Below are positions 1 to 64,000 of a stretch of DNA of 64,000 bases, piece after piece; position 1 is the stretch's first letter; every line of letters begins with the position of its first letter. A program made the position numbers and the translations under genes. The stretch lies in contig JAUIHT010000002.1 in the NCBI GenBank assembly GCA_030432235.1, forward strand, positions 62,001-126,000, in the 5' to 3' direction. The stretch comes from Verrucomicrobiia bacterium (GTDB taxonomy: Bacteria > Verrucomicrobiota > Verrucomicrobiia > Opitutales > Cerasicoccaceae). The notes beneath the pieces were generated by a model. The model had not been told where the DNA came from. It did not search any database and was given only the letters and a program-made list of their open reading frames with translations.

Positions 1-264
1 GACGAGCAGATCATCGAAATCACCGACGAGGGCCAGGTCATTGTCAACGACTACAAGTACGACACGCCCGTCTCGCCCCGCTTCATCGAGCTGGCCTCCA
101 TGCTCAAACGCTTTCACGAGGCCGCCACCGCCAACCAGGTCGAGGCCAACGTCACCGTCGCCCCCTCTGACGGCGTCCAGCACCAGACCATCATCAAGGT
201 CATGGACGCCATCTCCATCGCCGGCATCAAGGGCGTCAACTTCTCCATCGGCGAGCAGGACTAA
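1..264 (+). CDS. ExbD/TolR biopolymer transport protein, C-terminal part
   Basis: The reading frame is open from base 1 and ends in TAA at 262-264; the start lies outside the window. The visible 87 residues contain ITDEGQVIVND, a mid-protein stretch VEANVTVAPSDGVQHQTIIK and the ending IKGVNFSIGEQD. This matches the periplasmic C-terminal domain of ExbD/TolR, in which small strands around a 'valid-ated by position, D-G-x-x' turn precede a final A-G-(I/V)-x-x-(V/I/F) strand. ExbD works with ExbB (and TonB) to turn the proton gradient into energy for outer-membrane transport, or with TolQ/TolA in envelope maintenance. The ExbB/TolQ partner would be upstream, outside the window. The family call is by recognition of the fold pattern only; ExbD and TolR cannot be told apart here. 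Confidence 0.75.
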   Translation, partial: DEQIIEITDEGQVIVNDYKYDTPVSPRFIELASMLKRFHEAATANQVEANVTVAPSDGVQHQTIIKVMDAISIAGIKGVNFSIGEQD

Positions 265-276
265 GTCCTGCACCTT

Positions 277-326
277 CAAAGCTTCGCTTTGTGATGGGCT
301 ACGCCCATGCCGTACGCGCTTCGCGT
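277..326. repeat. three consecutive micro-hairpins
   Basis: Three small perfect inverted repeats follow each other almost without spacing: CAAAG-cttcg-CTTTG (277-291), ATGGGC-tac-GCCCAT (294-308) and ACGCG-ctt-CGCGT (314-326). They lie just after the exbD-like gene. None is followed by a T run on either strand, so they do not look like ordinary intrinsic terminators. Together with the hairpin at 374-422 and the repeat at 426-490 they fill the 293-base gap between the first two genes; no gene was recognised in that gap. Confidence 0.7.
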
Positions 327-373
327 TGCGTGGGAGGTTCTCTAACTCATGGGGTCCGTTTCCTCATGGGATA

Positions 374-422
374 TTTTGCGGCAAAGGGGATGGCGTTCCG
401 CCATCGCTCCTTTGCCGCAAAA
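374..422. repeat. long near-perfect palindrome (hairpin)
   Basis: The arm TTTTGCGGCAAAGG (374-387) pairs perfectly with its complement at 409-422, and an inner arm GATGGCG (389-395) pairs with CGCCATC (399-405). The loop is ttc and there is a small asymmetric bulge (one base left, three right). This gives about 21 paired bases in 49 nt. There is no T run after it on either strand. It could be a transcription-end structure processed by RNases or a mobile palindromic element. Confidence 0.8.
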
Positions 423-425
423 CAA

Positions 426-490
426 TGTCCCGTGCGGTCACGCACCGCGGGGTTGCCTTCGACAAGCTCAGGCCAGGTGGGGCGCGCAGC
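426..490. repeat. dispersed repeat, copy 1 (CCTTCGACAAGCTCAGG type)
   Basis: The stretch holds GTGCGGTCACGCACCGCGG followed by TTGCCTTCGACAAGCTCAGG and CCAGGTGGGGCGCG. A clearly related stretch occurs at 8671-8735, with the same order of words and only scattered differences. The core CCTTCGAC(A/G)(A/G)GCTCAGG occurs a third time at 18649-18668. This core is a motif commonly seen in intergenic DNA of many bacteria (general knowledge). Copies 1 and 2 also share the flanking sequence, so in this genome the unit is longer than the core. Confidence 0.7.
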
Positions 491-557
491 CCCCATGAAG
501 CTCAAGAAAGCGGCTTGCACCCAAAGGGTTAAGCCTTGTAAATAGGTCAAAATTCCA

Positions 558-1226
558 ATGGAAGGCGACGAAAACCTGGGCAGCTTCACCGCGCCGGACA
601 GTTCCGGCTCCAGCGGTGGCAACATTTTCATCCCGACGGCCATCGGGCTGGTCGGCATCCTTCTCGGAGGCATCGCGCTCTACCTGGCCTTCTCCGGCAG
701 CGGCAAGAGCACCGAGACTCAGGCCGCGCTGAAGTCCGCCACGGAGCAGACCGCCGCGCTGGAAGATCGCCTCGCCGGCATCGAGGAGCAGTTAGCCAAG
801 CTTTCCACCGAGATGTCCTCGCAGGACACCCGCCTGCGCACGCTGGCCGGGCAAACGCAGACCGCGCTCAGCCAGGTAGGCGTGGAGATGAACAAGACGC
901 GCCAGCAGTCCGCCGAAATCGCCGAGAAGGTGCAGGAAATCATCGCCAAGATGTCTGTGGCCAGCGCACCGCCACAGCCGGCCGCACCCACCAACGTCGC
1001 CACCATCACCGCCGCTGGCAACGCCCCCACCAATGCGCCGGACGGCTCCGCCGCGCCCGCCCACCGCGAGCACACCATCGCCAGCGGGGAAACCTTTGCC
1101 AAGCTCTCCAACAAGTACAACGTCAGCGTCGACGCCATCCTGGCGGCCAATCCCGACGCGGACCCGCGCCGCCTGCAGGTCGGGCAGAAGATCAAGATTC
1201 CCCACAACGACCACGAGCGCGAGTAA
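558..1226 (+). CDS. membrane-anchored coiled-coil protein with LysM domain
   Basis: 222 residues. A short N-terminal stretch (about 1-22) is followed by one membrane segment (about 24-46, IFIPTAIGLVGILLGGIALY). Next come a predicted coiled coil rich in A/E/Q/T (about 52-135) and an Ala/Pro-rich linker (about 136-168). A C-terminal LysM domain (about 172-218) follows, with HTIASGETFAKLSNKYNVSV and LQVGQKIKIP. LysM modules bind the glycan of peptidoglycan, so the protein probably anchors in the inner membrane and reaches the cell wall. The ATG is taken as the first in frame after the repeat-filled gap. The stop overlaps the next gene's start (TAATG), so the two are probably translated together. 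The exact job is unknown. Confidence 0.8.
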   Translation: MEGDENLGSFTAPDSSGSSGGNIFIPTAIGLVGILLGGIALYLAFSGSGKSTETQAALKSATEQTAALEDRLAGIEEQLAKLSTEMSSQDTRLRTLAGQTQTALSQVGVEMNKTRQQSAEIAEKVQEIIAKMSVASAPPQPAAPTNVATITAAGNAPTNAPDGSAAPAHREHTIASGETFAKLSNKYNVSVDAILAANPDADPRRLQVGQKIKIPHNDHERE

Positions 1227-1792
1227 TGTCTGTCGAGCCCGATCCGTCGCACTGGGAGGTCCTTTCCGAGCGTGAGCATGCCGACTGCAGGGTCTACCGC
1301 GTCTTCGAGCAGCGCACCCGCCACCTCGGCGACAACCGCGAGGGCACCTTTTACGTCATGCACTGCCCGGACTGGATTCAGGCCGTGCCGCTAACCACCG
1401 ACGGGCAGCTTATCCTGGTCAACCAGTACCGCTTCGGCAGCAAGCAGCTCTCCTGGGAGGTCCCCGGCGGCATGATGGACCCCGAAGACGATTCTCCGGA
1501 ATCCGCCGCCGCGCGCGAGCTCATCGAAGAGACCGGCTACCGGGGCAATAAGACCTCCTACCTGGGCTGGAGCTATCCCAACCCCGCCCTGCAGCAAAAC
1601 AAAACCCACTTTATCCTCATCGAAGGCTGTGAGCAAGTCGCCGGGCAGGACCTGGACCCCAACGAGGAGCTGACCATCAAGACCGTGCCGCCCCGCGAAG
1701 CCATTGAGATGGCCCGCCGCGGCGAAATCACGCACTGCATCTGTGTCAACGCCCTCTTCCTTTTGGAAAAGTGGCTCGCCGAGCGCGGTTAG
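1226..1792 (+). CDS. Nudix hydrolase (ADP-ribose pyrophosphatase-like)
   Basis: 188 residues. The N-terminal half has the strand pattern of ADP-ribose/ADP-sugar pyrophosphatases (CRVYRVFEQRTRH, then YVMHCPDWIQAVPLT and LILVNQYRFGSKQLSWEVP). The Nudix box follows at about residues 83-108: PGGMMDPEDDSPESAAA then RELIEETGY. The metal-binding REuxEExGu part is intact. The part between the glycines and RE is one residue longer than the usual GX5EX7RE spacing. The family hydrolyses nucleoside diphosphates linked to another group; the actual substrate is not readable from the sequence. The ATG overlaps the preceding LysM gene's stop by one base. The last codons of the gene lie in phase with the 21-bp repeat array that begins right after the stop. 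Confidence 0.85.
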   Translation: MSVEPDPSHWEVLSEREHADCRVYRVFEQRTRHLGDNREGTFYVMHCPDWIQAVPLTTDGQLILVNQYRFGSKQLSWEVPGGMMDPEDDSPESAAARELIEETGYRGNKTSYLGWSYPNPALQQNKTHFILIEGCEQVAGQDLDPNEELTIKTVPPREAIEMARRGEITHCICVNALFLLEKWLAERG

Positions 1793-2134
1793 CGGCCAGT
1801 CCACGCAATTCAGGGGCGTGTCGAGTCCGTTCAGGAACGAATCCACACAATGTAGAGGGTCACCGAGCTGATGTAGAAGCCCACTGAGTCGATGTAGAAG
1901 CAAGATTAGCTGCTCTATTTGCTTCTACATTGCCTGATAACCTCTCTACAGCGGCTTGGTAAGCGTCTACATCGACTCAGTGGGCTTCTACATTCACTCT
2001 GTGAGCACCTATATCGACTCAGTGAGCTTCTACATTGCCTCAGTTAGTCTCTATATTGTCCTGACACAGTTCTACAGTGACTAGCCGGGCTCCTACATCC
2101 GCACAGTGGGCTGCTGGAGTCCCATTTGCATGGT
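1793..2134. repeat. divergent array of degenerate 21-bp repeats around a hairpin
   Basis: Five 21-bp units read on the minus strand (1897 down to 1793). About ten read on the plus strand, beginning at 1925, 1946, 1967, 1988, 2009, 2030, 2051, 2072, 2093 and, very degenerate, 2114. The commonest form is CTACATyGrCTCAGTGrGCTT. The units at 1877-1897 (minus) and 1967-1987 (plus) are identical over 21 bases. Between the blocks, ATGTAGAAGCAA (1892-1903) and its complement (1919-1930) form a 12-bp stem. Since 21 is a multiple of three, each block reads as a seven-residue repeat (LHxLSxL-like), but the plus block has in-frame stops and no gene start was found. No protein-coding gene is claimed. Confidence 0.85.
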
Positions 2135-2177
2135 TTTCCGCTAAAGCCGGAGGCTTTACAGCCATTAGCTCAACAAT

Positions 2178-2413
2178 AGCGCCATCGGCGCGAAATATAA
2201 TAGCCCAGGCTGTAGCGAAGAGAGCTTGCGAACGCAGCGCAGGCCTGGGATGAGGCAGCGTTACGTACATTTGAGCGCTGTAAGCGCGGCATCATTCCCG
2301 GGCAATAGTGCCGCGCCTTCAGCGCTCGTTCCTTGTGAAGCAATCCTTTCCTGGGCCTGCGCTCGCTTCGCTCGCTCCAACCCAGGCTATGATAAAGCCG
2401 CGCCGTTGGCGCT
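2178..2413. repeat. 236-bp nested imperfect palindrome (REP/BIME-like element)
   Basis: The outer arm AGCGCCATCGGCGCG (2178-2192) is matched by AGCGCCAACGGCGCG read on the minus strand from 2413. Inside this, CCCAGGC (2204-2210) pairs with GCCTGGG (2243-2249), and CCTGGG (2350-2355) pairs with the CCCAGG at 2391-2396. The inner arms GAGCGCTGTAAGCGCGGCA (2273-2291) and TGCCGCGCCTTCAGCGCTC (2309-2327) are inverted repeats with two mismatches in 19. A further small palindrome TAAAGCC-gga-GGCTTTA sits at 2142-2158. The rest of the gap, to the permease start at 2516, shows nothing recognised. The layout resembles REP/BIME elements moved by RAYT transposases, but no transposase gene is in the window. 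Confidence 0.75.
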
Positions 2414-2515
2414 GTACACGGAGATAGTTACTCAAAGTCGATTTACCCCCTTGCCACCCGCCCCTTTGCAAAAAAGCCTCGCGCGGGGCACGTACGGTGC
2501 TTTGCATCTGGCGCG

Positions 2516-3838
2516 ATGCAGGCTGGCACATGCGAAAGTAAGATGGGACTGTTCATGGCCACGATGCTGGTCACCGTGAACATGGTCGGCACCGGGATAT
2601 TCCTGCTGCCCGTGACGATGGCGAGCATCGGCAGCATTTCCATCTGGGGCTGGCTGGTGGCTTCGCTGGGCGCCGGATGCATCGGGCTGATGTTCGCCTA
2701 CCTCGGCGCGACGGACCCGCAGCCGGGCGGCCCCTACGCCTACGCGCGGCTGACCTTCGGGCCGTACCTGGGCTTTCAGACCAACTACGTGTACTGGACG
2801 GCCAACCTCGTCGGCAACATCGCCGTGGCCACGACCGTGACGAGCTACTTCACGCTCTTCATCCCGGCGCTCAAGCACGAGTGGGTCGGCGCGAGCTTCA
2901 GCGTGGCCATGATTTGGGTGGCCACGGCCATCAACCTCGTCGGGCCGCGCTGCGTGGGCTTCGTCACCGGCTGGGGCACGGCCCTGGCCATCATACCACT
3001 GCTGGGCGTGGCCTTCCTTGGCTGGTTCTGGTTCGACCCGCAAACCTTCCTCGACGGCTGGAACCCCAACCACCGCCCGCCGCTCGCCGCGCTGGCCAGC
3101 AGCTCCGCCTTCGCGCTGTGGGCCTTCATCGGCATCGAGAGCGCGTCGGTCAACGCCGGCGTCATTGAGAACCCCAAGCGCAACGTCCCTCTGGCAACGC
3201 TGCTGGGGCTGCTCATCGCGGCCTTCCTTTACGTCAGCACCTGCACCGTGCTCATGGGCATCATCCCGGCCGAGAAGCTCGCCGTGGCCGACGCGCCCTT
3301 CTCCCTCGCCGCCGAGATGACCGTGGGGCACATCGGAGCGATTATCATCGGCGTGGCAGCCATCTTCAAGGCCGGCGGCTCGCTCATCGGCTGGACGTTG
3401 ACCATCGCGCAGTCCGCCGAGAGCGCGGCACGGGACGGTATCTTCCCCAGAATCTTCGGACAACGCGGCAAGAACGGTGTGCCGGTAAAGAACTTCCTCG
3501 TCACGGGTGTGCTGATGAGCGTGATCGTGTTTGCCACGGCCTCGCCCAACCTGACCGACCAGTTCGACAACATCATCGACACCGCCATCATCCTGACGCT
3601 CCTGCCCTACCTCTACTCGGCGGTGGCATTCCTCGTCTCCTGCCGCGCGCGGAAGTTCACCGACTGGCGCCGCTATGCCGCCTGGGCCGTCACGCTCGGC
3701 GCCATGGCCTACTGCCTCTTCGCCGTGGCCGGCTCCGAAGGCGCCCTCGCCCGCAACGCCTTGTTCCTCCTGCTCCTCAGCGTGCCCATCTATCTGGGCT
3801 TCCTGAAGGGGATGGAGGCCCGAAAGGCAGGGAGCTAA
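2516..3838 (+). CDS. APC-family amino acid/polyamine permease (AdiC/PotE-like)
   Basis: 440 residues with about twelve hydrophobic segments, the size of an APC-superfamily transporter. The N-terminus KMGLFMATMLVTVNMVGTGI followed by FLLPVTMASIG carries the G-(T/S)-G-(I/V)-F/I-x-LP signature of TM1, as in the arginine/agmatine exchanger AdiC and in PotE/CadB. GGPYAYARLTFGPYLGF (about residue 73) is the conserved TM3 loop. It should sit in the inner membrane and move or exchange an amino acid or amine; the substrate is unknown. The ATG at 2516 was chosen because AdiC/PotE have about ten residues before the K-x-G-L motif. An internal ATG at 2543 is possible. No strong Shine-Dalgarno is visible for either. 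No decarboxylase partner is adjacent. Confidence 0.85.
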   Translation: MQAGTCESKMGLFMATMLVTVNMVGTGIFLLPVTMASIGSISIWGWLVASLGAGCIGLMFAYLGATDPQPGGPYAYARLTFGPYLGFQTNYVYWTANLVGNIAVATTVTSYFTLFIPALKHEWVGASFSVAMIWVATAINLVGPRCVGFVTGWGTALAIIPLLGVAFLGWFWFDPQTFLDGWNPNHRPPLAALASSSAFALWAFIGIESASVNAGVIENPKRNVPLATLLGLLIAAFLYVSTCTVLMGIIPAEKLAVADAPFSLAAEMTVGHIGAIIIGVAAIFKAGGSLIGWTLTIAQSAESAARDGIFPRIFGQRGKNGVPVKNFLVTGVLMSVIVFATASPNLTDQFDNIIDTAIILTLLPYLYSAVAFLVSCRARKFTDWRRYAAWAVTLGAMAYCLFAVAGSEGALARNALFLLLLSVPIYLGFLKGMEARKAGS

Positions 3839-3945
3839 AAGTCGAAAGCTGAAAGCTAAAAGCGGAAAATACGGTACGAAAACTATAAATCCGCTTTGTC
3901 TATTCTTGCTTTTAGCTTTTCGCTTTGGGCTTTTAGCTCTTCTCC
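3839..3945. repeat. inverted-arm word repeat (AAAGCT family, copy A) between convergent genes
   Basis: The purine-rich left arm (3841-3870: GTCGAAAGCTGAAAGCTAAA and AGCGGAAAAT) is answered by a pyrimidine-rich right arm (3908-3940: GCTTTTAGCTTTTCGCTTTG and GGCTTTTAGC). The RNA could fold into a long hairpin. It lies between the convergent permease and DAHP synthase genes and could end transcription from both sides. The first 20 bases match 58775-58794 at 19 of 20 positions. Confidence 0.75.
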
Positions 3946-5013
<1,068 letters not shown>

Positions 5014-5181
5014 CAGGGAAAGCCACCCATTAGGCCCGTAACGGAGGCCTATTTCAAGACTTTAACCACCCCGCAACTGGGTATTTCCCGGTCCTCCCCT
5101 TGAAAAACCGGGTACGCAGGCGTACGTTTTAGCCATCTCAAGGGCTCAGCCGAGCCCAAACGAACTCGAACCAGTCCGATC

Positions 5182-5448
5182 ATGAAATTCAAGAAACCCC
5201 GCTTCTATCTGGCGGAAAGACTCTGCCTGTGGTTCACCATCCTGGCCACGGTCCCGGCGGTGATATTTGCCTGTTTTTATCCCGTAAGCGGCCTGCCACT
5301 CTACGGTAAGTCCCTGCTTGCGGCGCTCTTTACGGGCATCGTGTACTACTCTCTGCGCAGGGAGCGTTTGCAGGAAGAAGATGAACACGCCAGCCACCAT
5401 ACCCGGAACCCCTTCAACACCGACGAGCACGCGCATCGCACCCACTGA
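5182..5448 (+). CDS. small two-span membrane protein
   Basis: 88 residues with two hydrophobic segments (about 12-33, LCLWFTILATVPAVIFACF, and about 40-57, LYGKSLLAALFTGIVYYSL). A charged, His-rich tail follows (RRERLQEEDEHASHHTRNPF, ending DEHAHRTH). No family was recognised. It lies between the divergent aroG and the convergent porin gene. There is no strong ribosome-binding site. It is kept because the membrane-like composition is consistent from start to stop and no better gene covers the area. Confidence 0.5.
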   Translation: MKFKKPRFYLAERLCLWFTILATVPAVIFACFYPVSGLPLYGKSLLAALFTGIVYYSLRRERLQEEDEHASHHTRNPFNTDEHAHRTH

Positions 5449-5487
5449 GCTTGAACAATATCCCGGTGACCGTTTTGGCCTCTTGCT

Positions 5488-6945
5488 CTAGAAATCGACT
5501 TCGATTTGCGCGCCGAGGACGAGAGCATCGCTGATGTTGCCACGGCCACCGGGGTTGAAAATGGCCTGAATGTTGGGCTGAACGTAAAAATAGTCGGTCA
5601 CGTTGTAGCGGTAGCCCAATTCCACCGCAGTCTCGTAGCTCTGCGGTAGCTGGCCCTGACGTTGCTGAGAAGCAGCGAAGTCGTCACTGAAAAATCCGTA
5701 ATAGTAGCCGAGCGCGAGCACGTCCTGATCGCGATTCGGTAGCAGGCCGCGATAAAACATACCGGCGCTGAAAAAGACGTCCATCTGGCTGGTGCTGGCC
5801 CCCGCGAACTGCCCTGAGCTCCAGAGAAACAGGCCCTGTGTTTCCCGGTGGCCGGAGTTGATATCGCCCCAGTAGGTCGCGTTCTGCGAGGCCTGCGCCT
5901 GCGTGCCGACCTCATCGCCCGTGCCTTCGCGGTAAAGGCCCTGGTGGATGAGGTAGTAAAAGCCGCCGGTGCCGCTCTTCTGCGGCGGGGTGCTGCCGGG
6001 GCCCCCGGGAGCCGCACCGGAGAAGACGTCGAAGTCGCCCGTGAACCACCAGCCGCCCACCGAGTACTTGCCGGGCAAACCCTTTTCGCCCCGGGCCCAG
6101 TTGCGCTTCAGGCCGACCTCGCCCATGATGTTGGCCCCCTCGTTGAAATCGAAGCTCATGAATGCGCCGTGGTACTGGTTTTGCGGCAGACGGGTGTCCG
6201 CCCCATAGACGCCGAGGAAGGTGTAGACGCCGAGTTGCTCGCCGATGGACTGCCCGTACTTCCCGATGGCGCCCCAGGTGACCGTCGGGTAAGCGGTGAA
6301 GGGCCCCTGGAAAAAGAAGCCGACGGGCTGGCCGTCGAAGGCGTTGTTCATGTAGTACCCGAAGGCATAATCGTGCGAGAAGTCATCGAACTGCGCAATG
6401 CGCCCGGCCTTGAACGAGGCACGATCATCGAGGAAGTCCTGCTGGAGGTACAGGTTCACCAAGTGAAACGTCTGACCGCCGTAGACCTGCTGCACGTTGA
6501 TGACATTGCGGATGCGCCGCAGGCTCAGGCTGGTGCCCTGGCGATAGGCCGCGCTGACAAAGCCCGTCAGCCCTTCCCAACCAGTGATCTTTTCGAAGTC
6601 TGCACTAACGCTCAGACCGGTGCTGTCAGTCTCGGTAAAACCCCGGCTCACACCGCCGACGGGATTGCCCGCGATGTTGGAAACGTAAGTCAAGGTGACC
6701 CCGAATCCGGCCTCGGATATCTCATCCCGCGCTCCCCAAAGGTCTCCCAGAAGGTACTCCTGCTGGGCCAACTGTGTCCAGAAATCCTCGTGTTCGTCTT
6801 CCTCATCTCCATCACCAGCAAAATAGTTTTTACTCTCGATGGCCAAGGCCGGCTGCTCGGCTGAGTGGTGTTGGTCGACAGCGAAAATTTGAGGCAATAA
6901 TAAATGCGCGGCCAATGCCGCCGCCAGGGAGCGGAAGAGTTTCAT
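5488..6945 (-). CDS. carbohydrate-selective porin, OprB family
   Basis: 485 residues. An N-terminal signal peptide (MKLFRSLAAALAAHLLLPQI FA) is followed by an acidic stretch (GDGDEEDEHEDFW). A beta-barrel follows with alternating aromatic strands, for example LLGDLWGARDEISEAGFGVT, GFVSAAYRQGTSLSLRRIRN and AGRIAQFDDFSHDYAFGYYM. The protein ends in EVDF; a terminal Phe is typical of proteins inserted by the BAM complex. OprB porins let sugars through the outer membrane. A 235-base gap (6946-7180) upstream should hold the promoter; no clear operator or terminator was recognised there. No sugar transporter is adjacent, so the substrate cannot be guessed. Confidence 0.85.
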   Translation of the reverse strand: MKLFRSLAAALAAHLLLPQIFAVDQHHSAEQPALAIESKNYFAGDGDEEDEHEDFWTQLAQQEYLLGDLWGARDEISEAGFGVTLTYVSNIAGNPVGGVSRGFTETDSTGLSVSADFEKITGWEGLTGFVSAAYRQGTSLSLRRIRNVINVQQVYGGQTFHLVNLYLQQDFLDDRASFKAGRIAQFDDFSHDYAFGYYMNNAFDGQPVGFFFQGPFTAYPTVTWGAIGKYGQSIGEQLGVYTFLGVYGADTRLPQNQYHGAFMSFDFNEGANIMGEVGLKRNWARGEKGLPGKYSVGGWWFTGDFDVFSGAAPGGPGSTPPQKSGTGGFYYLIHQGLYREGTGDEVGTQAQASQNATYWGDINSGHRETQGLFLWSSGQFAGASTSQMDVFFSAGMFYRGLLPNRDQDVLALGYYYGFFSDDFAASQQRQGQLPQSYETAVELGYRYNVTDYFYVQPNIQAIFNPGGRGNISDALVLGAQIEVDF

Positions 6946-7180
6946 GGTAGGGTTTTCGGGGGGTTACAACGAAGGGGTTATCTTCGCGTGAACGGGGTTA
7001 AACAAGACAGGTTAACTTTTAATCCCAATATACCACCGACGCAAGGGAAATCGCACACTATCAAAAAGATGCGACTTGATTCTCATCTCCGTTCCCACCT
7101 CAGGGCAGCATGCAACGCGAGCGCTCAGGCACTACCCCATTAAGGCCCTGTGCGGCCACACACCTGCCGCCCTGCCCTGC

Positions 7181-8572
7181 CTATTTGCGTTTGACGCGCA
7201 GTACTTTGGTTTCGTTGGCGCGGCTGACCAGAAGCACGAAGTCCTTGCGGTCTGGATCGTCCTCCAGAGCCTCAAAGGCAGCCTCACCCTCTGCAAAGTT
7301 GGCGATGGGCTTGCCATCGACCTCCTTGACCCAGTCCCCCGGCACCAGGCCGGCGGAGTTGAGCGGGCTGTTGGGTTTGACGAAATCCACGATGACGCCC
7401 TCGTCGGACACTTTCATGACGCGACGGGAGATGCCGTCGAACAACGTGAACTGCCGGATGGCCAGCCCCAGGTCGCTGAAGTAGTGCCGCTCGGCTTCCT
7501 TCAACGGTGTGGGCTGCTGAATGAGAGTCGCCTCCAGGTCCAGCTTCTGGTCCCCGCGAATAACGGTAATAGGCACGGTTTGCCCGATGCCCTTTTTCAT
7601 CATTTCCAGCTCGAAGAAACGGGAGACGACGAAATCCGGCTTGTACTTGGGCAAAGGCTCGCCATCGAGGGCCACCACGATATCGCGACTCTGCAGGCCA
7701 GCCTTCTGCGCCGGCCCTTCCTCGATGATATCGCTCACGACCAAGGCACCCTGCTGCTCCAGGCCGAGAAAACGCGCGGCCTCCCGGTCCAGCGGTTGCA
7801 CGCCACTGATCCCCAGCCACGGGCGCGGGTCGCCCTCGGGGCGTGACGGCACCATCTTCACCTGCTCGGCAAACTCCTCCGCGGTCAGGAACATGGACGA
7901 TTCACGGATATCCTGGATGGCTGCGTTGAAGCGCTCGCCCTGCATGAAAACGACTTTCTCCTGCGTGACCGGTCGGCCCGCCCAGCCGGCGAAATGCCCC
8001 TGCGCATCGAATACCGCGCTACCCGGAGAAGCCACCGCTACATCGGTAAAGCCGATGAGCCACGGCAGTGGCTCAACACCGCTGAGACGTCCGGATAAAA
8101 AGTACGGCAGGAAGGCCCACTGGTCGCCCATGACCCCGATGCCCCAAAGCAACTCACCCCGCTTTGGAGCCGCCATGCCAAAGGACTGTACCGAGACAAA
8201 CTTGTCGCGAGCGCTCTCCTCGATCTGCACAAAGTGATAGCCCGTCAGGTAGTCCTGGCCGAGATAAGTAGCACCGAAGCCGTCATCGTCGACACCGAGC
8301 TGATGCACCTTGAAATCCTTGAAGCGGTCCGGTGGCAGCCAGGAGGGCAACGCGGTATCGAGCAGCACGATCCGGCCCTCATCGTCGAAGACCACCCCGA
8401 CGGCGATGGCGGGCTCGCGGTCGACCTCGTGCTGGATGAAGCACTCCACCGCCACCACGCTCTTGACCCGCTCCTCGAAAAGTACGGATAAATCCGGCTC
8501 CTGAGCCGAAACCAGGCTGCCCGGAAGAAGCGCAAGCATATACAAAAGTGCGGGGCTGTATTTCAAAAACAT
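7181..8572 (-). CDS. secreted PDZ-domain protein with degenerate trypsin-like domain
   Basis: 463 residues from the ATG at 8572, chosen because MFLKYSPALLYMLALLPG SLVSAQ is a clean signal peptide. An ATG at 8617 or a GTG at 8629 upstream are alternatives and have a GGAAG. The middle (about 20-220) follows the DegP/HtrA protease layout, but the catalytic positions look lost: the expected His region reads GRIVLLDTALP, and the usual GNSGGP reads SPGSAVF. Two PDZ domains follow: about 255-345 (PWLGISGVQPLDREAARFLG, EEGPAQKAGLQSRDIVVALDG) and about 370-455 (NSPLNSAGLVPGDWVKEVDG). It is probably a periplasmic binding or chaperone-like protein rather than a protease. Confidence 0.8.
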   Translation of the reverse strand: MFLKYSPALLYMLALLPGSLVSAQEPDLSVLFEERVKSVVAVECFIQHEVDREPAIAVGVVFDDEGRIVLLDTALPSWLPPDRFKDFKVHQLGVDDDGFGATYLGQDYLTGYHFVQIEESARDKFVSVQSFGMAAPKRGELLWGIGVMGDQWAFLPYFLSGRLSGVEPLPWLIGFTDVAVASPGSAVFDAQGHFAGWAGRPVTQEKVVFMQGERFNAAIQDIRESSMFLTAEEFAEQVKMVPSRPEGDPRPWLGISGVQPLDREAARFLGLEQQGALVVSDIIEEGPAQKAGLQSRDIVVALDGEPLPKYKPDFVVSRFFELEMMKKGIGQTVPITVIRGDQKLDLEATLIQQPTPLKEAERHYFSDLGLAIRQFTLFDGISRRVMKVSDEGVIVDFVKPNSPLNSAGLVPGDWVKEVDGKPIANFAEGEAAFEALEDDPDRKDFVLLVSRANETKVLRVKRK

Positions 8573-8670
8573 GCCCCAAGCAAACCTGCAATCCGCATGG
8601 AAGCAAACGCAAAGCATGGCGACTTCCACGAGGTAACAGTACAGCAGTACAAGGGGCCTGCCCTAAATGG

Positions 8671-8735
8671 TCCTGTGCAGTCACGCACCACGGGTTGCCT
8701 TCGACGGGCTCAGGCCAGGTGGGGCGCGTAACCCG
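8671..8735. repeat. dispersed repeat, copy 2 (CCTTCGACAAGCTCAGG type)
   Basis: TCCTGTGCAGTCACGCACCA followed by CGGGTTGCCTTCGACGGGCT and CAGGCCAGGTGGGGCGCG parallels 426-490 word for word with scattered changes. It fills most of the gap between the methyltransferase gene's end (8746) and the PDZ gene's start. Confidence 0.7.
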
Positions 8736-8745
8736 AGGTCGTGCG

Positions 8746-9546
8746 TCAGCACCGTCTCTGGCGGACGGCTTCGAAGAGGCAAAGCGCGGCAGAGACCGAG
8801 ACGTTGAGCGAATCCGCACCGCCATGCATGGGAATGCGCAGGCGGACATCGGCGGCTTCCAGCCAAGCGGTACTCAGGCCGTCGTGCTCGCTGCCAACAC
8901 ACAGGGCCATCCCACCGCGCAGATCCGTATCCCAGTAGAGCGTCTCCGTATCAGGCGTGGTGGCGGCGATGCGCAGTCCGCTCTCCCGCAGGAAGGCCAT
9001 CACCTCGCTGCCCTCGCCCGCCGCGCAGGGCACGGAAAAAACGGCCCCTTGTGAGTTGCGTATGGCGTGCGGATTGAAGAAATCCGTGCGCGGGTCCGCG
9101 CAAATGACTGCCGCTACCCCGGCGGCGTCCGCCGAACGCAGGAGCGCACCGAGGTTACCGGGCTTTTCCACCTGCTCCACCACCAGCACGAGCGGCTCCG
9201 GGGGCAGATTCAAATTTTCCAGACTCAAAGAAGGCGTCTCAGCCACGGCCAAAATACCGTCCGGCCCTTCACGGGAGCTGGCTTTCTCGAAAACCTCCGG
9301 AGCCAGCTCCACCAGAGCGGCGCCGGCAGCCTCCACCTTTTCGAGGAGAGCCCGCGCAACGCTTTCATCACGCCAACGGGCCGGACAAAAGTACAGTTCG
9401 CACAAAGCAACCCCTGCCAGCAGCGCGCGCTCGGTCTCACGCTGGCCTTCGATCAGAAAGCGGCCCGCAGCCTCACGCTCGCGGCGCTCCCATAGACGCA
9501 CGAGAGCCTTCACACGAGGGTTCTGCCGGGAGGTGATCGGGCTCAT
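8746..9546 (-). CDS. SpoU/TrmH-family RNA 2'-O-methyltransferase
   Basis: 266 residues, the two-domain layout of RlmB/TsnR-type SpoU enzymes. A substrate-binding N-terminal domain (about 1-95, with ITSRQNPRVKALVRL and FLIEGQRETERALL) precedes a trefoil-knot SPOUT domain. The three SpoU motifs are present: EKPGNLGALLRSADAAG (about 128), MALCVGSEHDGLS (about 212) and IPMHGGADSLNVSVSAAL (about 235). The enzyme uses S-adenosylmethionine to methylate a ribose 2'-OH of rRNA or tRNA; the exact base is unknown. Its ATG overlaps the stop of the upstream P-loop-like gene (ATGA), which suggests translational coupling. Confidence 0.9.
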   Translation of the reverse strand: MSPITSRQNPRVKALVRLWERREREAAGRFLIEGQRETERALLAGVALCELYFCPARWRDESVARALLEKVEAAGAALVELAPEVFEKASSREGPDGILAVAETPSLSLENLNLPPEPLVLVVEQVEKPGNLGALLRSADAAGVAAVICADPRTDFFNPHAIRNSQGAVFSVPCAAGEGSEVMAFLRESGLRIAATTPDTETLYWDTDLRGGMALCVGSEHDGLSTAWLEAADVRLRIPMHGGADSLNVSVSAALCLFEAVRQRRC

Positions 9547-10283
9547 GAACGGTTCAGGTACTTTTTGATATCCGGCAGGGTCTGCATGCGGCGTCCGCCG
9601 TCATTGCGCTCCAGCCAGGGATCCTCAGGCGCGACCAGATCGATGGGCTCATCCGGCAGGTTGTCCGGATCGATGTCGAGCTGGTACGCGGCCTCAATGT
9701 CGTCGAAGAGCAGGGCCATGCGGCGCGCCACCGGGTCGAGGACGCGCGCAGGGTTGCCGACGCGGCCTTTCTTGATGTACTCGAAGAGACAGGGGTAATG
9801 CTTCGCTTCGTACTTCTTCACGAAGTCCTGGGGCCACTTGGGCGAAAGGCCCTCACGGCGGCTGAGCAGCACCGCATCGGCGAAGTGCGCCAGACAGTCA
9901 AACCATACTGCCAGGGCCGGCTCCTCCGCACCCAGGCGGCAGTCGATAACGGCGATGATGCGGGCCAGTTCCGCCCGGCTACGTTTCATCCAGCCCTGAA
10001 AAGCCTCGATAGAGTCGGCGGGATCGCCATCACCGGGTACGAGCAAAAAGAGCGTACCACCCACCGGGGGCGGAGCCACTTCGCGGATAGCCGCATAACG
10101 AGCAATCTCGGTGCCGTCACGAGCCGCCAGCGTTGCGTCCGCCGGTGATTCTTTTTCCGAATCCGCCAAGGCGACCACCACGGGTTCGTCGGCAGGCAGA
10201 CCGCCCTCGATAAGGTCGGTGAGGATTTCCCGCCGGCCCGATCCGGCACTGCCGAGGATGAGATAAACGCTGCCCATGCTCAT
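9543..10283 (-). CDS. unknown protein with degenerate P-loop
   Basis: 246 residues. The N-terminus VYLILGSAGSGRREILTDL looks like a Walker A strand-loop-helix, but the essential Lys-Ser/Thr is replaced by Arg-Arg. Later parts hold a strand with Asp at about 105-115 (RIIAVIDCRLG) and helices around ADAVLLSRREGLSPKWPQDF. The arrangement is reminiscent of the CobW/COG0523 GTPase class, whose domain has a similar 'ADAVVLNK' position, here ADAVLLSR. The acidic C-terminal part ends RMQTLPDIKKYLNRS. It overlaps the methyltransferase gene by four bases and is likely co-expressed with it. It probably no longer binds nucleotide in the usual way. No function is assigned. Confidence 0.7.
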   Translation of the reverse strand: MSMGSVYLILGSAGSGRREILTDLIEGGLPADEPVVVALADSEKESPADATLAARDGTEIARYAAIREVAPPPVGGTLFLLVPGDGDPADSIEAFQGWMKRSRAELARIIAVIDCRLGAEEPALAVWFDCLAHFADAVLLSRREGLSPKWPQDFVKKYEAKHYPCLFEYIKKGRVGNPARVLDPVARRMALLFDDIEAAYQLDIDPDNLPDEPIDLVAPEDPWLERNDGGRRMQTLPDIKKYLNRS

Positions 10284-10361
10284 GACACCGAGTTAGGACG
10301 CTTTGCGCGCGCCGCTCAAGACAATGTGTGCTCTTTGGAGACTACTCGCCCCAGAATGCAT

Positions 10362-10811
10362 CTAGGCGTCGAGTTCGGGGCCGAAGCCCGCCGGGAGGAG
10401 CTCGTCAATGGTGGTGACGCGAACGCGCGACAGGTCGGAGTTAGCCATCAGGATGGTCAGGCTGCCATCGCGCGGCTTGAATTCGTAAAGGAACTGGCGG
10501 CAGGCGCCACAGGGGGACACCGGCATCTCCACGTCCATATCCCGGTGGGTGGCAGTGACAGCGACGACGGAAAAATCGCGCAGCCCCCGGGAAACGGCCG
10601 CGACGGCTGCACTGCGCTCCGCACAGATAGCCAGCCCGTAAGAGACGTTCTCTACATTGGTTCCCGTTATCATCTCGCCGCCAGAAGTCAGGATGGCCGC
10701 GCCGACCTGAAAGCGCGAATAGGGCGCATACGCGAGTTCGCGGACCTTTTTAGCTGCCTGCAAGGCTTCCTGCCAGGTGGGATCGAGGTCGGTCAGAGTC
10801 AGCGTTTCCAT
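10362..10811 (-). CDS. cdd: cytidine deaminase
   Basis: 149 residues, the small homotetrameric form. The enzyme deaminates cytidine and deoxycytidine to uridine forms in pyrimidine salvage. The zinc site is visible: CAERSAA (about 62, Cys and the catalytic Glu) and SPCGACRQ (about 97, two Cys). YSRFQVGAAILTSGGEMITG and NVENVSYGL are the usual substrate-site stretches. It starts seven bases after the stop of RNase Y on the same strand, so the two are probably one operon. This links RNA turnover with nucleoside salvage. Confidence 0.93.
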   Translation of the reverse strand: METLTLTDLDPTWQEALQAAKKVRELAYAPYSRFQVGAAILTSGGEMITGTNVENVSYGLAICAERSAAVAAVSRGLRDFSVVAVTATHRDMDVEMPVSPCGACRQFLYEFKPRDGSLTILMANSDLSRVRVTTIDELLPAGFGPELDA

Positions 10812-10817
10812 TAAAGA

Positions 10818-12350
10818 TTACTTGGCGGTTTCGGTGAAGCGCTGTTCGCGGATGACGGTGACCTTGATAGTGCCGGGGTATTGCAGTTCGTCTTCAATGC
10901 GCTGTCGCAGCTTGCGACCGAGGCTGCGGGCGTCCTCGTCCGACATCTTCTCCGGAGACACAATGACGCGGATTTCCTTGCCCGCCTGCACGGCGTAGGA
11001 GTCGGTCACGCCGGGGAATTCCAAGGCCAGTTCCTCGAGGTTGCGCACGCGCTGGATATAGCCGTCCATGGAATCCGCCCGGGCACCCGGGCGCGCGGCG
11101 GAGACAGCATCGGCCACCTTGAGCAAGCCGGCATAGACACTGGTAGGCGGCACTTCCTCGTGAGACGAAGCCACGGCGTTGACCACGCGGTCGTCTTCAC
11201 CGTATCGCTGGAGCAGACGCGCGGCGGCCTCGGCGTGGCTGCCCTCGTGTTCGTGGTCCATGGCCTTTCCGAGATCGTGGAAAAGTCCGCAGCGCTTGGC
11301 CAGATCGGTGTCGAGGCCCAGCTCGGCGGCGAGCAGTGAGCAAAGGTAGGCCACCTCGATGGAGTGCTCCAGGGTGTTCTGGTTGTTGGACAGGCGGTAG
11401 TGCAGCTTGCCCACCGTGGTCACCACTTCAGGGTGAACGTTGGTCAGGCGCAGGCGCATGAGCGCGTGTTCACCCAGGGCAATGACGTTGTCCTTCATCT
11501 CCTCGGCAACTTCGGCCAGGGTTTCCTCGATACTGACAGGATGGATGCGGCCGTCCTTGACCAGACGTGCCAGGGCGATCCGGGCGATTTCGCGACGCAC
11601 CGGGTCAAAGCTCGATACAAGGATGGAGCCCGGTGTTTCGTCGATCATGAGGGTTACGCCCGCGCTGGACTCGAAAGCACGGATGTTGCGGCCCTCACGC
11701 CCGATAATGCGGCCCTTCATCTCCTCATTGGGCAGCTCCACCATGGTTGCTGAGACCTCATTGGGCGGGTTGATGGCCAACCGCTGCATGGTATCGATGA
11801 GGATGCGCTGAGCTTCGGCACGGGCTTTTTCTTCCGTTTCGAAAAGGATTTCCCGCCGGATGTCGCCCAGCTCGCCGTTGGCGGCACGGATGACTTCGTC
11901 ACGCAGCTCCTTGCGGGCCTCCTCCGGGCTAAGCTCGCCCATGCGCTGCAAACGGCTACGGTAAGCCTCCTTTTGCTTGAGAAACTCCTCTTTTTCGGTC
12001 CGTGCCTGCTCCACTTCCGTTTCCAGGCGGACACGCTGGGTCTGCTGCTTGGCCAGCTCCCGATCGAGGGCCTGACGACGTCCCTGCAGGGCCTCTTCCT
12101 CACGCTTCAGCACTCCGCCGCGCTCATCCATGAGACGCTCCCGCTCAGAGCGTTCGCGCTCGAATTCCATCTGTGCCTTCGCCTTGATTTCACGGGCCAA
12201 AACCTCGGCTTCCTTGCGTGACAATTCGAGGGTCTTGTCGGCCTCCAAGCGCCTGCTCACCAGCCAGTTACGCAGGAGCACATAAAGGATCAGCGACGCC
12301 AGGACGGCGCCTACGCAAAAAGCGGCAAACAATGGCCAAAAATCTGTCAT
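10818..12350 (-). CDS. rny: ribonuclease Y
   Basis: 510 residues, the normal length. One N-terminal membrane span (about 5-26) is followed by a long charged coiled coil (about 32-195), a KH RNA-binding domain (about 205-270, with IIGREGRNIRAFESSAGV) and an HD phosphohydrolase domain. The HD part shows LEHSIEVAYLCSLLAAELG (about 328) and CGLFHDLGKAMDHEHEGSHA (about 350), with the metal-binding His-Asp pair. RNase Y is a membrane-tethered endonuclease that starts mRNA decay in bacteria using this system. This genome also has an RNase E/G (57.0 kb). A perfect palindrome lies immediately upstream of the start codon (12355-12368). Confidence 0.96.
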   Translation of the reverse strand: MTDFWPLFAAFCVGAVLASLILYVLLRNWLVSRRLEADKTLELSRKEAEVLAREIKAKAQMEFERERSERERLMDERGGVLKREEEALQGRRQALDRELAKQQTQRVRLETEVEQARTEKEEFLKQKEAYRSRLQRMGELSPEEARKELRDEVIRAANGELGDIRREILFETEEKARAEAQRILIDTMQRLAINPPNEVSATMVELPNEEMKGRIIGREGRNIRAFESSAGVTLMIDETPGSILVSSFDPVRREIARIALARLVKDGRIHPVSIEETLAEVAEEMKDNVIALGEHALMRLRLTNVHPEVVTTVGKLHYRLSNNQNTLEHSIEVAYLCSLLAAELGLDTDLAKRCGLFHDLGKAMDHEHEGSHAEAAARLLQRYGEDDRVVNAVASSHEEVPPTSVYAGLLKVADAVSAARPGARADSMDGYIQRVRNLEELALEFPGVTDSYAVQAGKEIRVIVSPEKMSDEDARSLGRKLRQRIEDELQYPGTIKVTVIREQRFTETAK

Positions 12351-12354
12351 TCGC

Positions 12355-12368
12355 GGTCTCTTGAGACC
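12355..12368. promoter_or_regulatory. perfect palindrome in the rny leader
   Basis: GGTCTC-tt-GAGACC lies 4 bases upstream of the RNase Y start codon, where the ribosome-binding site should be. In the mRNA this would form a short six-base-pair hairpin that could hide the GAGA region from the ribosome. The element could be an autoregulatory site or chance. Confidence 0.4.
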
Positions 12369-12462
12369 TACGAGAGAAGGGGTTAATGTTAAAGCTAGGT
12401 AAAATTTCTAAGAGAATCAAGCCTCACATTGTGAATAAGTTCAATAACTGAAATGAGCGAAT

Positions 12463-13314
12463 TTATCGCTTCCGGAGGCTGTCTCGGTACTCCTTGCCAC
12501 GCTCAAGGAGGTTGATCAGCTCGAGCCAGCGCTGGTTATGCAAGGCGGACCGCAACCGCTGCAGCTCGCCCTCGAAGCCGTCGATGGCACGCAGGATTTC
12601 CTCGCGGTTATGGCTGGCAATGGCCTTCCACATGGCCGGATCGCCTGCCGCCACGCGGGTGGTATCGCGCAAACCGGCCCCGGCAACATTACGCCAGTCC
12701 GGGTCCTTGCCCGCCAGATAGGCGCTGAGCGTAGAGGCTAAAAAGTGGGGCAAATGGCTGATATGGGCCACAATTTCGTCGTGGCCCTCGGGTGAGGCAC
12801 TGGTCAGCTCCATGCCGAGTGCCTTCCACATGCGCATGATTTTCTCGACGGCGGCCGCATCCGTCTCAGGCAAGGGAGTGACGAAGCAAGCCCCGCCCTG
12901 AAAAAGCTCTGGAAAAGCGTTTTCGAGGCCGGTTTTCTCGGAACCAACCATCGGGTGCGAACCCACAAAGTGAGTGCCCGTGGGCATGACGGCGGCGCCC
13001 TGGCGGCAGATCAGGCTCTTCGTGCTGCCAACATCCGTCACCAGACAGCCCGGGGACAGACTGGGGGCAATACGCTCAAGCAGCGGCACGATGTGCTCCA
13101 CCGGTGAGCAAACGACGACGAGGTCCGCTCCGGTCACCGCCTCCTCAGGCGAGGCGAAAACAGCGTCGCACCAGGATTGCCCTTCGCACTTGAGCCGTGT
13201 CTCGGGACGGCGAGACCAGGTGGTCAGGCGCTTGGCCAGGGCATGCTCGCGCAGGGCCTGCATCAGGGAAGCGCCCAAAAGACCGGGGCCGAGGATGGTG
13301 GCTTGCTCGAGCAT
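12463..13314 (-). CDS. tyrA: prephenate dehydrogenase
   Basis: 283 residues, a stand-alone TyrA without chorismate mutase or ACT domain. It oxidises and decarboxylates prephenate (or arogenate) on the way to tyrosine. An N-terminal NAD(P)-binding fold shows ILGPGLLGASLMQAL (about 7-21) and DLVVVCSPVEHIVPLL (about 64). The conserved GSHPMVGSEKTGLENA (about 118) includes the active-site His, and HDEIVAHISHLPHFLASTL (about 178) is the helical dimer region. The cofactor preference cannot be told with certainty from the loop WSRRPETR; the Arg residues there hint at NADP. It lies 112 bases upstream of rny on the same strand, and that gap should contain rny's own promoter. Confidence 0.92.
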   Translation of the reverse strand: MLEQATILGPGLLGASLMQALREHALAKRLTTWSRRPETRLKCEGQSWCDAVFASPEEAVTGADLVVVCSPVEHIVPLLERIAPSLSPGCLVTDVGSTKSLICRQGAAVMPTGTHFVGSHPMVGSEKTGLENAFPELFQGGACFVTPLPETDAAAVEKIMRMWKALGMELTSASPEGHDEIVAHISHLPHFLASTLSAYLAGKDPDWRNVAGAGLRDTTRVAAGDPAMWKAIASHNREEILRAIDGFEGELQRLRSALHNQRWLELINLLERGKEYRDSLRKR

Positions 13315-13360
13315 GGGTGGGTATTACTTAAAAGAGCGCGAACGGGTGCGAGCCTGAAAT

Positions 13361-15496
13361 TTACCGATTCAACATACGATCGATGACCGCGCGGGTGCGC
13401 AGGTAGTTCGGGTCCTGGGACATGGCGGGGGCGGCTTCGTCAAGGGCGACGGAGGCATCCTGCCAGCGGCCCAACTGCACGTAGGCCAGCGAGAGATTGT
13501 ACCAGGCGCGGTAGAAGTCAGGCGCAACCATGACGACATCCTCAAGCAGGGCCGCGGCCTCTTCCAGCCTCCCCTCCTCCGCGCGCAGGAGCGCGAGGCT
13601 GTAAAGCACATCGGGATTTTGCGGGGCGATATTGAGCGCGGTCTCGAGTGCCGCGCCTGCCTGGGTGTTATCTCCGAGCATGCTGTAAAGAATGGCGGCC
13701 CGGCGATGCACCTCGGCGTTGGCTCGATCCAGCGAGACAGCGAAGACAATGCGCTGCCGGGCGGTAGACTCGTCACCGGACTCGATAGCCTGCTGGGCCA
13801 GGACAAACATGTCCTGCGGGCGGTCCGCGTTGAACTCCAGGTAGGTCTGCCAATCCTTCTCGGCCTCGCCTTCGGGCAGGGTTTCCCCGCGCGAAACGAC
13901 CGACCGCGCTGCCGCGATGCGCACCTGCCGCACCGGGTCGGCAAGCCTGTCCATGAGCAGTGGCCCAACATCCGGCACGGGCGTCAGGGAGGTGACCGCC
14001 CGGGCACGCACCCAGGGGCTGTCATCGTCGAGTTGAGCGCGCAAATACGAGATGACATGCGGTTCGCCGAGGTAGTTGCCGAGGAGGCCGGTGTAGACCG
14101 CTTTCCAGGCCGGGATATCCTCGGAGGCGGCCAGCCGGAGCAGTGCTTCCGCGGCGGGCTCACCGGCATAGGCAGTTGCCAGGGCCCGAGCACGGGCGCG
14201 CTGGGGCTTGGTCGCCAGTTTTTCGCCGTACCAGGCCTCGGCGTGCTCCACCGCCCAGTCGAGCGACTCCTCCGCATGGCAGGTACTGCAGGCGTTGGGA
14301 ATGCCCAGCTCGCGCGTCATGAGCGGATCGGGCGAGAGAAAGCCATGGTCGCGACGCGGGTCGCGCTGCATGTAAGTGGTGTGGGGCATGTGGCAGTTGA
14401 TGCACAGATTGCCGGTGCTGCCCGCCGCGTGATAACTATGCGCCGTCTCCTGAATGATGGGCGCGTTATCCAGGCCGACACTGTGGCAGCGCATGCACAG
14501 GGAGTTGTTGGCGACCGGCAGGATAGTATCGCCGGAATGCGGATTATGGCAGTCCGCACAGGTCACCCCGGCGTGGCCCATGCGGCTCATCATGAAGCTG
14601 CCGTAGACAAAGTCCTCGTCGCGGATTTGCCCGTCCGGGTAGTACAAGCCCGGATGGTCCGGCAGGCTGAGGGCAAAGTGGTCGTCATAGGCATCGCCAG
14701 GACGAAAGGTGTCGGGGGTCAACTGCTCACGGCGTGAGTGACAGGTCGCGCAACTGGCCATGACGGCAGCCTCGTCGAGCACAAGCTTGCCCGGCTGGTA
14801 GTCCGGCAGGCGCGCCTCATGAACGTGTTCCATGAGACCGTCGTGGCATTGCGCGCAGGCGATGCCCTGCTGCAGCCAGGTGGAGTGGTAGGTCTCGGTG
14901 GCCGGATCGAAATCCTTCACGAACTCCGTCATGTGGCAGTAGGCACAGTTGGCGTTCCAGTTCATCCCCTGACCCGTCCAGTGCCCCCATTCGCCCGGCT
15001 GACGCCCGTCGGCGAAGACGTCGAACCACTCCTTCAGCTCCGGATCGTAGGCCAGACTGGTCGTCTGATACTGCCCCCGCTGGAAGGGAGCCAGGTACTG
15101 CCGCAAGGGCTTGTAAGCGATAACTCCGGCCAGAGGGTAAGTCCGCGTATGCCCGTCTCGGGTTTCCTGGAGGACAAAGCTGTCATCGAATCTTTCCAGC
15201 TTGTAGTCGACGCCCGGCTCCTCGTAGGTGCGGGCCGGCCAGAAGGCTGTCGTGTCCAACTGACGGGAAACCGGGCGATTGGCATGAGCATGATGGGAGC
15301 CTTTCCAGCTCTCGACAACGTCCGCGTGGCACTCGACACAGGCCTCGGGGCCGATAGCCGTGAGTCGCTCGTGGTCAAAAGTCTCGGGCATGGCAGCCAC
15401 TTCTTGCGGCTCTTTGGGCGGTTTTTCGGCTTCCTTGCCGCACCCGGCAAAAAGGACTACGATTGAAACGAGAATGCTGGCCCCAACACCCTTCAC
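13361..15496 (-). CDS. eight-haem c-type cytochrome lipoprotein with HEAT/TPR repeats
   Basis: 711 residues from a GTG start. A lipoprotein signal (VVLFAGC, Cys at about 19) is followed by eight CXXCH haem sites at about residues 53 (CVECH), 182 (CAYCH), 213 (CAQCH), 248 (CATCH), 312 (CADCH), 335 (CMRCH), 365 (CINCH) and 405 (CSTCH). The order and the 'ADCHNPHSG' and 'CHMPHTTY' surroundings resemble cytochrome c554-type multihaem proteins. About 430-545 is HEAT-like and 560-700 TPR-like (NPDVLYSLALLRAEEGRLEE). It should be an exported electron-transfer protein docking to partners through its repeats. Its start overlaps the stop of a chromate-transporter gene (GTGA), so it is likely the last gene of that operon. 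Confidence 0.88.
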   Translation of the reverse strand: MKGVGASILVSIVVLFAGCGKEAEKPPKEPQEVAAMPETFDHERLTAIGPEACVECHADVVESWKGSHHAHANRPVSRQLDTTAFWPARTYEEPGVDYKLERFDDSFVLQETRDGHTRTYPLAGVIAYKPLRQYLAPFQRGQYQTTSLAYDPELKEWFDVFADGRQPGEWGHWTGQGMNWNANCAYCHMTEFVKDFDPATETYHSTWLQQGIACAQCHDGLMEHVHEARLPDYQPGKLVLDEAAVMASCATCHSRREQLTPDTFRPGDAYDDHFALSLPDHPGLYYPDGQIRDEDFVYGSFMMSRMGHAGVTCADCHNPHSGDTILPVANNSLCMRCHSVGLDNAPIIQETAHSYHAAGSTGNLCINCHMPHTTYMQRDPRRDHGFLSPDPLMTRELGIPNACSTCHAEESLDWAVEHAEAWYGEKLATKPQRARARALATAYAGEPAAEALLRLAASEDIPAWKAVYTGLLGNYLGEPHVISYLRAQLDDDSPWVRARAVTSLTPVPDVGPLLMDRLADPVRQVRIAAARSVVSRGETLPEGEAEKDWQTYLEFNADRPQDMFVLAQQAIESGDESTARQRIVFAVSLDRANAEVHRRAAILYSMLGDNTQAGAALETALNIAPQNPDVLYSLALLRAEEGRLEEAAALLEDVVMVAPDFYRAWYNLSLAYVQLGRWQDASVALDEAAPAMSQDPNYLRTRAVIDRMLNR

Positions 15497-16029
15497 CGCA
15501 GAAATATCATTCCAGCGACCGCACCCATAAGCACCAGATAGGCAGGGTTGATACGCTTACCGCCATAGAAAAGCGTGACGAAAACAAGAACGGCCAGAAC
15601 AATGGTCTCCCAACCGAGAATGGCCGTACGCCCAATCGCAATAATCCCCGCGATCATGAGACCGACGACCAACGGCGCCATCCCTCGCTGGACTGACAGG
15701 CGCCAGGGGTTCGACTCAAAGTGGTCCCAAACCCGCGAAGTACCCCAGGCAATCAGAGCGCAAGGCGCGAAGAAACCGAAGAAAGCCACCAGCCCGCCCG
15801 GCACCCCGGCCACCTTGTAGCCGATAAGAATGACCATGAGCATGTTCGGCCCCGGCGCAATCTGACCGATGGAGTAAACATCGCGGAAGTCGTCCTGAGT
15901 GAGCCAGTGATGCTCCTCCGTGGTCAGCTTTTTCATCTCAGGCAACACTGCGGTGCCACCGCCCACCGCGAGGATGCTCAAGAGGCTGAAAACCGCCAGG
16001 ATGCTGAATATGGACCCTTCGTGGTGCAT
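15493..16029 (-). CDS. half-size chromate transporter (ChrA/CHR family), subunit 2
   Basis: 178 residues, five or six hydrophobic segments, one CHR domain. The family signature is clear: LAVGGGTAVLPEMKKL (about 20), SIGQIAPGPNMLMVILIGYK (about 53) and GGLVAFFGFFAPCALIAWG (about 78). Short-chain CHR proteins work as pairs of opposite membrane orientation and export chromate or move other oxyanions; the second partner lies just upstream (16113-16787). Translation is probably coupled to the multihaem cytochrome, whose GTG overlaps this stop. Many CHR family members do not confer chromate resistance, so the substrate is uncertain. Confidence 0.88.
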   Translation of the reverse strand: MHHEGSIFSILAVFSLLSILAVGGGTAVLPEMKKLTTEEHHWLTQDDFRDVYSIGQIAPGPNMLMVILIGYKVAGVPGGLVAFFGFFAPCALIAWGTSRVWDHFESNPWRLSVQRGMAPLVVGLMIAGIIAIGRTAILGWETIVLAVLVFVTLFYGGKRINPAYLVLMGAVAGMIFLR

Positions 16030-16030
16030 G

Positions 16031-16066
16031 TAGTAAGTGCTATGGTGCCTGGTGCTTAGTGCTTGG
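16031..16066. repeat. short-word repeat GTGC(T)TAGTGCTTGG
   Basis: TAGTAAGTGCTATGGTGCCT and GGTGCTTAGTGCTTGG repeat the word (T)GGTGCYT/TAGTGCTT every ten or so bases in the 83-base gap between the two chromate-transporter genes. Unlike the other word repeats in this window, no matching inverted arm was seen. Confidence 0.5.
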
Positions 16067-16112
16067 TTAAAAAGATATGGGGTGAGGGCGATTGAATACC
16101 TGAAATACTGCG

Positions 16113-16787
16113 CTAGTCGGCGGGTTTGCGATCTGTGCCCTGGTCGCCGGCCTTGAACTCCAGGCTGGGTCGCGGGCGATAGAGCAGAATGGCCACCGGG
16201 CCAACCGTCAGCAGCACGATAAGCAGCGAGACGTGTGCGAAGCTGACCAAGTAGATGGTCACCACGACAATGCCGAGGTCGAGAATGTGCTCCATCTGCT
16301 TGTGGCCGATCTGCAAGGTCACCGCGCTGAGCAACCCGACGGAGGCCGCGCCGACACCCTTGAGCGCCGCGTTGATATAGGTGTTGTGCGGGTTCTTGCC
16401 GTAGACGAAGCCGAGGATGAATACCAGGGTCGCCCCCGGCAGCGTCATACCGAGAAAGCCCAAGGCGGCACCCATGGGACCACGCAGGCGATCGCCCACA
16501 ATGACCGCCATGTTGGTCGCGTTCAGCCCCGGCAGAGCCTGGGAAATCTCCAGAGCCGCCATGAATTGCTCATCGTCCAGCCACGACTTTTGCGAGACGA
16601 GGCTGTTGCGCAAGTAAGCCACCACCCCGCCGCCGAAGCTAGTCGCGCCGATGACGAGAAAGGTCCAGAAAATCTCCCAGTACGGCACACGTTTGGCCCG
16701 CAAAGCCGCGGTCTCGTGAGCCGAAACCTCTTCCACGGACGCACTGACGGCCCCATAGACGGTAAGGGTTTTTCTGGATTTGCTCAC
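16113..16787 (-). CDS. half-size chromate transporter (ChrA/CHR family), subunit 1
   Basis: 224 residues. After about 30 hydrophilic residues, EIFWTFLVIGATSFGGGVVA (about 38) gives the CHR 'GxxxFGGG' motif. LEISQALPGLNATNMAVIVG (about 80) is the equivalent of the 'QxxPGPN' loop, and RGPMGAALGFLGMTLPGAT (about 103) is the third conserved stretch. A hydrophobic second half and a hydrophilic tail (FKAGDQGTDRKPAD) follow. It should pair with the downstream half-size protein. The start lies three bases after the stop of the CYTH-like gene, so these minus-strand genes (16791-17663, 16113-16787, 15493-16029, 13361-15496) look like one operon. Confidence 0.87.
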   Translation of the reverse strand: MSKSRKTLTVYGAVSASVEEVSAHETAALRAKRVPYWEIFWTFLVIGATSFGGGVVAYLRNSLVSQKSWLDDEQFMAALEISQALPGLNATNMAVIVGDRLRGPMGAALGFLGMTLPGATLVFILGFVYGKNPHNTYINAALKGVGAASVGLLSAVTLQIGHKQMEHILDLGIVVVTIYLVSFAHVSLLIVLLTVGPVAILLYRPRPSLEFKAGDQGTDRKPAD

Positions 16788-16790
16788 CGC

Positions 16791-17663
16791 CTATTCGTGA
16801 TTCTTGAGGGAATTGCCACCCATGCCATAAACCATGTAGGTCTTGGTCGTTCCGAGTTGAAGCCACTCGGGCGCTTCCGTTTGCAGGGTGATGAAAAAGG
16901 TGTCCGCCAGTTTCCGGGCCTTTTGATGGATATCATCGAGGCGGTCGAATTTGGCCTGGAAGGAAAACTCACCTACGAGAGAAGTCTCCGTCGCGCGGTT
17001 ACGCCAGATAGCGATGCCTGCCTTGGCTTCCAGACCATGGCCGAAATCAAAATGGCCCGGCGAGACCTCGACCTCGTTGACCCGCACCTCGTTGACCAAG
17101 TCGATCTTGGTGTTGGGCCGCACATCGATTTCTCCCAGACAAGGGAAGATTTTGGCAATGTCGGATAACGCCTGATCCAGCATGATGTTGGGCGTGGTGA
17201 GGATGCAGTTGTGCGAAAAAAGGCTGCGCATGCCGCCCACTTTGTCACGCAAAGGCAGCAGCTCCTCCTTGAACTTGATGCGCTCCGCCCCCTCCAACAG
17301 TGCGCGGACATCCGTCTCGGCCGCCTTGTTCATATCCTCGCTCCGGAACTTGAAGGCCAGCTCGTGGTCGATTTCAGGCCAGCCATCCACATAGTAGGTA
17401 CGCTTGCGCAGAATAAAACGGCGATTGTAGAGGTCGAACTTGTGCGTATCGAAAAACAGGACCTCGCGCACCGCGCGCTTAAAAGGGTGTTTTTCCATTC
17501 GGACCTTCACCCCGAGCTTCTTGGCTACTTTCTCAATAATTTCCCAATAGTACTCGTAGCCTTCGGGGCGGACAAAGTGGTCCGGCTTGAGAAGAATCTT
17601 ATACTCGAGGTAGTGAATCTGGTCGAGCGGATGCCCGTCGGAATATTCTTTAAGATCGGCCAT
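16791..17663 (-). CDS. CYTH-like (triphosphate tunnel fold?) protein
   Basis: 290 residues, no signal peptide. The order of charged strands resembles the CYTH/TTM fold: HYLEYKILLKPDHF (about 17-30, compare the ExExK motif, whose first Glu is missing here), REVLFFDTHKFDLYNRRFIL followed by RKR (about 67-90), and DHELAFKFRSEDMNKA (about 99). Late strands follow (ETSLVGEFSFQAKFDRLDD, about 225). CYTH proteins usually hydrolyse or make triphosphates or polyphosphate with divalent metal. Because the leading acidic motif is incomplete, this is an inference from pattern only. It begins the operon with the chromate-transporter halves and the multihaem cytochrome. Confidence 0.55.
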   Translation of the reverse strand: MADLKEYSDGHPLDQIHYLEYKILLKPDHFVRPEGYEYYWEIIEKVAKKLGVKVRMEKHPFKRAVREVLFFDTHKFDLYNRRFILRKRTYYVDGWPEIDHELAFKFRSEDMNKAAETDVRALLEGAERIKFKEELLPLRDKVGGMRSLFSHNCILTTPNIMLDQALSDIAKIFPCLGEIDVRPNTKIDLVNEVRVNEVEVSPGHFDFGHGLEAKAGIAIWRNRATETSLVGEFSFQAKFDRLDDIHQKARKLADTFFITLQTEAPEWLQLGTTKTYMVYGMGGNSLKNHE

Positions 17664-17705
17664 AAATTATCCTATGGCTTCATCATTGGTAATCCGCTGC
17701 CGGTT

Positions 17706-18539
17706 TCAATCCCGGAAAGCGTCCTTCATACAATTACAAAAGTGGGAACTACCCGCCCAATAACGAAGCGCCGGCATACGCGCCCCGAAAGTCTTCAGCG
17801 GAAACGGGGACGGTCCATCGAAGTGAAACTCCCCTCCCCCTGCCGCCATGAGGGCGTATCCCGCAGCCATGTCCCACACCTTGACCTTGAAATCAAGGCA
17901 GCCGTCCACCTTTCCGATGGCGGCGTAGGCGAGGTTGAGCGTGGCACTGCCGAACGCACGGCATCGGTACGTCTCCATCCAGGAGCGCAGCCGGATAAGG
18001 TCCTCGGGCGCCAGGGGAAAGGACAGCGCGGCTATGCTGCGTTTGGGATCCAGTGGAGCGGTCTCGCACCCGGCGCGCTGCCCGTCGTCACTGAGGCCAA
18101 AGCCGGGGCCACCCTCGATAAGGCAGTCGCGGGCAAAGTCGTAAACCAAGCCGTAGACGGGCTGCCCCTGGCGCAGAATGGCGAGGGAGATAGCGCATAA
18201 AGGCAAACCGAGGAAGTAGTTGTTCGTCCCGTCGATGGGATCGAGGACCCAGGCGAACTCCGCCTCGAGAGCCTGCTCTTCGTCGGGGGGATTACCCTCC
18301 TCGCTGCAAAAGTCGTCCTTGGGAAAACTGGCGCGCAGCTCGTGGAAAATCTTTTCCGAGATAGCAAAGTCGGCGAAGGTCACGCGGGTGTCATCCTCCT
18401 TCCATTCGCTGGAAACGTCCCCAAACTGCGACCGGAAGAGCCCGAGCTGGTTGCGCAGAGCCACACGCCCGGCGTTGATGCGGTGCCGCAGGGCCACCTC
18501 AACGCGGCTGCCCTTGGCCAGTTGTCCGTTAGATCCCAT
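17706..18539 (-). CDS. inositol monophosphatase-family phosphatase
   Basis: 277 residues, the family's usual length. The metal-site motifs are in order: FCSEEGNPPDEEQ (about 78, the Glu-Glu pair), AWVLDPIDGTNNYFLGLPLC (about 95, the D-P-(I/L)-D-G-T motif) and VKVWDMAAGYALMAAGGGEF (about 220, the W-D motif). Members dephosphorylate inositol phosphate, histidinol phosphate, fructose-1,6-bisphosphate or 3'-phosphoadenosine 5'-phosphate; which one applies here cannot be read. It lies 42 bases upstream of the CYTH-like gene on the same strand and may share its transcript. Confidence 0.88.
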   Translation of the reverse strand: MGSNGQLAKGSRVEVALRHRINAGRVALRNQLGLFRSQFGDVSSEWKEDDTRVTFADFAISEKIFHELRASFPKDDFCSEEGNPPDEEQALEAEFAWVLDPIDGTNNYFLGLPLCAISLAILRQGQPVYGLVYDFARDCLIEGGPGFGLSDDGQRAGCETAPLDPKRSIAALSFPLAPEDLIRLRSWMETYRCRAFGSATLNLAYAAIGKVDGCLDFKVKVWDMAAGYALMAAGGGEFHFDGPSPFPLKTFGARMPALRYWAGSSHFCNCMKDAFRD

Positions 18540-18583
18540 TCACCCTACTGTGAGCACGCACCGGGCCGGGATCAAGTACAGGC

Positions 18584-18616
18584 AAAGAAAAAGCCCCCTC
18601 GGAAATCCAAGGGGGC
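18584..18616 (-). terminator. intrinsic terminator after pilC
   Basis: On the minus strand GCCCCCT (18616-18610) pairs with AGGGGGC (18599-18593). It is followed at once by TTTTTCTTT (18592-18584). This is a classic GC-rich hairpin with a U run, placed after the pilC-like gene and before the phosphatase gene, so it should end the type IV pilus operon. Confidence 0.85.
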
Positions 18617-18648
18617 AGCGAACATTCAGATGCGCAAGCATCTCGGGT

Positions 18649-18668
18649 GCCCTTCGACAGGCTCAGGT
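18649..18668. repeat. dispersed repeat core, copy 3
   Basis: GCCCTTCGACAGGCTCAGG matches the core of the repeats at 426-490 and 8671-8735. Only the core is present; the flanking GTCACGCACC part is missing. Confidence 0.6.
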
Positions 18669-18691
18669 TTATCACAGGGCCACCGCCCTGC

Positions 18692-19942
18692 TCAACCTCC
18701 GGAGAGCTGCTGGATGATGCCGATAATCGGCAGGAACAGCGCGATGACGATGACACCGACGATAACGGCCAGTACCACAATCATGATCGGCTCGATGATG
18801 GAGGTCAGACTGGAGACCGCGTTGTCGACGTCTTCGTCGTAGTTGTCGGCGATGCGGTTAAGCATCTCTGCCAATTCACCGGTTTCCTCACCAACGTCGA
18901 TCATGGACGTGACCATGGTCGGGAAGACGCGCTGCTGCTCAAGCGGGGTGGCCAGAGGCTCACCGTCGCGGACACGGTCGTGGACCTTGTCCAGGGCCTG
19001 CTCGATAACGGAGTTACCGATAATTTCCTTGGTGATTTGGAGGGACTGCAGAATGGGCACGCCGGAAGAAAGGAGAGTGCCGAAAGTACGTGCGAAACGG
19101 GCAATAGCAGCCTTACCGAGAAGGTCACCCAGCTTGGGGGTGTGGAGGCCGAGCCAGTCCCAGGCACGCCGACCACCAGCAGTGTTCAAGGCAACCTTAA
19201 ACCCGATGAAGATAGCGATGACGATGCCAACGGTGATGATAATGTTATTCTGGATAAATTCGGAGAAGCCAATGACCCAGCGGGTCAAGGCCGGAAGCTG
19301 GGCACCACCGAGCATATCCTGGAAAATCTGCTGGAATCGCGGCACCACACCGATCATCAGGCCGACCACGATGGCCACCGCCACGGTGATAACCACAATC
19401 GGGTAAATCATGGCGGACTTGACCTTCTTCTTGGTCTTCAACGCCTTTTCCTGGAAGCGGGCCAAACGGGACAGAACCACATCGAGCACACCACCGGCCT
19501 CACCGGCACGCACCATGTTGACAAAGAGGCGGTCGAAGACCTTCGGGTGCTGGGCCAGGCCATCTGAAAAGTTGTTACCCGAACGTACGTTGTCGGCAAT
19601 CTGGCTGAGCACGTTCTTGAAAGCGGGCTTTTTCTCCTGTCGGATCATGACCTCAAGGCTGCGCAGCAGAGGCAGGCCGGCTTGCAACAGCGTGGCCAGC
19701 TGACGCGTGAAAACGGTCAATTCTTCCTGATTTACCACCTTGCCGAAAGAGAAACCGCCGCCCTTGCCTTTGGAGGGAGCCTTGCCGCCCGCTTTCTTAC
19801 CGCCGCCGTCGGCTATCAATTTATTGACCATCAGGCCCATGCTCGTGAGCTTGGCGTTGGCCTCCGCCTCGTTGGCGGCGTCTATTTTACCGGATTTTTC
19901 CTTACCGTTAGCGTCAATTGCGGAGTATCGAAACTTAGCCAT
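18692..19942 (-). CDS. pilC: type IV pilus inner-membrane platform protein PilC (GspF family)
   Basis: 416 residues. An N-terminal '[20 protein letters not shown]' stretch is typical of PilC/GspF. An insert rich in Gly/Lys (about 48-62) precedes two T2SSF domains (about 75-200 and 280-400). Each starts with a '[20 protein letters not shown]' or '[20 protein letters not shown]' helix, and membrane spans follow at about 175-200, 225-250 and 385-410. PilC joins the cytoplasmic ATPases to the pseudopilus and is needed for pilus growth and retraction. It is the last gene of the locus gspE-pilT-pilB-pilC and is followed by the terminator at 18584-18616. Confidence 0.93.
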
Positions 19943-20063
19943 GATGGAGCAACAATGGGTTCAGGGTCAGTTTAAAGAGGATTGAATTAGGAAAGTAAGA
20001 ACAGAAGCAGCCTAACAGACAACAAGGAATTTCGTCGTCAGCAAGCAGCTCCAAAACGCGTTA

Positions 20064-21758
20064 TCAGGTGTATTTTAACACTTCCTCGATGGTGGTTGCG
20101 CCGTCAAAAATCGAACGCAGGCCGTCATCCCGGAGTGTGCGCATGCCCTGTTCGAGGGCTTTTTGCTTGAGCACGAGGGTCGGGGCCTTGTTGGTGATGA
20201 GCTCGCGGATGGAGTCGCTGATCATCATCATTTCAAAAAGCCCCTGCCGTCCACGGTATCCGGTTTGGCTGCATTCGGCGCAGCCTTTGCCGTAGTAGAA
20301 CGACTTGTCGGCGATTTCGATGGGATCGGCTCCGAGCATTTCGATGACCTCCGTGTCGGGCTCATAGGCGGTCTTGCAGGTCGGGCAAATGCGGCGCACG
20401 AGGCGCTGGCCGAGCACCCCTTCGACGGAGGCGGAGATAAGGAAAGGCTCCAGACCCATATCGATGAGACGGGTAATCGCACCGGGGGCGTCATTGGTGT
20501 GGAGAGTGCTGAGCACGACGTGACCGGTCAGCGAGGCCTGCACAGCAATCTGCGCCGTTTCGATATCGCGAATCTCACCGACCATGATCTTGTCGGGGTC
20601 CTGACGGAGGAAAGAGCGCAGGGCGGCGGCGAAGGTCAGACCAACTTGGTGGTTGATGGCCACCTGCATAATGCCGTCGATTTCGTATTCCACCGGGTCC
20701 TCGGCGGTCAGAATCTTAATCTCGGTCTTGTTGACCTCGCGCAGGGCCGAATAAAGCGTGGTGGTCTTGCCGGAGCCGGTCGGCCCGGTGACGATGAAAA
20801 TACCGTTGGGGCGGGCCACCAGGTCGCGAATGTTCTGCAGGACGTCGTCCGGCATGGAAAGCTGTTCGAGGTCGAGGTTGACCACGGACTTGTCCAGAAC
20901 GCGCAAAACCACGGATTCACCGAACTGGGTAGGCAGAGTCGATACACGCAGGTCCACGGGACGTCCGGCAATGGTCATCTTGATACGACCGTCCTGAGGG
21001 ATGCGGCGCTCGGCGATGTTCAGGTTAGACAGCACCTTGACGCGGGAAATAACCGGTGTGGCGAGGTTCTTGGGCGGCGGCGCCATTTCGTAGAGCGCAC
21101 CGTCAATGCGGTAACGCATGCGGAACTGGTCCTCGAAAGGCTCAAAGTGAATGTCGGAGGCCTTGTCCCGGATGGCCTGCTGGAGCACCAGATTGACGAA
21201 ACGAATAATGGGCGTCTCGTTGGCAAGGTTGGTCAACTCCGCCTCGGACATATCCTCGCCGGTTTCGGCCACCGGCTCACTGCCCCGGATTTCGTCGAGC
21301 AGGTCGTCGATGGAGGAGTCCTCGTCGCCGTAATTGGTGGTCAGAAGGCTGTCGAGGTAATCCGGGTCGGTCACGACGAGATTGATGTCCTTGCTCAGCG
21401 AGAAGGTCAGGTCGTCGATGATGTTGTTGTTAAAGGGGTCCTTAGCGAGCAGGTCAACGGAATGGTCGTCGACGCGCACGGGCACGACGGCATACATGCG
21501 GGCCACGGCGGGCTTGATGGCGCGCACAATGTGGTCCTCGATTCCCTGAGGCGGGACGGGCATGTACTCGTACTGCAGGTAGTCGGCGACCAACTGCAGG
21601 AGTTGGCCGCGCTCAATCAGCCCGGAGTCGATGGACTCATCGGCCAGCGACTTACCGGTATTGATATGCGCCGTGTTAATATCCTCGAGCTGGGCGTGGT
21701 CCAGCTCGCCGCTCTGCTCGAGAATTTCGTAAATGGTGTCGTTATGGTCTTCAAACAT
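20064..21758 (-). CDS. pilB: type IV pilus/type II secretion ATPase (PilB/GspE family), second copy
   Basis: 564 residues. The N-terminal MshEN/GspE-N domain (about 1-150) is followed by an acidic linker and the ATPase core. Walker [11 protein letters not shown] is at about 320, the Asp box [14 protein letters not shown] at about 345 and the Walker B region [20 protein letters not shown] at about 390. The zinc-binding C-x2-C...C-x2-C ([11 protein letters not shown] and [12 protein letters not shown]) is at about 455-495. It should power pilus assembly by driving PilC. It is a paralogue of the protein at 22895-24628 and lies between pilT and pilC, the usual place of pilB. Confidence 0.93.
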
Positions 21759-21781
21759 GCTGACGAGACGGGGAAGGTGGG

Positions 21782-22855
21782 TTAGCCATGACTGCTCAGG
21801 GCCTGCACTTTGTTACGCATTTCTTCGGGAATTTGCGACTTTTCGATGCAGGTCTCAGCCGTAATCAAGCCGCGGTTGAAAAGGTTCAGGAGGTGGGCAT
21901 CGAGGGAAATCATGCCGAGATTGGCGCCGGTCTGGATATCGGAGTTGAGGCGGTAGGTCTTGTTCTCGCGGATAAGCGCCGAGATGGAATCCGTCGTGAC
22001 CATGATCTCGTAAGAGGCGATGCGGCCGCCTCCGACTTTCTTGCACAACACCTGCGAGATGACCGCCACGATGGAAGAAGCCAACTGGGTGCGAATCTGG
22101 TCCTTGGTATCGGCGGGAAAGGCGTCCACGATACGGTCGACGGTACGGGCGGCCCCGGTGGTGTGGAGCGTCCCAAAGACGAGGTGGCCGGTTTCAGCAG
22201 CGGAGACGGCGGCCTCAATGGTTTCCAGGTCACGCATTTCACCGACGAGAATAATGTCGGGGTCCTGGCGCAACGCACCGCGAATGGCGGAAGCAAAAGT
22301 GGGAACATCCACGCCAACTTCCCGCTGGGTGACAAGGCAACGCTTGTGCTCGTGGTAATACTCGATCGGATCCTCGATGGTGATGATGTGACCATCGGTG
22401 TTTTCGTTGATCCAATTGATCATCGAGGCCAGCGTGGTCGACTTACCCGAGCCGGTCGGCCCGGTAACGAGGATGAGCCCGCGGGGGCGTGTCAGCAGGT
22501 CGCGCACTTTGTCCGGCAGACCGATTTCGCGCAGGCCGAACATCTTGTTGGGAATCTGGCGCAGCACCATGCCGTAGTTGCCCTTGGCCTTGAGCACGGA
22601 GACACGGAAGCGCGCCAGGTCCATGAAAGCGAAGCCGAAGTCCGCCCCACCCCCGGTCTTGATCTTTTGCTGATGAGCGTCGGAGGTGATGGCCTTCATC
22701 AGGTTCTCAGTATCCTCCGGGGTAAGATCCGGCCCGTCCACCGGCACCATGGAGCCGCCCGTGCGCAATGTGGGAGGCTGACCGACCTGCAAGTGCAAAT
22801 CACTGGCACCCTCATCGACCATGAGGTTGAGCAAATCGTTCATTTCGTAGCTCAT
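21782..22855 (-). CDS. pilT: type IV pilus retraction ATPase PilT
   Basis: 357 residues, the standard PilT length. N-terminal [20 protein letters not shown] is the PAS-like domain start. Walker [21 protein letters not shown] is at about 130, the Asp box [20 protein letters not shown] at about 158 and the Walker B region [19 protein letters not shown] at about 195. The diagnostic late loop appears here as [20 protein letters not shown] (compare the AIRNLI motif region). PilT disassembles the pilus and drives twitching motility. It sits 39 bases after the first PilB-like gene and 23 bases before the second. Confidence 0.95.
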
Positions 22856-22894
22856 CGGTGCGTTATGGTTGAAGGTGGACGGTCAGGTAAACCT

Positions 22895-24628
22895 TTAGGC
22901 GATGGAATCGGAAACGGTGACGTGGAGGACCTCCTCGACGGTTGTCATGCCGGCAAAGACCTTGCGCCAGCCGTCTTCACGCATGTTGCGCATGCCGCCC
23001 TCGCGGGCTTTGGTACGCAACTCGACCAGGGTGCGGCCCTCGTAGATCATCTGCTGGATCTCCTCGGTGATAACGAACATCTCGAAGATGCCCAAGCGGC
23101 CCTTGAAGCCGGTGCCGTTGCACTTGGGGCAACCTTCACCAGTATAGAAGGTGGCGTCGGTCATCTTGCCCTGGGCCGCCGCACCCATGGAGTTGACCTC
23201 CTGCGGCGAAGGCACGTAGGGCTTTTTGCAGTTCGAGCAAATGCGACGTACGAGGCGCTGAGCCAGCGCACCGCGAAGAGAGGCAGAAACCAGGAACGGC
23301 TTCACCCCGATATCGACCAGACGGGTCACCGCGCTAGGGGCATCGTTGGTGTGCAGGGTACTGAACACCATGTGACCGGTCAGCGAGGCATTGACGGCGA
23401 TTTCGGCGGTCTCCAAGTCTCGAATCTCACCGACCATGATGATATTCGGGGCCTGGCGCAGCATGGAGCGCAGGGCCGCGGCGAAGGTCATGCCGACGTC
23501 CTTGCGGACCTGCACCTGGTTGATGCCGGTCATCTGATACTCCACCGGGTCCTCAACCGTGATGATCTTGCGGTCCGGGTGGTTGATGTAATTGAGCGCC
23601 GAGTAAAGCGTGGTGGACTTACCCGAACCGGTCGGCCCGGTGACCAGGAAGATGCCGTCCGGCTGCGAGACGAGCCGCTCGAAGGTGGCCTGGTCGTCGC
23701 TGAAAAAGCCCAGTTGCGGAAGACCGAGGTTGAGGCCCTCCTTGTCCAGAATACGCATGACGATCGACTCACCGAAAACGGTGGGCAGACAGGAGACACG
23801 CAAGTCGATATCCTTGGTGCTGGCCTTCATCTGGATACGACCGTCCTGCGGGATGCGCTTTTCGGCGATGGAGATGTTGGCCATCAGCTTGAGGCGCGAA
23901 ATGATGGACGGCTGCAGGCGCTTGGGCGGATTTTCCACCTCCATCAGCACACCGTCGATGCGGTAGCGGACGCGGAAGCGCTTTTCCAAAGGCTCCAGAT
24001 GAATGTCCGAGGCGCGGCGCTTGATGGCCTCGGTAATCAGCATGTGCACATAGCGGATGATGGGGGCTTCTTCCTGCTTGGTGCCCTCCTCATTGCCCGT
24101 GGGCAGCTCTATTTGCAGGTCAGCGTCTTCGGCCAGCTCGCCGTAGATGCCCTCCATGCCCTCGGCCTGAGGGCCTTCGTAATACTGATTGATGGCAGTC
24201 TCGATCTCTTCCCGCGTGGCCAGACGGGTGTTAATCGTGATCTTGAGGACGTGGCTGAGGCTGTCGATGGCATCCACATCGAGCGGGTCAGCCGTGGCCA
24301 GCTCTAGCTGGTGGCCGTCGATCTCGATGGGAAAGACATGGTAGCGCTGCGCTAAATCGCGCGGCAGCTTTTCAAGAGCCTCGTGGGAGACGCGGATATC
24401 ATCCAGGTCCACCACCTCCATGTTAAACTCATCGGCAAGGGCCTCAACGATGTCCGGTTTGGTGACGAGAGACTTGCCCACCAACAGCTCGATGATGGCA
24501 GCGTCCTCGCCGCTTTCCGGCGTTTCGTCGGAGGCCTCGACCTGCAGGCGAGCCTGATTGACATCAGACTCGGAGACCAGACCGCGGTCCTGGATGAGTT
24601 GGATTACAAAGTCGTCGGCGGAAGTCAC
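22895..24628 (-). CDS. type IV pilus/type II secretion ATPase (PilB/GspE family), first copy
   Basis: 577 residues from a GTG start at 24628; no better ATG precedes the N-terminal domain. The two-part N-terminal MshEN domain (about 1-150) has the '[20 protein letters not shown]' and '[13 protein letters not shown]' repeats. Walker [21 protein letters not shown] is at about 331, the Asp box [20 protein letters not shown] at about 355, and zinc Cys pairs [13 protein letters not shown] and [12 protein letters not shown] at about 460-505. It is an intact extension-type ATPase, paralogous to 20064-21758. One copy may drive the pilus and the other a type II-like secretion system; the secretin at 63.6 kb fits either. 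Confidence 0.92.
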
Positions 24629-24869
24629 AAGCGGCTATTATATCAGTTCAGGTGGGGTTATGCTACCCTGACGGGCCGGAAAGAGCCCGTAAAAAAGGTC
24701 AGGGTCGACGTTTGCTGTGCCAAAACGGCCATGAAAGGAAAAGAAATGGCTCATTTCCGGCTCGCGTCAATGGCGGAAAATACGAAATGGCCCATACTTG
24801 TGAATCCGCACTGGATGCTTGACCACTCTCCCGCTTAGGGCGAATCTCCCACCTTACCCGCCGATTGCC

Positions 24870-25466
24870 ATGAGTGACGCCAGCTCTGAGTCCAATACGG
24901 ATACCAATCCAAGCTCCTGGGTGGACGCCTATGGCGACGCGCTGTACCGCTTCGCGCTCTTTCGTGTCAATAATGCCGCCCTGGCCGAGGATCTGGTGCA
25001 GGACACCTTCCTGGCCGCCATGAAGGCAAAGGATCGTTTTTCCGGCCGGGCCTCGGTCAAAACCTGGCTCACCGGTATCCTCAAGAACAAGATCATCGAT
25101 CATTACCGTAAGAAAGACCGCATGCGCTCCATGAGCGAGATTGCGAACTTCTACGAACGCGAGGAAGCCGATCTCTTCAGCGAGGACGGGCACTGGAATT
25201 ACGATAACCCGAGCATTCCGCAGGAATGGAGCCCCGCTCAGGTGGACAAGCTGGACCGCTCCGAGTTCATGGAGCACTTTTATCGCTGCGCGGACAAGCT
25301 GCCAGAGAAAATCCGCCAAGTCTTCATCATGCGCGAGGTAGACGGCTTCTCCAGCCCGGAAATCTGCGAGCAGCTCGATATCACTCCGCAAAACCTGTGG
25401 ACCATCCTCCATCGCGCCCGCATGGCCCTCCGCGGTTGCCTGGAGCAGAACTACCTGAATAACTAG
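24870..25466 (+). CDS. ECF RNA polymerase sigma factor
   Basis: 198 residues from the ATG at 24870. An upstream in-frame ATG at 24819 adds 17 residues without sigma similarity. Region 2: WVDAYGDALYRFALFRVNN then ALAEDLVQDTFLAAMKAKDR and ASVKTWLTGILKNKIIDHYR (about 12-85). Region 4: LPEKIRQVFIMREVDGFSSP followed by EICEQLDITPQNLWTILHRA (about 135-180). The long acidic linker EREEADLFSEDGHWNYDNPS is as in the TIGR02943-like sigma group. That group usually has a small zinc-finger anti-sigma gene next to it; none is here. The next gene, 18 bases downstream on the same strand, encodes a secreted repeat protein. The 241-base gap before the gene (24629-24869) holds no recognised feature beyond a weak hairpin near 24664-24706. 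Confidence 0.88.
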   Translation: MSDASSESNTDTNPSSWVDAYGDALYRFALFRVNNAALAEDLVQDTFLAAMKAKDRFSGRASVKTWLTGILKNKIIDHYRKKDRMRSMSEIANFYEREEADLFSEDGHWNYDNPSIPQEWSPAQVDKLDRSEFMEHFYRCADKLPEKIRQVFIMREVDGFSSPEICEQLDITPQNLWTILHRARMALRGCLEQNYLNN

Positions 25467-25484
25467 CCCGCCGGTTGATTTCCA

Positions 25485-27311
25485 ATGCCCCAACCTTGGC
25501 TACTGTCCACTTGTCTGCTCGCTGCCCACGCTTTCGGTGCCACGCCGGATGCCGCCGTCACTGTCTACGACGACGATGCCCGCTACCGGGAAATGCTCAC
25601 CCAACACGAAACTTGGGAAAAAGCCTACCGCGACAGTTGGGATGAGCTTCATTTGGAGGAACTCCGCAAGAGCGGACGACTCACCTCAAACGCGGCGGGG
25701 GCCATCGCTCGTCTGCCCGACGCCGAAAAGGCCGCCCTGCGCGATTGGCTGCAGACTCATCCCCTGAAGGACGACACCATGCAAAAAGCCGCCCTCTACC
25801 TGGCCGGAGCCCCGGACGTGCGGGCCGAAATGGACGAAGCCATCGCCTCCACCGACACCGATACCGTCCAAATAAACTGGCCGGTCATCTTTAAAATCGC
25901 CTGGGACCAAGACAACACCCTTGTTCGGGTTACCCCGCTGCTCCTGCGAAACCTCGACCACCCCGATGACAAAATCGTCAGGCAAAGCATCTTCCTGCTC
26001 CGCTATGTCGACGCCGATATCTGGGCGGACGCGATCGAGGATCGGCTGCGCCAACCCGACTACCCCTTCAAGCCGAACCTGCTCTTCCTCATCCGCGAGA
26101 GCGACCGGCAGGCCAAATTCCTCGACCTCGTGGCCGCACAGGCCGCGCACGCCCCCGTCACCTCCTGCCTCTATTACTACAGCGACATCATCGACGAAAC
26201 CCAGGGGGACGTCCAGGCGAAGGCCCGGGCTCTCTTCTGGAAAACCATCGACGGCCAGCCCCCCGAGATCATCCGCGACAATACCTACCGCCTGCTGCAG
26301 CATTTCCCCGAAAAATCCCGCCCTCTGATTCTGCAGATGCTGGAAGCCGTCGCGGCCGAGGACATCGAGCCGAAGTATTCCACTGCCTACGCCCTGCAAA
26401 AATGGGCCTATGCCGACCCCGACAGGGCCCGGGAGCAATTGGAGGCCTGGTTCGACAACCCCGCCCTAGGCCGGGATGCGAGCTACACACTCGGGGTGTT
26501 GGCGCGGGGCACCCGCGATACAGGGCTGGCCCAGCGCCTCTACGACGCCGAAATGGCCTCCGACGAGCCGAACGCTGAGGTCGCGCACATCATCGGCGCA
26601 ATCGAGGGCGAGGAAGCCGAGCGCCTCGCCGTGGAACTGCTCCGGCAGGCGAAGCCCGGGAGCTATTCCCTCGGCGACCGCTGGACGATCATGGGGGTCT
26701 CCGTCAACGACGCCCTGCAGGGCTCCGTGCGCCACGGGCTGATCGACACCGCGCCGGACCTCTCCGTCCTCGACGAAAACCTGGCCGAGTACGGGACCAC
26801 CACCGACCCCTTCTCCCAATGGTATTCCGCCCTCGACGCCGCCGGGGCCATCGCCTACTTCGACGTCGAGACCGACACCTTCCCCAACCGCCACGACCTC
26901 CTCATACTGGAGGAACTCGGGCAGGCAGGCCGCGGCATCTTCACTCCTACGCGCGCCGTCGAGGTCTGGCGCGACGACCGGGATGGCTACGACGTCCTCT
27001 TCGAATACCGGGGCAAATGGTACGGCTACTTCGCCGAGAACCACGGGGACTGGTACGACCTAAAATCAACCCTCAACGCGGTCAATTTCGCCCTGGCCGA
27101 CAACGGCAGACGGGAGCGTTTCCTCGCCCTCCCCGACCTCGGTCAGTGCGCGGGCATCATCCTCCCCGACCCCGATCAGGCGCAGGCCTTCTCCAAGGAG
27201 TTCGGCATCCCCTTTGGCACGGACCCGGAGGCAGCACGCAAGTCCGGTCAAGAATATGAGGCCCTCGTCGAACAACGGCTCGGCCTGAAGGAATCCGAAG
27301 TGTTGCCATAG
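25485..27311 (+). CDS. secreted protein of unknown function with HEAT-like helices
   Basis: 608 residues. A short signal peptide (PWLLSTCLLAAHAFGATPDA) is followed by paired helices of about 30-40 residues across roughly 30-400 (for example LVRVTPLLLRNLDHPDDKIV then RQSIFLLRYVDADIWADAIE). This suggests an alpha-solenoid of the HEAT/ARM type. The last 200 residues are more mixed, with aromatic-rich strands (DVLFEYRGKWYGYFAENHGD). No catalytic motif was recognised. It follows the ECF sigma factor by 18 bases and is probably co-transcribed with it, which suggests an envelope stress or signalling role (inference). The family is unknown. Confidence 0.7.
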   Translation: MPQPWLLSTCLLAAHAFGATPDAAVTVYDDDARYREMLTQHETWEKAYRDSWDELHLEELRKSGRLTSNAAGAIARLPDAEKAALRDWLQTHPLKDDTMQKAALYLAGAPDVRAEMDEAIASTDTDTVQINWPVIFKIAWDQDNTLVRVTPLLLRNLDHPDDKIVRQSIFLLRYVDADIWADAIEDRLRQPDYPFKPNLLFLIRESDRQAKFLDLVAAQAAHAPVTSCLYYYSDIIDETQGDVQAKARALFWKTIDGQPPEIIRDNTYRLLQHFPEKSRPLILQMLEAVAAEDIEPKYSTAYALQKWAYADPDRAREQLEAWFDNPALGRDASYTLGVLARGTRDTGLAQRLYDAEMASDEPNAEVAHIIGAIEGEEAERLAVELLRQAKPGSYSLGDRWTIMGVSVNDALQGSVRHGLIDTAPDLSVLDENLAEYGTTTDPFSQWYSALDAAGAIAYFDVETDTFPNRHDLLILEELGQAGRGIFTPTRAVEVWRDDRDGYDVLFEYRGKWYGYFAENHGDWYDLKSTLNAVNFALADNGRRERFLALPDLGQCAGIILPDPDQAQAFSKEFGIPFGTDPEAARKSGQEYEALVEQRLGLKESEVLP

Positions 27312-27337
27312 CCCATACTGGACATATTGCTTTTCAC

Positions 27338-28132
27338 ATGCCGGAGCTGGCCGAAGTCGAATACTACCGCAAGCAGTGGGACCCCGGACTGGGCAAAAAG
27401 ATCGTCGCGGTTAAAATACACGCCGAAAAGCGGCTCTTTCGCGAAGTCGATACACGGGCACTGGTAAAGCTCCTCACTGGCGCCACCTTGAAAGCCTCGC
27501 TGGCACACGGAAAGCAGATGCTCTTTCAGTTTTCCACCGCGTGCCTGGGAGTACACCTTGGCATGACCGGCAAGCTCTTTGCCGAAAAACTCCCCTACGC
27601 GCCGGACAAGCATGACCACCTCGTGCTGGAAACCAATCGCCACGCGCTGGTCTTCCGTGACCCGCGCCTCTTCGGCCGCGTGCGTTTCGACCCCGGCAAG
27701 GAGCTGCCCGCCTGGTGGACCGCCCTGCCTCCACAGGTCCTCGACGATGATTTTAACCAGGATGCCCTCGCTGCTTTTCTAAACCGCCGGAAGAAAGCCC
27801 CGCTCAAAGCCGTGCTGCTCATGCAGGAACGCTTTCCCGGCATTGGCAACTGGATGGCCGACGAAATCCTCTGGCGCGCCGCCATTCATCCCGCCCAACC
27901 CGCAGGGTCTTTAAGTGCCCGTCAGACCACGTGTCTATATAAAGAGATGAAGCAGGTCTGCCGCGACGCCATGGAGGTCATCGGCACGGATTGGGGCGAT
28001 CCGCCCGATTCCTGGCTCTTCAACCACCGCTGGCAAAACGGTGGCCTCTGCCCCAAGACCGGTAAACCTCTCATCCGCGAGGAAATCGGCGGACGCACTA
28101 CCTGCTACTCGCCCACCCGGCAGAGGCGGTGA
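27338..28132 (+). CDS. Fpg/Nei-family DNA glycosylase lacking the zinc finger
   Basis: 264 residues. The N-terminal PELAEVE places the catalytic Pro and Glu as in formamidopyrimidine-DNA glycosylase (usual PELPEVE). The conserved Lys region reads LAHGKQMLFQF (about 53), and the helix-two-turn-helix shows FPGIGNWMADEILWRAAIHP (about 167). These enzymes remove oxidised bases such as 8-oxoguanine and cut the strand. The C-terminal zinc finger is degraded: CPKTGKPLIREEIGGRTT then CYSPTRQRR keeps the GGR arginine but only the first of four Cys ligands in its usual place. Similar zinc-less forms are known (for example human NEIL1). It follows the secreted protein by 27 bases. Confidence 0.88.
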   Translation: MPELAEVEYYRKQWDPGLGKKIVAVKIHAEKRLFREVDTRALVKLLTGATLKASLAHGKQMLFQFSTACLGVHLGMTGKLFAEKLPYAPDKHDHLVLETNRHALVFRDPRLFGRVRFDPGKELPAWWTALPPQVLDDDFNQDALAAFLNRRKKAPLKAVLLMQERFPGIGNWMADEILWRAAIHPAQPAGSLSARQTTCLYKEMKQVCRDAMEVIGTDWGDPPDSWLFNHRWQNGGLCPKTGKPLIREEIGGRTTCYSPTRQRR

Positions 28133-28163
28133 TCTGGGGCTGCGCAAGCCCAGGTCGTGTGCA

Positions 28164-28949
28164 TCAAGCCGGCTCGGTCAGGACCAGCTTGTGGCCGGCG
28201 TGGTCGACAACCTGCGCCTTGACCGAAAAGACTTCGCTGATGATTTCGGGCGTCATGACTTCGTCCGCCAATCCATAGGCACGCAGGCGTCCGTTTTGCA
28301 GAAGCACAAACTGGTCGGCATAGCGCAGGGCGAGATTCAGGTCGTGCAGGATAGCACAGACTCCCAGCCCGGCATTCGCAAGGCGACGCGCCAAGGCGAG
28401 ACAACGATGCTGGTGCGCCAGATCGAGGTTATTAGTCGGCTCGTCCAGAAACAGGTAACGCGGCGGACCTTCGTGCTTTTCATTGGGCCATACCTGTGCC
28501 AGCACGCGGGCGAGGTGGACGCGCTGCTTCTCCCCCCCCGAAAGCGTCAAATAGTGGCGGTGTGCGTAGACCTGGATGTCCGCCTGTAGCATGGCCAGGT
28601 TGACAATTTCGCTATCCCGGGCGCGCTCATGTTGCTCGATGTGTGGCAGACGCCCCATCTCGACGACCTCGCGCACGGTGAAGTTGAAGCCCAGCGAAGA
28701 GGACTGTGGTAACACCGCTCGGCGACAAGCCAACTCGCGGCTGCCGTAGGCGCTTAACGCTTTGCCATCCAGAGTGACCTCGCCCTCGCTCGGCTGACCG
28801 CCGCCGGTCAGGCAGTTGAGCAAGGTCGTCTTGCCCGCGCCATTGGGCCCCAGGATGGCGGTGACCCGGCCCGGCTCGACGGCCAGCGACACGCTCTCCA
28901 GCACCGTGTGGGCGCCGTAGCGTTGGGTCAGTTTGAGGCCGCTTAACAT
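28164..28949 (-). CDS. hmuV: haem/iron ABC transporter ATPase (HmuV type)
   Basis: 261 residues. Walker A GPNGAGKTTLLNCLTGG is at about 34, the signature LSGGEKQRVHLARVLAQVW at about 136, and Walker B YLFLDEPTNNLDLAHQHR at about 168. The Q-loop region LPQSSSLGFNFTVREVVEMG matches the haemin/siderophore class of import ATPases. It powers the HmuU permease dimer, whose gene ends two bases upstream of this start. Together with the binding protein and the divergent hmuS it forms a haem-uptake unit. No outer-membrane TonB-dependent receptor is in the window. Confidence 0.92.
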   Translation of the reverse strand: MLSGLKLTQRYGAHTVLESVSLAVEPGRVTAILGPNGAGKTTLLNCLTGGGQPSEGEVTLDGKALSAYGSRELACRRAVLPQSSSLGFNFTVREVVEMGRLPHIEQHERARDSEIVNLAMLQADIQVYAHRHYLTLSGGEKQRVHLARVLAQVWPNEKHEGPPRYLFLDEPTNNLDLAHQHRCLALARRLANAGLGVCAILHDLNLALRYADQFVLLQNGRLRAYGLADEVMTPEIISEVFSVKAQVVDHAGHKLVLTEPA

Positions 28950-28951
28950 CG

Positions 28952-30001
28952 TTACACCGTCAGTTTTTTGCGTCCCGCCAAAAGCAGGCCGAGGAAGAAG
29001 GGTCCGCCCAGAATCGCCGTAAGGATGCCGATTTGCAGTTCCGCCGGAGCCATAATGGTGCGCGCGAAGGTGTCGGCCACCACCATGGTGATGCCGCCAA
29101 GCAACGCACTGGCAGGCAGCAGCAGGCGGTGATCTGGACCGAAGCTGATGCGGATAATGTGCGGCACGACCAGGCCGATGAAGCCAATGATGCCGCAGAA
29201 GGCCACCGTCACACCGACCATGAGCGAACCGAGCACGATGATCCAGCGCTTGACCGCCTGCGTATTGACCCCGAGGTGGCTGGCCTCGACTTCACCCAGC
29301 AAAAAGGCGTTGAGCGGACGCGCCAGACTGAGACTGATGAATACACCGGGGACGATCAACAGTGCCAGAGCGATAGCGGACTCCCAGCTCAGCCCTGCCA
29401 GGCTCCCGAGGGTCCAGAAAGTGACCGTGCGCAGTTGCGCGTCCGTCGCAAAGACCGTTACGGCCAGCCCGATGAAAGCCTGCGCGATGGCGTTTACCGC
29501 AATACCGGTCAGCAGCATGGCCGCCACATGGGTACGCCCGCCAACTTTGGACAGATTATAGATTAGGAAAGTAATGCCGACCGCACCCGCCATCGCCAGC
29601 AGCGGCAGACCATACACTCCCCCGAAGCCTAGCATAGGCAAAAAGATGATCGCCGTCACTGCGCCGAGCGCGGCACCGCTGCTGACGCCGATGAGGCCGG
29701 GGTCCGCCAGCGGATTACGAAAAAGCCCCTGCAACATCGCACCGGCCAGGGAAAGTCCTGCGCCCACCAGCATCGCCCCGATAATGCGGGGCAAGCGAAT
29801 GTGCCAGACTACCGCGTCGGCCATCCCATCGGTTCCTTGCAGTTCACCCAAGCCCAGATGGGAGGCCACCACACGCCCCACCTGCCCCGGAGAGACCTCA
29901 GCCGGGCCCAGCAACAGAGCGATAAAGCCCAGCACGAGCAGCAGGACGGCCAGCGCGACCAGCACGGCGCGGCGCACAGGCGGTTTGAGACGAAGCGGCA
30001 T
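28952..30001 (-). CDS. hmuU: haem/iron ABC transporter permease (FecCD family)
   Basis: 349 residues with about nine or ten hydrophobic spans, the FecCD/BtuC type. Conserved stretches: RLPRIIGAMLVGAGLSLAGA (about 70) and GLFRNPLADPGLIGVSSGAA (about 92), the coupling helix region. GFIGLVVPHIIRISFGPDHR (about 275) and LLLPASALLGGITMVVADTF (about 297) are near the C-terminus. It forms the inner-membrane channel for haem or ferric chelates and pairs with HmuV and HmuT. The three genes are packed with two- and six-base gaps. Confidence 0.93.
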   Translation of the reverse strand: MPLRLKPPVRRAVLVALAVLLLVLGFIALLLGPAEVSPGQVGRVVASHLGLGELQGTDGMADAVVWHIRLPRIIGAMLVGAGLSLAGAMLQGLFRNPLADPGLIGVSSGAALGAVTAIIFLPMLGFGGVYGLPLLAMAGAVGITFLIYNLSKVGGRTHVAAMLLTGIAVNAIAQAFIGLAVTVFATDAQLRTVTFWTLGSLAGLSWESAIALALLIVPGVFISLSLARPLNAFLLGEVEASHLGVNTQAVKRWIIVLGSLMVGVTVAFCGIIGFIGLVVPHIIRISFGPDHRLLLPASALLGGITMVVADTFARTIMAPAELQIGILTAILGGPFFLGLLLAGRKKLTV

Positions 30002-30007
30002 GAATCT

Positions 30008-30880
30008 TTACTGATTGCCCGTTTCCGGCGGCGCAATCAAGCCATTCCAGCGCGTGACGGCTTCGCCCAAACGCGGACCGAAGTTCAAATCGTCCATCGG
30101 CACCCCGTAAATGGCACCCCGCTTGAAGGCCGTTACAGGCTCCAGGGAAGCCATGGTCTTGAGTTCCTCGACAGACTCCGGTGTGGCTCCATGAGCGGGA
30201 TTGATGCCCACAATGATGACGTCGGGATTGGTTTCCAGAATGGATTCCTTGGAGTATGGCTGATAAGTTTTTACGCCCATGGCGGCGTTTTCTCCCCCGG
30301 CCAGCTCAATCAAGGACTGGGCGCGCGTGTCGCTGCCGGCCACCATACCCGGACGGGAATCGCTCGGCGGCTGCATCAGAAAAAGCACGCGCGGCTTCTT
30401 CGACCAGGTGGCAGCGGTTTCCTGAGCGGAGGTTATCTGCGCATTGACGCCTTCCATGATTTCCGCAGCCGCCTTCTCATTACCGAGTTTAGCGGCCACT
30501 GCATGCAGCGAATCGTCCAGTGCCTCGACGCTGTCAGGCTCCGGCAACCAGATAACCGGCACCTCGACGCGCTTCATCATGGCCTTGGCCGCGGGCGGGC
30601 CCATGGATTCAGTCGTTACGACCAAATCCGGCTGCATGGACAAGACGCCCTCCGGCGAAATATTGCGAATGTACCCAACTTTCGGCAGGGCACGCACCTC
30701 AGGCGGATAGGTACTGGAGAGGTCCACCGCGACGACGTTATCTCCGCCTTCGAGCGCAAAGACGATTTCCGTGGCCGCGCCTCCCACGCTGACGATGCGT
30801 TTTGGCATTTCCGCGAAAACGGTTGCCAGCGAAAGGCTTAGAGAAAACAGGACAGTTTTGGCTAAATGAAATTGAGACAT
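30008..30880 (-). CDS. hmuT: haem/iron ABC transporter periplasmic binding protein
   Basis: 290 residues from the ATG at 30880, chosen because MSQFHLAKTVLFSLSLSLAT VFA is a signal peptide; an upstream TTG at 30931 is unlikely. The class III binding-protein layout is seen: RIVSVGGAATEIVFALEGGD, VVAVDLSSTYPPEVRALPKV, SPEGVLSMQPDLVVTTESMG and SILETNPDVIIVGINPAHGA. It captures haem (or a chelate) in the periplasm and hands it to HmuU. The gene is divergent from hmuS across a 77-base regulatory gap. Confidence 0.9.
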   Translation of the reverse strand: MSQFHLAKTVLFSLSLSLATVFAEMPKRIVSVGGAATEIVFALEGGDNVVAVDLSSTYPPEVRALPKVGYIRNISPEGVLSMQPDLVVTTESMGPPAAKAMMKRVEVPVIWLPEPDSVEALDDSLHAVAAKLGNEKAAAEIMEGVNAQITSAQETAATWSKKPRVLFLMQPPSDSRPGMVAGSDTRAQSLIELAGGENAAMGVKTYQPYSKESILETNPDVIIVGINPAHGATPESVEELKTMASLEPVTAFKRGAIYGVPMDDLNFGPRLGEAVTRWNGLIAPPETGNQ

Positions 30881-30957
30881 ATTCGCATTTTTTTGCGAAA
30901 AGGTATTGACGAGGGCAAGTTTTAAATGCAATCCAGTCTCAATATCAAATCTTTGCT
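30881..30957. promoter_or_regulatory. divergent promoter region of hmuTUV and hmuS
   Basis: The 77 bases between the two start codons must hold both promoters. TTCGCA (30882-30887) and TGCGAA (30894-30899) are an inverted repeat around a T run. The half-site ATTGAGAC occurs on the plus strand at 30871-30878 (inside the hmuT start) and, as ATTGAGACT, on the minus strand at 30943-30935. Both are followed by a GCATTT word. A TTGACG at 30906-30911 could be a -35 element. An iron-responsive (Fur-family) operator is expected from the gene content but no canonical Fur box was seen. Confidence 0.5.
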
Positions 30958-32025
30958 ATGAGCACGACCACTCTTTCCAACGCCACTGACACAGGAACTC
31001 TCCGCCAGGCCTACGCCAAGCTCCAAGAGGAGCAGCCCCGCCTGCGCATCCGCGACGCCGCCACTGAGCTGGGCAGTTCCGAAGCCCAGCTCCTCTCCCT
31101 GGAGTGCGGCAAGACCGTCACCCGCCTGGCCATCGAAGACTGGGCCGGTTTCATGTCCGAGCTCAAGGCCCTCGGCCGCGTGATGGTGCTGACCCGCAAC
31201 GAGCATTGTGTGCATGAGCGTAGCGGTTGCTACGAAAACATCCAGGCCCACGGCGGCAAAATCGGCCTCGTTACCGGCAAGGACATCGACCTGCGCCTCT
31301 TTTATAGCGAATGGGCCCTCGCCTACTCCGTGGAAAGCACCCACGGCGAGCGAGTCATGCGCTCCTTCCAGTTTTTCGACGCCGCCGGACAGGCCATTCA
31401 CAAGGTTTACCTGAAGAACGAAGAAGGCCTGACCGTCTTCCAGGAGCTCACCGAGCGCTTCAAGGCCGAGGACCAGAGCCCCGAGCAGGCCGTTTCCGCG
31501 CCCGCTGCCAAGCCCGAAGAAAAGGAAGAGCTGACCGAGTTGGGCCGCGCCTCCTTCGTCAGCGAATGGGCCGAACTGAAGGACACGCACGACTTTTTCA
31601 TCCTGCTCAAGAAGCACCAGGTCAGCCGCCTCTGCGCCATGAAGAGCGCCGAAGGCTCCTTCACCAAGAAGGTCGACAACGAAATTTCCACGCGGATGCT
31701 TCACGCCGCCAGCGAAAAACAGGTCCCCATTATGGTCTTCGTCGGCAACGAAGGCGCCATTCAAATCCACACCGGCCCGGTCAACAAGATCATGCCGCAC
31801 GGCGAATGGATCAACGTCCTCGACCCTGACTTCAACCTGCACCTGAAGACTCCCGGCATCGCGAGCAGCTGGATCGTGGAAAAGCCCACCAAGGACGGCA
31901 CCGTGACCTCCCTGGAAACCTACGACGCCGACGGCGAGCTCATCGCGCAGTTCTTCGGCGCCCGTAAGCCCGGTATTCCCGAGCGCGAGGACTGGCGCGA
32001 ACTGCTGGCCTCCCTGCAAAACTAG
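30958..32025 (+). CDS. hmuS: haem-degrading/haem-trafficking factor HmuS (HemS/ChuS family)
   Basis: 355 residues, the tandem-repeat HemS/HmuS/ChuS fold. Repeat one: LGRVMVLTRNEHCVHERSG then CYENIQAHGGKIGLVTGKDI (about 62-105). Repeat two: VPIMVFVGNEGAIQIHTGPV then NKIMPHGEWINVLDPDFNLH (about 255-300). A Glu/Pro-rich linker lies at about 178-200. These proteins take haem delivered by HmuTUV and either store it, pass it on or open the ring to release iron. The location opposite hmuTUV fits. Confidence 0.92.
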   Translation: MSTTTLSNATDTGTLRQAYAKLQEEQPRLRIRDAATELGSSEAQLLSLECGKTVTRLAIEDWAGFMSELKALGRVMVLTRNEHCVHERSGCYENIQAHGGKIGLVTGKDIDLRLFYSEWALAYSVESTHGERVMRSFQFFDAAGQAIHKVYLKNEEGLTVFQELTERFKAEDQSPEQAVSAPAAKPEEKEELTELGRASFVSEWAELKDTHDFFILLKKHQVSRLCAMKSAEGSFTKKVDNEISTRMLHAASEKQVPIMVFVGNEGAIQIHTGPVNKIMPHGEWINVLDPDFNLHLKTPGIASSWIVEKPTKDGTVTSLETYDADGELIAQFFGARKPGIPEREDWRELLASLQN

Positions 32026-32093
32026 GCAGCCCACTTTTTTCAAGGTTCCTAACCTTGTCCGTATAACCAACAGCGGCCTCTCGCCATCCCCAA

Positions 32094-32132
32094 TTGAGAC
32101 TAAGTCCCGATATCCAATCTAGAATCATTCTA
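32094..32132. promoter_or_regulatory. two palindromes upstream of the PEP-CTERM gene
   Basis: TTGAGACT-a-AGTCCCGA (32094-32110) is an imperfect 8-1-8 inverted repeat with six of eight positions paired. TAGAAT-c-ATTCTA (32120-32132) is a perfect 6-1-6 palindrome. Both lie within 60 bases upstream of the start at 32149, where a promoter and operator would be. The 6-1-6 shape with A/T-rich arms fits Fur-superfamily operators (family knowledge). The TTGAGACT half-site also occurs in the hmuT/hmuS gap. Confidence 0.45.
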
Positions 32133-32148
32133 AACAATCTAACGCATC

Positions 32149-32826
32149 ATGAACACGAAACGTATATTCCTCACTGGCCTGGCGCTCTGCGCGGGCCTCA
32201 CCGCAAACGCAGCGATTAACTTCGATCTGCCAGGCAACAGCAGCACTGAAAGCTGGTCTGGTATGACCATGGCCAATCATCCCGGCTATCCAGGCTTCGG
32301 AAATCCGACCGCCGCCTGGCCCAGCCCGATAAGCGCCGATGACGGCGATGGCTCATTCGACAAGGTTTCCGGCTCAGGCTTTCCGTTGGGCGCGGGTATT
32401 TACACGTTTAGCGGCGAAGGCACCTTTGCCATTACCGAATCCACGCCCCTGGCAAATCTCGCCACCATCGTACTTCAGTACACCGGCGGGTACGGCGCGG
32501 AAAGCGACGAGGAAACGGAACTCACTGACTTTGTGAACGGCCCCCTCTTGTCCTACAACAGCGGCAGCCAGGACATCACCGGCACCCGGATTCTCAACAC
32601 CGAAGGCCTCTACGGCTATCAGTGGGACCTGAGCTCGGAATCGAATCCCATCACGGACTTCGCGATTACCTTCACGACCGGCTACCATGCGTCCATCGAA
32701 GGTCTCCAGCTTGATCAAGGCGACACCTTCCAGGCCGTCCCCGAACCGCAAACCTATGCCATGATTGGCGGCGTGCTGGCCCTGGGCCTGGCGTTCATTC
32801 GCCGCCGCAAACTTTTCCAAAAGTAA
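32149..32826 (+). CDS. secreted PEP-CTERM protein
   Basis: 225 residues. A signal peptide (MNTKRIFLTGLALCAGLTAN A) is followed by a beta-rich, Gly/Thr/Ser-rich domain (about 22-198). The C-terminal sorting tag is VPEPQTYAMIGGVLALGLAF followed by IRRRKLFQK. PEP-CTERM tags are recognised by an exosortase (not in this window) that cuts and relocates the protein to the cell surface or matrix. The domain resembles the N-terminal domain of the next gene's product: YQWDLSSESNPITDFAITFT here against WEWDLSALSVFDYYITFTSA there. No enzymatic motif was seen. Confidence 0.85.
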   Translation: MNTKRIFLTGLALCAGLTANAAINFDLPGNSSTESWSGMTMANHPGYPGFGNPTAAWPSPISADDGDGSFDKVSGSGFPLGAGIYTFSGEGTFAITESTPLANLATIVLQYTGGYGAESDEETELTDFVNGPLLSYNSGSQDITGTRILNTEGLYGYQWDLSSESNPITDFAITFTTGYHASIEGLQLDQGDTFQAVPEPQTYAMIGGVLALGLAFIRRRKLFQK

Positions 32827-32856
32827 GTCAGTAAAAGTCAGACACCCTCATGTCAG

Positions 32857-32882
32857 CCCCCGGGAGCCGCAACTCCCGGGGG
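32857..32882 (+). terminator. strong hairpin after the PEP-CTERM gene
   Basis: CCCCCGGGAG (32857-32866) pairs perfectly with CTCCCGGGGG (32873-32882) around the loop ccgcaa. It is 30 bases after the stop codon at 32826. No T run follows on the plus strand, so it may stabilise the mRNA end rather than terminate by itself. Confidence 0.6.
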
Positions 32883-32924
32883 TATTGCGGGCAAATGAGA
32901 TGAGGGAAACGAACACAACCGAAT

Positions 32925-34259
32925 ATGAGGGCACAAGTATTTTATTCCTGTCTTTTCCTTACGACAGCAGGCCTGTTGAACGCCGAGTTCAAGGTCCCGA
33001 GCTGGGTCGAGGAATACGAAAGCGACTTCACCGAGTTTGCCTGGTGGGATCAGTTTACCGATCCATACACCGATTGGCAGCTGCCAGATTCCGGCGAAAG
33101 CGTCGATCCCTTCCCTGAAGAGGAAGGCAATCTCCCCAACCGGGAAGAAGCGGATAACGAGGACGCTGTCCTGATTCAGAATGGCTCCCCGAGTGCCATC
33201 ATCTCGGGCACAGGCGGCATCTACGATAACAGCGGCAACTTAAGCCATTATCTGGTATATGACGCTCCGACATTCGATGTGGGCACCGTGCTGTTTCAAC
33301 TGCGCTCCTGGGGCTCGCACGCCGATGTCGAAAGCGCCCGGCTCTACTACCGGGAAACGGAAAACGGACTGCTCCAGGAAGCGGTCATGCCCACCGGCGG
33401 CGGCTTCCTGATCGGCAGCAACGGCTTCGATACCTTCACCGCCTGGGAATGGGACCTGAGCGCCCTCTCCGTCTTCGATTACTACATTACCTTTACCAGC
33501 GCCGACAGCAGCATGAGCCTGAAAGAGGTTCAGTTGGACACAATCGACATCTTCTCCCGCCAGCTCGGCTATCCCCTCACCGTCGAAACCAACTCCCAAT
33601 TCAGAACTATCGGCGAAGTGGATCACCACCTGCAGGGTCAAACCGACCCCGCTCTCAGCTACGAAATAGGCGCAACCATCGAGCTGACCCCGGTTGAAAT
33701 CGGGACCTACGAGTACGTCTTTATGGATTGGGCCGGCCCTTACAGCGGCCTGGGAGACGAGGCGGACGGCACGCTCACCGTGACCATGGAGGAAGGCTTG
33801 AGCGTAAGCGCTATCTTCAGTCCCACCAGTTACTACGGCTGGAGCGAAAACACGATCAATGCCTACCTGGGTGACGAGTCCTCACGCTATCCGGCAACCG
33901 CCGACCCGGACCACAACGGCCTGATCAACCTGCTCGAGTACGCCCTGGGCGGCGAACCCGAAGTGGCCATGGACACCGAGCCGGTCCGCCCGCAAGTCAG
34001 CGTGGTGGACGGGCACCTGCACGTCACCTTCCGCCGCCAACCCGCCGCCACCGACATCGAGTACGCCGTCATGGTTTCCAACGACCTGGCAACCTGGCAC
34101 TACAACGGCGACGGCACCGGAACCTATACCGAGGAATTGGCCGAAAGCATCACTCTCAACGACGACGGCACCGAGACCGTTACTTATCGCGACCTGACCC
34201 CCATCCCCGACGGAGGAGCCCGTTTTATCTCCCTGGATATTACCGAAACCAGCTCCTGA
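32925..34259 (+). CDS. secreted multidomain protein with InlB-like repeat and EF-hand/dockerin-like C-terminus
   Basis: 444 residues. Signal peptide MRAQVFYSCLFLTTAGLLNA. Domain 1 (about 40-205) resembles the domain of the preceding PEP-CTERM protein (GGIYDNSGNLSHYLVYDAPT, WEWDLSALSVFDYYITF). Domain 2 (about 210-292) fits a divergent InlB B-repeat/bacterial-repeat domain (PLTVETNSQFRTIGEVDHHL, FMDWAGPYSGLGDEADGTL). An EF-hand-like loop DPDHNGLINLLEYALGGEP lies at about 325. A C-terminal domain follows with YAVMVSNDLATWHYNGDG and ends with RFISLDITETSS. This C-terminal cassette is common on secreted proteins of Verrucomicrobiota. The substrate or partner is unknown. Confidence 0.78.
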   Translation: MRAQVFYSCLFLTTAGLLNAEFKVPSWVEEYESDFTEFAWWDQFTDPYTDWQLPDSGESVDPFPEEEGNLPNREEADNEDAVLIQNGSPSAIISGTGGIYDNSGNLSHYLVYDAPTFDVGTVLFQLRSWGSHADVESARLYYRETENGLLQEAVMPTGGGFLIGSNGFDTFTAWEWDLSALSVFDYYITFTSADSSMSLKEVQLDTIDIFSRQLGYPLTVETNSQFRTIGEVDHHLQGQTDPALSYEIGATIELTPVEIGTYEYVFMDWAGPYSGLGDEADGTLTVTMEEGLSVSAIFSPTSYYGWSENTINAYLGDESSRYPATADPDHNGLINLLEYALGGEPEVAMDTEPVRPQVSVVDGHLHVTFRRQPAATDIEYAVMVSNDLATWHYNGDGTGTYTEELAESITLNDDGTETVTYRDLTPIPDGGARFISLDITETSS

Positions 34260-34294
34260 CCCCAGACACCTTCTGACATCTGACTGACAACGCG

Positions 34295-35155
34295 ATGAAA
34301 ACCAATCTATACCGTTCCCAAAAGGCGCGCCATGGCATGACGCTGATTGAGCTGCTGGCCGCCATCAGCATTGTCGGAGTTCTATCCGGCATTGTCATTA
34401 CCGTAAGTAATCAGGTGCGCGAGTCCGCCACCACTACCGAGGAAACCAGTGCGGCCCGTCAGGCCATCACGACTTACCTCCTCACGCCCATGGATTACGA
34501 CGGCTATTTTATGCCCGGCTATAAAAGCGTGATGGGGAAAACCTTCCTCGACGACAACGGGCATCGTATACCCAATGCCGCAGAGGACGGTAAACGCTTC
34601 CCCTGGCGCCTGGCTCAGTTCCTAGAAGGCGGTTTATCGGCGTTGTATGTCGGTTCCCATCAGGAATTTTACGACAACGATCCTTCTACCTACGAGTTGA
34701 GCCTCTATCCTTCCCTAGGCATGAACAGCCTCTTCGTCGGCGGTCATTACGATGGCACGCGAAGCTCTCCCGGGTATGAGCCCGGGCCGCGCAGCAACAA
34801 CCAGAAATATCCAAGGGACTTCTGGGTCCTACAACCCGGTGACGCTCATGCGCCTTCAAAACTGATCGTTTTTGTATCCACGCACTCCGTCAGTGATTCC
34901 TTCGCCGGTGGCGTCGGTTTTTTCCGGGCAAACCCACCCAAGTCTCCTTTACAGCCCAACTGGGGTAGCTATAACGAGGATATCCCCGCATCCTTGGGTA
35001 ATGTCCACTTGCGCCATCAGGGCAAGGCAACCGTGGCCAACCTGGACGGCTCCGTTGAACTCCTCAATGAAGAGGAATTGCGTGACATGCGTCGCTGGTC
35101 CAACCAGGCGGCGAAGTACAACGACCCCGATTTCTCGAATTGGTCCCGCCAGTAG
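34295..35155 (+). CDS. prepilin-like protein with H-X9-DG motif
   Basis: 286 residues. The N-terminal prepilin signal RHGMTLIELLAAISIVGVLS has the Gly cleavage site, Met-Thr and the +5 Glu, followed by a hydrophobic helix. A cleaving prepilin peptidase (not in the window) would release it into a pilus or pseudopilus. The body is aromatic-rich. Near the C-terminus RHQGKATVANLDGSVELL holds His, nine residues, then Asp-Gly (H-X9-DG). This motif is characteristic of large prepilin-like families of Planctomycetota, Verrucomicrobiota and Lentisphaerota. It follows the two surface proteins closely and may help export or display them (inference). Confidence 0.85.
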   Translation: MKTNLYRSQKARHGMTLIELLAAISIVGVLSGIVITVSNQVRESATTTEETSAARQAITTYLLTPMDYDGYFMPGYKSVMGKTFLDDNGHRIPNAAEDGKRFPWRLAQFLEGGLSALYVGSHQEFYDNDPSTYELSLYPSLGMNSLFVGGHYDGTRSSPGYEPGPRSNNQKYPRDFWVLQPGDAHAPSKLIVFVSTHSVSDSFAGGVGFFRANPPKSPLQPNWGSYNEDIPASLGNVHLRHQGKATVANLDGSVELLNEEELRDMRRWSNQAAKYNDPDFSNWSRQ

Positions 35156-35279
35156 TATCCACAGGCGCCTAGGCGCGCGCTCAGTTTGATGAGCCACGCA
35201 ATCCGTGTTGAACCAGCATTTCGGAACAGGAGTTGCTTAGAGGTTTGACTGCAAGGATAACGCTGCCATTTTCCCAATC

Positions 35280-36134
35280 ATGAGGCGGAGACGGGTTTTC
35301 CTGACTATGCTCTTGCTCACGGTCTGGATCGGCGTGAGTGGGTTTCGCGCTTTCAGCCCTCAGGCAACCAAGGAGTTCGAGAACAACGAGAAAAGTTTCT
35401 CCGTTCGTTCGCACGCCGAGCTGTACACCATGGTGCGTATCGATGAGGACGGCAGTGTCCATATCGACAACTGGCTACTGGCCTACGAATACCGCGGAGA
35501 AGCCACGCGGGGCATTTGGCGCATCCTTCCGGATGACGACCAGGAGTCCGTGACGCTGCTGTCCCTGCAACTCCCGGGCCAGCCACCGCAAGTCTGGCTA
35601 CAGGATGGTGACGACGGCAAGGTCGAGGAAGTCAGCGGCATCGATCGCCGCCGTGCCTTCGGTCCAAGCGATTGGAATATCGAGGATATCTACGATGACG
35701 ACAAGAACCAGTGGCGCCACCGCCGCCTGGGCAACGCCACCGTTCGTGGCCAGGAGGCCATGGTAATTGAGAGCCGTTACGGCGACCCCGAGCTCAAGGA
35801 AAATTCGCGCTACGACAAACGCCGCGTCTATCTCGGCCTGCTGGATCGCCGCTTTCTGCAAGCCGACGCCTATGACGCGGGTGGCGACCTCATCAAGACG
35901 ATCAACGCCGCCCACCACGCCAATGTCGGCACACAGGACGATCCCCGCATCCGGGCCCGACGCCTGGAAATCCTGGACTATGTCGACGGCTCCATCACCA
36001 TCATGGTGCAGGTCAAGGCAGCTTTCGACCTGGAATTGCCGCAGGAATTGTTCACGCCTGAGGCCCTTGCCAAGTGGAACCCGCAAACCGACAAGGAAAT
36101 TCTGGCCAAATTAAAGCCGGTGCCGAAGGATTAG
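35280..36134 (+). CDS. LolA/LolB-like outer-membrane lipoprotein-sorting family protein
   Basis: 284 residues. A short N-terminal signal/anchor (RRRRVFLTMLLLTVWIGVSG) is followed by beta strands with charged turns. The strand order and YEYRGEATRGIWRILPDDDQ, LGNATVRGQEAMVIESRYGD, YDKRRVYLGLLDRRFLQADA YDAGG and RARRLEILDYVDGSITIMVQ resemble the outer-membrane lipoprotein-sorting family (PF17131-like), which has a LolA/LolB-type half-barrel. It should sit in the periplasm. The real role (lipoprotein or lipid carriage) is inferred from family resemblance. It ends 87 bases before the moxR gene, with the GATTTCAG-type repeat words between. Confidence 0.6.
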   Translation: MRRRRVFLTMLLLTVWIGVSGFRAFSPQATKEFENNEKSFSVRSHAELYTMVRIDEDGSVHIDNWLLAYEYRGEATRGIWRILPDDDQESVTLLSLQLPGQPPQVWLQDGDDGKVEEVSGIDRRRAFGPSDWNIEDIYDDDKNQWRHRRLGNATVRGQEAMVIESRYGDPELKENSRYDKRRVYLGLLDRRFLQADAYDAGGDLIKTINAAHHANVGTQDDPRIRARRLEILDYVDGSITIMVQVKAAFDLELPQELFTPEALAKWNPQTDKEILAKLKPVPKD

Positions 36135-36135
36135 G

Positions 36136-36163
36136 TTTCAAATTAGATGGTGTGAAATTTCAG
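36136..36163. repeat. GATTTCAG-type word repeat, short copy
   Basis: TTTCAAATTAGATGGTGTGA and AATTTCAG are made of the same words (TTTCAAATT, GTGAAATTTCAG) as the larger element at 37228-37333. It lies just after the stop of the LolA-like gene. Confidence 0.5.
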
Positions 36164-36221
36164 CACTGGCTTGCCAAAAGGGCGCATTCAGGCCATGCTA
36201 TGCGATAATTAAGAAGGTAGA

Positions 36222-37223
36222 ATGCCTTCGCAACCAGTCAGTAGCATGAAACAGGCGAGCAAACCTATCCCCGCCCCGCGTATCAAAGAGTCGTTACGCA
36301 AACTTAAAACAAACATAGCGCGTGTCATTCGCGGCAAAGACGAAGTCATTGAACAAGTCCTGACGGGCCTCGTGGCAGGCGGCCACATATTGATCGAAGA
36401 CCTGCCTGGCCTGGGAAAAACCACCCTCGCCTACTGTCTGTCCCGCTCGCTGGATTGCTCTTTTACACGTATTCAGTTCACCAGCGACCTGCTGCCCAGC
36501 GATGTCATCGGCGTCTCCATTTATGACGAGCAGATGCGCGAGTTCGTTTTCAAGAAAGGGCCCATCTTCGCCAACATCGTCCTGGCCGACGAAATCAACC
36601 GCACCACCCCGAAAACACAAAGCGCCCTGTTGGAGGTCATGGACCGCGGCAAAGTATCGGTGGACGGGCAAACCTTCAACGTCGGGCCGCCCTTCATTGT
36701 TTTCGCCACGCAGAATCCCGTGGACTATGAAGGCACCTTTCCCCTGCCGGAAAGCCAGATGGACCGCTTCATCATGCGCCTGCAGATGGGCTATCCGGAT
36801 TACGAGCACGAGTTGGAAATCCTTAGCAACCGCCAAAGCCGACAGGCGTACGATTCGCTGGATATCGAGCCGGTGCTCAACCGGCAGGAAGTAGCAGAGA
36901 TTCAGCACTTCGCTCCGCAAGTCTTTATCGAGGACAGCATCTTGCACTACATCCTGCGCCTGGTCACCGCCACCCGCACCGAAAGTGAATTTCAGAATGG
37001 CATCAGCACACGCGGCTCTTTGGCGCTCAAGGCCGCCGCGCAGGCCCGCGCCCTGGTGGACGGCCGCGCCTTTGTCGTGCCGGAAGACGTTTCCACAGTA
37101 CTGCGTCCGGTATTTACCCACCGCTTGAGCCTGCGGCGTCAGACCTCCGATCCGCTCGAGGAGCGCCGCGCCGTGGAAAGCATCCTGACCAAGCTCCTCG
37201 ACAGCGTTCCCTTGCCGGAGTGA
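36222..37223 (+). CDS. MoxR-family AAA ATPase
   Basis: 333 residues. Walker [19 protein letters not shown] is at about 62, Walker [21 protein letters not shown] at about 122, and sensor 1 [20 protein letters not shown] at about 160. MoxR ATPases act as chaperones that assemble metal-containing or membrane complexes. They are typically followed, as here, by a DUF58 protein and a transglutaminase-domain membrane protein. A second ATG at 36246 is possible, but AAGGTAG upstream of 36222 favours the first. Confidence 0.93.
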
Positions 37224-37227
37224 TAAC

Positions 37228-37333
37228 ATTTCAGATTTCAGGTGGTAGATTTCAGATGTGAAATTACGATAGCCAGCGGAAATAGCGTCGTGCTCTCCCT
37301 TCAATTTGAAATCTAAAATCTTACATCTGAAAT
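37228..37333. repeat. inverted-arm word repeat (GATTTCAG family) reaching the DUF58 start codon
   Basis: The left arm ATTTCAGATTTCAGGTGGTA then GATTTCAGATGTGAAATT (37228-37265) is mirrored by AATTTGAAATCTAAAATC then TTACATCTGAAAT (37303-37333). The right arm runs into the DUF58 start (ATG at 37332), so the ribosome-binding region is part of the repeat. The spacer is 37266-37302. Confidence 0.75.
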
Positions 37334-38495
37334 GAATGTTTCCGTCACCACGCCCACGCCGCCCCCATCGGTGGGGGACTGGGCCGATCCGGGGTTCTTC
37401 TCCAAGCGCCTGGGACGCGGGGGAAACTTCTGGCGGCTGGTCTTCATGATGCTGGTCCCACCGGAGGGTCATCGCATTGTCCCTACCCCAGCCGGATACG
37501 TGCTTATCCTGGTCGCGCTCGGTCTCGGCAGCGCCGCCTATAACACCTCGAGCAACATCCTCTTCATGGCACTGTCGCTGTTGCTCTCCAGCCTTATTCT
37601 GAGCGGCTTTCTCTCCTGGCTGAATTTCAAGAACACCAAATGGCGGCTGCGCCAACCCCCGCATTACCGCGTGGGAGATCCCGCGCGACTGCAACTCGAG
37701 CTGATCAACGAAAAGAAAGTCCTGCCCACCTATAGCCTCTGGTTCAACGTCGCCAGTGAGCAGGAAAAAGCAAAGCGACGCATCCACCTGGAAGATCGTC
37801 TCAACCCCGGCAAGACCGCCGAGCTGGACTGGCTTTTCGAACCCCACACACGCGGCAAGTGTCAACTGACCGTCTCCGGCCTTGAGTCGCAATTCCCGTT
37901 CGGCTTCCTGCGCAAAAGCATCGGCGGAGGAATCAGGCAGGACGTAACGATACTACCCAAGCGCATCGAATACAGCTTTCAGCCTCCCGGCGGGCACCAT
38001 TCCCACCTGCAGGGCGAAACGAACCGCCGTCCCGGCGCGGGCAACGAGTTGATCAATATCCGCCGTTACCAGCCGGGGGACGCGCAACGACTGGTCCACT
38101 GGAAAGCCAGCGCACGGCAGCGGCAGCTCCTCGTGCGGCAGATGGCAGAAGAAAACCGCGACGGTTACACGCTCTTTGTCGAATCCCCCAGCTCGCTCTG
38201 GCCGGACGACATACAGTTCGAGCGGCTTTGCTCCTTTGCCGCCAGTTTGGCTGAAGACCTCTTTCGCGACGGACGCCTCCTCGGCTACGCCGTCAACGAC
38301 GAACCCGTGCAAACACTCAAACGCCTGCACGACCTGCAGCTATTCCTCGAGCGGATGGCCCTGCTGGCACGCACGGATCACTATGCCCAGGCCCCGGATG
38401 GCGGCGGGCGCAACCTCATAACCTTCCGCCCGGGTCTGGGCGGCGAAGTCTATGCCTACCTTGGCGGTAACATTGCGGGATCGGCTGAGCACTGA
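37332..38495 (+). CDS. DUF58 protein (MoxR-associated)
   Basis: 387 residues. Two membrane segments are near the N-terminus (about 52-72 GYVLILVALGLGSAAYNTSS and about 76-96 LSLLLSSLILSGFLSWL). A beta-rich domain follows, then the DUF58 signature around RRYQPGDAQRLVHWKASARQ then RQLLVRQMAEENRDGYTLFV (about 240-278). DUF58 proteins are partners of MoxR ATPases; they may work like a von Willebrand A platform. Its last 44 bases overlap the transglutaminase gene. Confidence 0.9.
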   Translation: MNVSVTTPTPPPSVGDWADPGFFSKRLGRGGNFWRLVFMMLVPPEGHRIVPTPAGYVLILVALGLGSAAYNTSSNILFMALSLLLSSLILSGFLSWLNFKNTKWRLRQPPHYRVGDPARLQLELINEKKVLPTYSLWFNVASEQEKAKRRIHLEDRLNPGKTAELDWLFEPHTRGKCQLTVSGLESQFPFGFLRKSIGGGIRQDVTILPKRIEYSFQPPGGHHSHLQGETNRRPGAGNELINIRRYQPGDAQRLVHWKASARQRQLLVRQMAEENRDGYTLFVESPSSLWPDDIQFERLCSFAASLAEDLFRDGRLLGYAVNDEPVQTLKRLHDLQLFLERMALLARTDHYAQAPDGGGRNLITFRPGLGGEVYAYLGGNIAGSAEH

Positions 38496-40719
38496 CGAGC
38501 TTCACCAGCTCAAGTGGCTGCTCGGTCAGTTCCTCGCTCTCATGGCCATGTGGGCGCTCTTCGGGCTGGAGATGGGCAGCGAACCCGTCCTGCTCCTGTT
38601 TACGCTGCTGGTAGCCGCCACCCTCGCCTTCCCGCGCCTGCCCGGGCGCATTCCCTCACTCTTTTGGAAGGCCGCCACACCCACGCTCATCGCCATCATC
38701 GTGGTGGACTTCGCTCTGCATGGGGTGGAGTTCCTCAAGCCGATGGTGCGCATGATCCTGCTGCTCACCCTGCTACGCTCACTCCAGTACCGCAAGGCCC
38801 GTGAGGACCTGCAGCTCGTGCTCCTGTGCCTCTTCACCCTCGTGGTCAAAGGTGTGCTGACGGTCTCGCTGCTCTTCGCCTTCCAGATGCTGCTCTTTAC
38901 TCCGGCGGCCATGGCCTTGCTCTTTCTCATCAACCTCCTTGAGACCAGCCGCGAGCGCATGCTCATTCCCGAGGACTGGGAGCGCTTTCGTTGGGGCCGC
39001 TTCCTCGACCGTTTGGCCAAGGGGTTGGACTTCCGCCTCATCGGATTTGCCGCCATGCTCTTCATCGGCCTGGTTTCGGTCAGTAGCCTGATCTTCGTCC
39101 TTATGCCACGCTTCAGCATGGACCAGGCCCTGCCCTTCCTCAAGATGGAGGGTAGTGGTAAAGTCGGCTTCAGCGACCGCATCCGCTTCGGTGATGTCAA
39201 CGATCTGAGCTTCGACGACAGCCGGGCCATGCGGGTGACAGTCCCCAACCTCAACGTCGTGCCCGTGCGGCCCTTCTGGCGCATGGTCGTGCTGGACGAA
39301 TACGACAACGGCGTGTTTGAGGTGTCGCGCTCCCTCATGGAGAACACGATTCCCTTTAAAGAGGGCAGCAGTTATCCGGAAAGACACTATGACCGGAGCG
39401 GAAACGATCCGTCCAACAACTGGGTCTATTATCTGGAGGGCGACATCAGCCGGTATCTTCCGCTCATCGGCACCTACGATACCATTCGTTTTCAAAAAAC
39501 GAAATTCTGGCCCTTCGCCGAAACGGACGTCTTCATGCTCGAGCAAGTCCCCTCGCAACTTTTCGGGTATCAAGTCTCCGGCATGACACCGATGGATCGC
39601 TTTGCCGCGACGCCCTCTGATCGTGCCGAGCTGGATAGCGCCGAAGGCCCGATTCCCACCCCGGGCTTTGATGAGGAGCGACTGGACTACCCACTGACCA
39701 CGCTGGCTATTCCCTCAAGCCCCAAAGAACAGGAATACCTGCATGGGTTGGTGAACGAAATCAGAGAAGGTCAGCAACTACCGCCTGCGGAATTTGCCCA
39801 GCGGGCGCAAACGTGGCTTCAGCAACATTACCGCTACGACACACGCCACCGCCCACTGATGGAAGACGGCAGCGATCCGCTGCTACTGTGGATGCGTGAA
39901 TCCGACCGCGGCTGGTGCGAGCACTTCGCGGGCTCTTTCACCCTGCTTTGCCGCACCGCCGGGATTCCCGCGCGCGTCGTGGCGGGCTTCGCCGGAGCTT
40001 ACTGGAACGACTACGAGGACTATTTGATCGTCAACAACAGCAATGCGCACGCCTGGGTGGAAATCTATCTGGATGGCTACTGGGTTCGTTATGACCCCAC
40101 CCCGCCGGCCGGCGGCGGCTTCTTGCCCGGAGCAGCCCTGGCCAGCAGTATCGGCGCGATCTCGGGCTGGAGCGCCTGGGTGGATAGCCTCCGCATGGTC
40201 TGGTACCGCCGCGTCGTCAACTTCGACCAAAGCGACCAGATGGAAATGGCGAGCGGCCTGAAGGATTACTCACTGGCCGCCTACGAGGATCTGAAAAGAG
40301 ACATTTCCGCCGCCTGGACACGCTTTAAAGTCTGGCTGCTCAGCGGATGGAATCGTGAAAAAACCATTGAGGTTCTGCTTTGGATCGCAGGCGTGTGTTT
40401 CGCTATTGTCGCCTTGCGCTACCTCTGGCGGATGTTGCGCGAAGCGGCCGGGCGAGGCGGTCCCTGGGCGGGCCTGATGGGTGGCGATCCCATTCGGCGC
40501 CAGGCAGGGAAGCTCCTCATCGCCTTCCGCCCTCTCTGGCATCAGAAGCGCGAGATGGCCCAGCCGCAAGGCGGATCGCCCGAAAGTCTCTCCCGCTGGC
40601 AGGAAGCCCTCGAGGGCCTGCAACGCATACGCTTCGGCCCGGCCGAGGATCGTCCGGACCATCGTGCCGTTTTCAAAGAGGCCAAACGCCTGATGCGCGC
40701 GGGCCCGGAAAAGGTTTAA
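38452..40719 (+). CDS. transglutaminase-like membrane protein (DUF3488/TgpA type)
   Basis: 755 residues. About six N-terminal spans (15-230) are followed by an exported loop and the transglutaminase core. The catalytic triad is visible: Cys in [20 protein letters not shown] (about 488), His in [20 protein letters not shown] (about 533) and Asp in YDPTPPAGG (about 548). A single span at about 640-662 precedes a cytoplasmic tail. TgpA-like proteins form the third member of the MoxR-DUF58-TgpA set. The start at 38452 gives a 44-base overlap with DUF58; later TTG codons (38461, 38473) would shorten it. Confidence 0.9.
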
Positions 40720-40776
40720 AGTCCGCTATAAAAACCAATTGCCAGCCGTATTAGGACTTCTAGAGTCAACTCCCAC

Positions 40777-43218
40777 ATGGGAGAGGAACTGGAAAAATTG
40801 CAGGACGCAACCTGGCTGGATGATCGGAGGGGCGTCGCCTATCTGCAGGATGACTGGATATACAAAACCAAGCATCCGCCGCTTTTTATCGAGCCCGGTT
40901 CCAGCGAACTGAAGACCATAGAGCGCGCTCCGCTGGAGGAGTACGGTAAACTGGCAGGTTACTTCGTGCGCGGGGCGACGCTGTGCTTTTTCCTCTGGCC
41001 GCCGCACTTCCCCAATCTTGAATGGGGCGAGAAAAGCATCTTCGTGGTCGGTGACTTCAACGGCTGGGCCGACGCCATCGGTAACGGCGACTGGCAGTTA
41101 CGCCCCACGTTTTACGAAGGCAAGCCCTGCTTCAAACTCGAGCTGCCCGTCCGCAAGGTCTGCCCGCGCAAGTCCGACGTGGTCTGCTTCAAGTTCGTCA
41201 CTGCCGACAAGGAATGGCAGCCTGTGCCTCTCGACGCGCCCAATCGCGACGACAGCGAAGCGCACAACTTCGTCCTCGATACCCGCCGCACCGGCAACCA
41301 CGTTTTCTATTTCGAACCCCGGCAGCGCCACCCCATTCTCGGCCACGAGCGCCTGGTCTGGAAGGACAAGAAGCGCGAAGAAAAACTGACCATCGCTTAC
41401 GGGCATCTGCTGGCGGACAGGCATAGCCTCGGCGCGCTCGGCAGTTTTATCGAGCGCGGTGAAACAGTCTTCCGCCTCTTCGCTCCCCGCGCCACCGCCG
41501 TGCGGGTAACGTTTTTCCAAAGTCTGAACGAAAGCACGGAACAGACCCACGACCTGCTGAGACTCGACGACGACGTCTGGGAAAAAGTCTATCCGCGCGA
41601 TCTGCACGGCTGGTATTATTACTACACCGTCGAGGGCGAAAACGTCGACAACTCCACTCACTTCGACAGCAACTTCCGCATTCTTGACCCCTACGCTCTC
41701 GCCTGCGTCAACGGTCGCGGCCCCGGCATCATCCTGGATCGGCGTCGCCTGCCGCTTGCTCGCAACGACTTCAAGGTGCCTCACTGGCATGACCTCGTTA
41801 TCATGGAAACACACGTGCGGGACCTGGCGGCGAAGGCACCTCTCCCCATGAGCCCGCAGGAGCGGCGCGGCTTCGCGGGCGTGGCCAAGTGGCTGCGTTC
41901 GGACGATTGCTATCTGAAGGACCTCGGCATCAATGCAGTGGAGCTGCAACCTATCCAGGAAAACGATGCCCCGGACCTCAACGCCTATCACTGGGGTTAC
42001 ATGACCTGTAACTTCTTCTCACCCGCCAGCCAGTACGGCACCAAGCCCGAAGACGCCGCGCAGGTGGCGGAGTTCAAGGACATGGTCGACGCATTTCACG
42101 AGCAGGGCCTGGCCGTCATCCTCGACGTCGTCTACAATCATGTCGGCGAGCCTGCCCATCTGCTCTTCGTCGACAAGGAATACTATTTCGAGGTCACGCC
42201 CAAGGGCGGCCACCTCATGAATTTCAGCGGCTGTGGCAACGACTTCAAAACGCACACCCCGATGGGCCTGCGTCTGACCATCGACAGCCTCGTTCATCTG
42301 GTTGAGACGTACGGCGTGGACGGTTTCCGCTTCGACTTGGCCGAGCTGCTCGGCGTCGACACCTTGCGCGCAATCGAAACCGCTCTGAAGAAGGTCAAGC
42401 CCGGCATCATCCTCATTGCCGAGCCGTGGAGCTTCCGCGGGCATATTGCCCAGGCCCTACGGCACACCGGCTGGGCCTCTTGGAACGACGGCTACCGCGA
42501 GTTCACCTCACAGTACGTTCGTGGCCAGGGAACGCGCGACACGTTCAAATATTTCCTCTCCGGGTCGCCGCACTACTTCGCCATGTTCCCGGCCCAGACC
42601 ATCAACTACACGGAGTCCCACGACGACCGCTGCTGGCTGGACAGGATCACCGAGAATCGAGAGCACAACGGCTCCTGGCCCACCCTCAACGACCGTCGCC
42701 GCACGCATTTGATGTGCGCCTTCCTTTTCGCGTCACTGGGCGTGCCCATGATCTCCGAAGGTCAGGACTTCCTGCGCTCCAAGCAAGGGGTCAACAACAC
42801 CTACCAACGTGGTGACCTCAACGCACTCGACTATCAGCGCATGCGGCTCTTCCCAATGACGCATGAGTATTTCAAGCGTTGGATACAGTTCCGGTTGTCG
42901 CCCCAGGGCCATTTGCTCCGGCTCGACAAACGCCAGAGCGATCACTACCTGCGTTTCTTCGAGTATGGCGACACTTCAGCCATCGCCTGCCTCTACAACG
43001 ACGATCATTCGCACGGCCGCGAGCAGCTTTTCTTTGCTATCAACCCGCATCACTACGCCTTCGAACTACCGGTGGAAGGCGTCGACCCACGTCCGTTCAA
43101 ACAGATTGCCGACCATGAGCGCTTTCAACCACACGGTCTGGAAAAGCCCACCTTTGTGTGGCAGGATGGCAAACTGACACTTCCCCCGATGAGCTGCGGC
43201 CTCTGGGTGAAGCACTAG
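40777..43218 (+). CDS. GH13 alpha-amylase-family enzyme with CBM48-like N-terminus (pullulanase/debranching type)
   Basis: 813 residues, no signal peptide. N-terminal immunoglobulin-like region(s): KSIFVVGDFNGWADAIGNGD (about 88) and FRLFAPRATAVRVTFFQSLN (about 230) look like CBM48-type starch-binding folds. The GH13 barrel follows: VILDVVYNHVGEP (about 448), GVDGFRFDLAELLGVD (about 515, nucleophile Asp), IILIAEPWSFRGH (about 545, acid/base Glu) and NYTESHDDRCWLD (about 611, third Asp). This is the motif set of glycogen debranching/pullulanase enzymes that cut alpha-1,6 or alpha-1,4 links in storage glucan. No glgA/B/C neighbour is present. The substrate detail is uncertain. Confidence 0.85.
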   Translation: MGEELEKLQDATWLDDRRGVAYLQDDWIYKTKHPPLFIEPGSSELKTIERAPLEEYGKLAGYFVRGATLCFFLWPPHFPNLEWGEKSIFVVGDFNGWADAIGNGDWQLRPTFYEGKPCFKLELPVRKVCPRKSDVVCFKFVTADKEWQPVPLDAPNRDDSEAHNFVLDTRRTGNHVFYFEPRQRHPILGHERLVWKDKKREEKLTIAYGHLLADRHSLGALGSFIERGETVFRLFAPRATAVRVTFFQSLNESTEQTHDLLRLDDDVWEKVYPRDLHGWYYYYTVEGENVDNSTHFDSNFRILDPYALACVNGRGPGIILDRRRLPLARNDFKVPHWHDLVIMETHVRDLAAKAPLPMSPQERRGFAGVAKWLRSDDCYLKDLGINAVELQPIQENDAPDLNAYHWGYMTCNFFSPASQYGTKPEDAAQVAEFKDMVDAFHEQGLAVILDVVYNHVGEPAHLLFVDKEYYFEVTPKGGHLMNFSGCGNDFKTHTPMGLRLTIDSLVHLVETYGVDGFRFDLAELLGVDTLRAIETALKKVKPGIILIAEPWSFRGHIAQALRHTGWASWNDGYREFTSQYVRGQGTRDTFKYFLSGSPHYFAMFPAQTINYTESHDDRCWLDRITENREHNGSWPTLNDRRRTHLMCAFLFASLGVPMISEGQDFLRSKQGVNNTYQRGDLNALDYQRMRLFPMTHEYFKRWIQFRLSPQGHLLRLDKRQSDHYLRFFEYGDTSAIACLYNDDHSHGREQLFFAINPHHYAFELPVEGVDPRPFKQIADHERFQPHGLEKPTFVWQDGKLTLPPMSCGLWVKH

Positions 43219-44312
43219 GAGCGACGACGGCGCCAGCCCAGGAAAGCGACACTCATCAATCCGCAAGCCAAGGCATAGAAGCGTGGTTCCGGCACGGGCG
43301 AGGCCACACCCCATCCCATATCGGCGAGGAAAGCCAAATCCAAATCGGTGATGTACTTGCGCGAACCCACCGTGAGCGAGGGATCCATGATAGCCTCCTG
43401 AGAGTCACCAATGAGCAGTACCCCATCGACAATGGGCGTGCCCGTCAGACCTGCCGCCACATGCGCGCCATCGGTGTGAACCACATCGACTCCGGACCCC
43501 AGCAAATCGATGACGTCCGTGCCCAGCCAGTCCGTGCCCGACACCATGTCATTCCAGGTATTGCCCGTGCCGAACCCGATCGAGTGCAACATTTCGTGCA
43601 CGGCTACCGAGTACAGGTCATCCTTGCCGGCTTCAACGGGTGTATTGTAATCGAAGTGCCAATTAGCCGCCAACGTGGAAGCGCTATCGGTAAAGCCGTC
43701 ATTATCCGTATCGGTATCAAACCAGAGATTGCCGACGGAATAGCCCATTTCGATAGTCCCGCTGGCACCGGCGAGATCGAGCGCCAGTGTACTGAGGATA
43801 GGGCCACCCCGGAGATTCGCCGGGTTTGCTTCTGCCAGGAGGCCATCCACCGCGCTTTGAAAATCGGGGGTGCCGATACTCGAGCCGCCGCCGCTAAAGC
43901 CGAACGCGCCCGGGCCGCCCTGCCCCAACGTACTGCCCAGCAGATCGCGACCACCTACGAAGATGCGAAATTCGCTGTTGATGAAGCTGTATGTATTCAG
44001 CGTTTCCGTGCCCCCGGTTTCAGGATTGGTATACCTTAAATGAAAGTCCGCCGTCGCCGTGGTGCTGTTCGGGCCATCGGTGTGCGTGTAGGAAAACATA
44101 TCCTGGCTCAAAGGGCTGAGCGCGGTTGTGATGGCCCAACTGACATCCGTAGCGGCCTTTTCCAGCGTGGCCTGCGCCGTAGCGTTACCCGCGAAGAAGG
44201 TGTCGTGCGAGTAGTCCAGATTGATAGTGAGGGCCTGCGATGTCGTCGCGCAAAGCAACAGAACGGCACTCGACCCCAATGCACTTCGAAGCAGTGGCAG
44301 AGAAGAAAGCAT
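43215..44312 (-). CDS. secreted PEP-CTERM zinc metalloprotease
   Basis: 365 residues from the ATG at 44312 (MLSSLPLLRSALGSSAVLLL signal); the alternative TTG at 44363 adds a non-signal stretch. The metal site is VAVHEMLHSIGFGTGNTW (about 195), with HExxHxxGFG. The usual third ligand position (His/Asp three residues after the Gly) is Thr. A C-terminal PEP-CTERM tag follows: PVPEPRFYALACGLMSVAFL then GWRRRRS. It should be exported, anchored or released by exosortase and act on extracellular protein. It is convergent with the GH13 gene, and the two stops overlap by four bases. Confidence 0.82.
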   Translation of the reverse strand: MLSSLPLLRSALGSSAVLLLCATTSQALTINLDYSHDTFFAGNATAQATLEKAATDVSWAITTALSPLSQDMFSYTHTDGPNSTTATADFHLRYTNPETGGTETLNTYSFINSEFRIFVGGRDLLGSTLGQGGPGAFGFSGGGSSIGTPDFQSAVDGLLAEANPANLRGGPILSTLALDLAGASGTIEMGYSVGNLWFDTDTDNDGFTDSASTLAANWHFDYNTPVEAGKDDLYSVAVHEMLHSIGFGTGNTWNDMVSGTDWLGTDVIDLLGSGVDVVHTDGAHVAAGLTGTPIVDGVLLIGDSQEAIMDPSLTVGSRKYITDLDLAFLADMGWGVASPVPEPRFYALACGLMSVAFLGWRRRRS

Positions 44313-44391
44313 GCGAAGTAGAATAGCAAACGTATCAGCCAGGTCAAACCTTAGCGGTGTCAAAGAATCATCAAACCGCAGCTTGCTTGCG

Positions 44392-44976
44392 CTACTTCCC
44401 GTAGAAAAAGGGCCCTTCCCGCAAGTCCAGCTTTAGCTGGCCATCGATGAAGGCGACACCAAGAAATCGGCCTTTGTCCGGGTTAACCGTAAAAGTTTCC
44501 CGCATACCCATGGAGGGAAACACGAGAGTGAATCGTGCCGGAGGCCGCTCGTAATGGAAACTCACCGAGTCTGCGTACCCTCTGTTATCTGTCTTGAGCC
44601 GCTCCTCGAATATTACCTTACCATCCACAACCACCTGCACGGGCATCCAGTTGTACTGCTTCTGGAAATCGATAGTGATGATTTGCGGGTCCTGTGTGCC
44701 TTCCACATTGTTGGGATTCAAATCCGCCGGCGGCACGATCATAAAGATGCCCTCGGAGGCACCATAGTCCGTCTTGGTATTCGGCTCGGGTGTCTTGGCC
44801 TTCGAGTGAGGCTTTACGTTACGGTGAGGATTGTCCTGCGGATCCTCGCGTGCCTGCACGGGCTCGGCCGTCTGCAAGCGCGATTCCCCGTAGAGGTCGA
44901 TGGTCTCGCCGCATCCAGATACCAAGGCCGCTCCAACTATTAGCAGCAGGAAAAGCCATCGGCTGTCATGATTCAT
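44392..44976 (-). CDS. lipoprotein of unknown function
   Basis: 194 residues from the ATG at 44976: MNHDSRWLFLLLIVGAALVS then GCGETIDLYG gives a lipobox (VSGC, Cys at about 22). A charged Pro/Lys linker (about 35-68) is followed by a small beta domain with FMIVPPADLNPNN, IDFQKQYNWMPVQVVVDGKV, FTLVFPSMGMRETFTVN and RFLGVAFIDGQLKLDLREGP. No family was recognised. The start lies inside the last eleven bases of the MscS gene, so the two are probably translated together. Confidence 0.65.
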   Translation of the reverse strand: MNHDSRWLFLLLIVGAALVSGCGETIDLYGESRLQTAEPVQAREDPQDNPHRNVKPHSKAKTPEPNTKTDYGASEGIFMIVPPADLNPNNVEGTQDPQIITIDFQKQYNWMPVQVVVDGKVIFEERLKTDNRGYADSVSFHYERPPARFTLVFPSMGMRETFTVNPDKGRFLGVAFIDGQLKLDLREGPFFYGK

Positions 44977-46777
44977 CCTCGTTGCCATTGTCGTTCTTTT
45001 TCTCCAGCTCGATTGTCTGTGTGGGGAAGGCGAATTCGATATCATTTTCATCGAAGGCCTGCAAAATGGCGCGATTGACCAGCGTGCAATGCTCCAGATA
45101 GCTAAACCACCCACGCTCGCTGTTACGCTGAATGGCCTCGCCGCCATCTTCGATGAAATACCAGTAATAGACTTTGATGTTCAGATAATAGTCGCCGTAG
45201 TCACTGAAAGAAATAACTGGAGGCCGGCGTTCCAGGTCGCACTTGCCTTCCTGGACAACCTCATCACTGCGAAGTATTTCGTCCAATACCGCGATGGCAC
45301 GCTCCACTTTATCCGGCGGTATCCCATACGGAAGACTGATGTTCATCTCCCGGCGCAGATACTGACGCATCCCAAGGTTTTCCACTTCGTTGGAGACAAA
45401 TTGCATGTTTGGCACCACCAGCATCTCACCCGAGAGCAGGCGAATATGCGTCGACTGCATACGCACGTCGTCCACCTCTCCGATTTGCCCTTTATAGGAT
45501 ATCCAATCGCCGACCACGAAAGGGCGATTGATAAATATCGAAACCGCGCCGAAGAGATTCTGCGCCGTTTCCTTGCCCGCCAGCGAGAGCGCCAGGCCGA
45601 TGATGCCCAAGCCGGCGATGAGCGCTCCGACGTTAAAGCTGAGGAGGTTTTCCAAGATGAATATTGCCAGAAGCACAAACACAAACGTGTGCACCACCCT
45701 CTGAATGATCGTCACCGTCATCTTGCTGTACTCGTTGCCTTTGCCCGTCAGACGACCACGCACCAAGGTTCCCACCAAATCAGAGACGCCGAAGAACACC
45801 CAGATGACGGCGATGACGAGGACGACCTTGATGAAGTCCCAGTGGAGCTGGGCCAGCATAGGAGATAACTCGATAAAGGCGCCGCCCACGATGAATACCA
45901 AGGTGCCCAGGATAATGGCGACCGAAGTGCCGATACTTCGTATGATGGCGCCGATAATGGGCTTAGTCTTTCCCTCCATTCGATTTCCGAGAATGATGAT
46001 CTGCTTACGTGTCACTAAGCCCACCACACAGGCCAGCCCAATAGCCACCGCCAATATCAGCCACCCCCACCAGGGCGTGCGATCAAACATCGGGTAGAGA
46101 ACACGCCTGGCCAAAGCATCCTTGTTCTGTGTCTGGTAGACAGGCGGAATGGAGAGCATCGACTCCAGCAAGGCAGGCGCTTTCTGCAAAGTCTGTTCCG
46201 TAAACCGCCATTCGTCTCCTCCTGCTTCCCGCTGCAGGACTATGCTGCCGTCAGGCGCTTTACCGAGTTTTTGCCAAATCCATGCATGGTCTACTCCGTA
46301 GGGAAATAATTCGAACTTCGAAATATTGGATCGCTGGCTTGTCGACTGGCCGGGCAGTTCAATAGGACTGATTTCGCCGAGCCGATCAAAGACCGCTTTA
46401 AGAGCCAGAGTCTCCGAATCGGTCGCGGTATATCCGGAGGGCAGGGTTTGGTTGACGCGTTTTAAGTTATCGGAGCCCTCATAGAGAATGGCATTCATTC
46501 CCTCAATGAACGTCATGGTCGAATCCCGGGGGCTTTTTATCGAATCCCAACGTGGCTCGGCGGTGGTTTCGATACCGATAAGCTGACGGAATTCATTCGT
46601 AATCAGGTAACCAAACGATTCGAAAAAGTCCTTCAGGCTAGGCGGCTCCTGTCGCTTTTCAGGCACCATCCCGCCGCCCTCGCCTTCTTTAGAAACACCC
46701 AAGGATTGCGCCTGCGTCGAGACGGTGGCCAAGCCACTAATAACGGCTACGAAAAAGAAAAGGCGCCATTGAAGCAT
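44966..46777 (-). CDS. mechanosensitive ion channel, MscS family
   Basis: 603 residues from the ATG at 46777 (signal-like MLQWRLFFFVAVISGLATVS, AAAGG upstream). A TTG at 46816 would add 13 residues. An extended periplasmic domain (about 25-240) precedes membrane spans (about 245-420) and the MscS core. The pore helix region reads LIAGLGIIGLALSLAGKETA QNLFGAVSIF (about 390-420), followed by INRPFVVGDWISYKGQIGEV and MQSTHIRLLSGEMLVVPNMQ. Such channels open on membrane stretch and protect against osmotic shock. The long periplasmic part is like the larger members (MscK/YbdG-type). Confidence 0.9.
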   Translation of the reverse strand: MLQWRLFFFVAVISGLATVSTQAQSLGVSKEGEGGGMVPEKRQEPPSLKDFFESFGYLITNEFRQLIGIETTAEPRWDSIKSPRDSTMTFIEGMNAILYEGSDNLKRVNQTLPSGYTATDSETLALKAVFDRLGEISPIELPGQSTSQRSNISKFELFPYGVDHAWIWQKLGKAPDGSIVLQREAGGDEWRFTEQTLQKAPALLESMLSIPPVYQTQNKDALARRVLYPMFDRTPWWGWLILAVAIGLACVVGLVTRKQIIILGNRMEGKTKPIIGAIIRSIGTSVAIILGTLVFIVGGAFIELSPMLAQLHWDFIKVVLVIAVIWVFFGVSDLVGTLVRGRLTGKGNEYSKMTVTIIQRVVHTFVFVLLAIFILENLLSFNVGALIAGLGIIGLALSLAGKETAQNLFGAVSIFINRPFVVGDWISYKGQIGEVDDVRMQSTHIRLLSGEMLVVPNMQFVSNEVENLGMRQYLRREMNISLPYGIPPDKVERAIAVLDEILRSDEVVQEGKCDLERRPPVISFSDYGDYYLNIKVYYWYFIEDGGEAIQRNSERGWFSYLEHCTLVNRAILQAFDENDIEFAFPTQTIELEKKNDNGNEDES

Positions 46778-46830
46778 GACGCCTTTCTGTATGAACACGG
46801 AGGCCGTGCGGGGCAAGGAGAGTTTATAAA

Positions 46831-49272
46831 CTACTCGGCATCCTCTTCCTCTACGTCCTCGACTTCAACCACGCGGCAGATGCCGACCAGCTTGTCGCCC
46901 GATGACAGGTTGATGAGGCGAACGCCCTGCGTGGCACGACCGATGACCCGTACATCCTTGACGGGAGAGCGCACAGCCTGCCCACCGTTGGTGAACATCA
47001 TGACTTCGTCTCCCTCGTGGACGCTGAGTGCGCCGGCTACGACCGACGTGGTCTTCAGCGCGATGATACCGGAGCCGCCACGGCTCTGCGTGCGGTACTC
47101 GGAGTACTCGGTGCGCTTGCCCTGACCGTTCTCACCGGCGATAAGGAGCGTGGCGTTGGGGTCGACCACCTCAATGGCCTTCACACAATCGCCTGCCTTC
47201 TTAAGCGTGACACCCTTGACTCCACGGGTGGCGCGACCCTGGTCCCGCAGATCCGTTTCCTTGAAGCGGATCGACATGCCCTCGCGCGTGACGATAACCA
47301 ACTCGTCCTCGCCGGACGTGAGTTTGGTGCCGATCAGCTCGTCGTCCTCGTCAATTTTGATACCGATGAGGCCGCCCTTGCGGTAATTCTGGTACTCGGC
47401 CAGGTTCGTCTTTTTGACGATCCCCTTCTTGGTGCACATGACCAGATGCTGGGTATCGCCGAAGTCCTTAATGCAAATCATGGAGGCGATGTGCTCGTCC
47501 TTCTGCATCTGCAGGACGTTGACCACCGAGCGACCCTTGGCCGTGCGGGTGCCTTCGGGAATCTCGTAGACCTTCTCCACGTAGACACGGCCGTTGTTCA
47601 TGAAGAACATAATGTAGTCGTGCGTTGAGGCGGTGAAGAGGTGTTCGGTGAAATCGTCGTCGTGCTGGCCGCTGCCGATGACGCCCTTACCGCCGCGCTT
47701 CTGCGAACGGTAGCTGCTGACGGCGGTGCGCTTGATGAAACCGTTGTGCGAAACAGTGATGATGCAACCTTCGTTGGCAATGACGTCCTCCATGCGAAAC
47801 TCGCCTTCCTCCGGCTGGATGAGGCTGCGACGCGGGCTTTCGAAGCGAGCGCGCAGTGCGGTAAGCTCGTCCTTGATGACGCCAAGCAGGATTTGCTCGT
47901 TGTCGAGAATCGAGCGGTAGTACTCGATCTTCTGCATCAACTCGCGGTACTCCTCCTCGATCTTCTCACGCTCAAGACCGGTGAGCTGGTACAGGCGCAT
48001 GTCGAGGATGGCCAGGGTCTGCCGCTCGGTCAGCGGATACTTGGCCATCAAACGCTCCTTGGCATCGTCACGGCTCTTGGAGGCACGGATTATCTTAACG
48101 AAGTCGTCGAGATTGTTGAGCGCGATCTTGTAGCCTTCGAGGATGTGAGCGCGGTCCTCGGCTTTCTTCAAAAGGTACTGGGTGCGGCGGTAAACGACCT
48201 CGCGGCGATGCTCGAGGTAGCATTCGAGCATTTCCTTGATGTTCATCTGCTTGGGCCGGCGGTCGTCGAGGGCCAGCAGGATGACGCCGAAGGACGACTC
48301 GAACTGAGTCATCTTGGCGATCTTGTTGACGACCACGCGGGAAGACTCGCCGCGCTTAAGCTCGATGACGATACGGGTATTTTCGTCGGACTCGTCGCGC
48401 AGGTCACTGGCCTCGTCGATGGACTTGTCGTGAATCAACTCGGCGATCTTGGAGGTCAGGTTGGCGCGGTTGACGTTGTACGGAATCTCCGTAATAACAA
48501 CCTGCTCCTTGCCGCCCTTAAGCTCCTCGGTGTGTGCGGTGCCGCGTACGCGCACAATGCCGCGACCGGTACGCATGTACTGCTCGATGCCCTTGAGACC
48601 CACGACAGAGCCGCCGGTGGGAAAGTCCGGGCCGGGCAACACCTTCATGATTTCGTCGATGGAACAACCGGGCTTGTCGATGAGCAGCGTGACCGCGTCG
48701 ATGAGCTCACCGAGGTTGTGCGGCGGGATATTCGTCGTCATACCGACGGCGATACCGGTGGAGCCGTTCATCAACAGGTTGGGCAAACCGGCCGGCACCA
48801 CGCTGGGTTCGACGGTTTCCTCGTTGTAATTGGGGACGAAGTCGACCGTCTCCAGATCAATGTCGCGGATCAGCTCCTCGGCGATGGCGGCGAGGCGGCT
48901 TTCAGTATAACGATAAGCCGCAGGCGGGTCACCGTCGATACTGCCGAAGTTGCCCTGCGGGTCGATCAGCGGATAGCGCACCACCCAGGTCTGGCCCATG
49001 CGCACAAGCGCGTCGTAGACGGACTGGTCACCGTGCGGGTGGTATTTACCCAGCACTTCCCCGACGACTGCGGCGCACTTCTTGAAGGGCCGGTTGTGCG
49101 ACAAGCCGAGTTGGCTCATGGCATAGAGGATGCGGCGCTGCACGGGCTTGAGACCGTCGCGGGCATCTGGCAGAGCGCGGGAAACAATGACGGACATCGA
49201 GTAGTCGATGTAGGCCGTCTCCATAATCTCCGTGATGGAGCGGGGCTCGAGGCGTTCGTTTTCGGTATACAT
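46831..49272 (-). CDS. gyrA: DNA gyrase subunit A
   Basis: 813 residues. N-terminal [20 protein letters not shown] then [20 protein letters not shown] is conserved. The DNA-cleaving Tyr is in [16 protein letters not shown] (about 122). The quinolone-resistance-determining area lies around [17 protein letters not shown]. The C-terminal half is six beta-pinwheel blades with the GyrA-box-like [12 protein letters not shown] (about 525). The GyrA box rules out ParC. With GyrB it introduces negative supercoils. The gene is 101 bases downstream of gyrB on the same strand, the gap being filled by the CACGAAG repeat. An acidic tail ([13 protein letters not shown]) ends the protein. Confidence 0.97.
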
Positions 49273-49289
49273 TTTGGAAAGGGATTTTG

Positions 49290-49372
49290 AGTCACGAAGA
49301 ACACAAAGTAGACACGAAGTTCACAAAGTTGGCTTGGTGCTCTTCGTGAATTCTTCGTGAGCTTCGTGGCTA
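49290..49372. repeat. inverted-arm word repeat (CACGAAG family) between gyrB and gyrA
   Basis: The left arm AGTCACGAAGAACACAAAGT then AGACACGAAGTTCACAAAG (49290-49328) has the word CACGAAG/CACAAAG every ten or so bases. The right arm TCTTCGTGAATTCTTCGTGA then GCTTCGTGGCTA (49341-49372) is its mirror. Both arms can pair in several registers. The same kind of word repeat is widespread in intergenic DNA of diverse bacteria (general knowledge). The right arm ends two bases before the gyrB stop codon. Confidence 0.75.
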
Positions 49373-49373
49373 T

Positions 49374-52037
<2,664 letters not shown>

Positions 52038-53138
52038 TCAGCCCCCGCTGGACAAATTCCCGTAAAAACGCCGCCATTTTTCCCCGAAAACTTTGACGGA
52101 AAAGCGCTCCAAATCCGCGGCCTGAACGGTCGGCAAGGCGCGCCTTTCGTCCAGAATTTCCGTGAGTCGATCCGCCAACGCAGCGGGGTCGCCGTCGGGG
52201 AAGAGAAATCCGTTTTGACCATTTCGTATGACATCCGCGGGACCTCCCGATGCCGATGCGATGACCGGTACTCCGGCGAACAAGGCCTCCAGCATGGCCA
52301 GGCCCCACGGTTCGTTTTCCGAACACACCAGCAGGGCGTCGATTTCCGTGAAAAAGGCGGTGGTGTCCCTGACCGGTCCGCGCCAGGTTACGCAGCCCCC
52401 CAGGCCGAGGCGCTCGGTCTCGGCCCGGAGGAAAGCGGCGTATTCCCGCGAGGCGGGGTCGTCCAGCGTGGCGCCCACATGCGTGAAGTGGACGCGCGCG
52501 CGCCGCTCCGGCGAGAGTTTTGCCAGAGCTTCCAGGACCAGATGCCAGCGTTTCCACCGTACCAGCGCCCCGAGCCCACCCAGGCGCAAGACCGGGCCGG
52601 GCCTGCGCGGAATCGGGGCCACCTCTCCCAGCGGCGCACCGGGGAAGCAATTTTTCCAGGAGACATCCGGCAAGCCGTAGTAGCGCTTCATCGAAGGGCA
52701 GAGGAAGGTCAGACGTGACCCCAGCAGCAGCGCCATCCAACGATAAAACCAGCGATGCCGGCCGTTGGCATGCACCGTGACCACACAACGGGTATGCCCA
52801 AGCAGGCCCAGCCATTTGGCGATGAGCATCCCGGCACGCGAGTGCCCGTGGAAAATCAGATGCGGGTGCCTCTGCAACAGGAAATGAACACGCAGCCCTA
52901 GCAGGAAGCAGCTCCAGATGGTGTGCGGACAGTAGAGCGACTCGGCCTTCAGCGACGGCACCCGCATGAGTGGCAGGCGTGGCCCGCGTGTTTGCTGGAA
53001 GGACTCCCCTACGACGAGGATGTTCCGCGCACCGTTATGTAGCGAAGCGGCGCGGATGTAGTTGAGCACGCCGCCGACATCCTCGCCGTAGCCGGTGAAG
53101 TGCAAGACGGTGGGAATTTTCTCTCCGCTTTTACTCAC
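52038..53138 (-). CDS. group 1 (GT4) glycosyltransferase
   Basis: 366 residues from a GTG start overlapping the stop of the upstream flippase gene by eight bases. The two-domain GT-B fold is seen: N-terminal LHFTGYGEDVGGVLNYIRAA, linker region LRLGGLGALVRWKRWHLVLE, and the donor-site motif ALLVCSENEPWGLAMLEALF (about 285) followed by AGVPVIASASGGPADVIRNG. The E-x7-E pair is present. It adds a sugar to a growing surface polysaccharide or lipid-linked oligosaccharide. The set GT-flippase-GT suggests a surface polysaccharide locus. Confidence 0.85.
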   Translation of the reverse strand: MSKSGEKIPTVLHFTGYGEDVGGVLNYIRAASLHNGARNILVVGESFQQTRGPRLPLMRVPSLKAESLYCPHTIWSCFLLGLRVHFLLQRHPHLIFHGHSRAGMLIAKWLGLLGHTRCVVTVHANGRHRWFYRWMALLLGSRLTFLCPSMKRYYGLPDVSWKNCFPGAPLGEVAPIPRRPGPVLRLGGLGALVRWKRWHLVLEALAKLSPERRARVHFTHVGATLDDPASREYAAFLRAETERLGLGGCVTWRGPVRDTTAFFTEIDALLVCSENEPWGLAMLEALFAGVPVIASASGGPADVIRNGQNGFLFPDGDPAALADRLTEILDERRALPTVQAADLERFSVKVFGEKWRRFYGNLSSGG

Positions 53139-54378
53139 GGCCTACCCTTCTACGTCGTGAAAAGGCAAATACCCCCGCCAGGATGAGCACCTCGCTGGCC
53201 AGATAAATGGTGGCCGCCGCCAGCATACCGTAACGCGGGATCAGAATGAAGTCCGCCACCATACTGGCCACCGCCACCGGCCCGATAACCAGGAGCGGCC
53301 TACGTGCGTCGGCCTGCGCCCAGAATCCCCAAGTATAGATGCCGCTGATGACCAGCACCAGCTTACCCGTAAACAGCAATGCAAAGGGCAGCGCCGCGTC
53401 CAGGTAAACGATGCCGTAGAGCAGCCGGTAACCCCAGGGCGCAATCAGGAAGGCCGCCGCCGAGAGCACCAACGCACCCGCGCCAAAGGTCAGGGCCAAG
53501 TGGTCCTGACGGGCGCGCAGACTGTCGGGGTCCTCACGCTGCCACCGCACGAAGCGCGGATAGAGCAACACCGGGATGATTTGCAGAAAAGTCGCCAGGC
53601 TGTTGGCCAGCATCAGCGCGGTGCGGTAGCTGCCGAGCTCCTGCACCGAGTACAGCCAGCCCACCAAGGGCGCCTCCAGGGCGTTGTAGGCAAACATCAG
53701 CACCCCTGTGACGAAGATCAGGCCGTTCTCACGGGCCAGCCGCCACATGTCCTTCAGCGCCGACAAGCCCACACGCGGCAGCTTCTTTTCAAAGAGCGCC
53801 CAGGTCCACATCAGGCCCCAGGCAAACATCGAGCCCGCCAGGTAGGGAATCAAATCCATCCCCGCCGGAGACCCCGGGCGCACCAGCACGAACAGCAGGA
53901 CTGCATTGACCAACGCCAGCACGGTATTGGCAGCGTAAAAGGCGGGCATGCGTTCGCGCGCCTGCAAGAGCCAGGTGGGCTGCACCGTGGCAAAGAAAAA
54001 GACCGGCAGGGCCAGCAAGAGGCTCAGGCGGCCCTCCTCCGGTAAGCCGTTTATCAGGACAAACCCAAGGCCCACTCCGAACAGCAGCAGGACATTGACC
54101 ACCTGAAAAAGTGCGTAGGTGGCAGCCATCCGCTCGGTGCCGTCCTCTTTTTCATAGTCAGCGAAATGACGCACCAGCAGCACCTCCAACCGCATTCCGG
54201 CGAAGAGGTAAAAGGCGGGCAACAGAACGAACACCACGCCGGAGATACCCAGCTTTTCCGGGCCCAGGCAACGCGCCGCCCAGACGCCTCCGGCCAGCGA
54301 GGCGAGCTTGCCCACTGCCTGCAGCACGACCATCCCACCGCCTTGACGCAGCCAGGCTGGAAACGAGGCCAGCTTCAT
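53131..54378 (-). CDS. polysaccharide flippase (MOP/Wzx-like)
   Basis: 415 residues from the ATG at 54378; GGAGGTGG six bases upstream decides for this start. About twelve hydrophobic spans and LQAVGKLASLAGGVWAARCL GPEKLG at the N-terminus are typical of O-antigen/teichoic-acid flippases of the MOP superfamily, which flip lipid-linked oligosaccharides across the inner membrane. The stop of the second glycosyltransferase and this ATG overlap (ATGA). Confidence 0.83.
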   Translation of the reverse strand: MKLASFPAWLRQGGGMVVLQAVGKLASLAGGVWAARCLGPEKLGISGVVFVLLPAFYLFAGMRLEVLLVRHFADYEKEDGTERMAATYALFQVVNVLLLFGVGLGFVLINGLPEEGRLSLLLALPVFFFATVQPTWLLQARERMPAFYAANTVLALVNAVLLFVLVRPGSPAGMDLIPYLAGSMFAWGLMWTWALFEKKLPRVGLSALKDMWRLARENGLIFVTGVLMFAYNALEAPLVGWLYSVQELGSYRTALMLANSLATFLQIIPVLLYPRFVRWQREDPDSLRARQDHLALTFGAGALVLSAAAFLIAPWGYRLLYGIVYLDAALPFALLFTGKLVLVISGIYTWGFWAQADARRPLLVIGPVAVASMVADFILIPRYGMLAAATIYLASEVLILAGVFAFSRRRRVGRE

Positions 54379-55586
54379 CGAGCCACCTCCGCGATAGCGT
54401 CCCACATTTCCTCAGCCTTGCGCTCGGCCTGAAAGAGCCGCAGGGCGCGTTTTCGGCCCGCTTCACCCATGCACCGCCGCAGGTCGGCATCGTCGATAAG
54501 TTTGCGCAGCGCCTCGGCCAAGGCGGCAGGATTCTCTTTCGGAACGACCAAACCCGTCTCTCCCTCAGCCACCACCTCGGGCAAGCCGCCCGACCGCGCC
54601 ACCACCACCGGCAAGCCCGCCATCATAGCCTCGGCTGCTACCCGCCCGAAGGCCTCCTCGGTAATTGTCGGCACCACGGCAATATCCATGCGCCACAGCA
54701 CCTCGGCAACACCATCGCGATGCCCGAGAAAACGCACACGGTCGGACAAACCAAGCGCTTCGGCCTGTTGTTGAATCTTCTCCGGAAAGGCGTCGTTCTC
54801 CGTACTGCCCGTGTCGGGAAAATGTCCGCCAAGGAAGAAAAAGCGCACATGCGGATATTCCTTGGCCAACAGACGGGCCGCTTCCAGATAAGCCTCGCCC
54901 CCTTTCCAGGGTAGCAGGTATCCCGGCAGGACCACACCGAGCTCGCCGGGGGCCAAGCCCAACTCCGCACGATGCGCTTCGGCGGGTCGACCTTCGCGCA
55001 GGTAGATTTCCGGCTCAAGGCCATTGTAGACGAGTCGGCACCGGTGCGGATGGATGAGCCCGCGTTCGACAAGAAAACGTTGCTGCCAGCGCGAGACCTG
55101 CGTGGTGAAATCCGCCGCACGGCAAAGGGCACGTGTCAGCCACGACGGCGGGATATCGGTATCGCGCGTATGAACGAAGCTGGGAACACCAAGCAGGCGG
55201 CCCAGCGGCACGGCGTAGGGAATGCCCCGCCAGCCGTCGCCAAAAATCACTACGGGGCGCAGCCTGACCCCCAACCACCACAGGCGCAGCAGGGAAAAAA
55301 CATAGCCGAAGGGCTGTCTCATTAAATGCCGCTGGACCAGCGGCAACTCGACCACCTCCACCCTCGTACGACGCGCCTCCCGGCCAATGGCCGCCTCCGG
55401 ACGGCAGAGCAGAACCGGGCGCAGCCCTGGAGGCGGAGAATGGTGCAAAACGGACAGCAGGCTCTTCTCAGCCCCACCCAACTGCCTCTCCGTCGAGACA
55501 AACAGCACGCAGCGCCCGCCGGAATCAGCCGCCGGAGCCGCGCGATTTGCTTGAACATTTGCTGATGGCGCGTTGTCTTTCAGCAC
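54375..55586 (-). CDS. group 1 (GT4) glycosyltransferase
   Basis: 403 residues from the GTG at 55586, with GGAG five bases before it. The frame is open much further up (to 55937) but that part overlaps rodA and has no glycosyltransferase similarity. N-terminal CVLFVSTERQLGGAEKSLLS is the acceptor-domain start. PWKGGEAYLEAARLLAKEYP and RFFFLGGHFPDTG are mid-protein. The donor motif TITEEAFGRVAAEAMMAGLP is at about 325. It works with the two downstream genes in a surface polysaccharide pathway. It is divergent from rodA with only 42 bases between the starts. Confidence 0.83.
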   Translation of the reverse strand: MLKDNAPSANVQANRAAPAADSGGRCVLFVSTERQLGGAEKSLLSVLHHSPPPGLRPVLLCRPEAAIGREARRTRVEVVELPLVQRHLMRQPFGYVFSLLRLWWLGVRLRPVVIFGDGWRGIPYAVPLGRLLGVPSFVHTRDTDIPPSWLTRALCRAADFTTQVSRWQQRFLVERGLIHPHRCRLVYNGLEPEIYLREGRPAEAHRAELGLAPGELGVVLPGYLLPWKGGEAYLEAARLLAKEYPHVRFFFLGGHFPDTGSTENDAFPEKIQQQAEALGLSDRVRFLGHRDGVAEVLWRMDIAVVPTITEEAFGRVAAEAMMAGLPVVVARSGGLPEVVAEGETGLVVPKENPAALAEALRKLIDDADLRRCMGEAGRKRALRLFQAERKAEEMWDAIAEVAR

Positions 55587-55628
55587 AGCAACTCCAGGAA
55601 TGAAACCATCGCGTAACAATAAAAGCCC

Positions 55629-56900
55629 ATGCTGACGCAGCTCGCCAGCGCCGTCAAGAACCAGCGGCTGGCACGCTTCGTCCGCCACAACGACGAGCAC
55701 CGGACCGACTGGGTGGGTCCGGCGTGCATTGCGTTGCTTGGGCTGGTCGGCGTGTTTTTCATCTATTCGGCGCAGAGCTACAGCGGCGGTGGCGCCTGGA
55801 AAATGCAGATCATGTGGCTTCTGGTGGGTGCGGCGGTCTACACGCTCATCTCCCTGGTCAACTACAAGGTCTTTCTGGAATACGCCCACATCGTTTACTG
55901 GGCGGGGGTTCTTTTGCTGCTTCCGCTGGCCGCGCAATCTCTTCTCGGCGTCGATCTGCCGCTGGTGGAAACGCGTTCCGGCTCCACTCGTTGGTACGAT
56001 TTCGGTCCCATCTCCATCCAGCCGACCGAACTGGCCAAGATCGGCACCCTCGTGATGGTCTCCAGCATCCTCGCACGATCCGAAATTGGCACCTTCCGGG
56101 AATCCATTAAGGTCTTGATAAAAGTGGGGTTTGCGTTTTTCCTGCCATTGTTTTTGATTTTTCTCCAGCCCGACTTGGGCTCGGCTTTGGTTTTCCCTCC
56201 CATGGTTTTCTCGCTCCTTTACGTTTCCAAGCTTTCACAGCGTTTTTTCGCGGTCTCTTTCGCCGCGTTTGTCGCTGTGGTGCTGATCGTGGGGTTCGAT
56301 GTTTACCGGTATAAAAGCTTCATGGAAAGCAACGACCTGTCGTTCCTCAACGACACCGGTGCCTACCAGGGGCAGTCCATCATCCCGCTGAAAGACTACC
56401 AGCGTAACCGCATCCTCACCTTTGCGGCGCCGCAGGTGGTCGATCCCCGGGGCACGGGGGTAGCCTGGAATCTCAACCAGTCGCTCATTGCAGTGGCCGG
56501 CGGAGGCCTTTCAGGCAAAGGTCTTGGTGAAGGCACCCAGGCCAAGCTCGGCTACCTGCCCCCCACGGTAGCCACCAATGATTTCATTTTCCCGGTGCTG
56601 GCCGAGGAGTCCGGATTCCTCGGCAGTGCCCTCGTCTTACTGTTGTTTTTAGTTTTAGTCGCCAACGGCATCCGCATCGCGGGGCTGGCACGCGACCGAT
56701 TTGGCATGTTGCTGGCCGTCGGGGTCAGCGTCGTTTTCATGGTCCACATTTTCGTCAACATCGGCATGACGATCGGCTTGATGCCGATCACGGGTCTTCC
56801 CCTGCCGTTTTTGAGCTATGGTGGTTCCTTTGTCTTAAGTTGTTGCATACTTCAGGGTCTCATACAGAGCGTTTACCGCTTCAGAAAGGACTTTTCATGA
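55629..56900 (+). CDS. rodA: peptidoglycan glycosyltransferase RodA (SEDS family)
   Basis: 423 residues, about ten membrane segments. SEDS motifs: LVETRSGSTRWYDFGPISI then QPTELAKIGTLVMVSSILAR (about 115-150). The loop with the catalytic Asp region reads VATNDFIFPVLAEESGFLGS (about 315), and GLMPITGLPLPFLSYGGSFV is at about 383. RodA polymerises glycan strands for cell elongation with a class B penicillin-binding protein and MreBCD, which are not in the window. It is assigned to RodA rather than FtsW because it lies next to an RNase E/G gene, a common end of mre-rodA operons. Confidence 0.9.
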   Translation: MLTQLASAVKNQRLARFVRHNDEHRTDWVGPACIALLGLVGVFFIYSAQSYSGGGAWKMQIMWLLVGAAVYTLISLVNYKVFLEYAHIVYWAGVLLLLPLAAQSLLGVDLPLVETRSGSTRWYDFGPISIQPTELAKIGTLVMVSSILARSEIGTFRESIKVLIKVGFAFFLPLFLIFLQPDLGSALVFPPMVFSLLYVSKLSQRFFAVSFAAFVAVVLIVGFDVYRYKSFMESNDLSFLNDTGAYQGQSIIPLKDYQRNRILTFAAPQVVDPRGTGVAWNLNQSLIAVAGGGLSGKGLGEGTQAKLGYLPPTVATNDFIFPVLAEESGFLGSALVLLLFLVLVANGIRIAGLARDRFGMLLAVGVSVVFMVHIFVNIGMTIGLMPITGLPLPFLSYGGSFVLSCCILQGLIQSVYRFRKDFS

Positions 56901-57011
56901 GATTCCCGAGGTCAGACTCGCGTTTATTCCGCACCCGCCGAGGCGTGTGCGGCGCGACTGCGCAACATGGCGGACGAAGGGGCCCCGCAATCCTGAAAGG
57001 GTCTCCCAAGA

Positions 57012-58754
57012 ATGAACACCTCCTCAACCGCTGATACCGAAGATAAGATTCAGGCAGAACTGCGCGAGAAACCGCGCGAGAAACAAGTCGAGCCCATCCC
57101 CCGCGACAAACTGCGCAAGGGCTCCCGCGAGCGGGCCAAGAAGCGCCCCATTCTGCAAAAAATCGCCGCCGCAATCTCCGGCAACAAAAACGCGCCCTAC
57201 CGCGAATTGATCATCAACGCCGAGCCGCTCGAAACCCGGGTGGCCCTCCTCGTCGACGGCGTCCTGGAGAAGTTCCAGGTCGAACGTTCGGGGGAAAACC
57301 GCATGGTCGGCGCCATCTACAAGGGTAAGGTGCAGAACCTCGAACCCGGTCTCAAGGCCGCCTTCGTCGACATCGGTCTGCCTAAGAACGCCTTCCTCCA
57401 CTACTGGGACATCCTCCCGGCGGCCGAGGACAAGTCCGTCGAAATCGTGCGCGAGAACCAGAGCGAGGAGCAGAAGCGCCGTCGCAACGAAAAGCCCACG
57501 CTGAAGGACATCCCCAAGCTCTATCCGGTCGGCACCGACATCGTCGTGCAGATCACCAAGGGCCAAATCGGCACCAAGGGCCCGCGCACCACAACCAATC
57601 TGGCCATCCCCGGGCGCTTCCTCGTGCTCATGCCCTACAGCGGCCAGTGCGGCATCTCCCGCAAGATTGAGGACCGCTCCGAGCGTGACCGCCTGAAGAA
57701 AATTCTACGCACTCTCACCATCCCCGAAGGCATGGGCGTCATCATCCGCACCGCCGGCGAGGGCAAGAAGATCCGGTACTTCATCCGCGACCTCCACCTC
57801 CTCCTGCGCAAGTGGAAGGAGATTAATGACATCCTTGAGTCCGGCAAGAACCCCGCCCTGCTCTATCAGGAGCCCGACATCATCGAGCGTACCGTTCGCG
57901 ACTTTCTCACCGAGGACATCGACCGCGTCCTGGTGGACAGCCCTGAGGCCTACACCAAGATGCTCGATTCGGTCAGCGAAATCTCCACCCAGTCCAAACG
58001 CAAGATCGGGCACTTCAAGGATGACATCCCCATCTTCGAGCGCTTCAACATTGAGCGCCAGATTGAGCAAACTTTCCAGCGCAAGGTGCCCCTGCCCAGC
58101 GGCGGCGAAATCGTCATTGAGGAAACCGAGGCCCTGGTTGCCATCGACGTCAACACCGGCTCGCACAAGGGCAACAAGGACGGCAAGGACTACATCGTCC
58201 AGGCCAACATCGAGGCCGCCAGGGAAGCCGCTCGGCAAATCCGCCTGCGTAACATCGGCGGGCTCATCATCCTCGACTTCATCGACATGAAGAACAAGCG
58301 CGACCGCAACGCGGTGTACAACACCATGCGGCGCGAAATGGAGACTGACAAGGCCAAGAGCCATGTCCTACCCATCAGCCAGCTCGGCATCATGCAGATG
58401 ACGCGCCAGCGCCACACCGAGTCGAACATCTCCGGCATCTACACCGGCTGCCCGTATTGTGCCGCCCGTGGCATCGTCAAGAGCTCCCGCACCATGAGCG
58501 TGGAAATCCAGCGCCGCGTCGTCAGTATCGTGCGTCACCTGCGCTCTGTCGGTGGCCGCTCTCAAGGCGAAAAAATCGACCTGCGTGTGCTCCTGCACCC
58601 GACCAATCTCGAACGCCTGCGCCAGGAAGACGAACAGCACCTCGTCGACATCGAGGAAGCCTACAACGTCGGCCTGTCCTTCCGTTCCGACCCGGGTTAT
58701 CACGTCGAAAACTTCAAGGTCGTCGACCCCACCAACGGGCAGGAACTGCGGTAA
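57012..58754 (+). CDS. rng: ribonuclease E/G
   Basis: 580 residues. A charged N-terminal extension of about 60 residues is followed by an S1-like RNA-binding domain (about 85-185, [20 protein letters not shown] then [15 protein letters not shown]). The catalytic region shows metal-binding [20 protein letters not shown] (about 377) and [19 protein letters not shown] (about 420). The zinc-link region reads [14 protein letters not shown] (about 480). These enzymes cut single-stranded RNA in rRNA maturation and mRNA decay. The extension and the 580 residues are nearer RNase G than full-length RNase E; no long scaffold tail is present. Confidence 0.92.
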
Positions 58755-58759
58755 TCCCC

Positions 58760-58842
58760 AGCTAAAAGCTTAAAGTCGAAAGCTTAAAGCTAAAGTAGGG
58801 CGTCTGTTCTCAGATTCCTTACTTTATGCTTTAAGCTTTTTG
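58760..58842. repeat. inverted-arm word repeat (AAAGCT family, copy B)
   Basis: The left arm AGCTAAAAGCTTAAAGTCGA then AAGCTTAAAGCTAAAG (58760-58795) is mirrored by CTTTATGCTTTAAGCTTTTT (58822-58841). GTCGAAAGCTTAAAGCTAAA at 58775-58794 matches 3841-3860 at 19 of 20 bases. It lies between rng and the DUF3127 gene, which are co-directional. Confidence 0.75.
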
Positions 58843-58866
58843 TTTTCTGCTCTTCACTCCATCGCC

Positions 58867-59217
58867 ATGTTTGAATTATCCGGCACCGTAAAAGAGATTT
58901 TTGACGAACAGACCTTCGGCAGCGGCTTTAACAAGCGCGAATTTGTGGTCACGACGGAGGACAAATACCCTCAGGACATCAAATTCGAGTTGGTGAAGGA
59001 CAAGACTTCGCTGATTGACGGCGTTAACAAAGGTGACACGGTGACGGTCTCCTTCGATGTCCGTGGCCGCGAGTGGAAGGGCAACTATTACGTGAACCTC
59101 AACGCCTGGAAGATTCAGGCCGGCGCCTCCTCCGGTGGCGGCAATGACGACGGTCCCCCGCTCGATCACTACGACAAAAACGCTGAAGCCGAGGACGACG
59201 AAACCGCGCCATTCTGA
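58867..59217 (+). CDS. DUF3127 (OB-fold-like) protein
   Basis: 116 residues from the ATG at 58867; the TTG upstream at 58840 is inside the repeat and unlikely. The DUF3127 signature is clear: [20 protein letters not shown] then [20 protein letters not shown] and [33 protein letters not shown] Gly/Asp-rich acidic tail follows ([20 protein letters not shown] and DDETAPF). The acidic tail after an OB-like domain resembles the arrangement of single-strand-binding proteins, but the function of DUF3127 is not known. Confidence 0.82.
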
Positions 59218-59223
59218 CTTTTC

Positions 59224-59311
59224 TTTAACAGGAAGATCGGGAAGAACGGGAAGGAGTTGCTTTTAGCAAAATATGAGTCACCTTTCCGCTCTTCCCGATC
59301 TTTCTGTTTAA
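59224..59311. repeat. 31-bp inverted repeat (GGAAGATCGGG family)
   Basis: TTTAACAGGAAGATCGGGAA then GAACGGGAAGG (59224-59254) is matched by its complement at 59281-59311 in 27 of 31 positions, with a 26-base spacer. It lies between the DUF3127 and aminotransferase genes, four bases before the latter's start. Confidence 0.8.
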
Positions 59312-59315
59312 TTGT

Positions 59316-60467
59316 ATGTCATACGATTTCGATACGGTCATCGACCGCCACGGCACCGGCAGTCTGAAATGGGACCGCTTTGGGCCGGATGTGCTGCCCC
59401 TCTGGGTTGCCGATATGGATTTCGCCTGCGCCCCCGAGGTACTTGAGGCGCTTCATGCGCGCGTCGATCACGGTATTATGGGGTACACTCTGCCGTCCCG
59501 CGAGGCCGAGGACGCCGCCCTCGCCTACCTCGAGCGGCAGCACGGCTACAAAGCCGAACGCGAGTGGCTGGTGTGGATGCACGGCATGGTGCCGGGGCTC
59601 AACATTGCCGCGCGCGCCTATGCCGAATCAGGTGACGAAGTGCTGACCTGCACCCCGGTGTACCCGCCTTTCCTCGGCGCGCCAAGTTGGCAGGATCGCG
59701 TCAGCACTACCAGCCCTCTCAAGTGGGACGGCGCCCGCTGGACCTTTGACTTCGACGACCTCAAGAACAAGGTAACCGACCGTACCAGGCTCTTCTACCT
59801 ATGCAGCCCGCACAATCCCGTCGGCCGCGTCTACGATCAGGCTGAGCTGCGCGGCCTCGGCGACTTTTGCCGCAAACACAACCTCGTGTTGCTCTCGGAC
59901 GAAATCCACTGCGACCTGCTTCTGGGCGGAATCAAGCACACCTGCACCGCCACACTCAGCCCGGAAATCGAGGACATCTGCGTGACCTTCATGGCCCCGA
60001 GCAAGACTTACAATGTACCCGGTCTGGCCTGCGCCTTCGCCACCATCAAGGACGCCACCCTGCGCGGCAAGTTCAAGCTCGCCGCCCGCGGGCTCATCAC
60101 GGAAATCAACCCCTTCGGCTACGCCGGGCTCATCGCCTGCTACGAAAAAGGCGAGCCCTGGCGTCAGGAGCTGCTGGCATATTTGAAGGCAAATCGCGAT
60201 TTCCTCTACGGCTTCATCGAGGAAAACCTCCCCGAGATCAAGGTGCGCCCCATGGAAGCCACTTACCTGGCCTGGCTTAATATCGAAGGCCTGAAAGCAC
60301 TCGGCATCGAGAACCCGCACAGGTTCTTCATCGAGCATGGCGTCGGCCTCTCTCCCGGTAAGGACTTCGGCGACGACCGCTACCTGCGCCTCAACTTCGG
60401 TTGCCCTCGCAGCGTGCTCGAAGAGGCGTTGAACCGCATGGTCAAGGCCGTGGCCGCGAAACGATAG
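59316..60467 (+). CDS. patB: PatB/MalY-type aminotransferase (cystathionine beta-lyase)
   Basis: 383 residues. The fold-type I PLP enzyme motifs are YDFDTVIDRHGTGSLKWDRF at the N-terminus, LPLWVADMDFACAPEVLEAL (about 27), LFYLCSPHNPVGRVYDQAEL (about 155), LSDEIHCDLLLGG (about 193) and the PLP lysine in VTFMAPSKTYNVPGLACAFA (about 230). MalY/PatB enzymes split cystathionine or cysteine S-conjugates to a thiol, pyruvate and ammonia. The biological substrate here is not known. Confidence 0.9.
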   Translation: MSYDFDTVIDRHGTGSLKWDRFGPDVLPLWVADMDFACAPEVLEALHARVDHGIMGYTLPSREAEDAALAYLERQHGYKAEREWLVWMHGMVPGLNIAARAYAESGDEVLTCTPVYPPFLGAPSWQDRVSTTSPLKWDGARWTFDFDDLKNKVTDRTRLFYLCSPHNPVGRVYDQAELRGLGDFCRKHNLVLLSDEIHCDLLLGGIKHTCTATLSPEIEDICVTFMAPSKTYNVPGLACAFATIKDATLRGKFKLAARGLITEINPFGYAGLIACYEKGEPWRQELLAYLKANRDFLYGFIEENLPEIKVRPMEATYLAWLNIEGLKALGIENPHRFFIEHGVGLSPGKDFGDDRYLRLNFGCPRSVLEEALNRMVKAVAAKR

Positions 60468-60550
60468 CTTCCTGCAAGGAGATGCGAGACACCCTTTTGT
60501 GAACAAAAGTGTTTCTCGCGCTCTTCACAAAAAACTTTAAAGTTTCTTTG

Positions 60551-60739
60551 CTATCGCTTGCGCTTGCGCAACATACCGACCACGCCGACGACCAGTAGCG
60601 CGATGATGCCCCACCCGATGATTTGGACGGCCTGACCGCTGCTGTCTCTAAAGATCAGCTTAATCGCGATCCCGACCAACAGGAGGAAGCCGATGGCGGT
60701 CAGGACCAGTCGTGTGATCTCGAAGGAGGGGCTCCTCAT
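60551..60739 (-). CDS. small two-span membrane protein coupled to ispF
   Basis: 62 residues with two hydrophobic segments (ITRLVLTAIGFLLLVGIAIK, about 8-28, and QIIGWGIIALLVVGVVGML, about 39-57) and a basic tail RKRKR. Its ATG overlaps the ispF stop by four bases (ATGA), which supports it as a real, translationally coupled gene. No family was recognised. Confidence 0.65.
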   Translation of the reverse strand: MRSPSFEITRLVLTAIGFLLLVGIAIKLIFRDSSGQAVQIIGWGIIALLVVGVVGMLRKRKR

Positions 60740-61224
60740 TGTGCGATAAGCAGGCAGGTGGCGTGTGCGGCGATGCCAAGCCCTTTGCCGAGATCCCCGA
60801 TTTTCTCGTTGGTCGTGGCCTTGAGCCCGACGCAGTCAGGTAACACCCCGAGGCTGGCGGCGAGCACCTCCTTCATGGCAGGCACATGCGGCATGAGTTT
60901 GGGCTTTTCCGCGATGATCGCGATATCGACGTTGCCCACGGCATAACCGCGCGACTTCGCTTCCGCGACGGCCTTCTTCAAAATCTCCTGCGAGTCGATG
61001 CCCTCGATGGAGGCGTCGTCATTGGGGAAGAAGTGGCCGATATCGGGCAAGCCAAGCGCCCCCAGGACCGAGTCGGCCAACGCATGCGTTAGGCAATCGG
61101 CATCCGAGTGGCCGTCGAGGCCTTCGTCAGCGGGAATCTCCACACCGCCCAAGACCAGGCGGCGACCTGCCCTAAAACGGTGAATGTCATAGCCGAGGCC
61201 GATACGAAAAGGTGCTTTATTCAT
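60736..61224 (-). CDS. ispF: 2-C-methyl-D-erythritol 2,4-cyclodiphosphate synthase
   Basis: 162 residues. Motifs: RIGLGYDIHRFRAGRRLVLG (metal-binding Asp-His), DEGLDGHSDADCLTHALADS, ALGLPDIGHFFPNDD and VGLKATTNEKIGDLGKGLGI AAHATCLL. It forms the cyclic diphosphate in the MEP route to isoprenoids, acting after IspD and IspE, both nearby. It is 18 bases downstream of ispD on the same strand. Confidence 0.96.
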   Translation of the reverse strand: MNKAPFRIGLGYDIHRFRAGRRLVLGGVEIPADEGLDGHSDADCLTHALADSVLGALGLPDIGHFFPNDDASIEGIDSQEILKKAVAEAKSRGYAVGNVDIAIIAEKPKLMPHVPAMKEVLAASLGVLPDCVGLKATTNEKIGDLGKGLGIAAHATCLLIAQ

Positions 61225-61242
61225 AGAAACTCAAATCGGTGA

Positions 61243-61950
61243 TTAACTGCTCTTGAGCAGGAATTCCAAGTAGGGTAAGTCCGAGGGCACGGTCAACTTG
61301 GGATTGGGATGCGAATTTTCCACCAGCGTCACCGGATGGCCCTGACGGCTGACCGCTGCGGTATCGTCGGTAACGGACACCCCTTCGAAACGCAGGCGAC
61401 GATAGGCGTCGGTGATGAGTTCACGGTCAAAAGCCTGTGGGGTCTCCATGGCCCAGAGGCTGGCGCGTGGCACGTCCTTCAGTATCCGCTTGCGGCGCGT
61501 GCGGCGGGTTGCTGAGGCCTTCTTGATCGTGTCGGCGACCCGGTGACAGAGCACCGCGGCCTTGTCGTGCAATACCGCATCGTGAAGCTCACGCAGTATC
61601 TCCGATCGCAGGAAGGGCCGCGCACAATCGTGGATGAAAACATACTCGACCAGCAGGGACAATTCGGTCAACGCGTTGAAAACGGAATCCTGCCGTTCCT
61701 TCCCACCGATGGCCCAGTGAATCTGCAGGCCATCGCGCGAGTGCTCCTCAAGTGCCCGTTCCAGGCCGGCCCGCTGCTCGGCGTCCCGATAGGTAATGAC
61801 AACCTGATCGACAATGCCACTCTCACGAAAGGCATTCAGCGAATGCAGAAACAGCGGCTTGCCCCCGAGCGGAGTCAGGACCTTGTCGGCCACAAGACCC
61901 TTCATACGGGTGCCGCTCCCGGCACAGAGAAGTATAGCTGCGTTGGACAT
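61243..61950 (-). CDS. ispD: 2-C-methyl-D-erythritol 4-phosphate cytidylyltransferase
   Basis: 235 residues. The nucleotidyltransferase motifs are AAILLCAGSGTRMKGLVADK (CTP-binding Arg/Lys), YVFIHDCARPFLRSEILREL, WAMETPQAFDRELITDAYRR and GVSVTDDTAAVSRQGHPVTL. It makes CDP-methylerythritol, the third MEP step. Together with ispF it forms an operon that is divergent from ispE. Confidence 0.95.
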   Translation of the reverse strand: MSNAAILLCAGSGTRMKGLVADKVLTPLGGKPLFLHSLNAFRESGIVDQVVITYRDAEQRAGLERALEEHSRDGLQIHWAIGGKERQDSVFNALTELSLLVEYVFIHDCARPFLRSEILRELHDAVLHDKAAVLCHRVADTIKKASATRRTRRKRILKDVPRASLWAMETPQAFDRELITDAYRRLRFEGVSVTDDTAAVSRQGHPVTLVENSHPNPKLTVPSDLPYLEFLLKSS

Positions 61951-62062
61951 CGAATAGGGAAATCAACGAAAGCAAGCAACCAAAGCAGAGCGTCCCGGAA
62001 CTGCCAAACAAAAAGCCAACAGTGCTTGCCTCTAACCGATGGGCCGGACAGCATCCGCAGCC

Positions 62063-62959
62063 ATGTCCCCTAGCGCAAACTGCGTCGAACTCTTTTCCCC
62101 GGCCAAGGTCAACCTGTTCCTGGCCATCACCGGAGTGCGCGATGATGGCTTCCATGCCCTGCTCAGCCTGGTCGCTCCGCTTCAACTCGGGGACCGCCTG
62201 CACGTCCATTTGCATAGCGATGCGGGAGAGGACACCATGAGCTGCGACTTCCCCGGTGTCCCCACGGGGGCGGAGAACCTGGTGCTGCGCGCGGCCGCTC
62301 TGTTGCGTAAAGAGGTTTCCGTTCCCGGCCGTTTTCACTTCGATCTGATGAAAACCATTCCTGCCGGCGCAGGGCTCGGCGGCGGCAGCAGTAATACCGC
62401 AGCCGCACTGCTGGGAATGAATCAGCTCCTCGGAAGCCCACTGGATACCCAGGCACTGTGCCGACTTTCGGCGCAGCTTGGCAGCGATTGCCCACTGTTC
62501 ATCGAAGGAAAAGCCACCGTCATGTCCGGGCGCGGCGAAGTTCTGGAACCGCTCCCCCAACCTGCCCTCGAAGCCCTTTCGGGGCGGCGCATCATCCTGT
62601 TTCGCCCGGACTTCGGCGTGTCAACCGCGTGGGCGTACGGACGCATGAAAGCAAATGGCAGCTACTACCTGCCTGAGGAAGAGGCGCACACCCAACTGAA
62701 CGGCTGGCTTACGGAGCCCACCTGGGATTCGCTGCCGCTCTTCAACAACCTACAGGATGCCGTCTTTGAAAAATTTCTCGCGTTGCCAGCCTTGCTGCAA
62801 CTCCTGCGGAAACAGCACGGACTACGCTGCATGATGAGCGGTAGCGGCAGTTGCTGCTTTGCCCTTCCCAATGAAGAGGCTTCTAGTGGTGACATCGAAG
62901 CTACCATCAAGGACGCTCTCGGCGAAAACTGCTTCTACGCCGATACCCGGCTGGGCTAG
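62063..62959 (+). CDS. ispE: 4-diphosphocytidyl-2-C-methyl-D-erythritol kinase
   Basis: 298 residues from the ATG at 62063; an earlier ATG at 62039 would add eight residues, and no Shine-Dalgarno favours either. The GHMP kinase motifs are FSPAKVNLFLAITGVRDDGF HALLSLV, PAGAGLGGGSSNTAAALLGM (about 100, ATP loop) and RCMMSGSGSCCFALPNEE (about 265). It phosphorylates the product of IspD, and IspF then cyclises it. Thus three consecutive enzymes of the pathway sit within 2.3 kb. Confidence 0.93.
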   Translation: MSPSANCVELFSPAKVNLFLAITGVRDDGFHALLSLVAPLQLGDRLHVHLHSDAGEDTMSCDFPGVPTGAENLVLRAAALLRKEVSVPGRFHFDLMKTIPAGAGLGGGSSNTAAALLGMNQLLGSPLDTQALCRLSAQLGSDCPLFIEGKATVMSGRGEVLEPLPQPALEALSGRRIILFRPDFGVSTAWAYGRMKANGSYYLPEEEAHTQLNGWLTEPTWDSLPLFNNLQDAVFEKFLALPALLQLLRKQHGLRCMMSGSGSCCFALPNEEASSGDIEATIKDALGENCFYADTRLG

Positions 62960-62961
62960 CC

Positions 62962-63450
62962 TTAGCTGGACGTACCGATGGGCTCCACCGCGTAGGTGGT
63001 GTTGAAGGTCAGCACACGGTCACCGGTATCGATCTTCAGAACAATCTTACCGCAATCCTTGTCTTTTTCGCTGGGGAAGATTTCACAGGATACTTCGCGG
63101 CGTGCGGCGGTTTTGTCACCCTTGATGCCGAAACCTTCCATGATGCCGCCATCTTGGCGCAACTCTACGATTTTCTTGGCAAAGGAGAGCTGAATCTGTC
63201 CGTCTTCGTTATTCTTGCTGAAAAGAGGGACCTCCATGTCGTACTTACCGGTCAGGCGCCCTTCCTTCAAAGCAAGATCGGTAATCTTGAGATTCACCCG
63301 CGCAATGCTGACCCATGTGGAGGCGTCGGCAATACGCAGACGCATCGTATCTTCATTGTACTGCCAGCCCTCGCTAGGAGCCGGCGTAGCGGCGGAGAGC
63401 CAGGCTACGGGGGCAAAAAGGGCAATCAAAAGGCAGGTTCTTAATCTCAT
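62962..63450 (-). CDS. secreted protein of unknown function
   Basis: 162 residues. Signal peptide MRLRTCLLIALFAPVAWLSA with cleavage near A-A-T. The rest is a beta-rich body (MRLRIADASTWVSIARVNLK, GRLTGKYDMEVPLFSKNNED, VSCEIFPSEKDKDCGKIVLK) without recognised motifs. It has two Cys that might form a disulphide. It is convergent with ispE (two bases between stops). The gap 63451-63570 downstream of the secretin gene shows no feature. Confidence 0.65.
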   Translation of the reverse strand: MRLRTCLLIALFAPVAWLSAATPAPSEGWQYNEDTMRLRIADASTWVSIARVNLKITDLALKEGRLTGKYDMEVPLFSKNNEDGQIQLSFAKKIVELRQDGGIMEGFGIKGDKTAARREVSCEIFPSEKDKDCGKIVLKIDTGDRVLTFNTTYAVEPIGTSS

Positions 63451-63570
63451 GCGTTTATATAAGGTCGGCTAAAAGGTGTATCACTTAAGCAAATGGTAGA
63501 TGAGCTTATCGAGGATTGGCAAGGCTTGATTCCATTGGCTGCTTTACGGTTGAACCGGTCCGGGGTGGTC

Positions 63571-64000
63571 TTAGCGAGCCCGGCTGACGGCATTGCGTTT
63601 ATCGGTAGGTGATTTCTGGGAGGAATCGTCCGTGGTACCGTCACCATTGATGACGCCCGCCTGCTGAAGTACCTTCAGAGCCATTTGCTTTTCAAACAGG
63701 TCTTCCTCGAGCTTGTCGTTTTCGACCTGGGAACGCATCTGGAAGATGTCATCCATGACCTGCTTGTGATCGTCGGGAAGCTTCATCCCCGGGATATCGG
63801 CCTCGGTGATGCCCATGCGGTAGAGCATGCGCTGGTCGATGATATCCTTGTAGGTGGTGCCGTCGGGATTGAGGGTCTTGGCGGTGATGAAGATGATGAG
63901 GTTACGCTCGTCCGTAGTGGTGGCCTCATGTTTGAAAAAGTAACCGAGACCGGGGATGTCGCCGAGCCACGGCACCTTATTATCGGTCTGCACACGCTCA
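63571..64000 (-). CDS. secretin (PilQ/GspD family), C-terminal part
   Basis: The frame is open to the window end, so the start is missing; about 143 residues are visible. VPWLGDIPGLGYFFKHEATT TDERNLIIFITAKTL carries the end of the secretin pore domain (V-P-x-L-G-D-I-P-x-L-G-x-x-F and the final I-x-x-x-x-x-I-L/I-x strand). A tail of about 95 residues rich in charged helices follows (VMDDIFQMRSQVENDKLEED). Secretins form the outer-membrane channel for type IV pili or type II secretion. Its job may link to the ATPases at 20-24.6 kb. The long tail after the pore domain may be lineage-specific. Confidence 0.85.
   Translation of the reverse strand, partial: ERVQTDNKVPWLGDIPGLGYFFKHEATTTDERNLIIFITAKTLNPDGTTYKDIIDQRMLYRMGITEADIPGMKLPDDHKQVMDDIFQMRSQVENDKLEEDLFEKQMALKVLQQAGVINGDGTTDDSSQKSPTDKRNAVSRAR

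Follow-up and report, generated by a model that had tools for sequence, protein, structure and literature searches.

A three-gene unit of a predicted tunnel-fold protein and two short CHR transporter halves recurs across distant bacterial lineages

A predicted tunnel-fold protein and two CHR transporter halves, encoded side by side in the window (the whole 64,000-nucleotide stretch analysed), constitute a three-gene unit that is inherited jointly across distant bacterial lineages. We tentatively favour a role for the soluble tunnel protein as a phosphate-ligand-binding partner that gates, loads or drives a two-subunit CHR anion transporter. The genes discussed here are as follows.

16791..17663, minus strand: predicted tunnel-fold (TTM/CYTH-like) protein, 290 aa; first gene of the unit; assigned by fold prediction and alignment.
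16113..16787, minus strand: CHR transporter half 1, short-chain CHR, 224 aa; second gene of the unit; PF02417, 128.7 bits.
15493..16029, minus strand: CHR transporter half 2, short-chain CHR, 178 aa; third gene of the unit; PF02417, 138.1 bits.
13361..15496, minus strand: octahaem lipoprotein with HEAT and TPR tail, 711 aa; outside the conserved unit; assigned by CXXCH count, Pfam matches and distribution.
17706..18539, minus strand: inositol-monophosphatase-family gene; PF00459, 126.6 bits; 42 bases upstream of the tunnel gene.

Inheritance of the unit and its CHR halves

The ORF coordinates bear out the four genes of the preliminary description, from the tunnel gene to the octahaem gene, with spacings of 3, 83 and -4 bases. 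That account had suggested that all four could make up one oxyanion redox/transport system; what survives looks like a previously unrecognised CYTH-like/CHR/CHR transport unit, and the distribution of the cytochrome removes it from the system. The inositol-monophosphatase-family gene does not immediately precede the unit in G001, in G002 or at any other mapped locus.

The tunnel protein was found in 23 of 384 class genomes, and the CHR pair lies directly downstream in 20 of them. Named genomes gave the same count, with the pair at 20 of 23 tunnel loci in Verrucomicrobiota, Lentisphaerota and Chromatiaceae; outside the class, the unit is carried by Chromatiaceae and one Lentisphaerae bin. Because the pair is missing at three loci in each of these sets, the tunnel protein can occur without it. 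When the distance matrices were compared pair by pair among the three proteins, r was 0.93, 0.965 and 0.949, and none of 2000 permutations reached values as high. One of the 20 class units, in G326, has a stop within the tunnel gene. Among the 132 relatives, the tunnel protein was found in three.

The CHR halves show the same co-occurrence from the other side. With a profile of half 1, 20 class genomes scored at least 266 bits and the next score was 178.7; these are the same 20 genomes that have the tunnel gene with its CHR pair, and no others of the 384 carry this CHR type. As the preliminary description had proposed, both proteins belong to the CHR family (PF02417 cut-off, 28.6 bits). Each has a single PF02417 domain and the genes adjoin, the arrangement of short-chain CHR (SCHR) proteins, which have about 200 residues. 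All 29 units examined for this show the two domains separately and in order. In a tree of 29 of the 32 distinct units (those of G208, G296 and G326 were left out), each half forms one clade (100/99), separate from 21 other CHR loci drawn from the window's order only.

The unit might confer resistance to chromate or another oxyanion, its CHR halves being a standard short-chain efflux pair and the tunnel protein an accessory. The PF02417 matches are consistent with this, and the title of a reference listed in PMC8940164 describes Bacillus subtilis short-chain CHR pairs as conferring chromate resistance. The SCHR chromate/sulfate pairs YwrA/YwrB likewise consist of two mono-domain PF02417 proteins in adjacent genes, but the CHRs of the unit form a clade of their own, always accompany a tunnel gene in the class draw, and fall below the cut-offs of the NCBIfam chromate-efflux models (48.7 and 56.5 against 250; 84.3 and 95.2 against 171.7). 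In addition, the few neighbour genes scanned, among them a set of ten, included no resistance or metal genes; most neighbours scanned were ordinary or of no recognised kind. We regard resistance as unlikely. Neither the redox role nor any of the particular oxyanions suggested earlier, such as chromate, found support in the analysis. An alpha-carbonic anhydrase gene lies directly upstream in three of six Chromatiaceae units (L059, L065 and L066); it was set aside as a clue to bicarbonate because it was found at no other locus examined.

The octahaem lipoprotein as a bystander

The 711-residue protein contains eight CXXCH motifs, against a mean of 0.0145 and a maximum of 2 in 10,000 residue shuffles, together with a lipobox-like FAGC and Pfam matches to HEAT and TPR repeats, as described previously. 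It thus combines the several CXXCH motifs and the export signal of a multihaem c-type cytochrome. About 105 residues of its haem region match the multihaem cytochrome 6i5b (E 6.9e-11), which we take to be OcwA, the match itself being labelled 'uncharacterized protein'. In contrast to 6i5b, the window protein is a lipoprotein with a HEAT and TPR tail. This fusion had been called unusual, a view that its frequency overturns: at E <= 1e-30, related proteins turned up in 48 of the 132 relatives and, across the phylum, in 43 of 145 genomes (G000 is counted in both). In 45 of those 48 genomes, and in 41 of those 43, one single match extends to residue 655 of 711 or beyond.

The cytochrome was also rejected on distribution as a component of the system. 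Two features had favoured a four-gene system in which the cytochrome would act outside the cell on the transported anion: its gene overlaps that of CHR half 2 by 4 bases, and G001 has the identical four-gene order. However, the octahaem gene lies beside the unit in the window genome and G001 only. An eight-motif ORF was found near the tunnel gene in just 2 of 39 stretches, some of which represent a repeated locus, and the 48 relatives show that the cytochrome does not need the unit. In G002, the octahaem gene is approximately 820 kb from the three-gene unit, and in each of the seven remaining family members the cytochrome is present while PF02417 matches are wholly absent. Scattering of the genes in relatives had been named at the outset as grounds for abandoning the idea; the cytochrome is scattered, whereas the other three genes stay together. 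The four-gene system is thus largely refuted and we give it scant credence. Widespread and independent of the unit, the octahaem gene joined the row in this lineage only and is a bystander there.

Predicted fold and conserved residues of the tunnel protein

The first protein of the unit had been guessed to be CYTH-like; its predicted fold upholds this, but searches of Pfam, NCBIfam and PDB sequences lend no support. No Pfam or NCBIfam match was obtained, PF01928 (Pfam CYTH) was absent at E <= 10 in all three family members scanned, and PF09359 (VTC) likewise gave no match at E <= 10. Of three PDB sequence searches, two gave unconvincing best matches (E 0.33 and 0.048) and the third gave none. 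The protein has no hydrophobic stretch (KD). Its AlphaFold2 model (pLDDT 87.7, pTM 0.86) superseded a poor first model built from three sequences (pLDDT 64.7). Foldseek matched the model best to a TTM (E 2.7e-8), with AtTTM3 at E 1.1e-7; rows 1 to 35 are proteins of TTM/CYTH/VTC type, and row 36 is an RNA-editing subunit. TM-scores are moderate (0.42/0.54 for the best match). VIA comparison gave Z 11.9 with ygiF (3.9 Å over 199 residues) and Z 8.6-9.1 with the VTC tunnel domain (Vtc4). The ygiF row pairs model residue 9 with ygiF residue 0, so its N-terminal register disagrees with those of AtTTM3 and Vtc4 unless gapped.

Local profile comparisons of the family with TTM3 and with seven VTC proteins each scored above 100 of 100 shuffles, although the hhalign probability for VTC is just 21.7% and profile probabilities are low overall, at about 20%. 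Class-IV CYTH proteins of the relatives were rejected as a profile match, as 61 of 100 shuffles scored as high. Neither global profile alignment nor alignment of the C-terminal part was informative. Taken as a prediction, the model assigns the tunnel protein the eight-stranded tunnel fold of the TTM/CYTH proteins.

Conserved residues were examined in a 35-row alignment, from which duplicates, the near-copy L042, the internal-stop member L049/L078 and the fragment L057 were omitted. Eleven basic residues are invariant (K22, R66, R86, R88, K105, R107, K130, K132, R221, R223 and K274). The ExExK motif, given in PMC8233210 as the N-terminal hallmark of the CYTH/TTM superfamily, is not intact: its first Glu is replaced by Tyr or Phe, yielding [YF]xExK in 34 of 35 rows and FxQxK in one (L037), so that one Glu is retained in nearly all members. 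The putative last strand, GEFxFQxKF, shows no ExE in the alignment, its register being tentative. The tunnel protein thus resembles the TTMs AtTTM3 and E. coli ygiF in predicted fold, in its FFDT...LRxR and TTK motifs and in its TTM3 profile match, but is longer (290 residues against ~210). Judged from the alignment, the basic tunnel residues are kept, whereas of the acidic motifs used in hydrolysis ExExK is not intact and ExE appears to be lacking.

These residues bear on whether the tunnel protein could instead be a working phosphohydrolase (tri- or pyrophosphatase). As such it would generate or eliminate some phosphate compound, with the CHR pair exporting or importing the product or substrate and no gating involved. 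The TTM fold, the intact basic residues and the remaining Glu would suit an enzyme, and PMC8233210 states that plant TTM1/2 lack the hallmark motif and still use pyrophosphate. On the other hand, the substituted first Glu and the apparent absence of ExE argue against hydrolysis, as changes at such residues reduce the activity of AtTTM3 and ygiF, according to PMC4641920. We consider an active enzyme somewhat unlikely.

Proposed role and related arrangements

In the mechanism that we favour, the two short CHR proteins, which correspond to the two halves of a long ChrA, would assemble into a two-subunit inner-membrane anion transporter, with the tunnel protein as its soluble cytoplasmic partner. 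The basic tunnel would bind a negatively charged phosphate ligand, such as tri- or polyphosphate or nucleotide phosphates, and the protein would dock on the CHR pair to gate, load or drive it, exerting control rather than hydrolysis. The proposal builds on the order and strict co-occurrence of the genes, their joint inheritance, the predicted fold, and basic residues that are kept beside acidic motifs that look incomplete. We count in its favour that the same design recurs with other transporter genes: a FUSC half-transporter adjoins a divergent branch of the tunnel family at three of four loci, and a PLD-like protein occupies the first position before a sister CHR pair at 23 of 23 loci examined (23 of 24 were taken in; G391 was left out). 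The CHR-less tunnel loci, the G326 stop, the moderate TM-scores and the low profile probabilities count against it, as does the choice of comparison CHRs from a single order. The PLD-like protein has HxKxxxxD motifs and is a possible enzyme, which, from the same place in the sister unit, would also fit an enzymatic tunnel protein. A PLD gene downstream of the Lentisphaerae locus was set aside; it shares 25% identity with a PLD partner over partial length.

A variant of the proposal, which seems quite unlikely to us, makes the unit a bacterial counterpart of the eukaryotic VTC complex, in which the tunnel subunit would make a phosphate polymer or thread it through the CHR pair, or triphosphate binding would act as the driving switch. 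In addition to its structural and local profile matches, the tunnel protein resembles VTC in having basic rather than acidic residues in part of the tunnel and in its genetic linkage to a membrane anion path. Unlike VTC, it has no PF09359 match and neither an SPX nor a membrane domain, and the membrane part consists of CHR proteins, not VTC helices. On this variant, the unit would be one of a broader group of transporters that work with soluble partners in phosphate chemistry, alongside the sister system, where a PLD-fold protein takes the place of the tunnel protein, and a third, where the tunnel protein is paired with a FUSC half-transporter.

We think it very unlikely that the unit is a mobile module that guards against phage or other stress and spreads by transfer. 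Its spread is patchy and cross-phylum, HsdM adjoins an orphan tunnel gene (L076), a transposase adjoins one unit (L058), and the PLD-like proteins found with the sister CHR pair hit DrmC profiles, although these matches may merely reflect the common PLD domain. However, PADLOC models gave no match at E <= 0.01 for the tunnel protein, the CHR halves or the FUSC half, and the unremarkable neighbours described above do not suggest defence. In a search for viral relatives of the tunnel protein, two stretches fitted a pattern and none was confirmed; a plasmid search produced no match.

On the usual view, CHR transporters pump chromate without the help of other proteins, and the tunnel fold belongs to soluble triphosphatases. 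In the literature searched, no paper joins CYTH with a chromate transporter or a CYTH domain with ChrA, and nothing was found on the three-gene unit or the octahaem cytochrome. The unit defines a tunnel-protein family missed by the sequence libraries used (Pfam and NCBIfam). The strict tunnel and CHR unit in three phyla suggests that part of the CHR family, which is large and poorly understood, uses soluble phosphate-ligand-binding partners, and it opens a direct route to the natural function of one CHR clade.

A predicted tunnel protein encoded beside a split CHR transporter

The preliminary description placed four genes along one row with spacings of 3, 83 and -4 bases, and all four open reading frames were found as described:

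16791-17663, minus strand: tunnel protein, 290 aa, TTM/CYTH-like by predicted fold
16113-16787, minus strand: CHR half 1
15493-16029, minus strand: CHR half 2
13361-15496, minus strand: octahaem lipoprotein cytochrome, 711 aa

Both middle proteins match PF02417, in keeping with their designation as CHR transporter halves, and the 711-aa protein has the eight CXXCH motifs, lipobox and HEAT/TPR matches expected of an eight-haem lipoprotein with repeats. The tunnel protein contains no hydrophobic stretch; neither Pfam nor NCBIfam gave it a match above the cut-off, and a PDB sequence search returned no convincing relative. Promoter-like sites (2 versus 1.2 in shuffled sequence) and terminator-like sites (6 versus 5.4) were at chance level. 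By eye, reading frames at 18692-24628 on the minus strand are PilC-, PilB- and PilT-like and may encode components of a type IV pilus or type II secretion system.

Tunnel proteins are encoded by 23 of the 384 genomes drawn from the class, and in 20 of these, the window's among them, a CHR pair lies directly downstream in the same order. CHR half 2 reaches the contig end in one of these units (G208), and a stop interrupts the tunnel gene in another (G326). The three carriers without the pair have a divergent protein with no adjoining transporter (G135), a divergent protein with an adjoining FUSC gene (G394) and a fragment (G346). When the class draw was searched with a CHR half 1 profile, 20 genomes scored at least 266 bits and the next score was 178.7 bits; those 20 are the genomes with both tunnel protein and CHR pair. 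Among named genomes, the pair was present at 20 of 23 tunnel-protein loci: six from Chromatiaceae (Thiobaca, Thiocapsa and Thiocystis), one from a Lentisphaerae bin and 13 from Verrucomicrobiota. Eight named loci duplicate proteins already counted, which leaves 32 distinct units. A phylum draw of 387 genomes held six carriers, one of them new (G681, the Lentisphaerae contig again). The distribution of the unit is patchy. The final 200 residues of one class protein (G296, locus L047) are identical to the corresponding part of the tunnel protein from a Chthoniobacterales bin (L060); going by such names of relatives, we place the window in the Verrucomicrobiota.

Several neighbors were also recorded. 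In three Thiocapsa loci (L059:3346-4113, L065:4932-5783 and L066:4952-5791), the unit is directly preceded by a same-strand alpha-carbonic anhydrase gene, and at L076:3280-6577 an HsdM gene follows an orphan tunnel gene that lacks a CHR pair. An IS1595-type transposase gene directly upstream of one Chromatiaceae unit (L058:5253-5873) is a possible mark of transfer.

We built a CHR tree from 29 units and 21 non-unit CHR loci; the latter all come from the window's order, and the fused CHR of the host is among them. Each CHR half of the trio formed a single clade (100/99), and the main groups are shared with the tunnel-protein tree. Distances were correlated between tunnel protein and half 1 (r 0.93), tunnel protein and half 2 (r 0.965) and the two halves (r 0.949), values reached in 0 of 2000 permutations. 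In none of the three trees does the unit of G002, a member of the window's family, fall within the window's group, and its position inside its own group has modest support; therefore, the family probably received the unit twice. The host's second CHR is a fused 412-aa frame in another clade (contig C39:441814-442959; L002, L004). A two-frame CHR pair from a genome without the tunnel protein (L122; G041 contig C87:58000-64000) clusters with the non-unit CHRs.

Distribution of the cytochrome

Among 132 relatives, the window's genome counted, the tunnel protein occurs in 3, the cytochrome (E <= 1e-30) in 48 and PF02417 in 44, with 41 of those 44 above cut-off. All seven remaining family members (G003-G009) have the cytochrome, and none of the seven has the tunnel protein or a PF02417 match. 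Each of the 19 cytochrome genes viewed in relatives encodes eight CXXCH motifs, and their gene neighbors differ. The gene was also found in 43 of 145 genomes of a phylum draw. The proposal of a four-gene oxyanion redox/transport system holds in part, for the tunnel protein and the two CHR halves. The trio stays together in both G001, where all four genes follow the window order, and G002, but the cytochrome lies ~820 kb away in the latter, and an eight-motif frame occurs near tunnel genes in only 2 of 39 stretches (the window and G001; some stretches repeat a locus). From its distribution among relatives, stretches and phylum draw, the cytochrome is a common gene that follows the unit in a single lineage.

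The L079 stretch has a three-motif frame that overlaps other open frames. Cytochrome matches with internal stops in G056 (two; contig C19:97234-99291) and G094 (one; contig C1:2739936-2741927) are possibly decayed genes or sequence errors.

Predicted fold and ligand residues of the tunnel protein

A structure model from 35 members (pLDDT 87.7, pTM 0.86) gave a best Foldseek row with E 2.7e-8, probability 1.00 and TM-scores of 0.42/0.54. Rows 1-35 are proteins that we take, partly by title, to have the tunnel fold, and row 36 is an RNA-editing subunit. VIA matched ygiF (Z 11.9, 3.9 A across 199 residues) and Vtc2/Vtc4 (Z 8.6-9.1), and Mediator head subunits likewise reached Z 8-9. In profile comparison, VTC (32.4) and TTM3 (30.6) both beat 100 of 100 column-shuffled controls with reported probabilities of only ~20%; comparison with the relatives' class-IV CYTH proteins gave no support, as 61 of 100 shuffles scored as high.

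By the end points of the AtTTM3 rows, Y18, E20, K22 and K274 fall on E2, E4, K6 and K200, provided that the ends are ungapped; the ygiF VIA row requires a gap at its start. The CYTH hallmark is ExExK, as given in PMC8233210. In the tunnel family, Tyr or Phe stands in place of the first Glu, and the second Glu is retained in 34 of 35 rows. According to PMC4641920, the acidic patch of AtTTM3 (E2, E4, E90 and E171) holds a second metal, and Vtc4 has basic residues at that position and no second-metal site. In the strand that we match to that of AtTTM3 E90, KFK precedes a Glu. No ExE is visible in the last strand of the 35-row alignment, where the register is uncertain. Invariant in all 35 rows are K22, R66, R86, R88, K105, R107, K130, K132, R221, R223 and K274. 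From these residue patterns, we infer that the family has kept ligand binding and probably has not kept two-metal hydrolysis.

A recurring design and a proposed mechanism

Four divergent members of the tunnel family group together in one clade (100/100). Three are followed directly by a FUSC_2/ArAE half-transporter, and the fourth (L055) is not:

Divergent tunnel protein, then FUSC_2/ArAE half-transporter directly downstream
L056:1426-2933
L079:5890-7946
L080:5890-7414

The next tier of CHR half 1 matches (121.8-178.7 bits) comprises 24 loci with split CHR pairs. A PLD-like protein (PF13091), identified by Pfam on five loci and also by tblastn, lies directly ahead of the pair at all 23 loci examined (L158-L180, class genomes), and four lower-scoring CHR loci (L181-L184) lack this partner. 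Both PLD partners inspected by eye contain HxKxxxxD motifs. A weak PP_kinase_C match, below cut-off, is consistent with the PLD fold in common and was not accepted as evidence of polyphosphate kinase. The tunnel unit and the PLD unit coexist in five genomes (G197, G267, G309, G331 and G387). Thus, with FUSC_2 after divergent tunnel proteins and a PLD-like protein before the sister CHR pair, a soluble phosphate-chemistry protein ahead of a split transporter is a repeated design.

Each part of the unit is of a known kind. The literature search returned no paper combining CYTH with a chromate transporter or a CYTH domain with ChrA, and the tunnel protein is unnamed in the family libraries searched; within these sources, earlier descriptions of the tunnel-CHR combination, of its strictness or of its sister forms appear to be lacking. 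As outlined in PMC9911596, the yeast VTC complex has a tunnel enzyme positioned at the entrance of a membrane channel, which the enzyme feeds. That complex is the model behind the boldest reading of the unit, not evidence for it. The support for a mechanism consists of genetic linkage and the predicted fold. In the most likely mechanism, the CHR pair would be the membrane component, and the tunnel protein, assumed to be cytoplasmic, would use a bound phosphate ligand to regulate or load the transporter.
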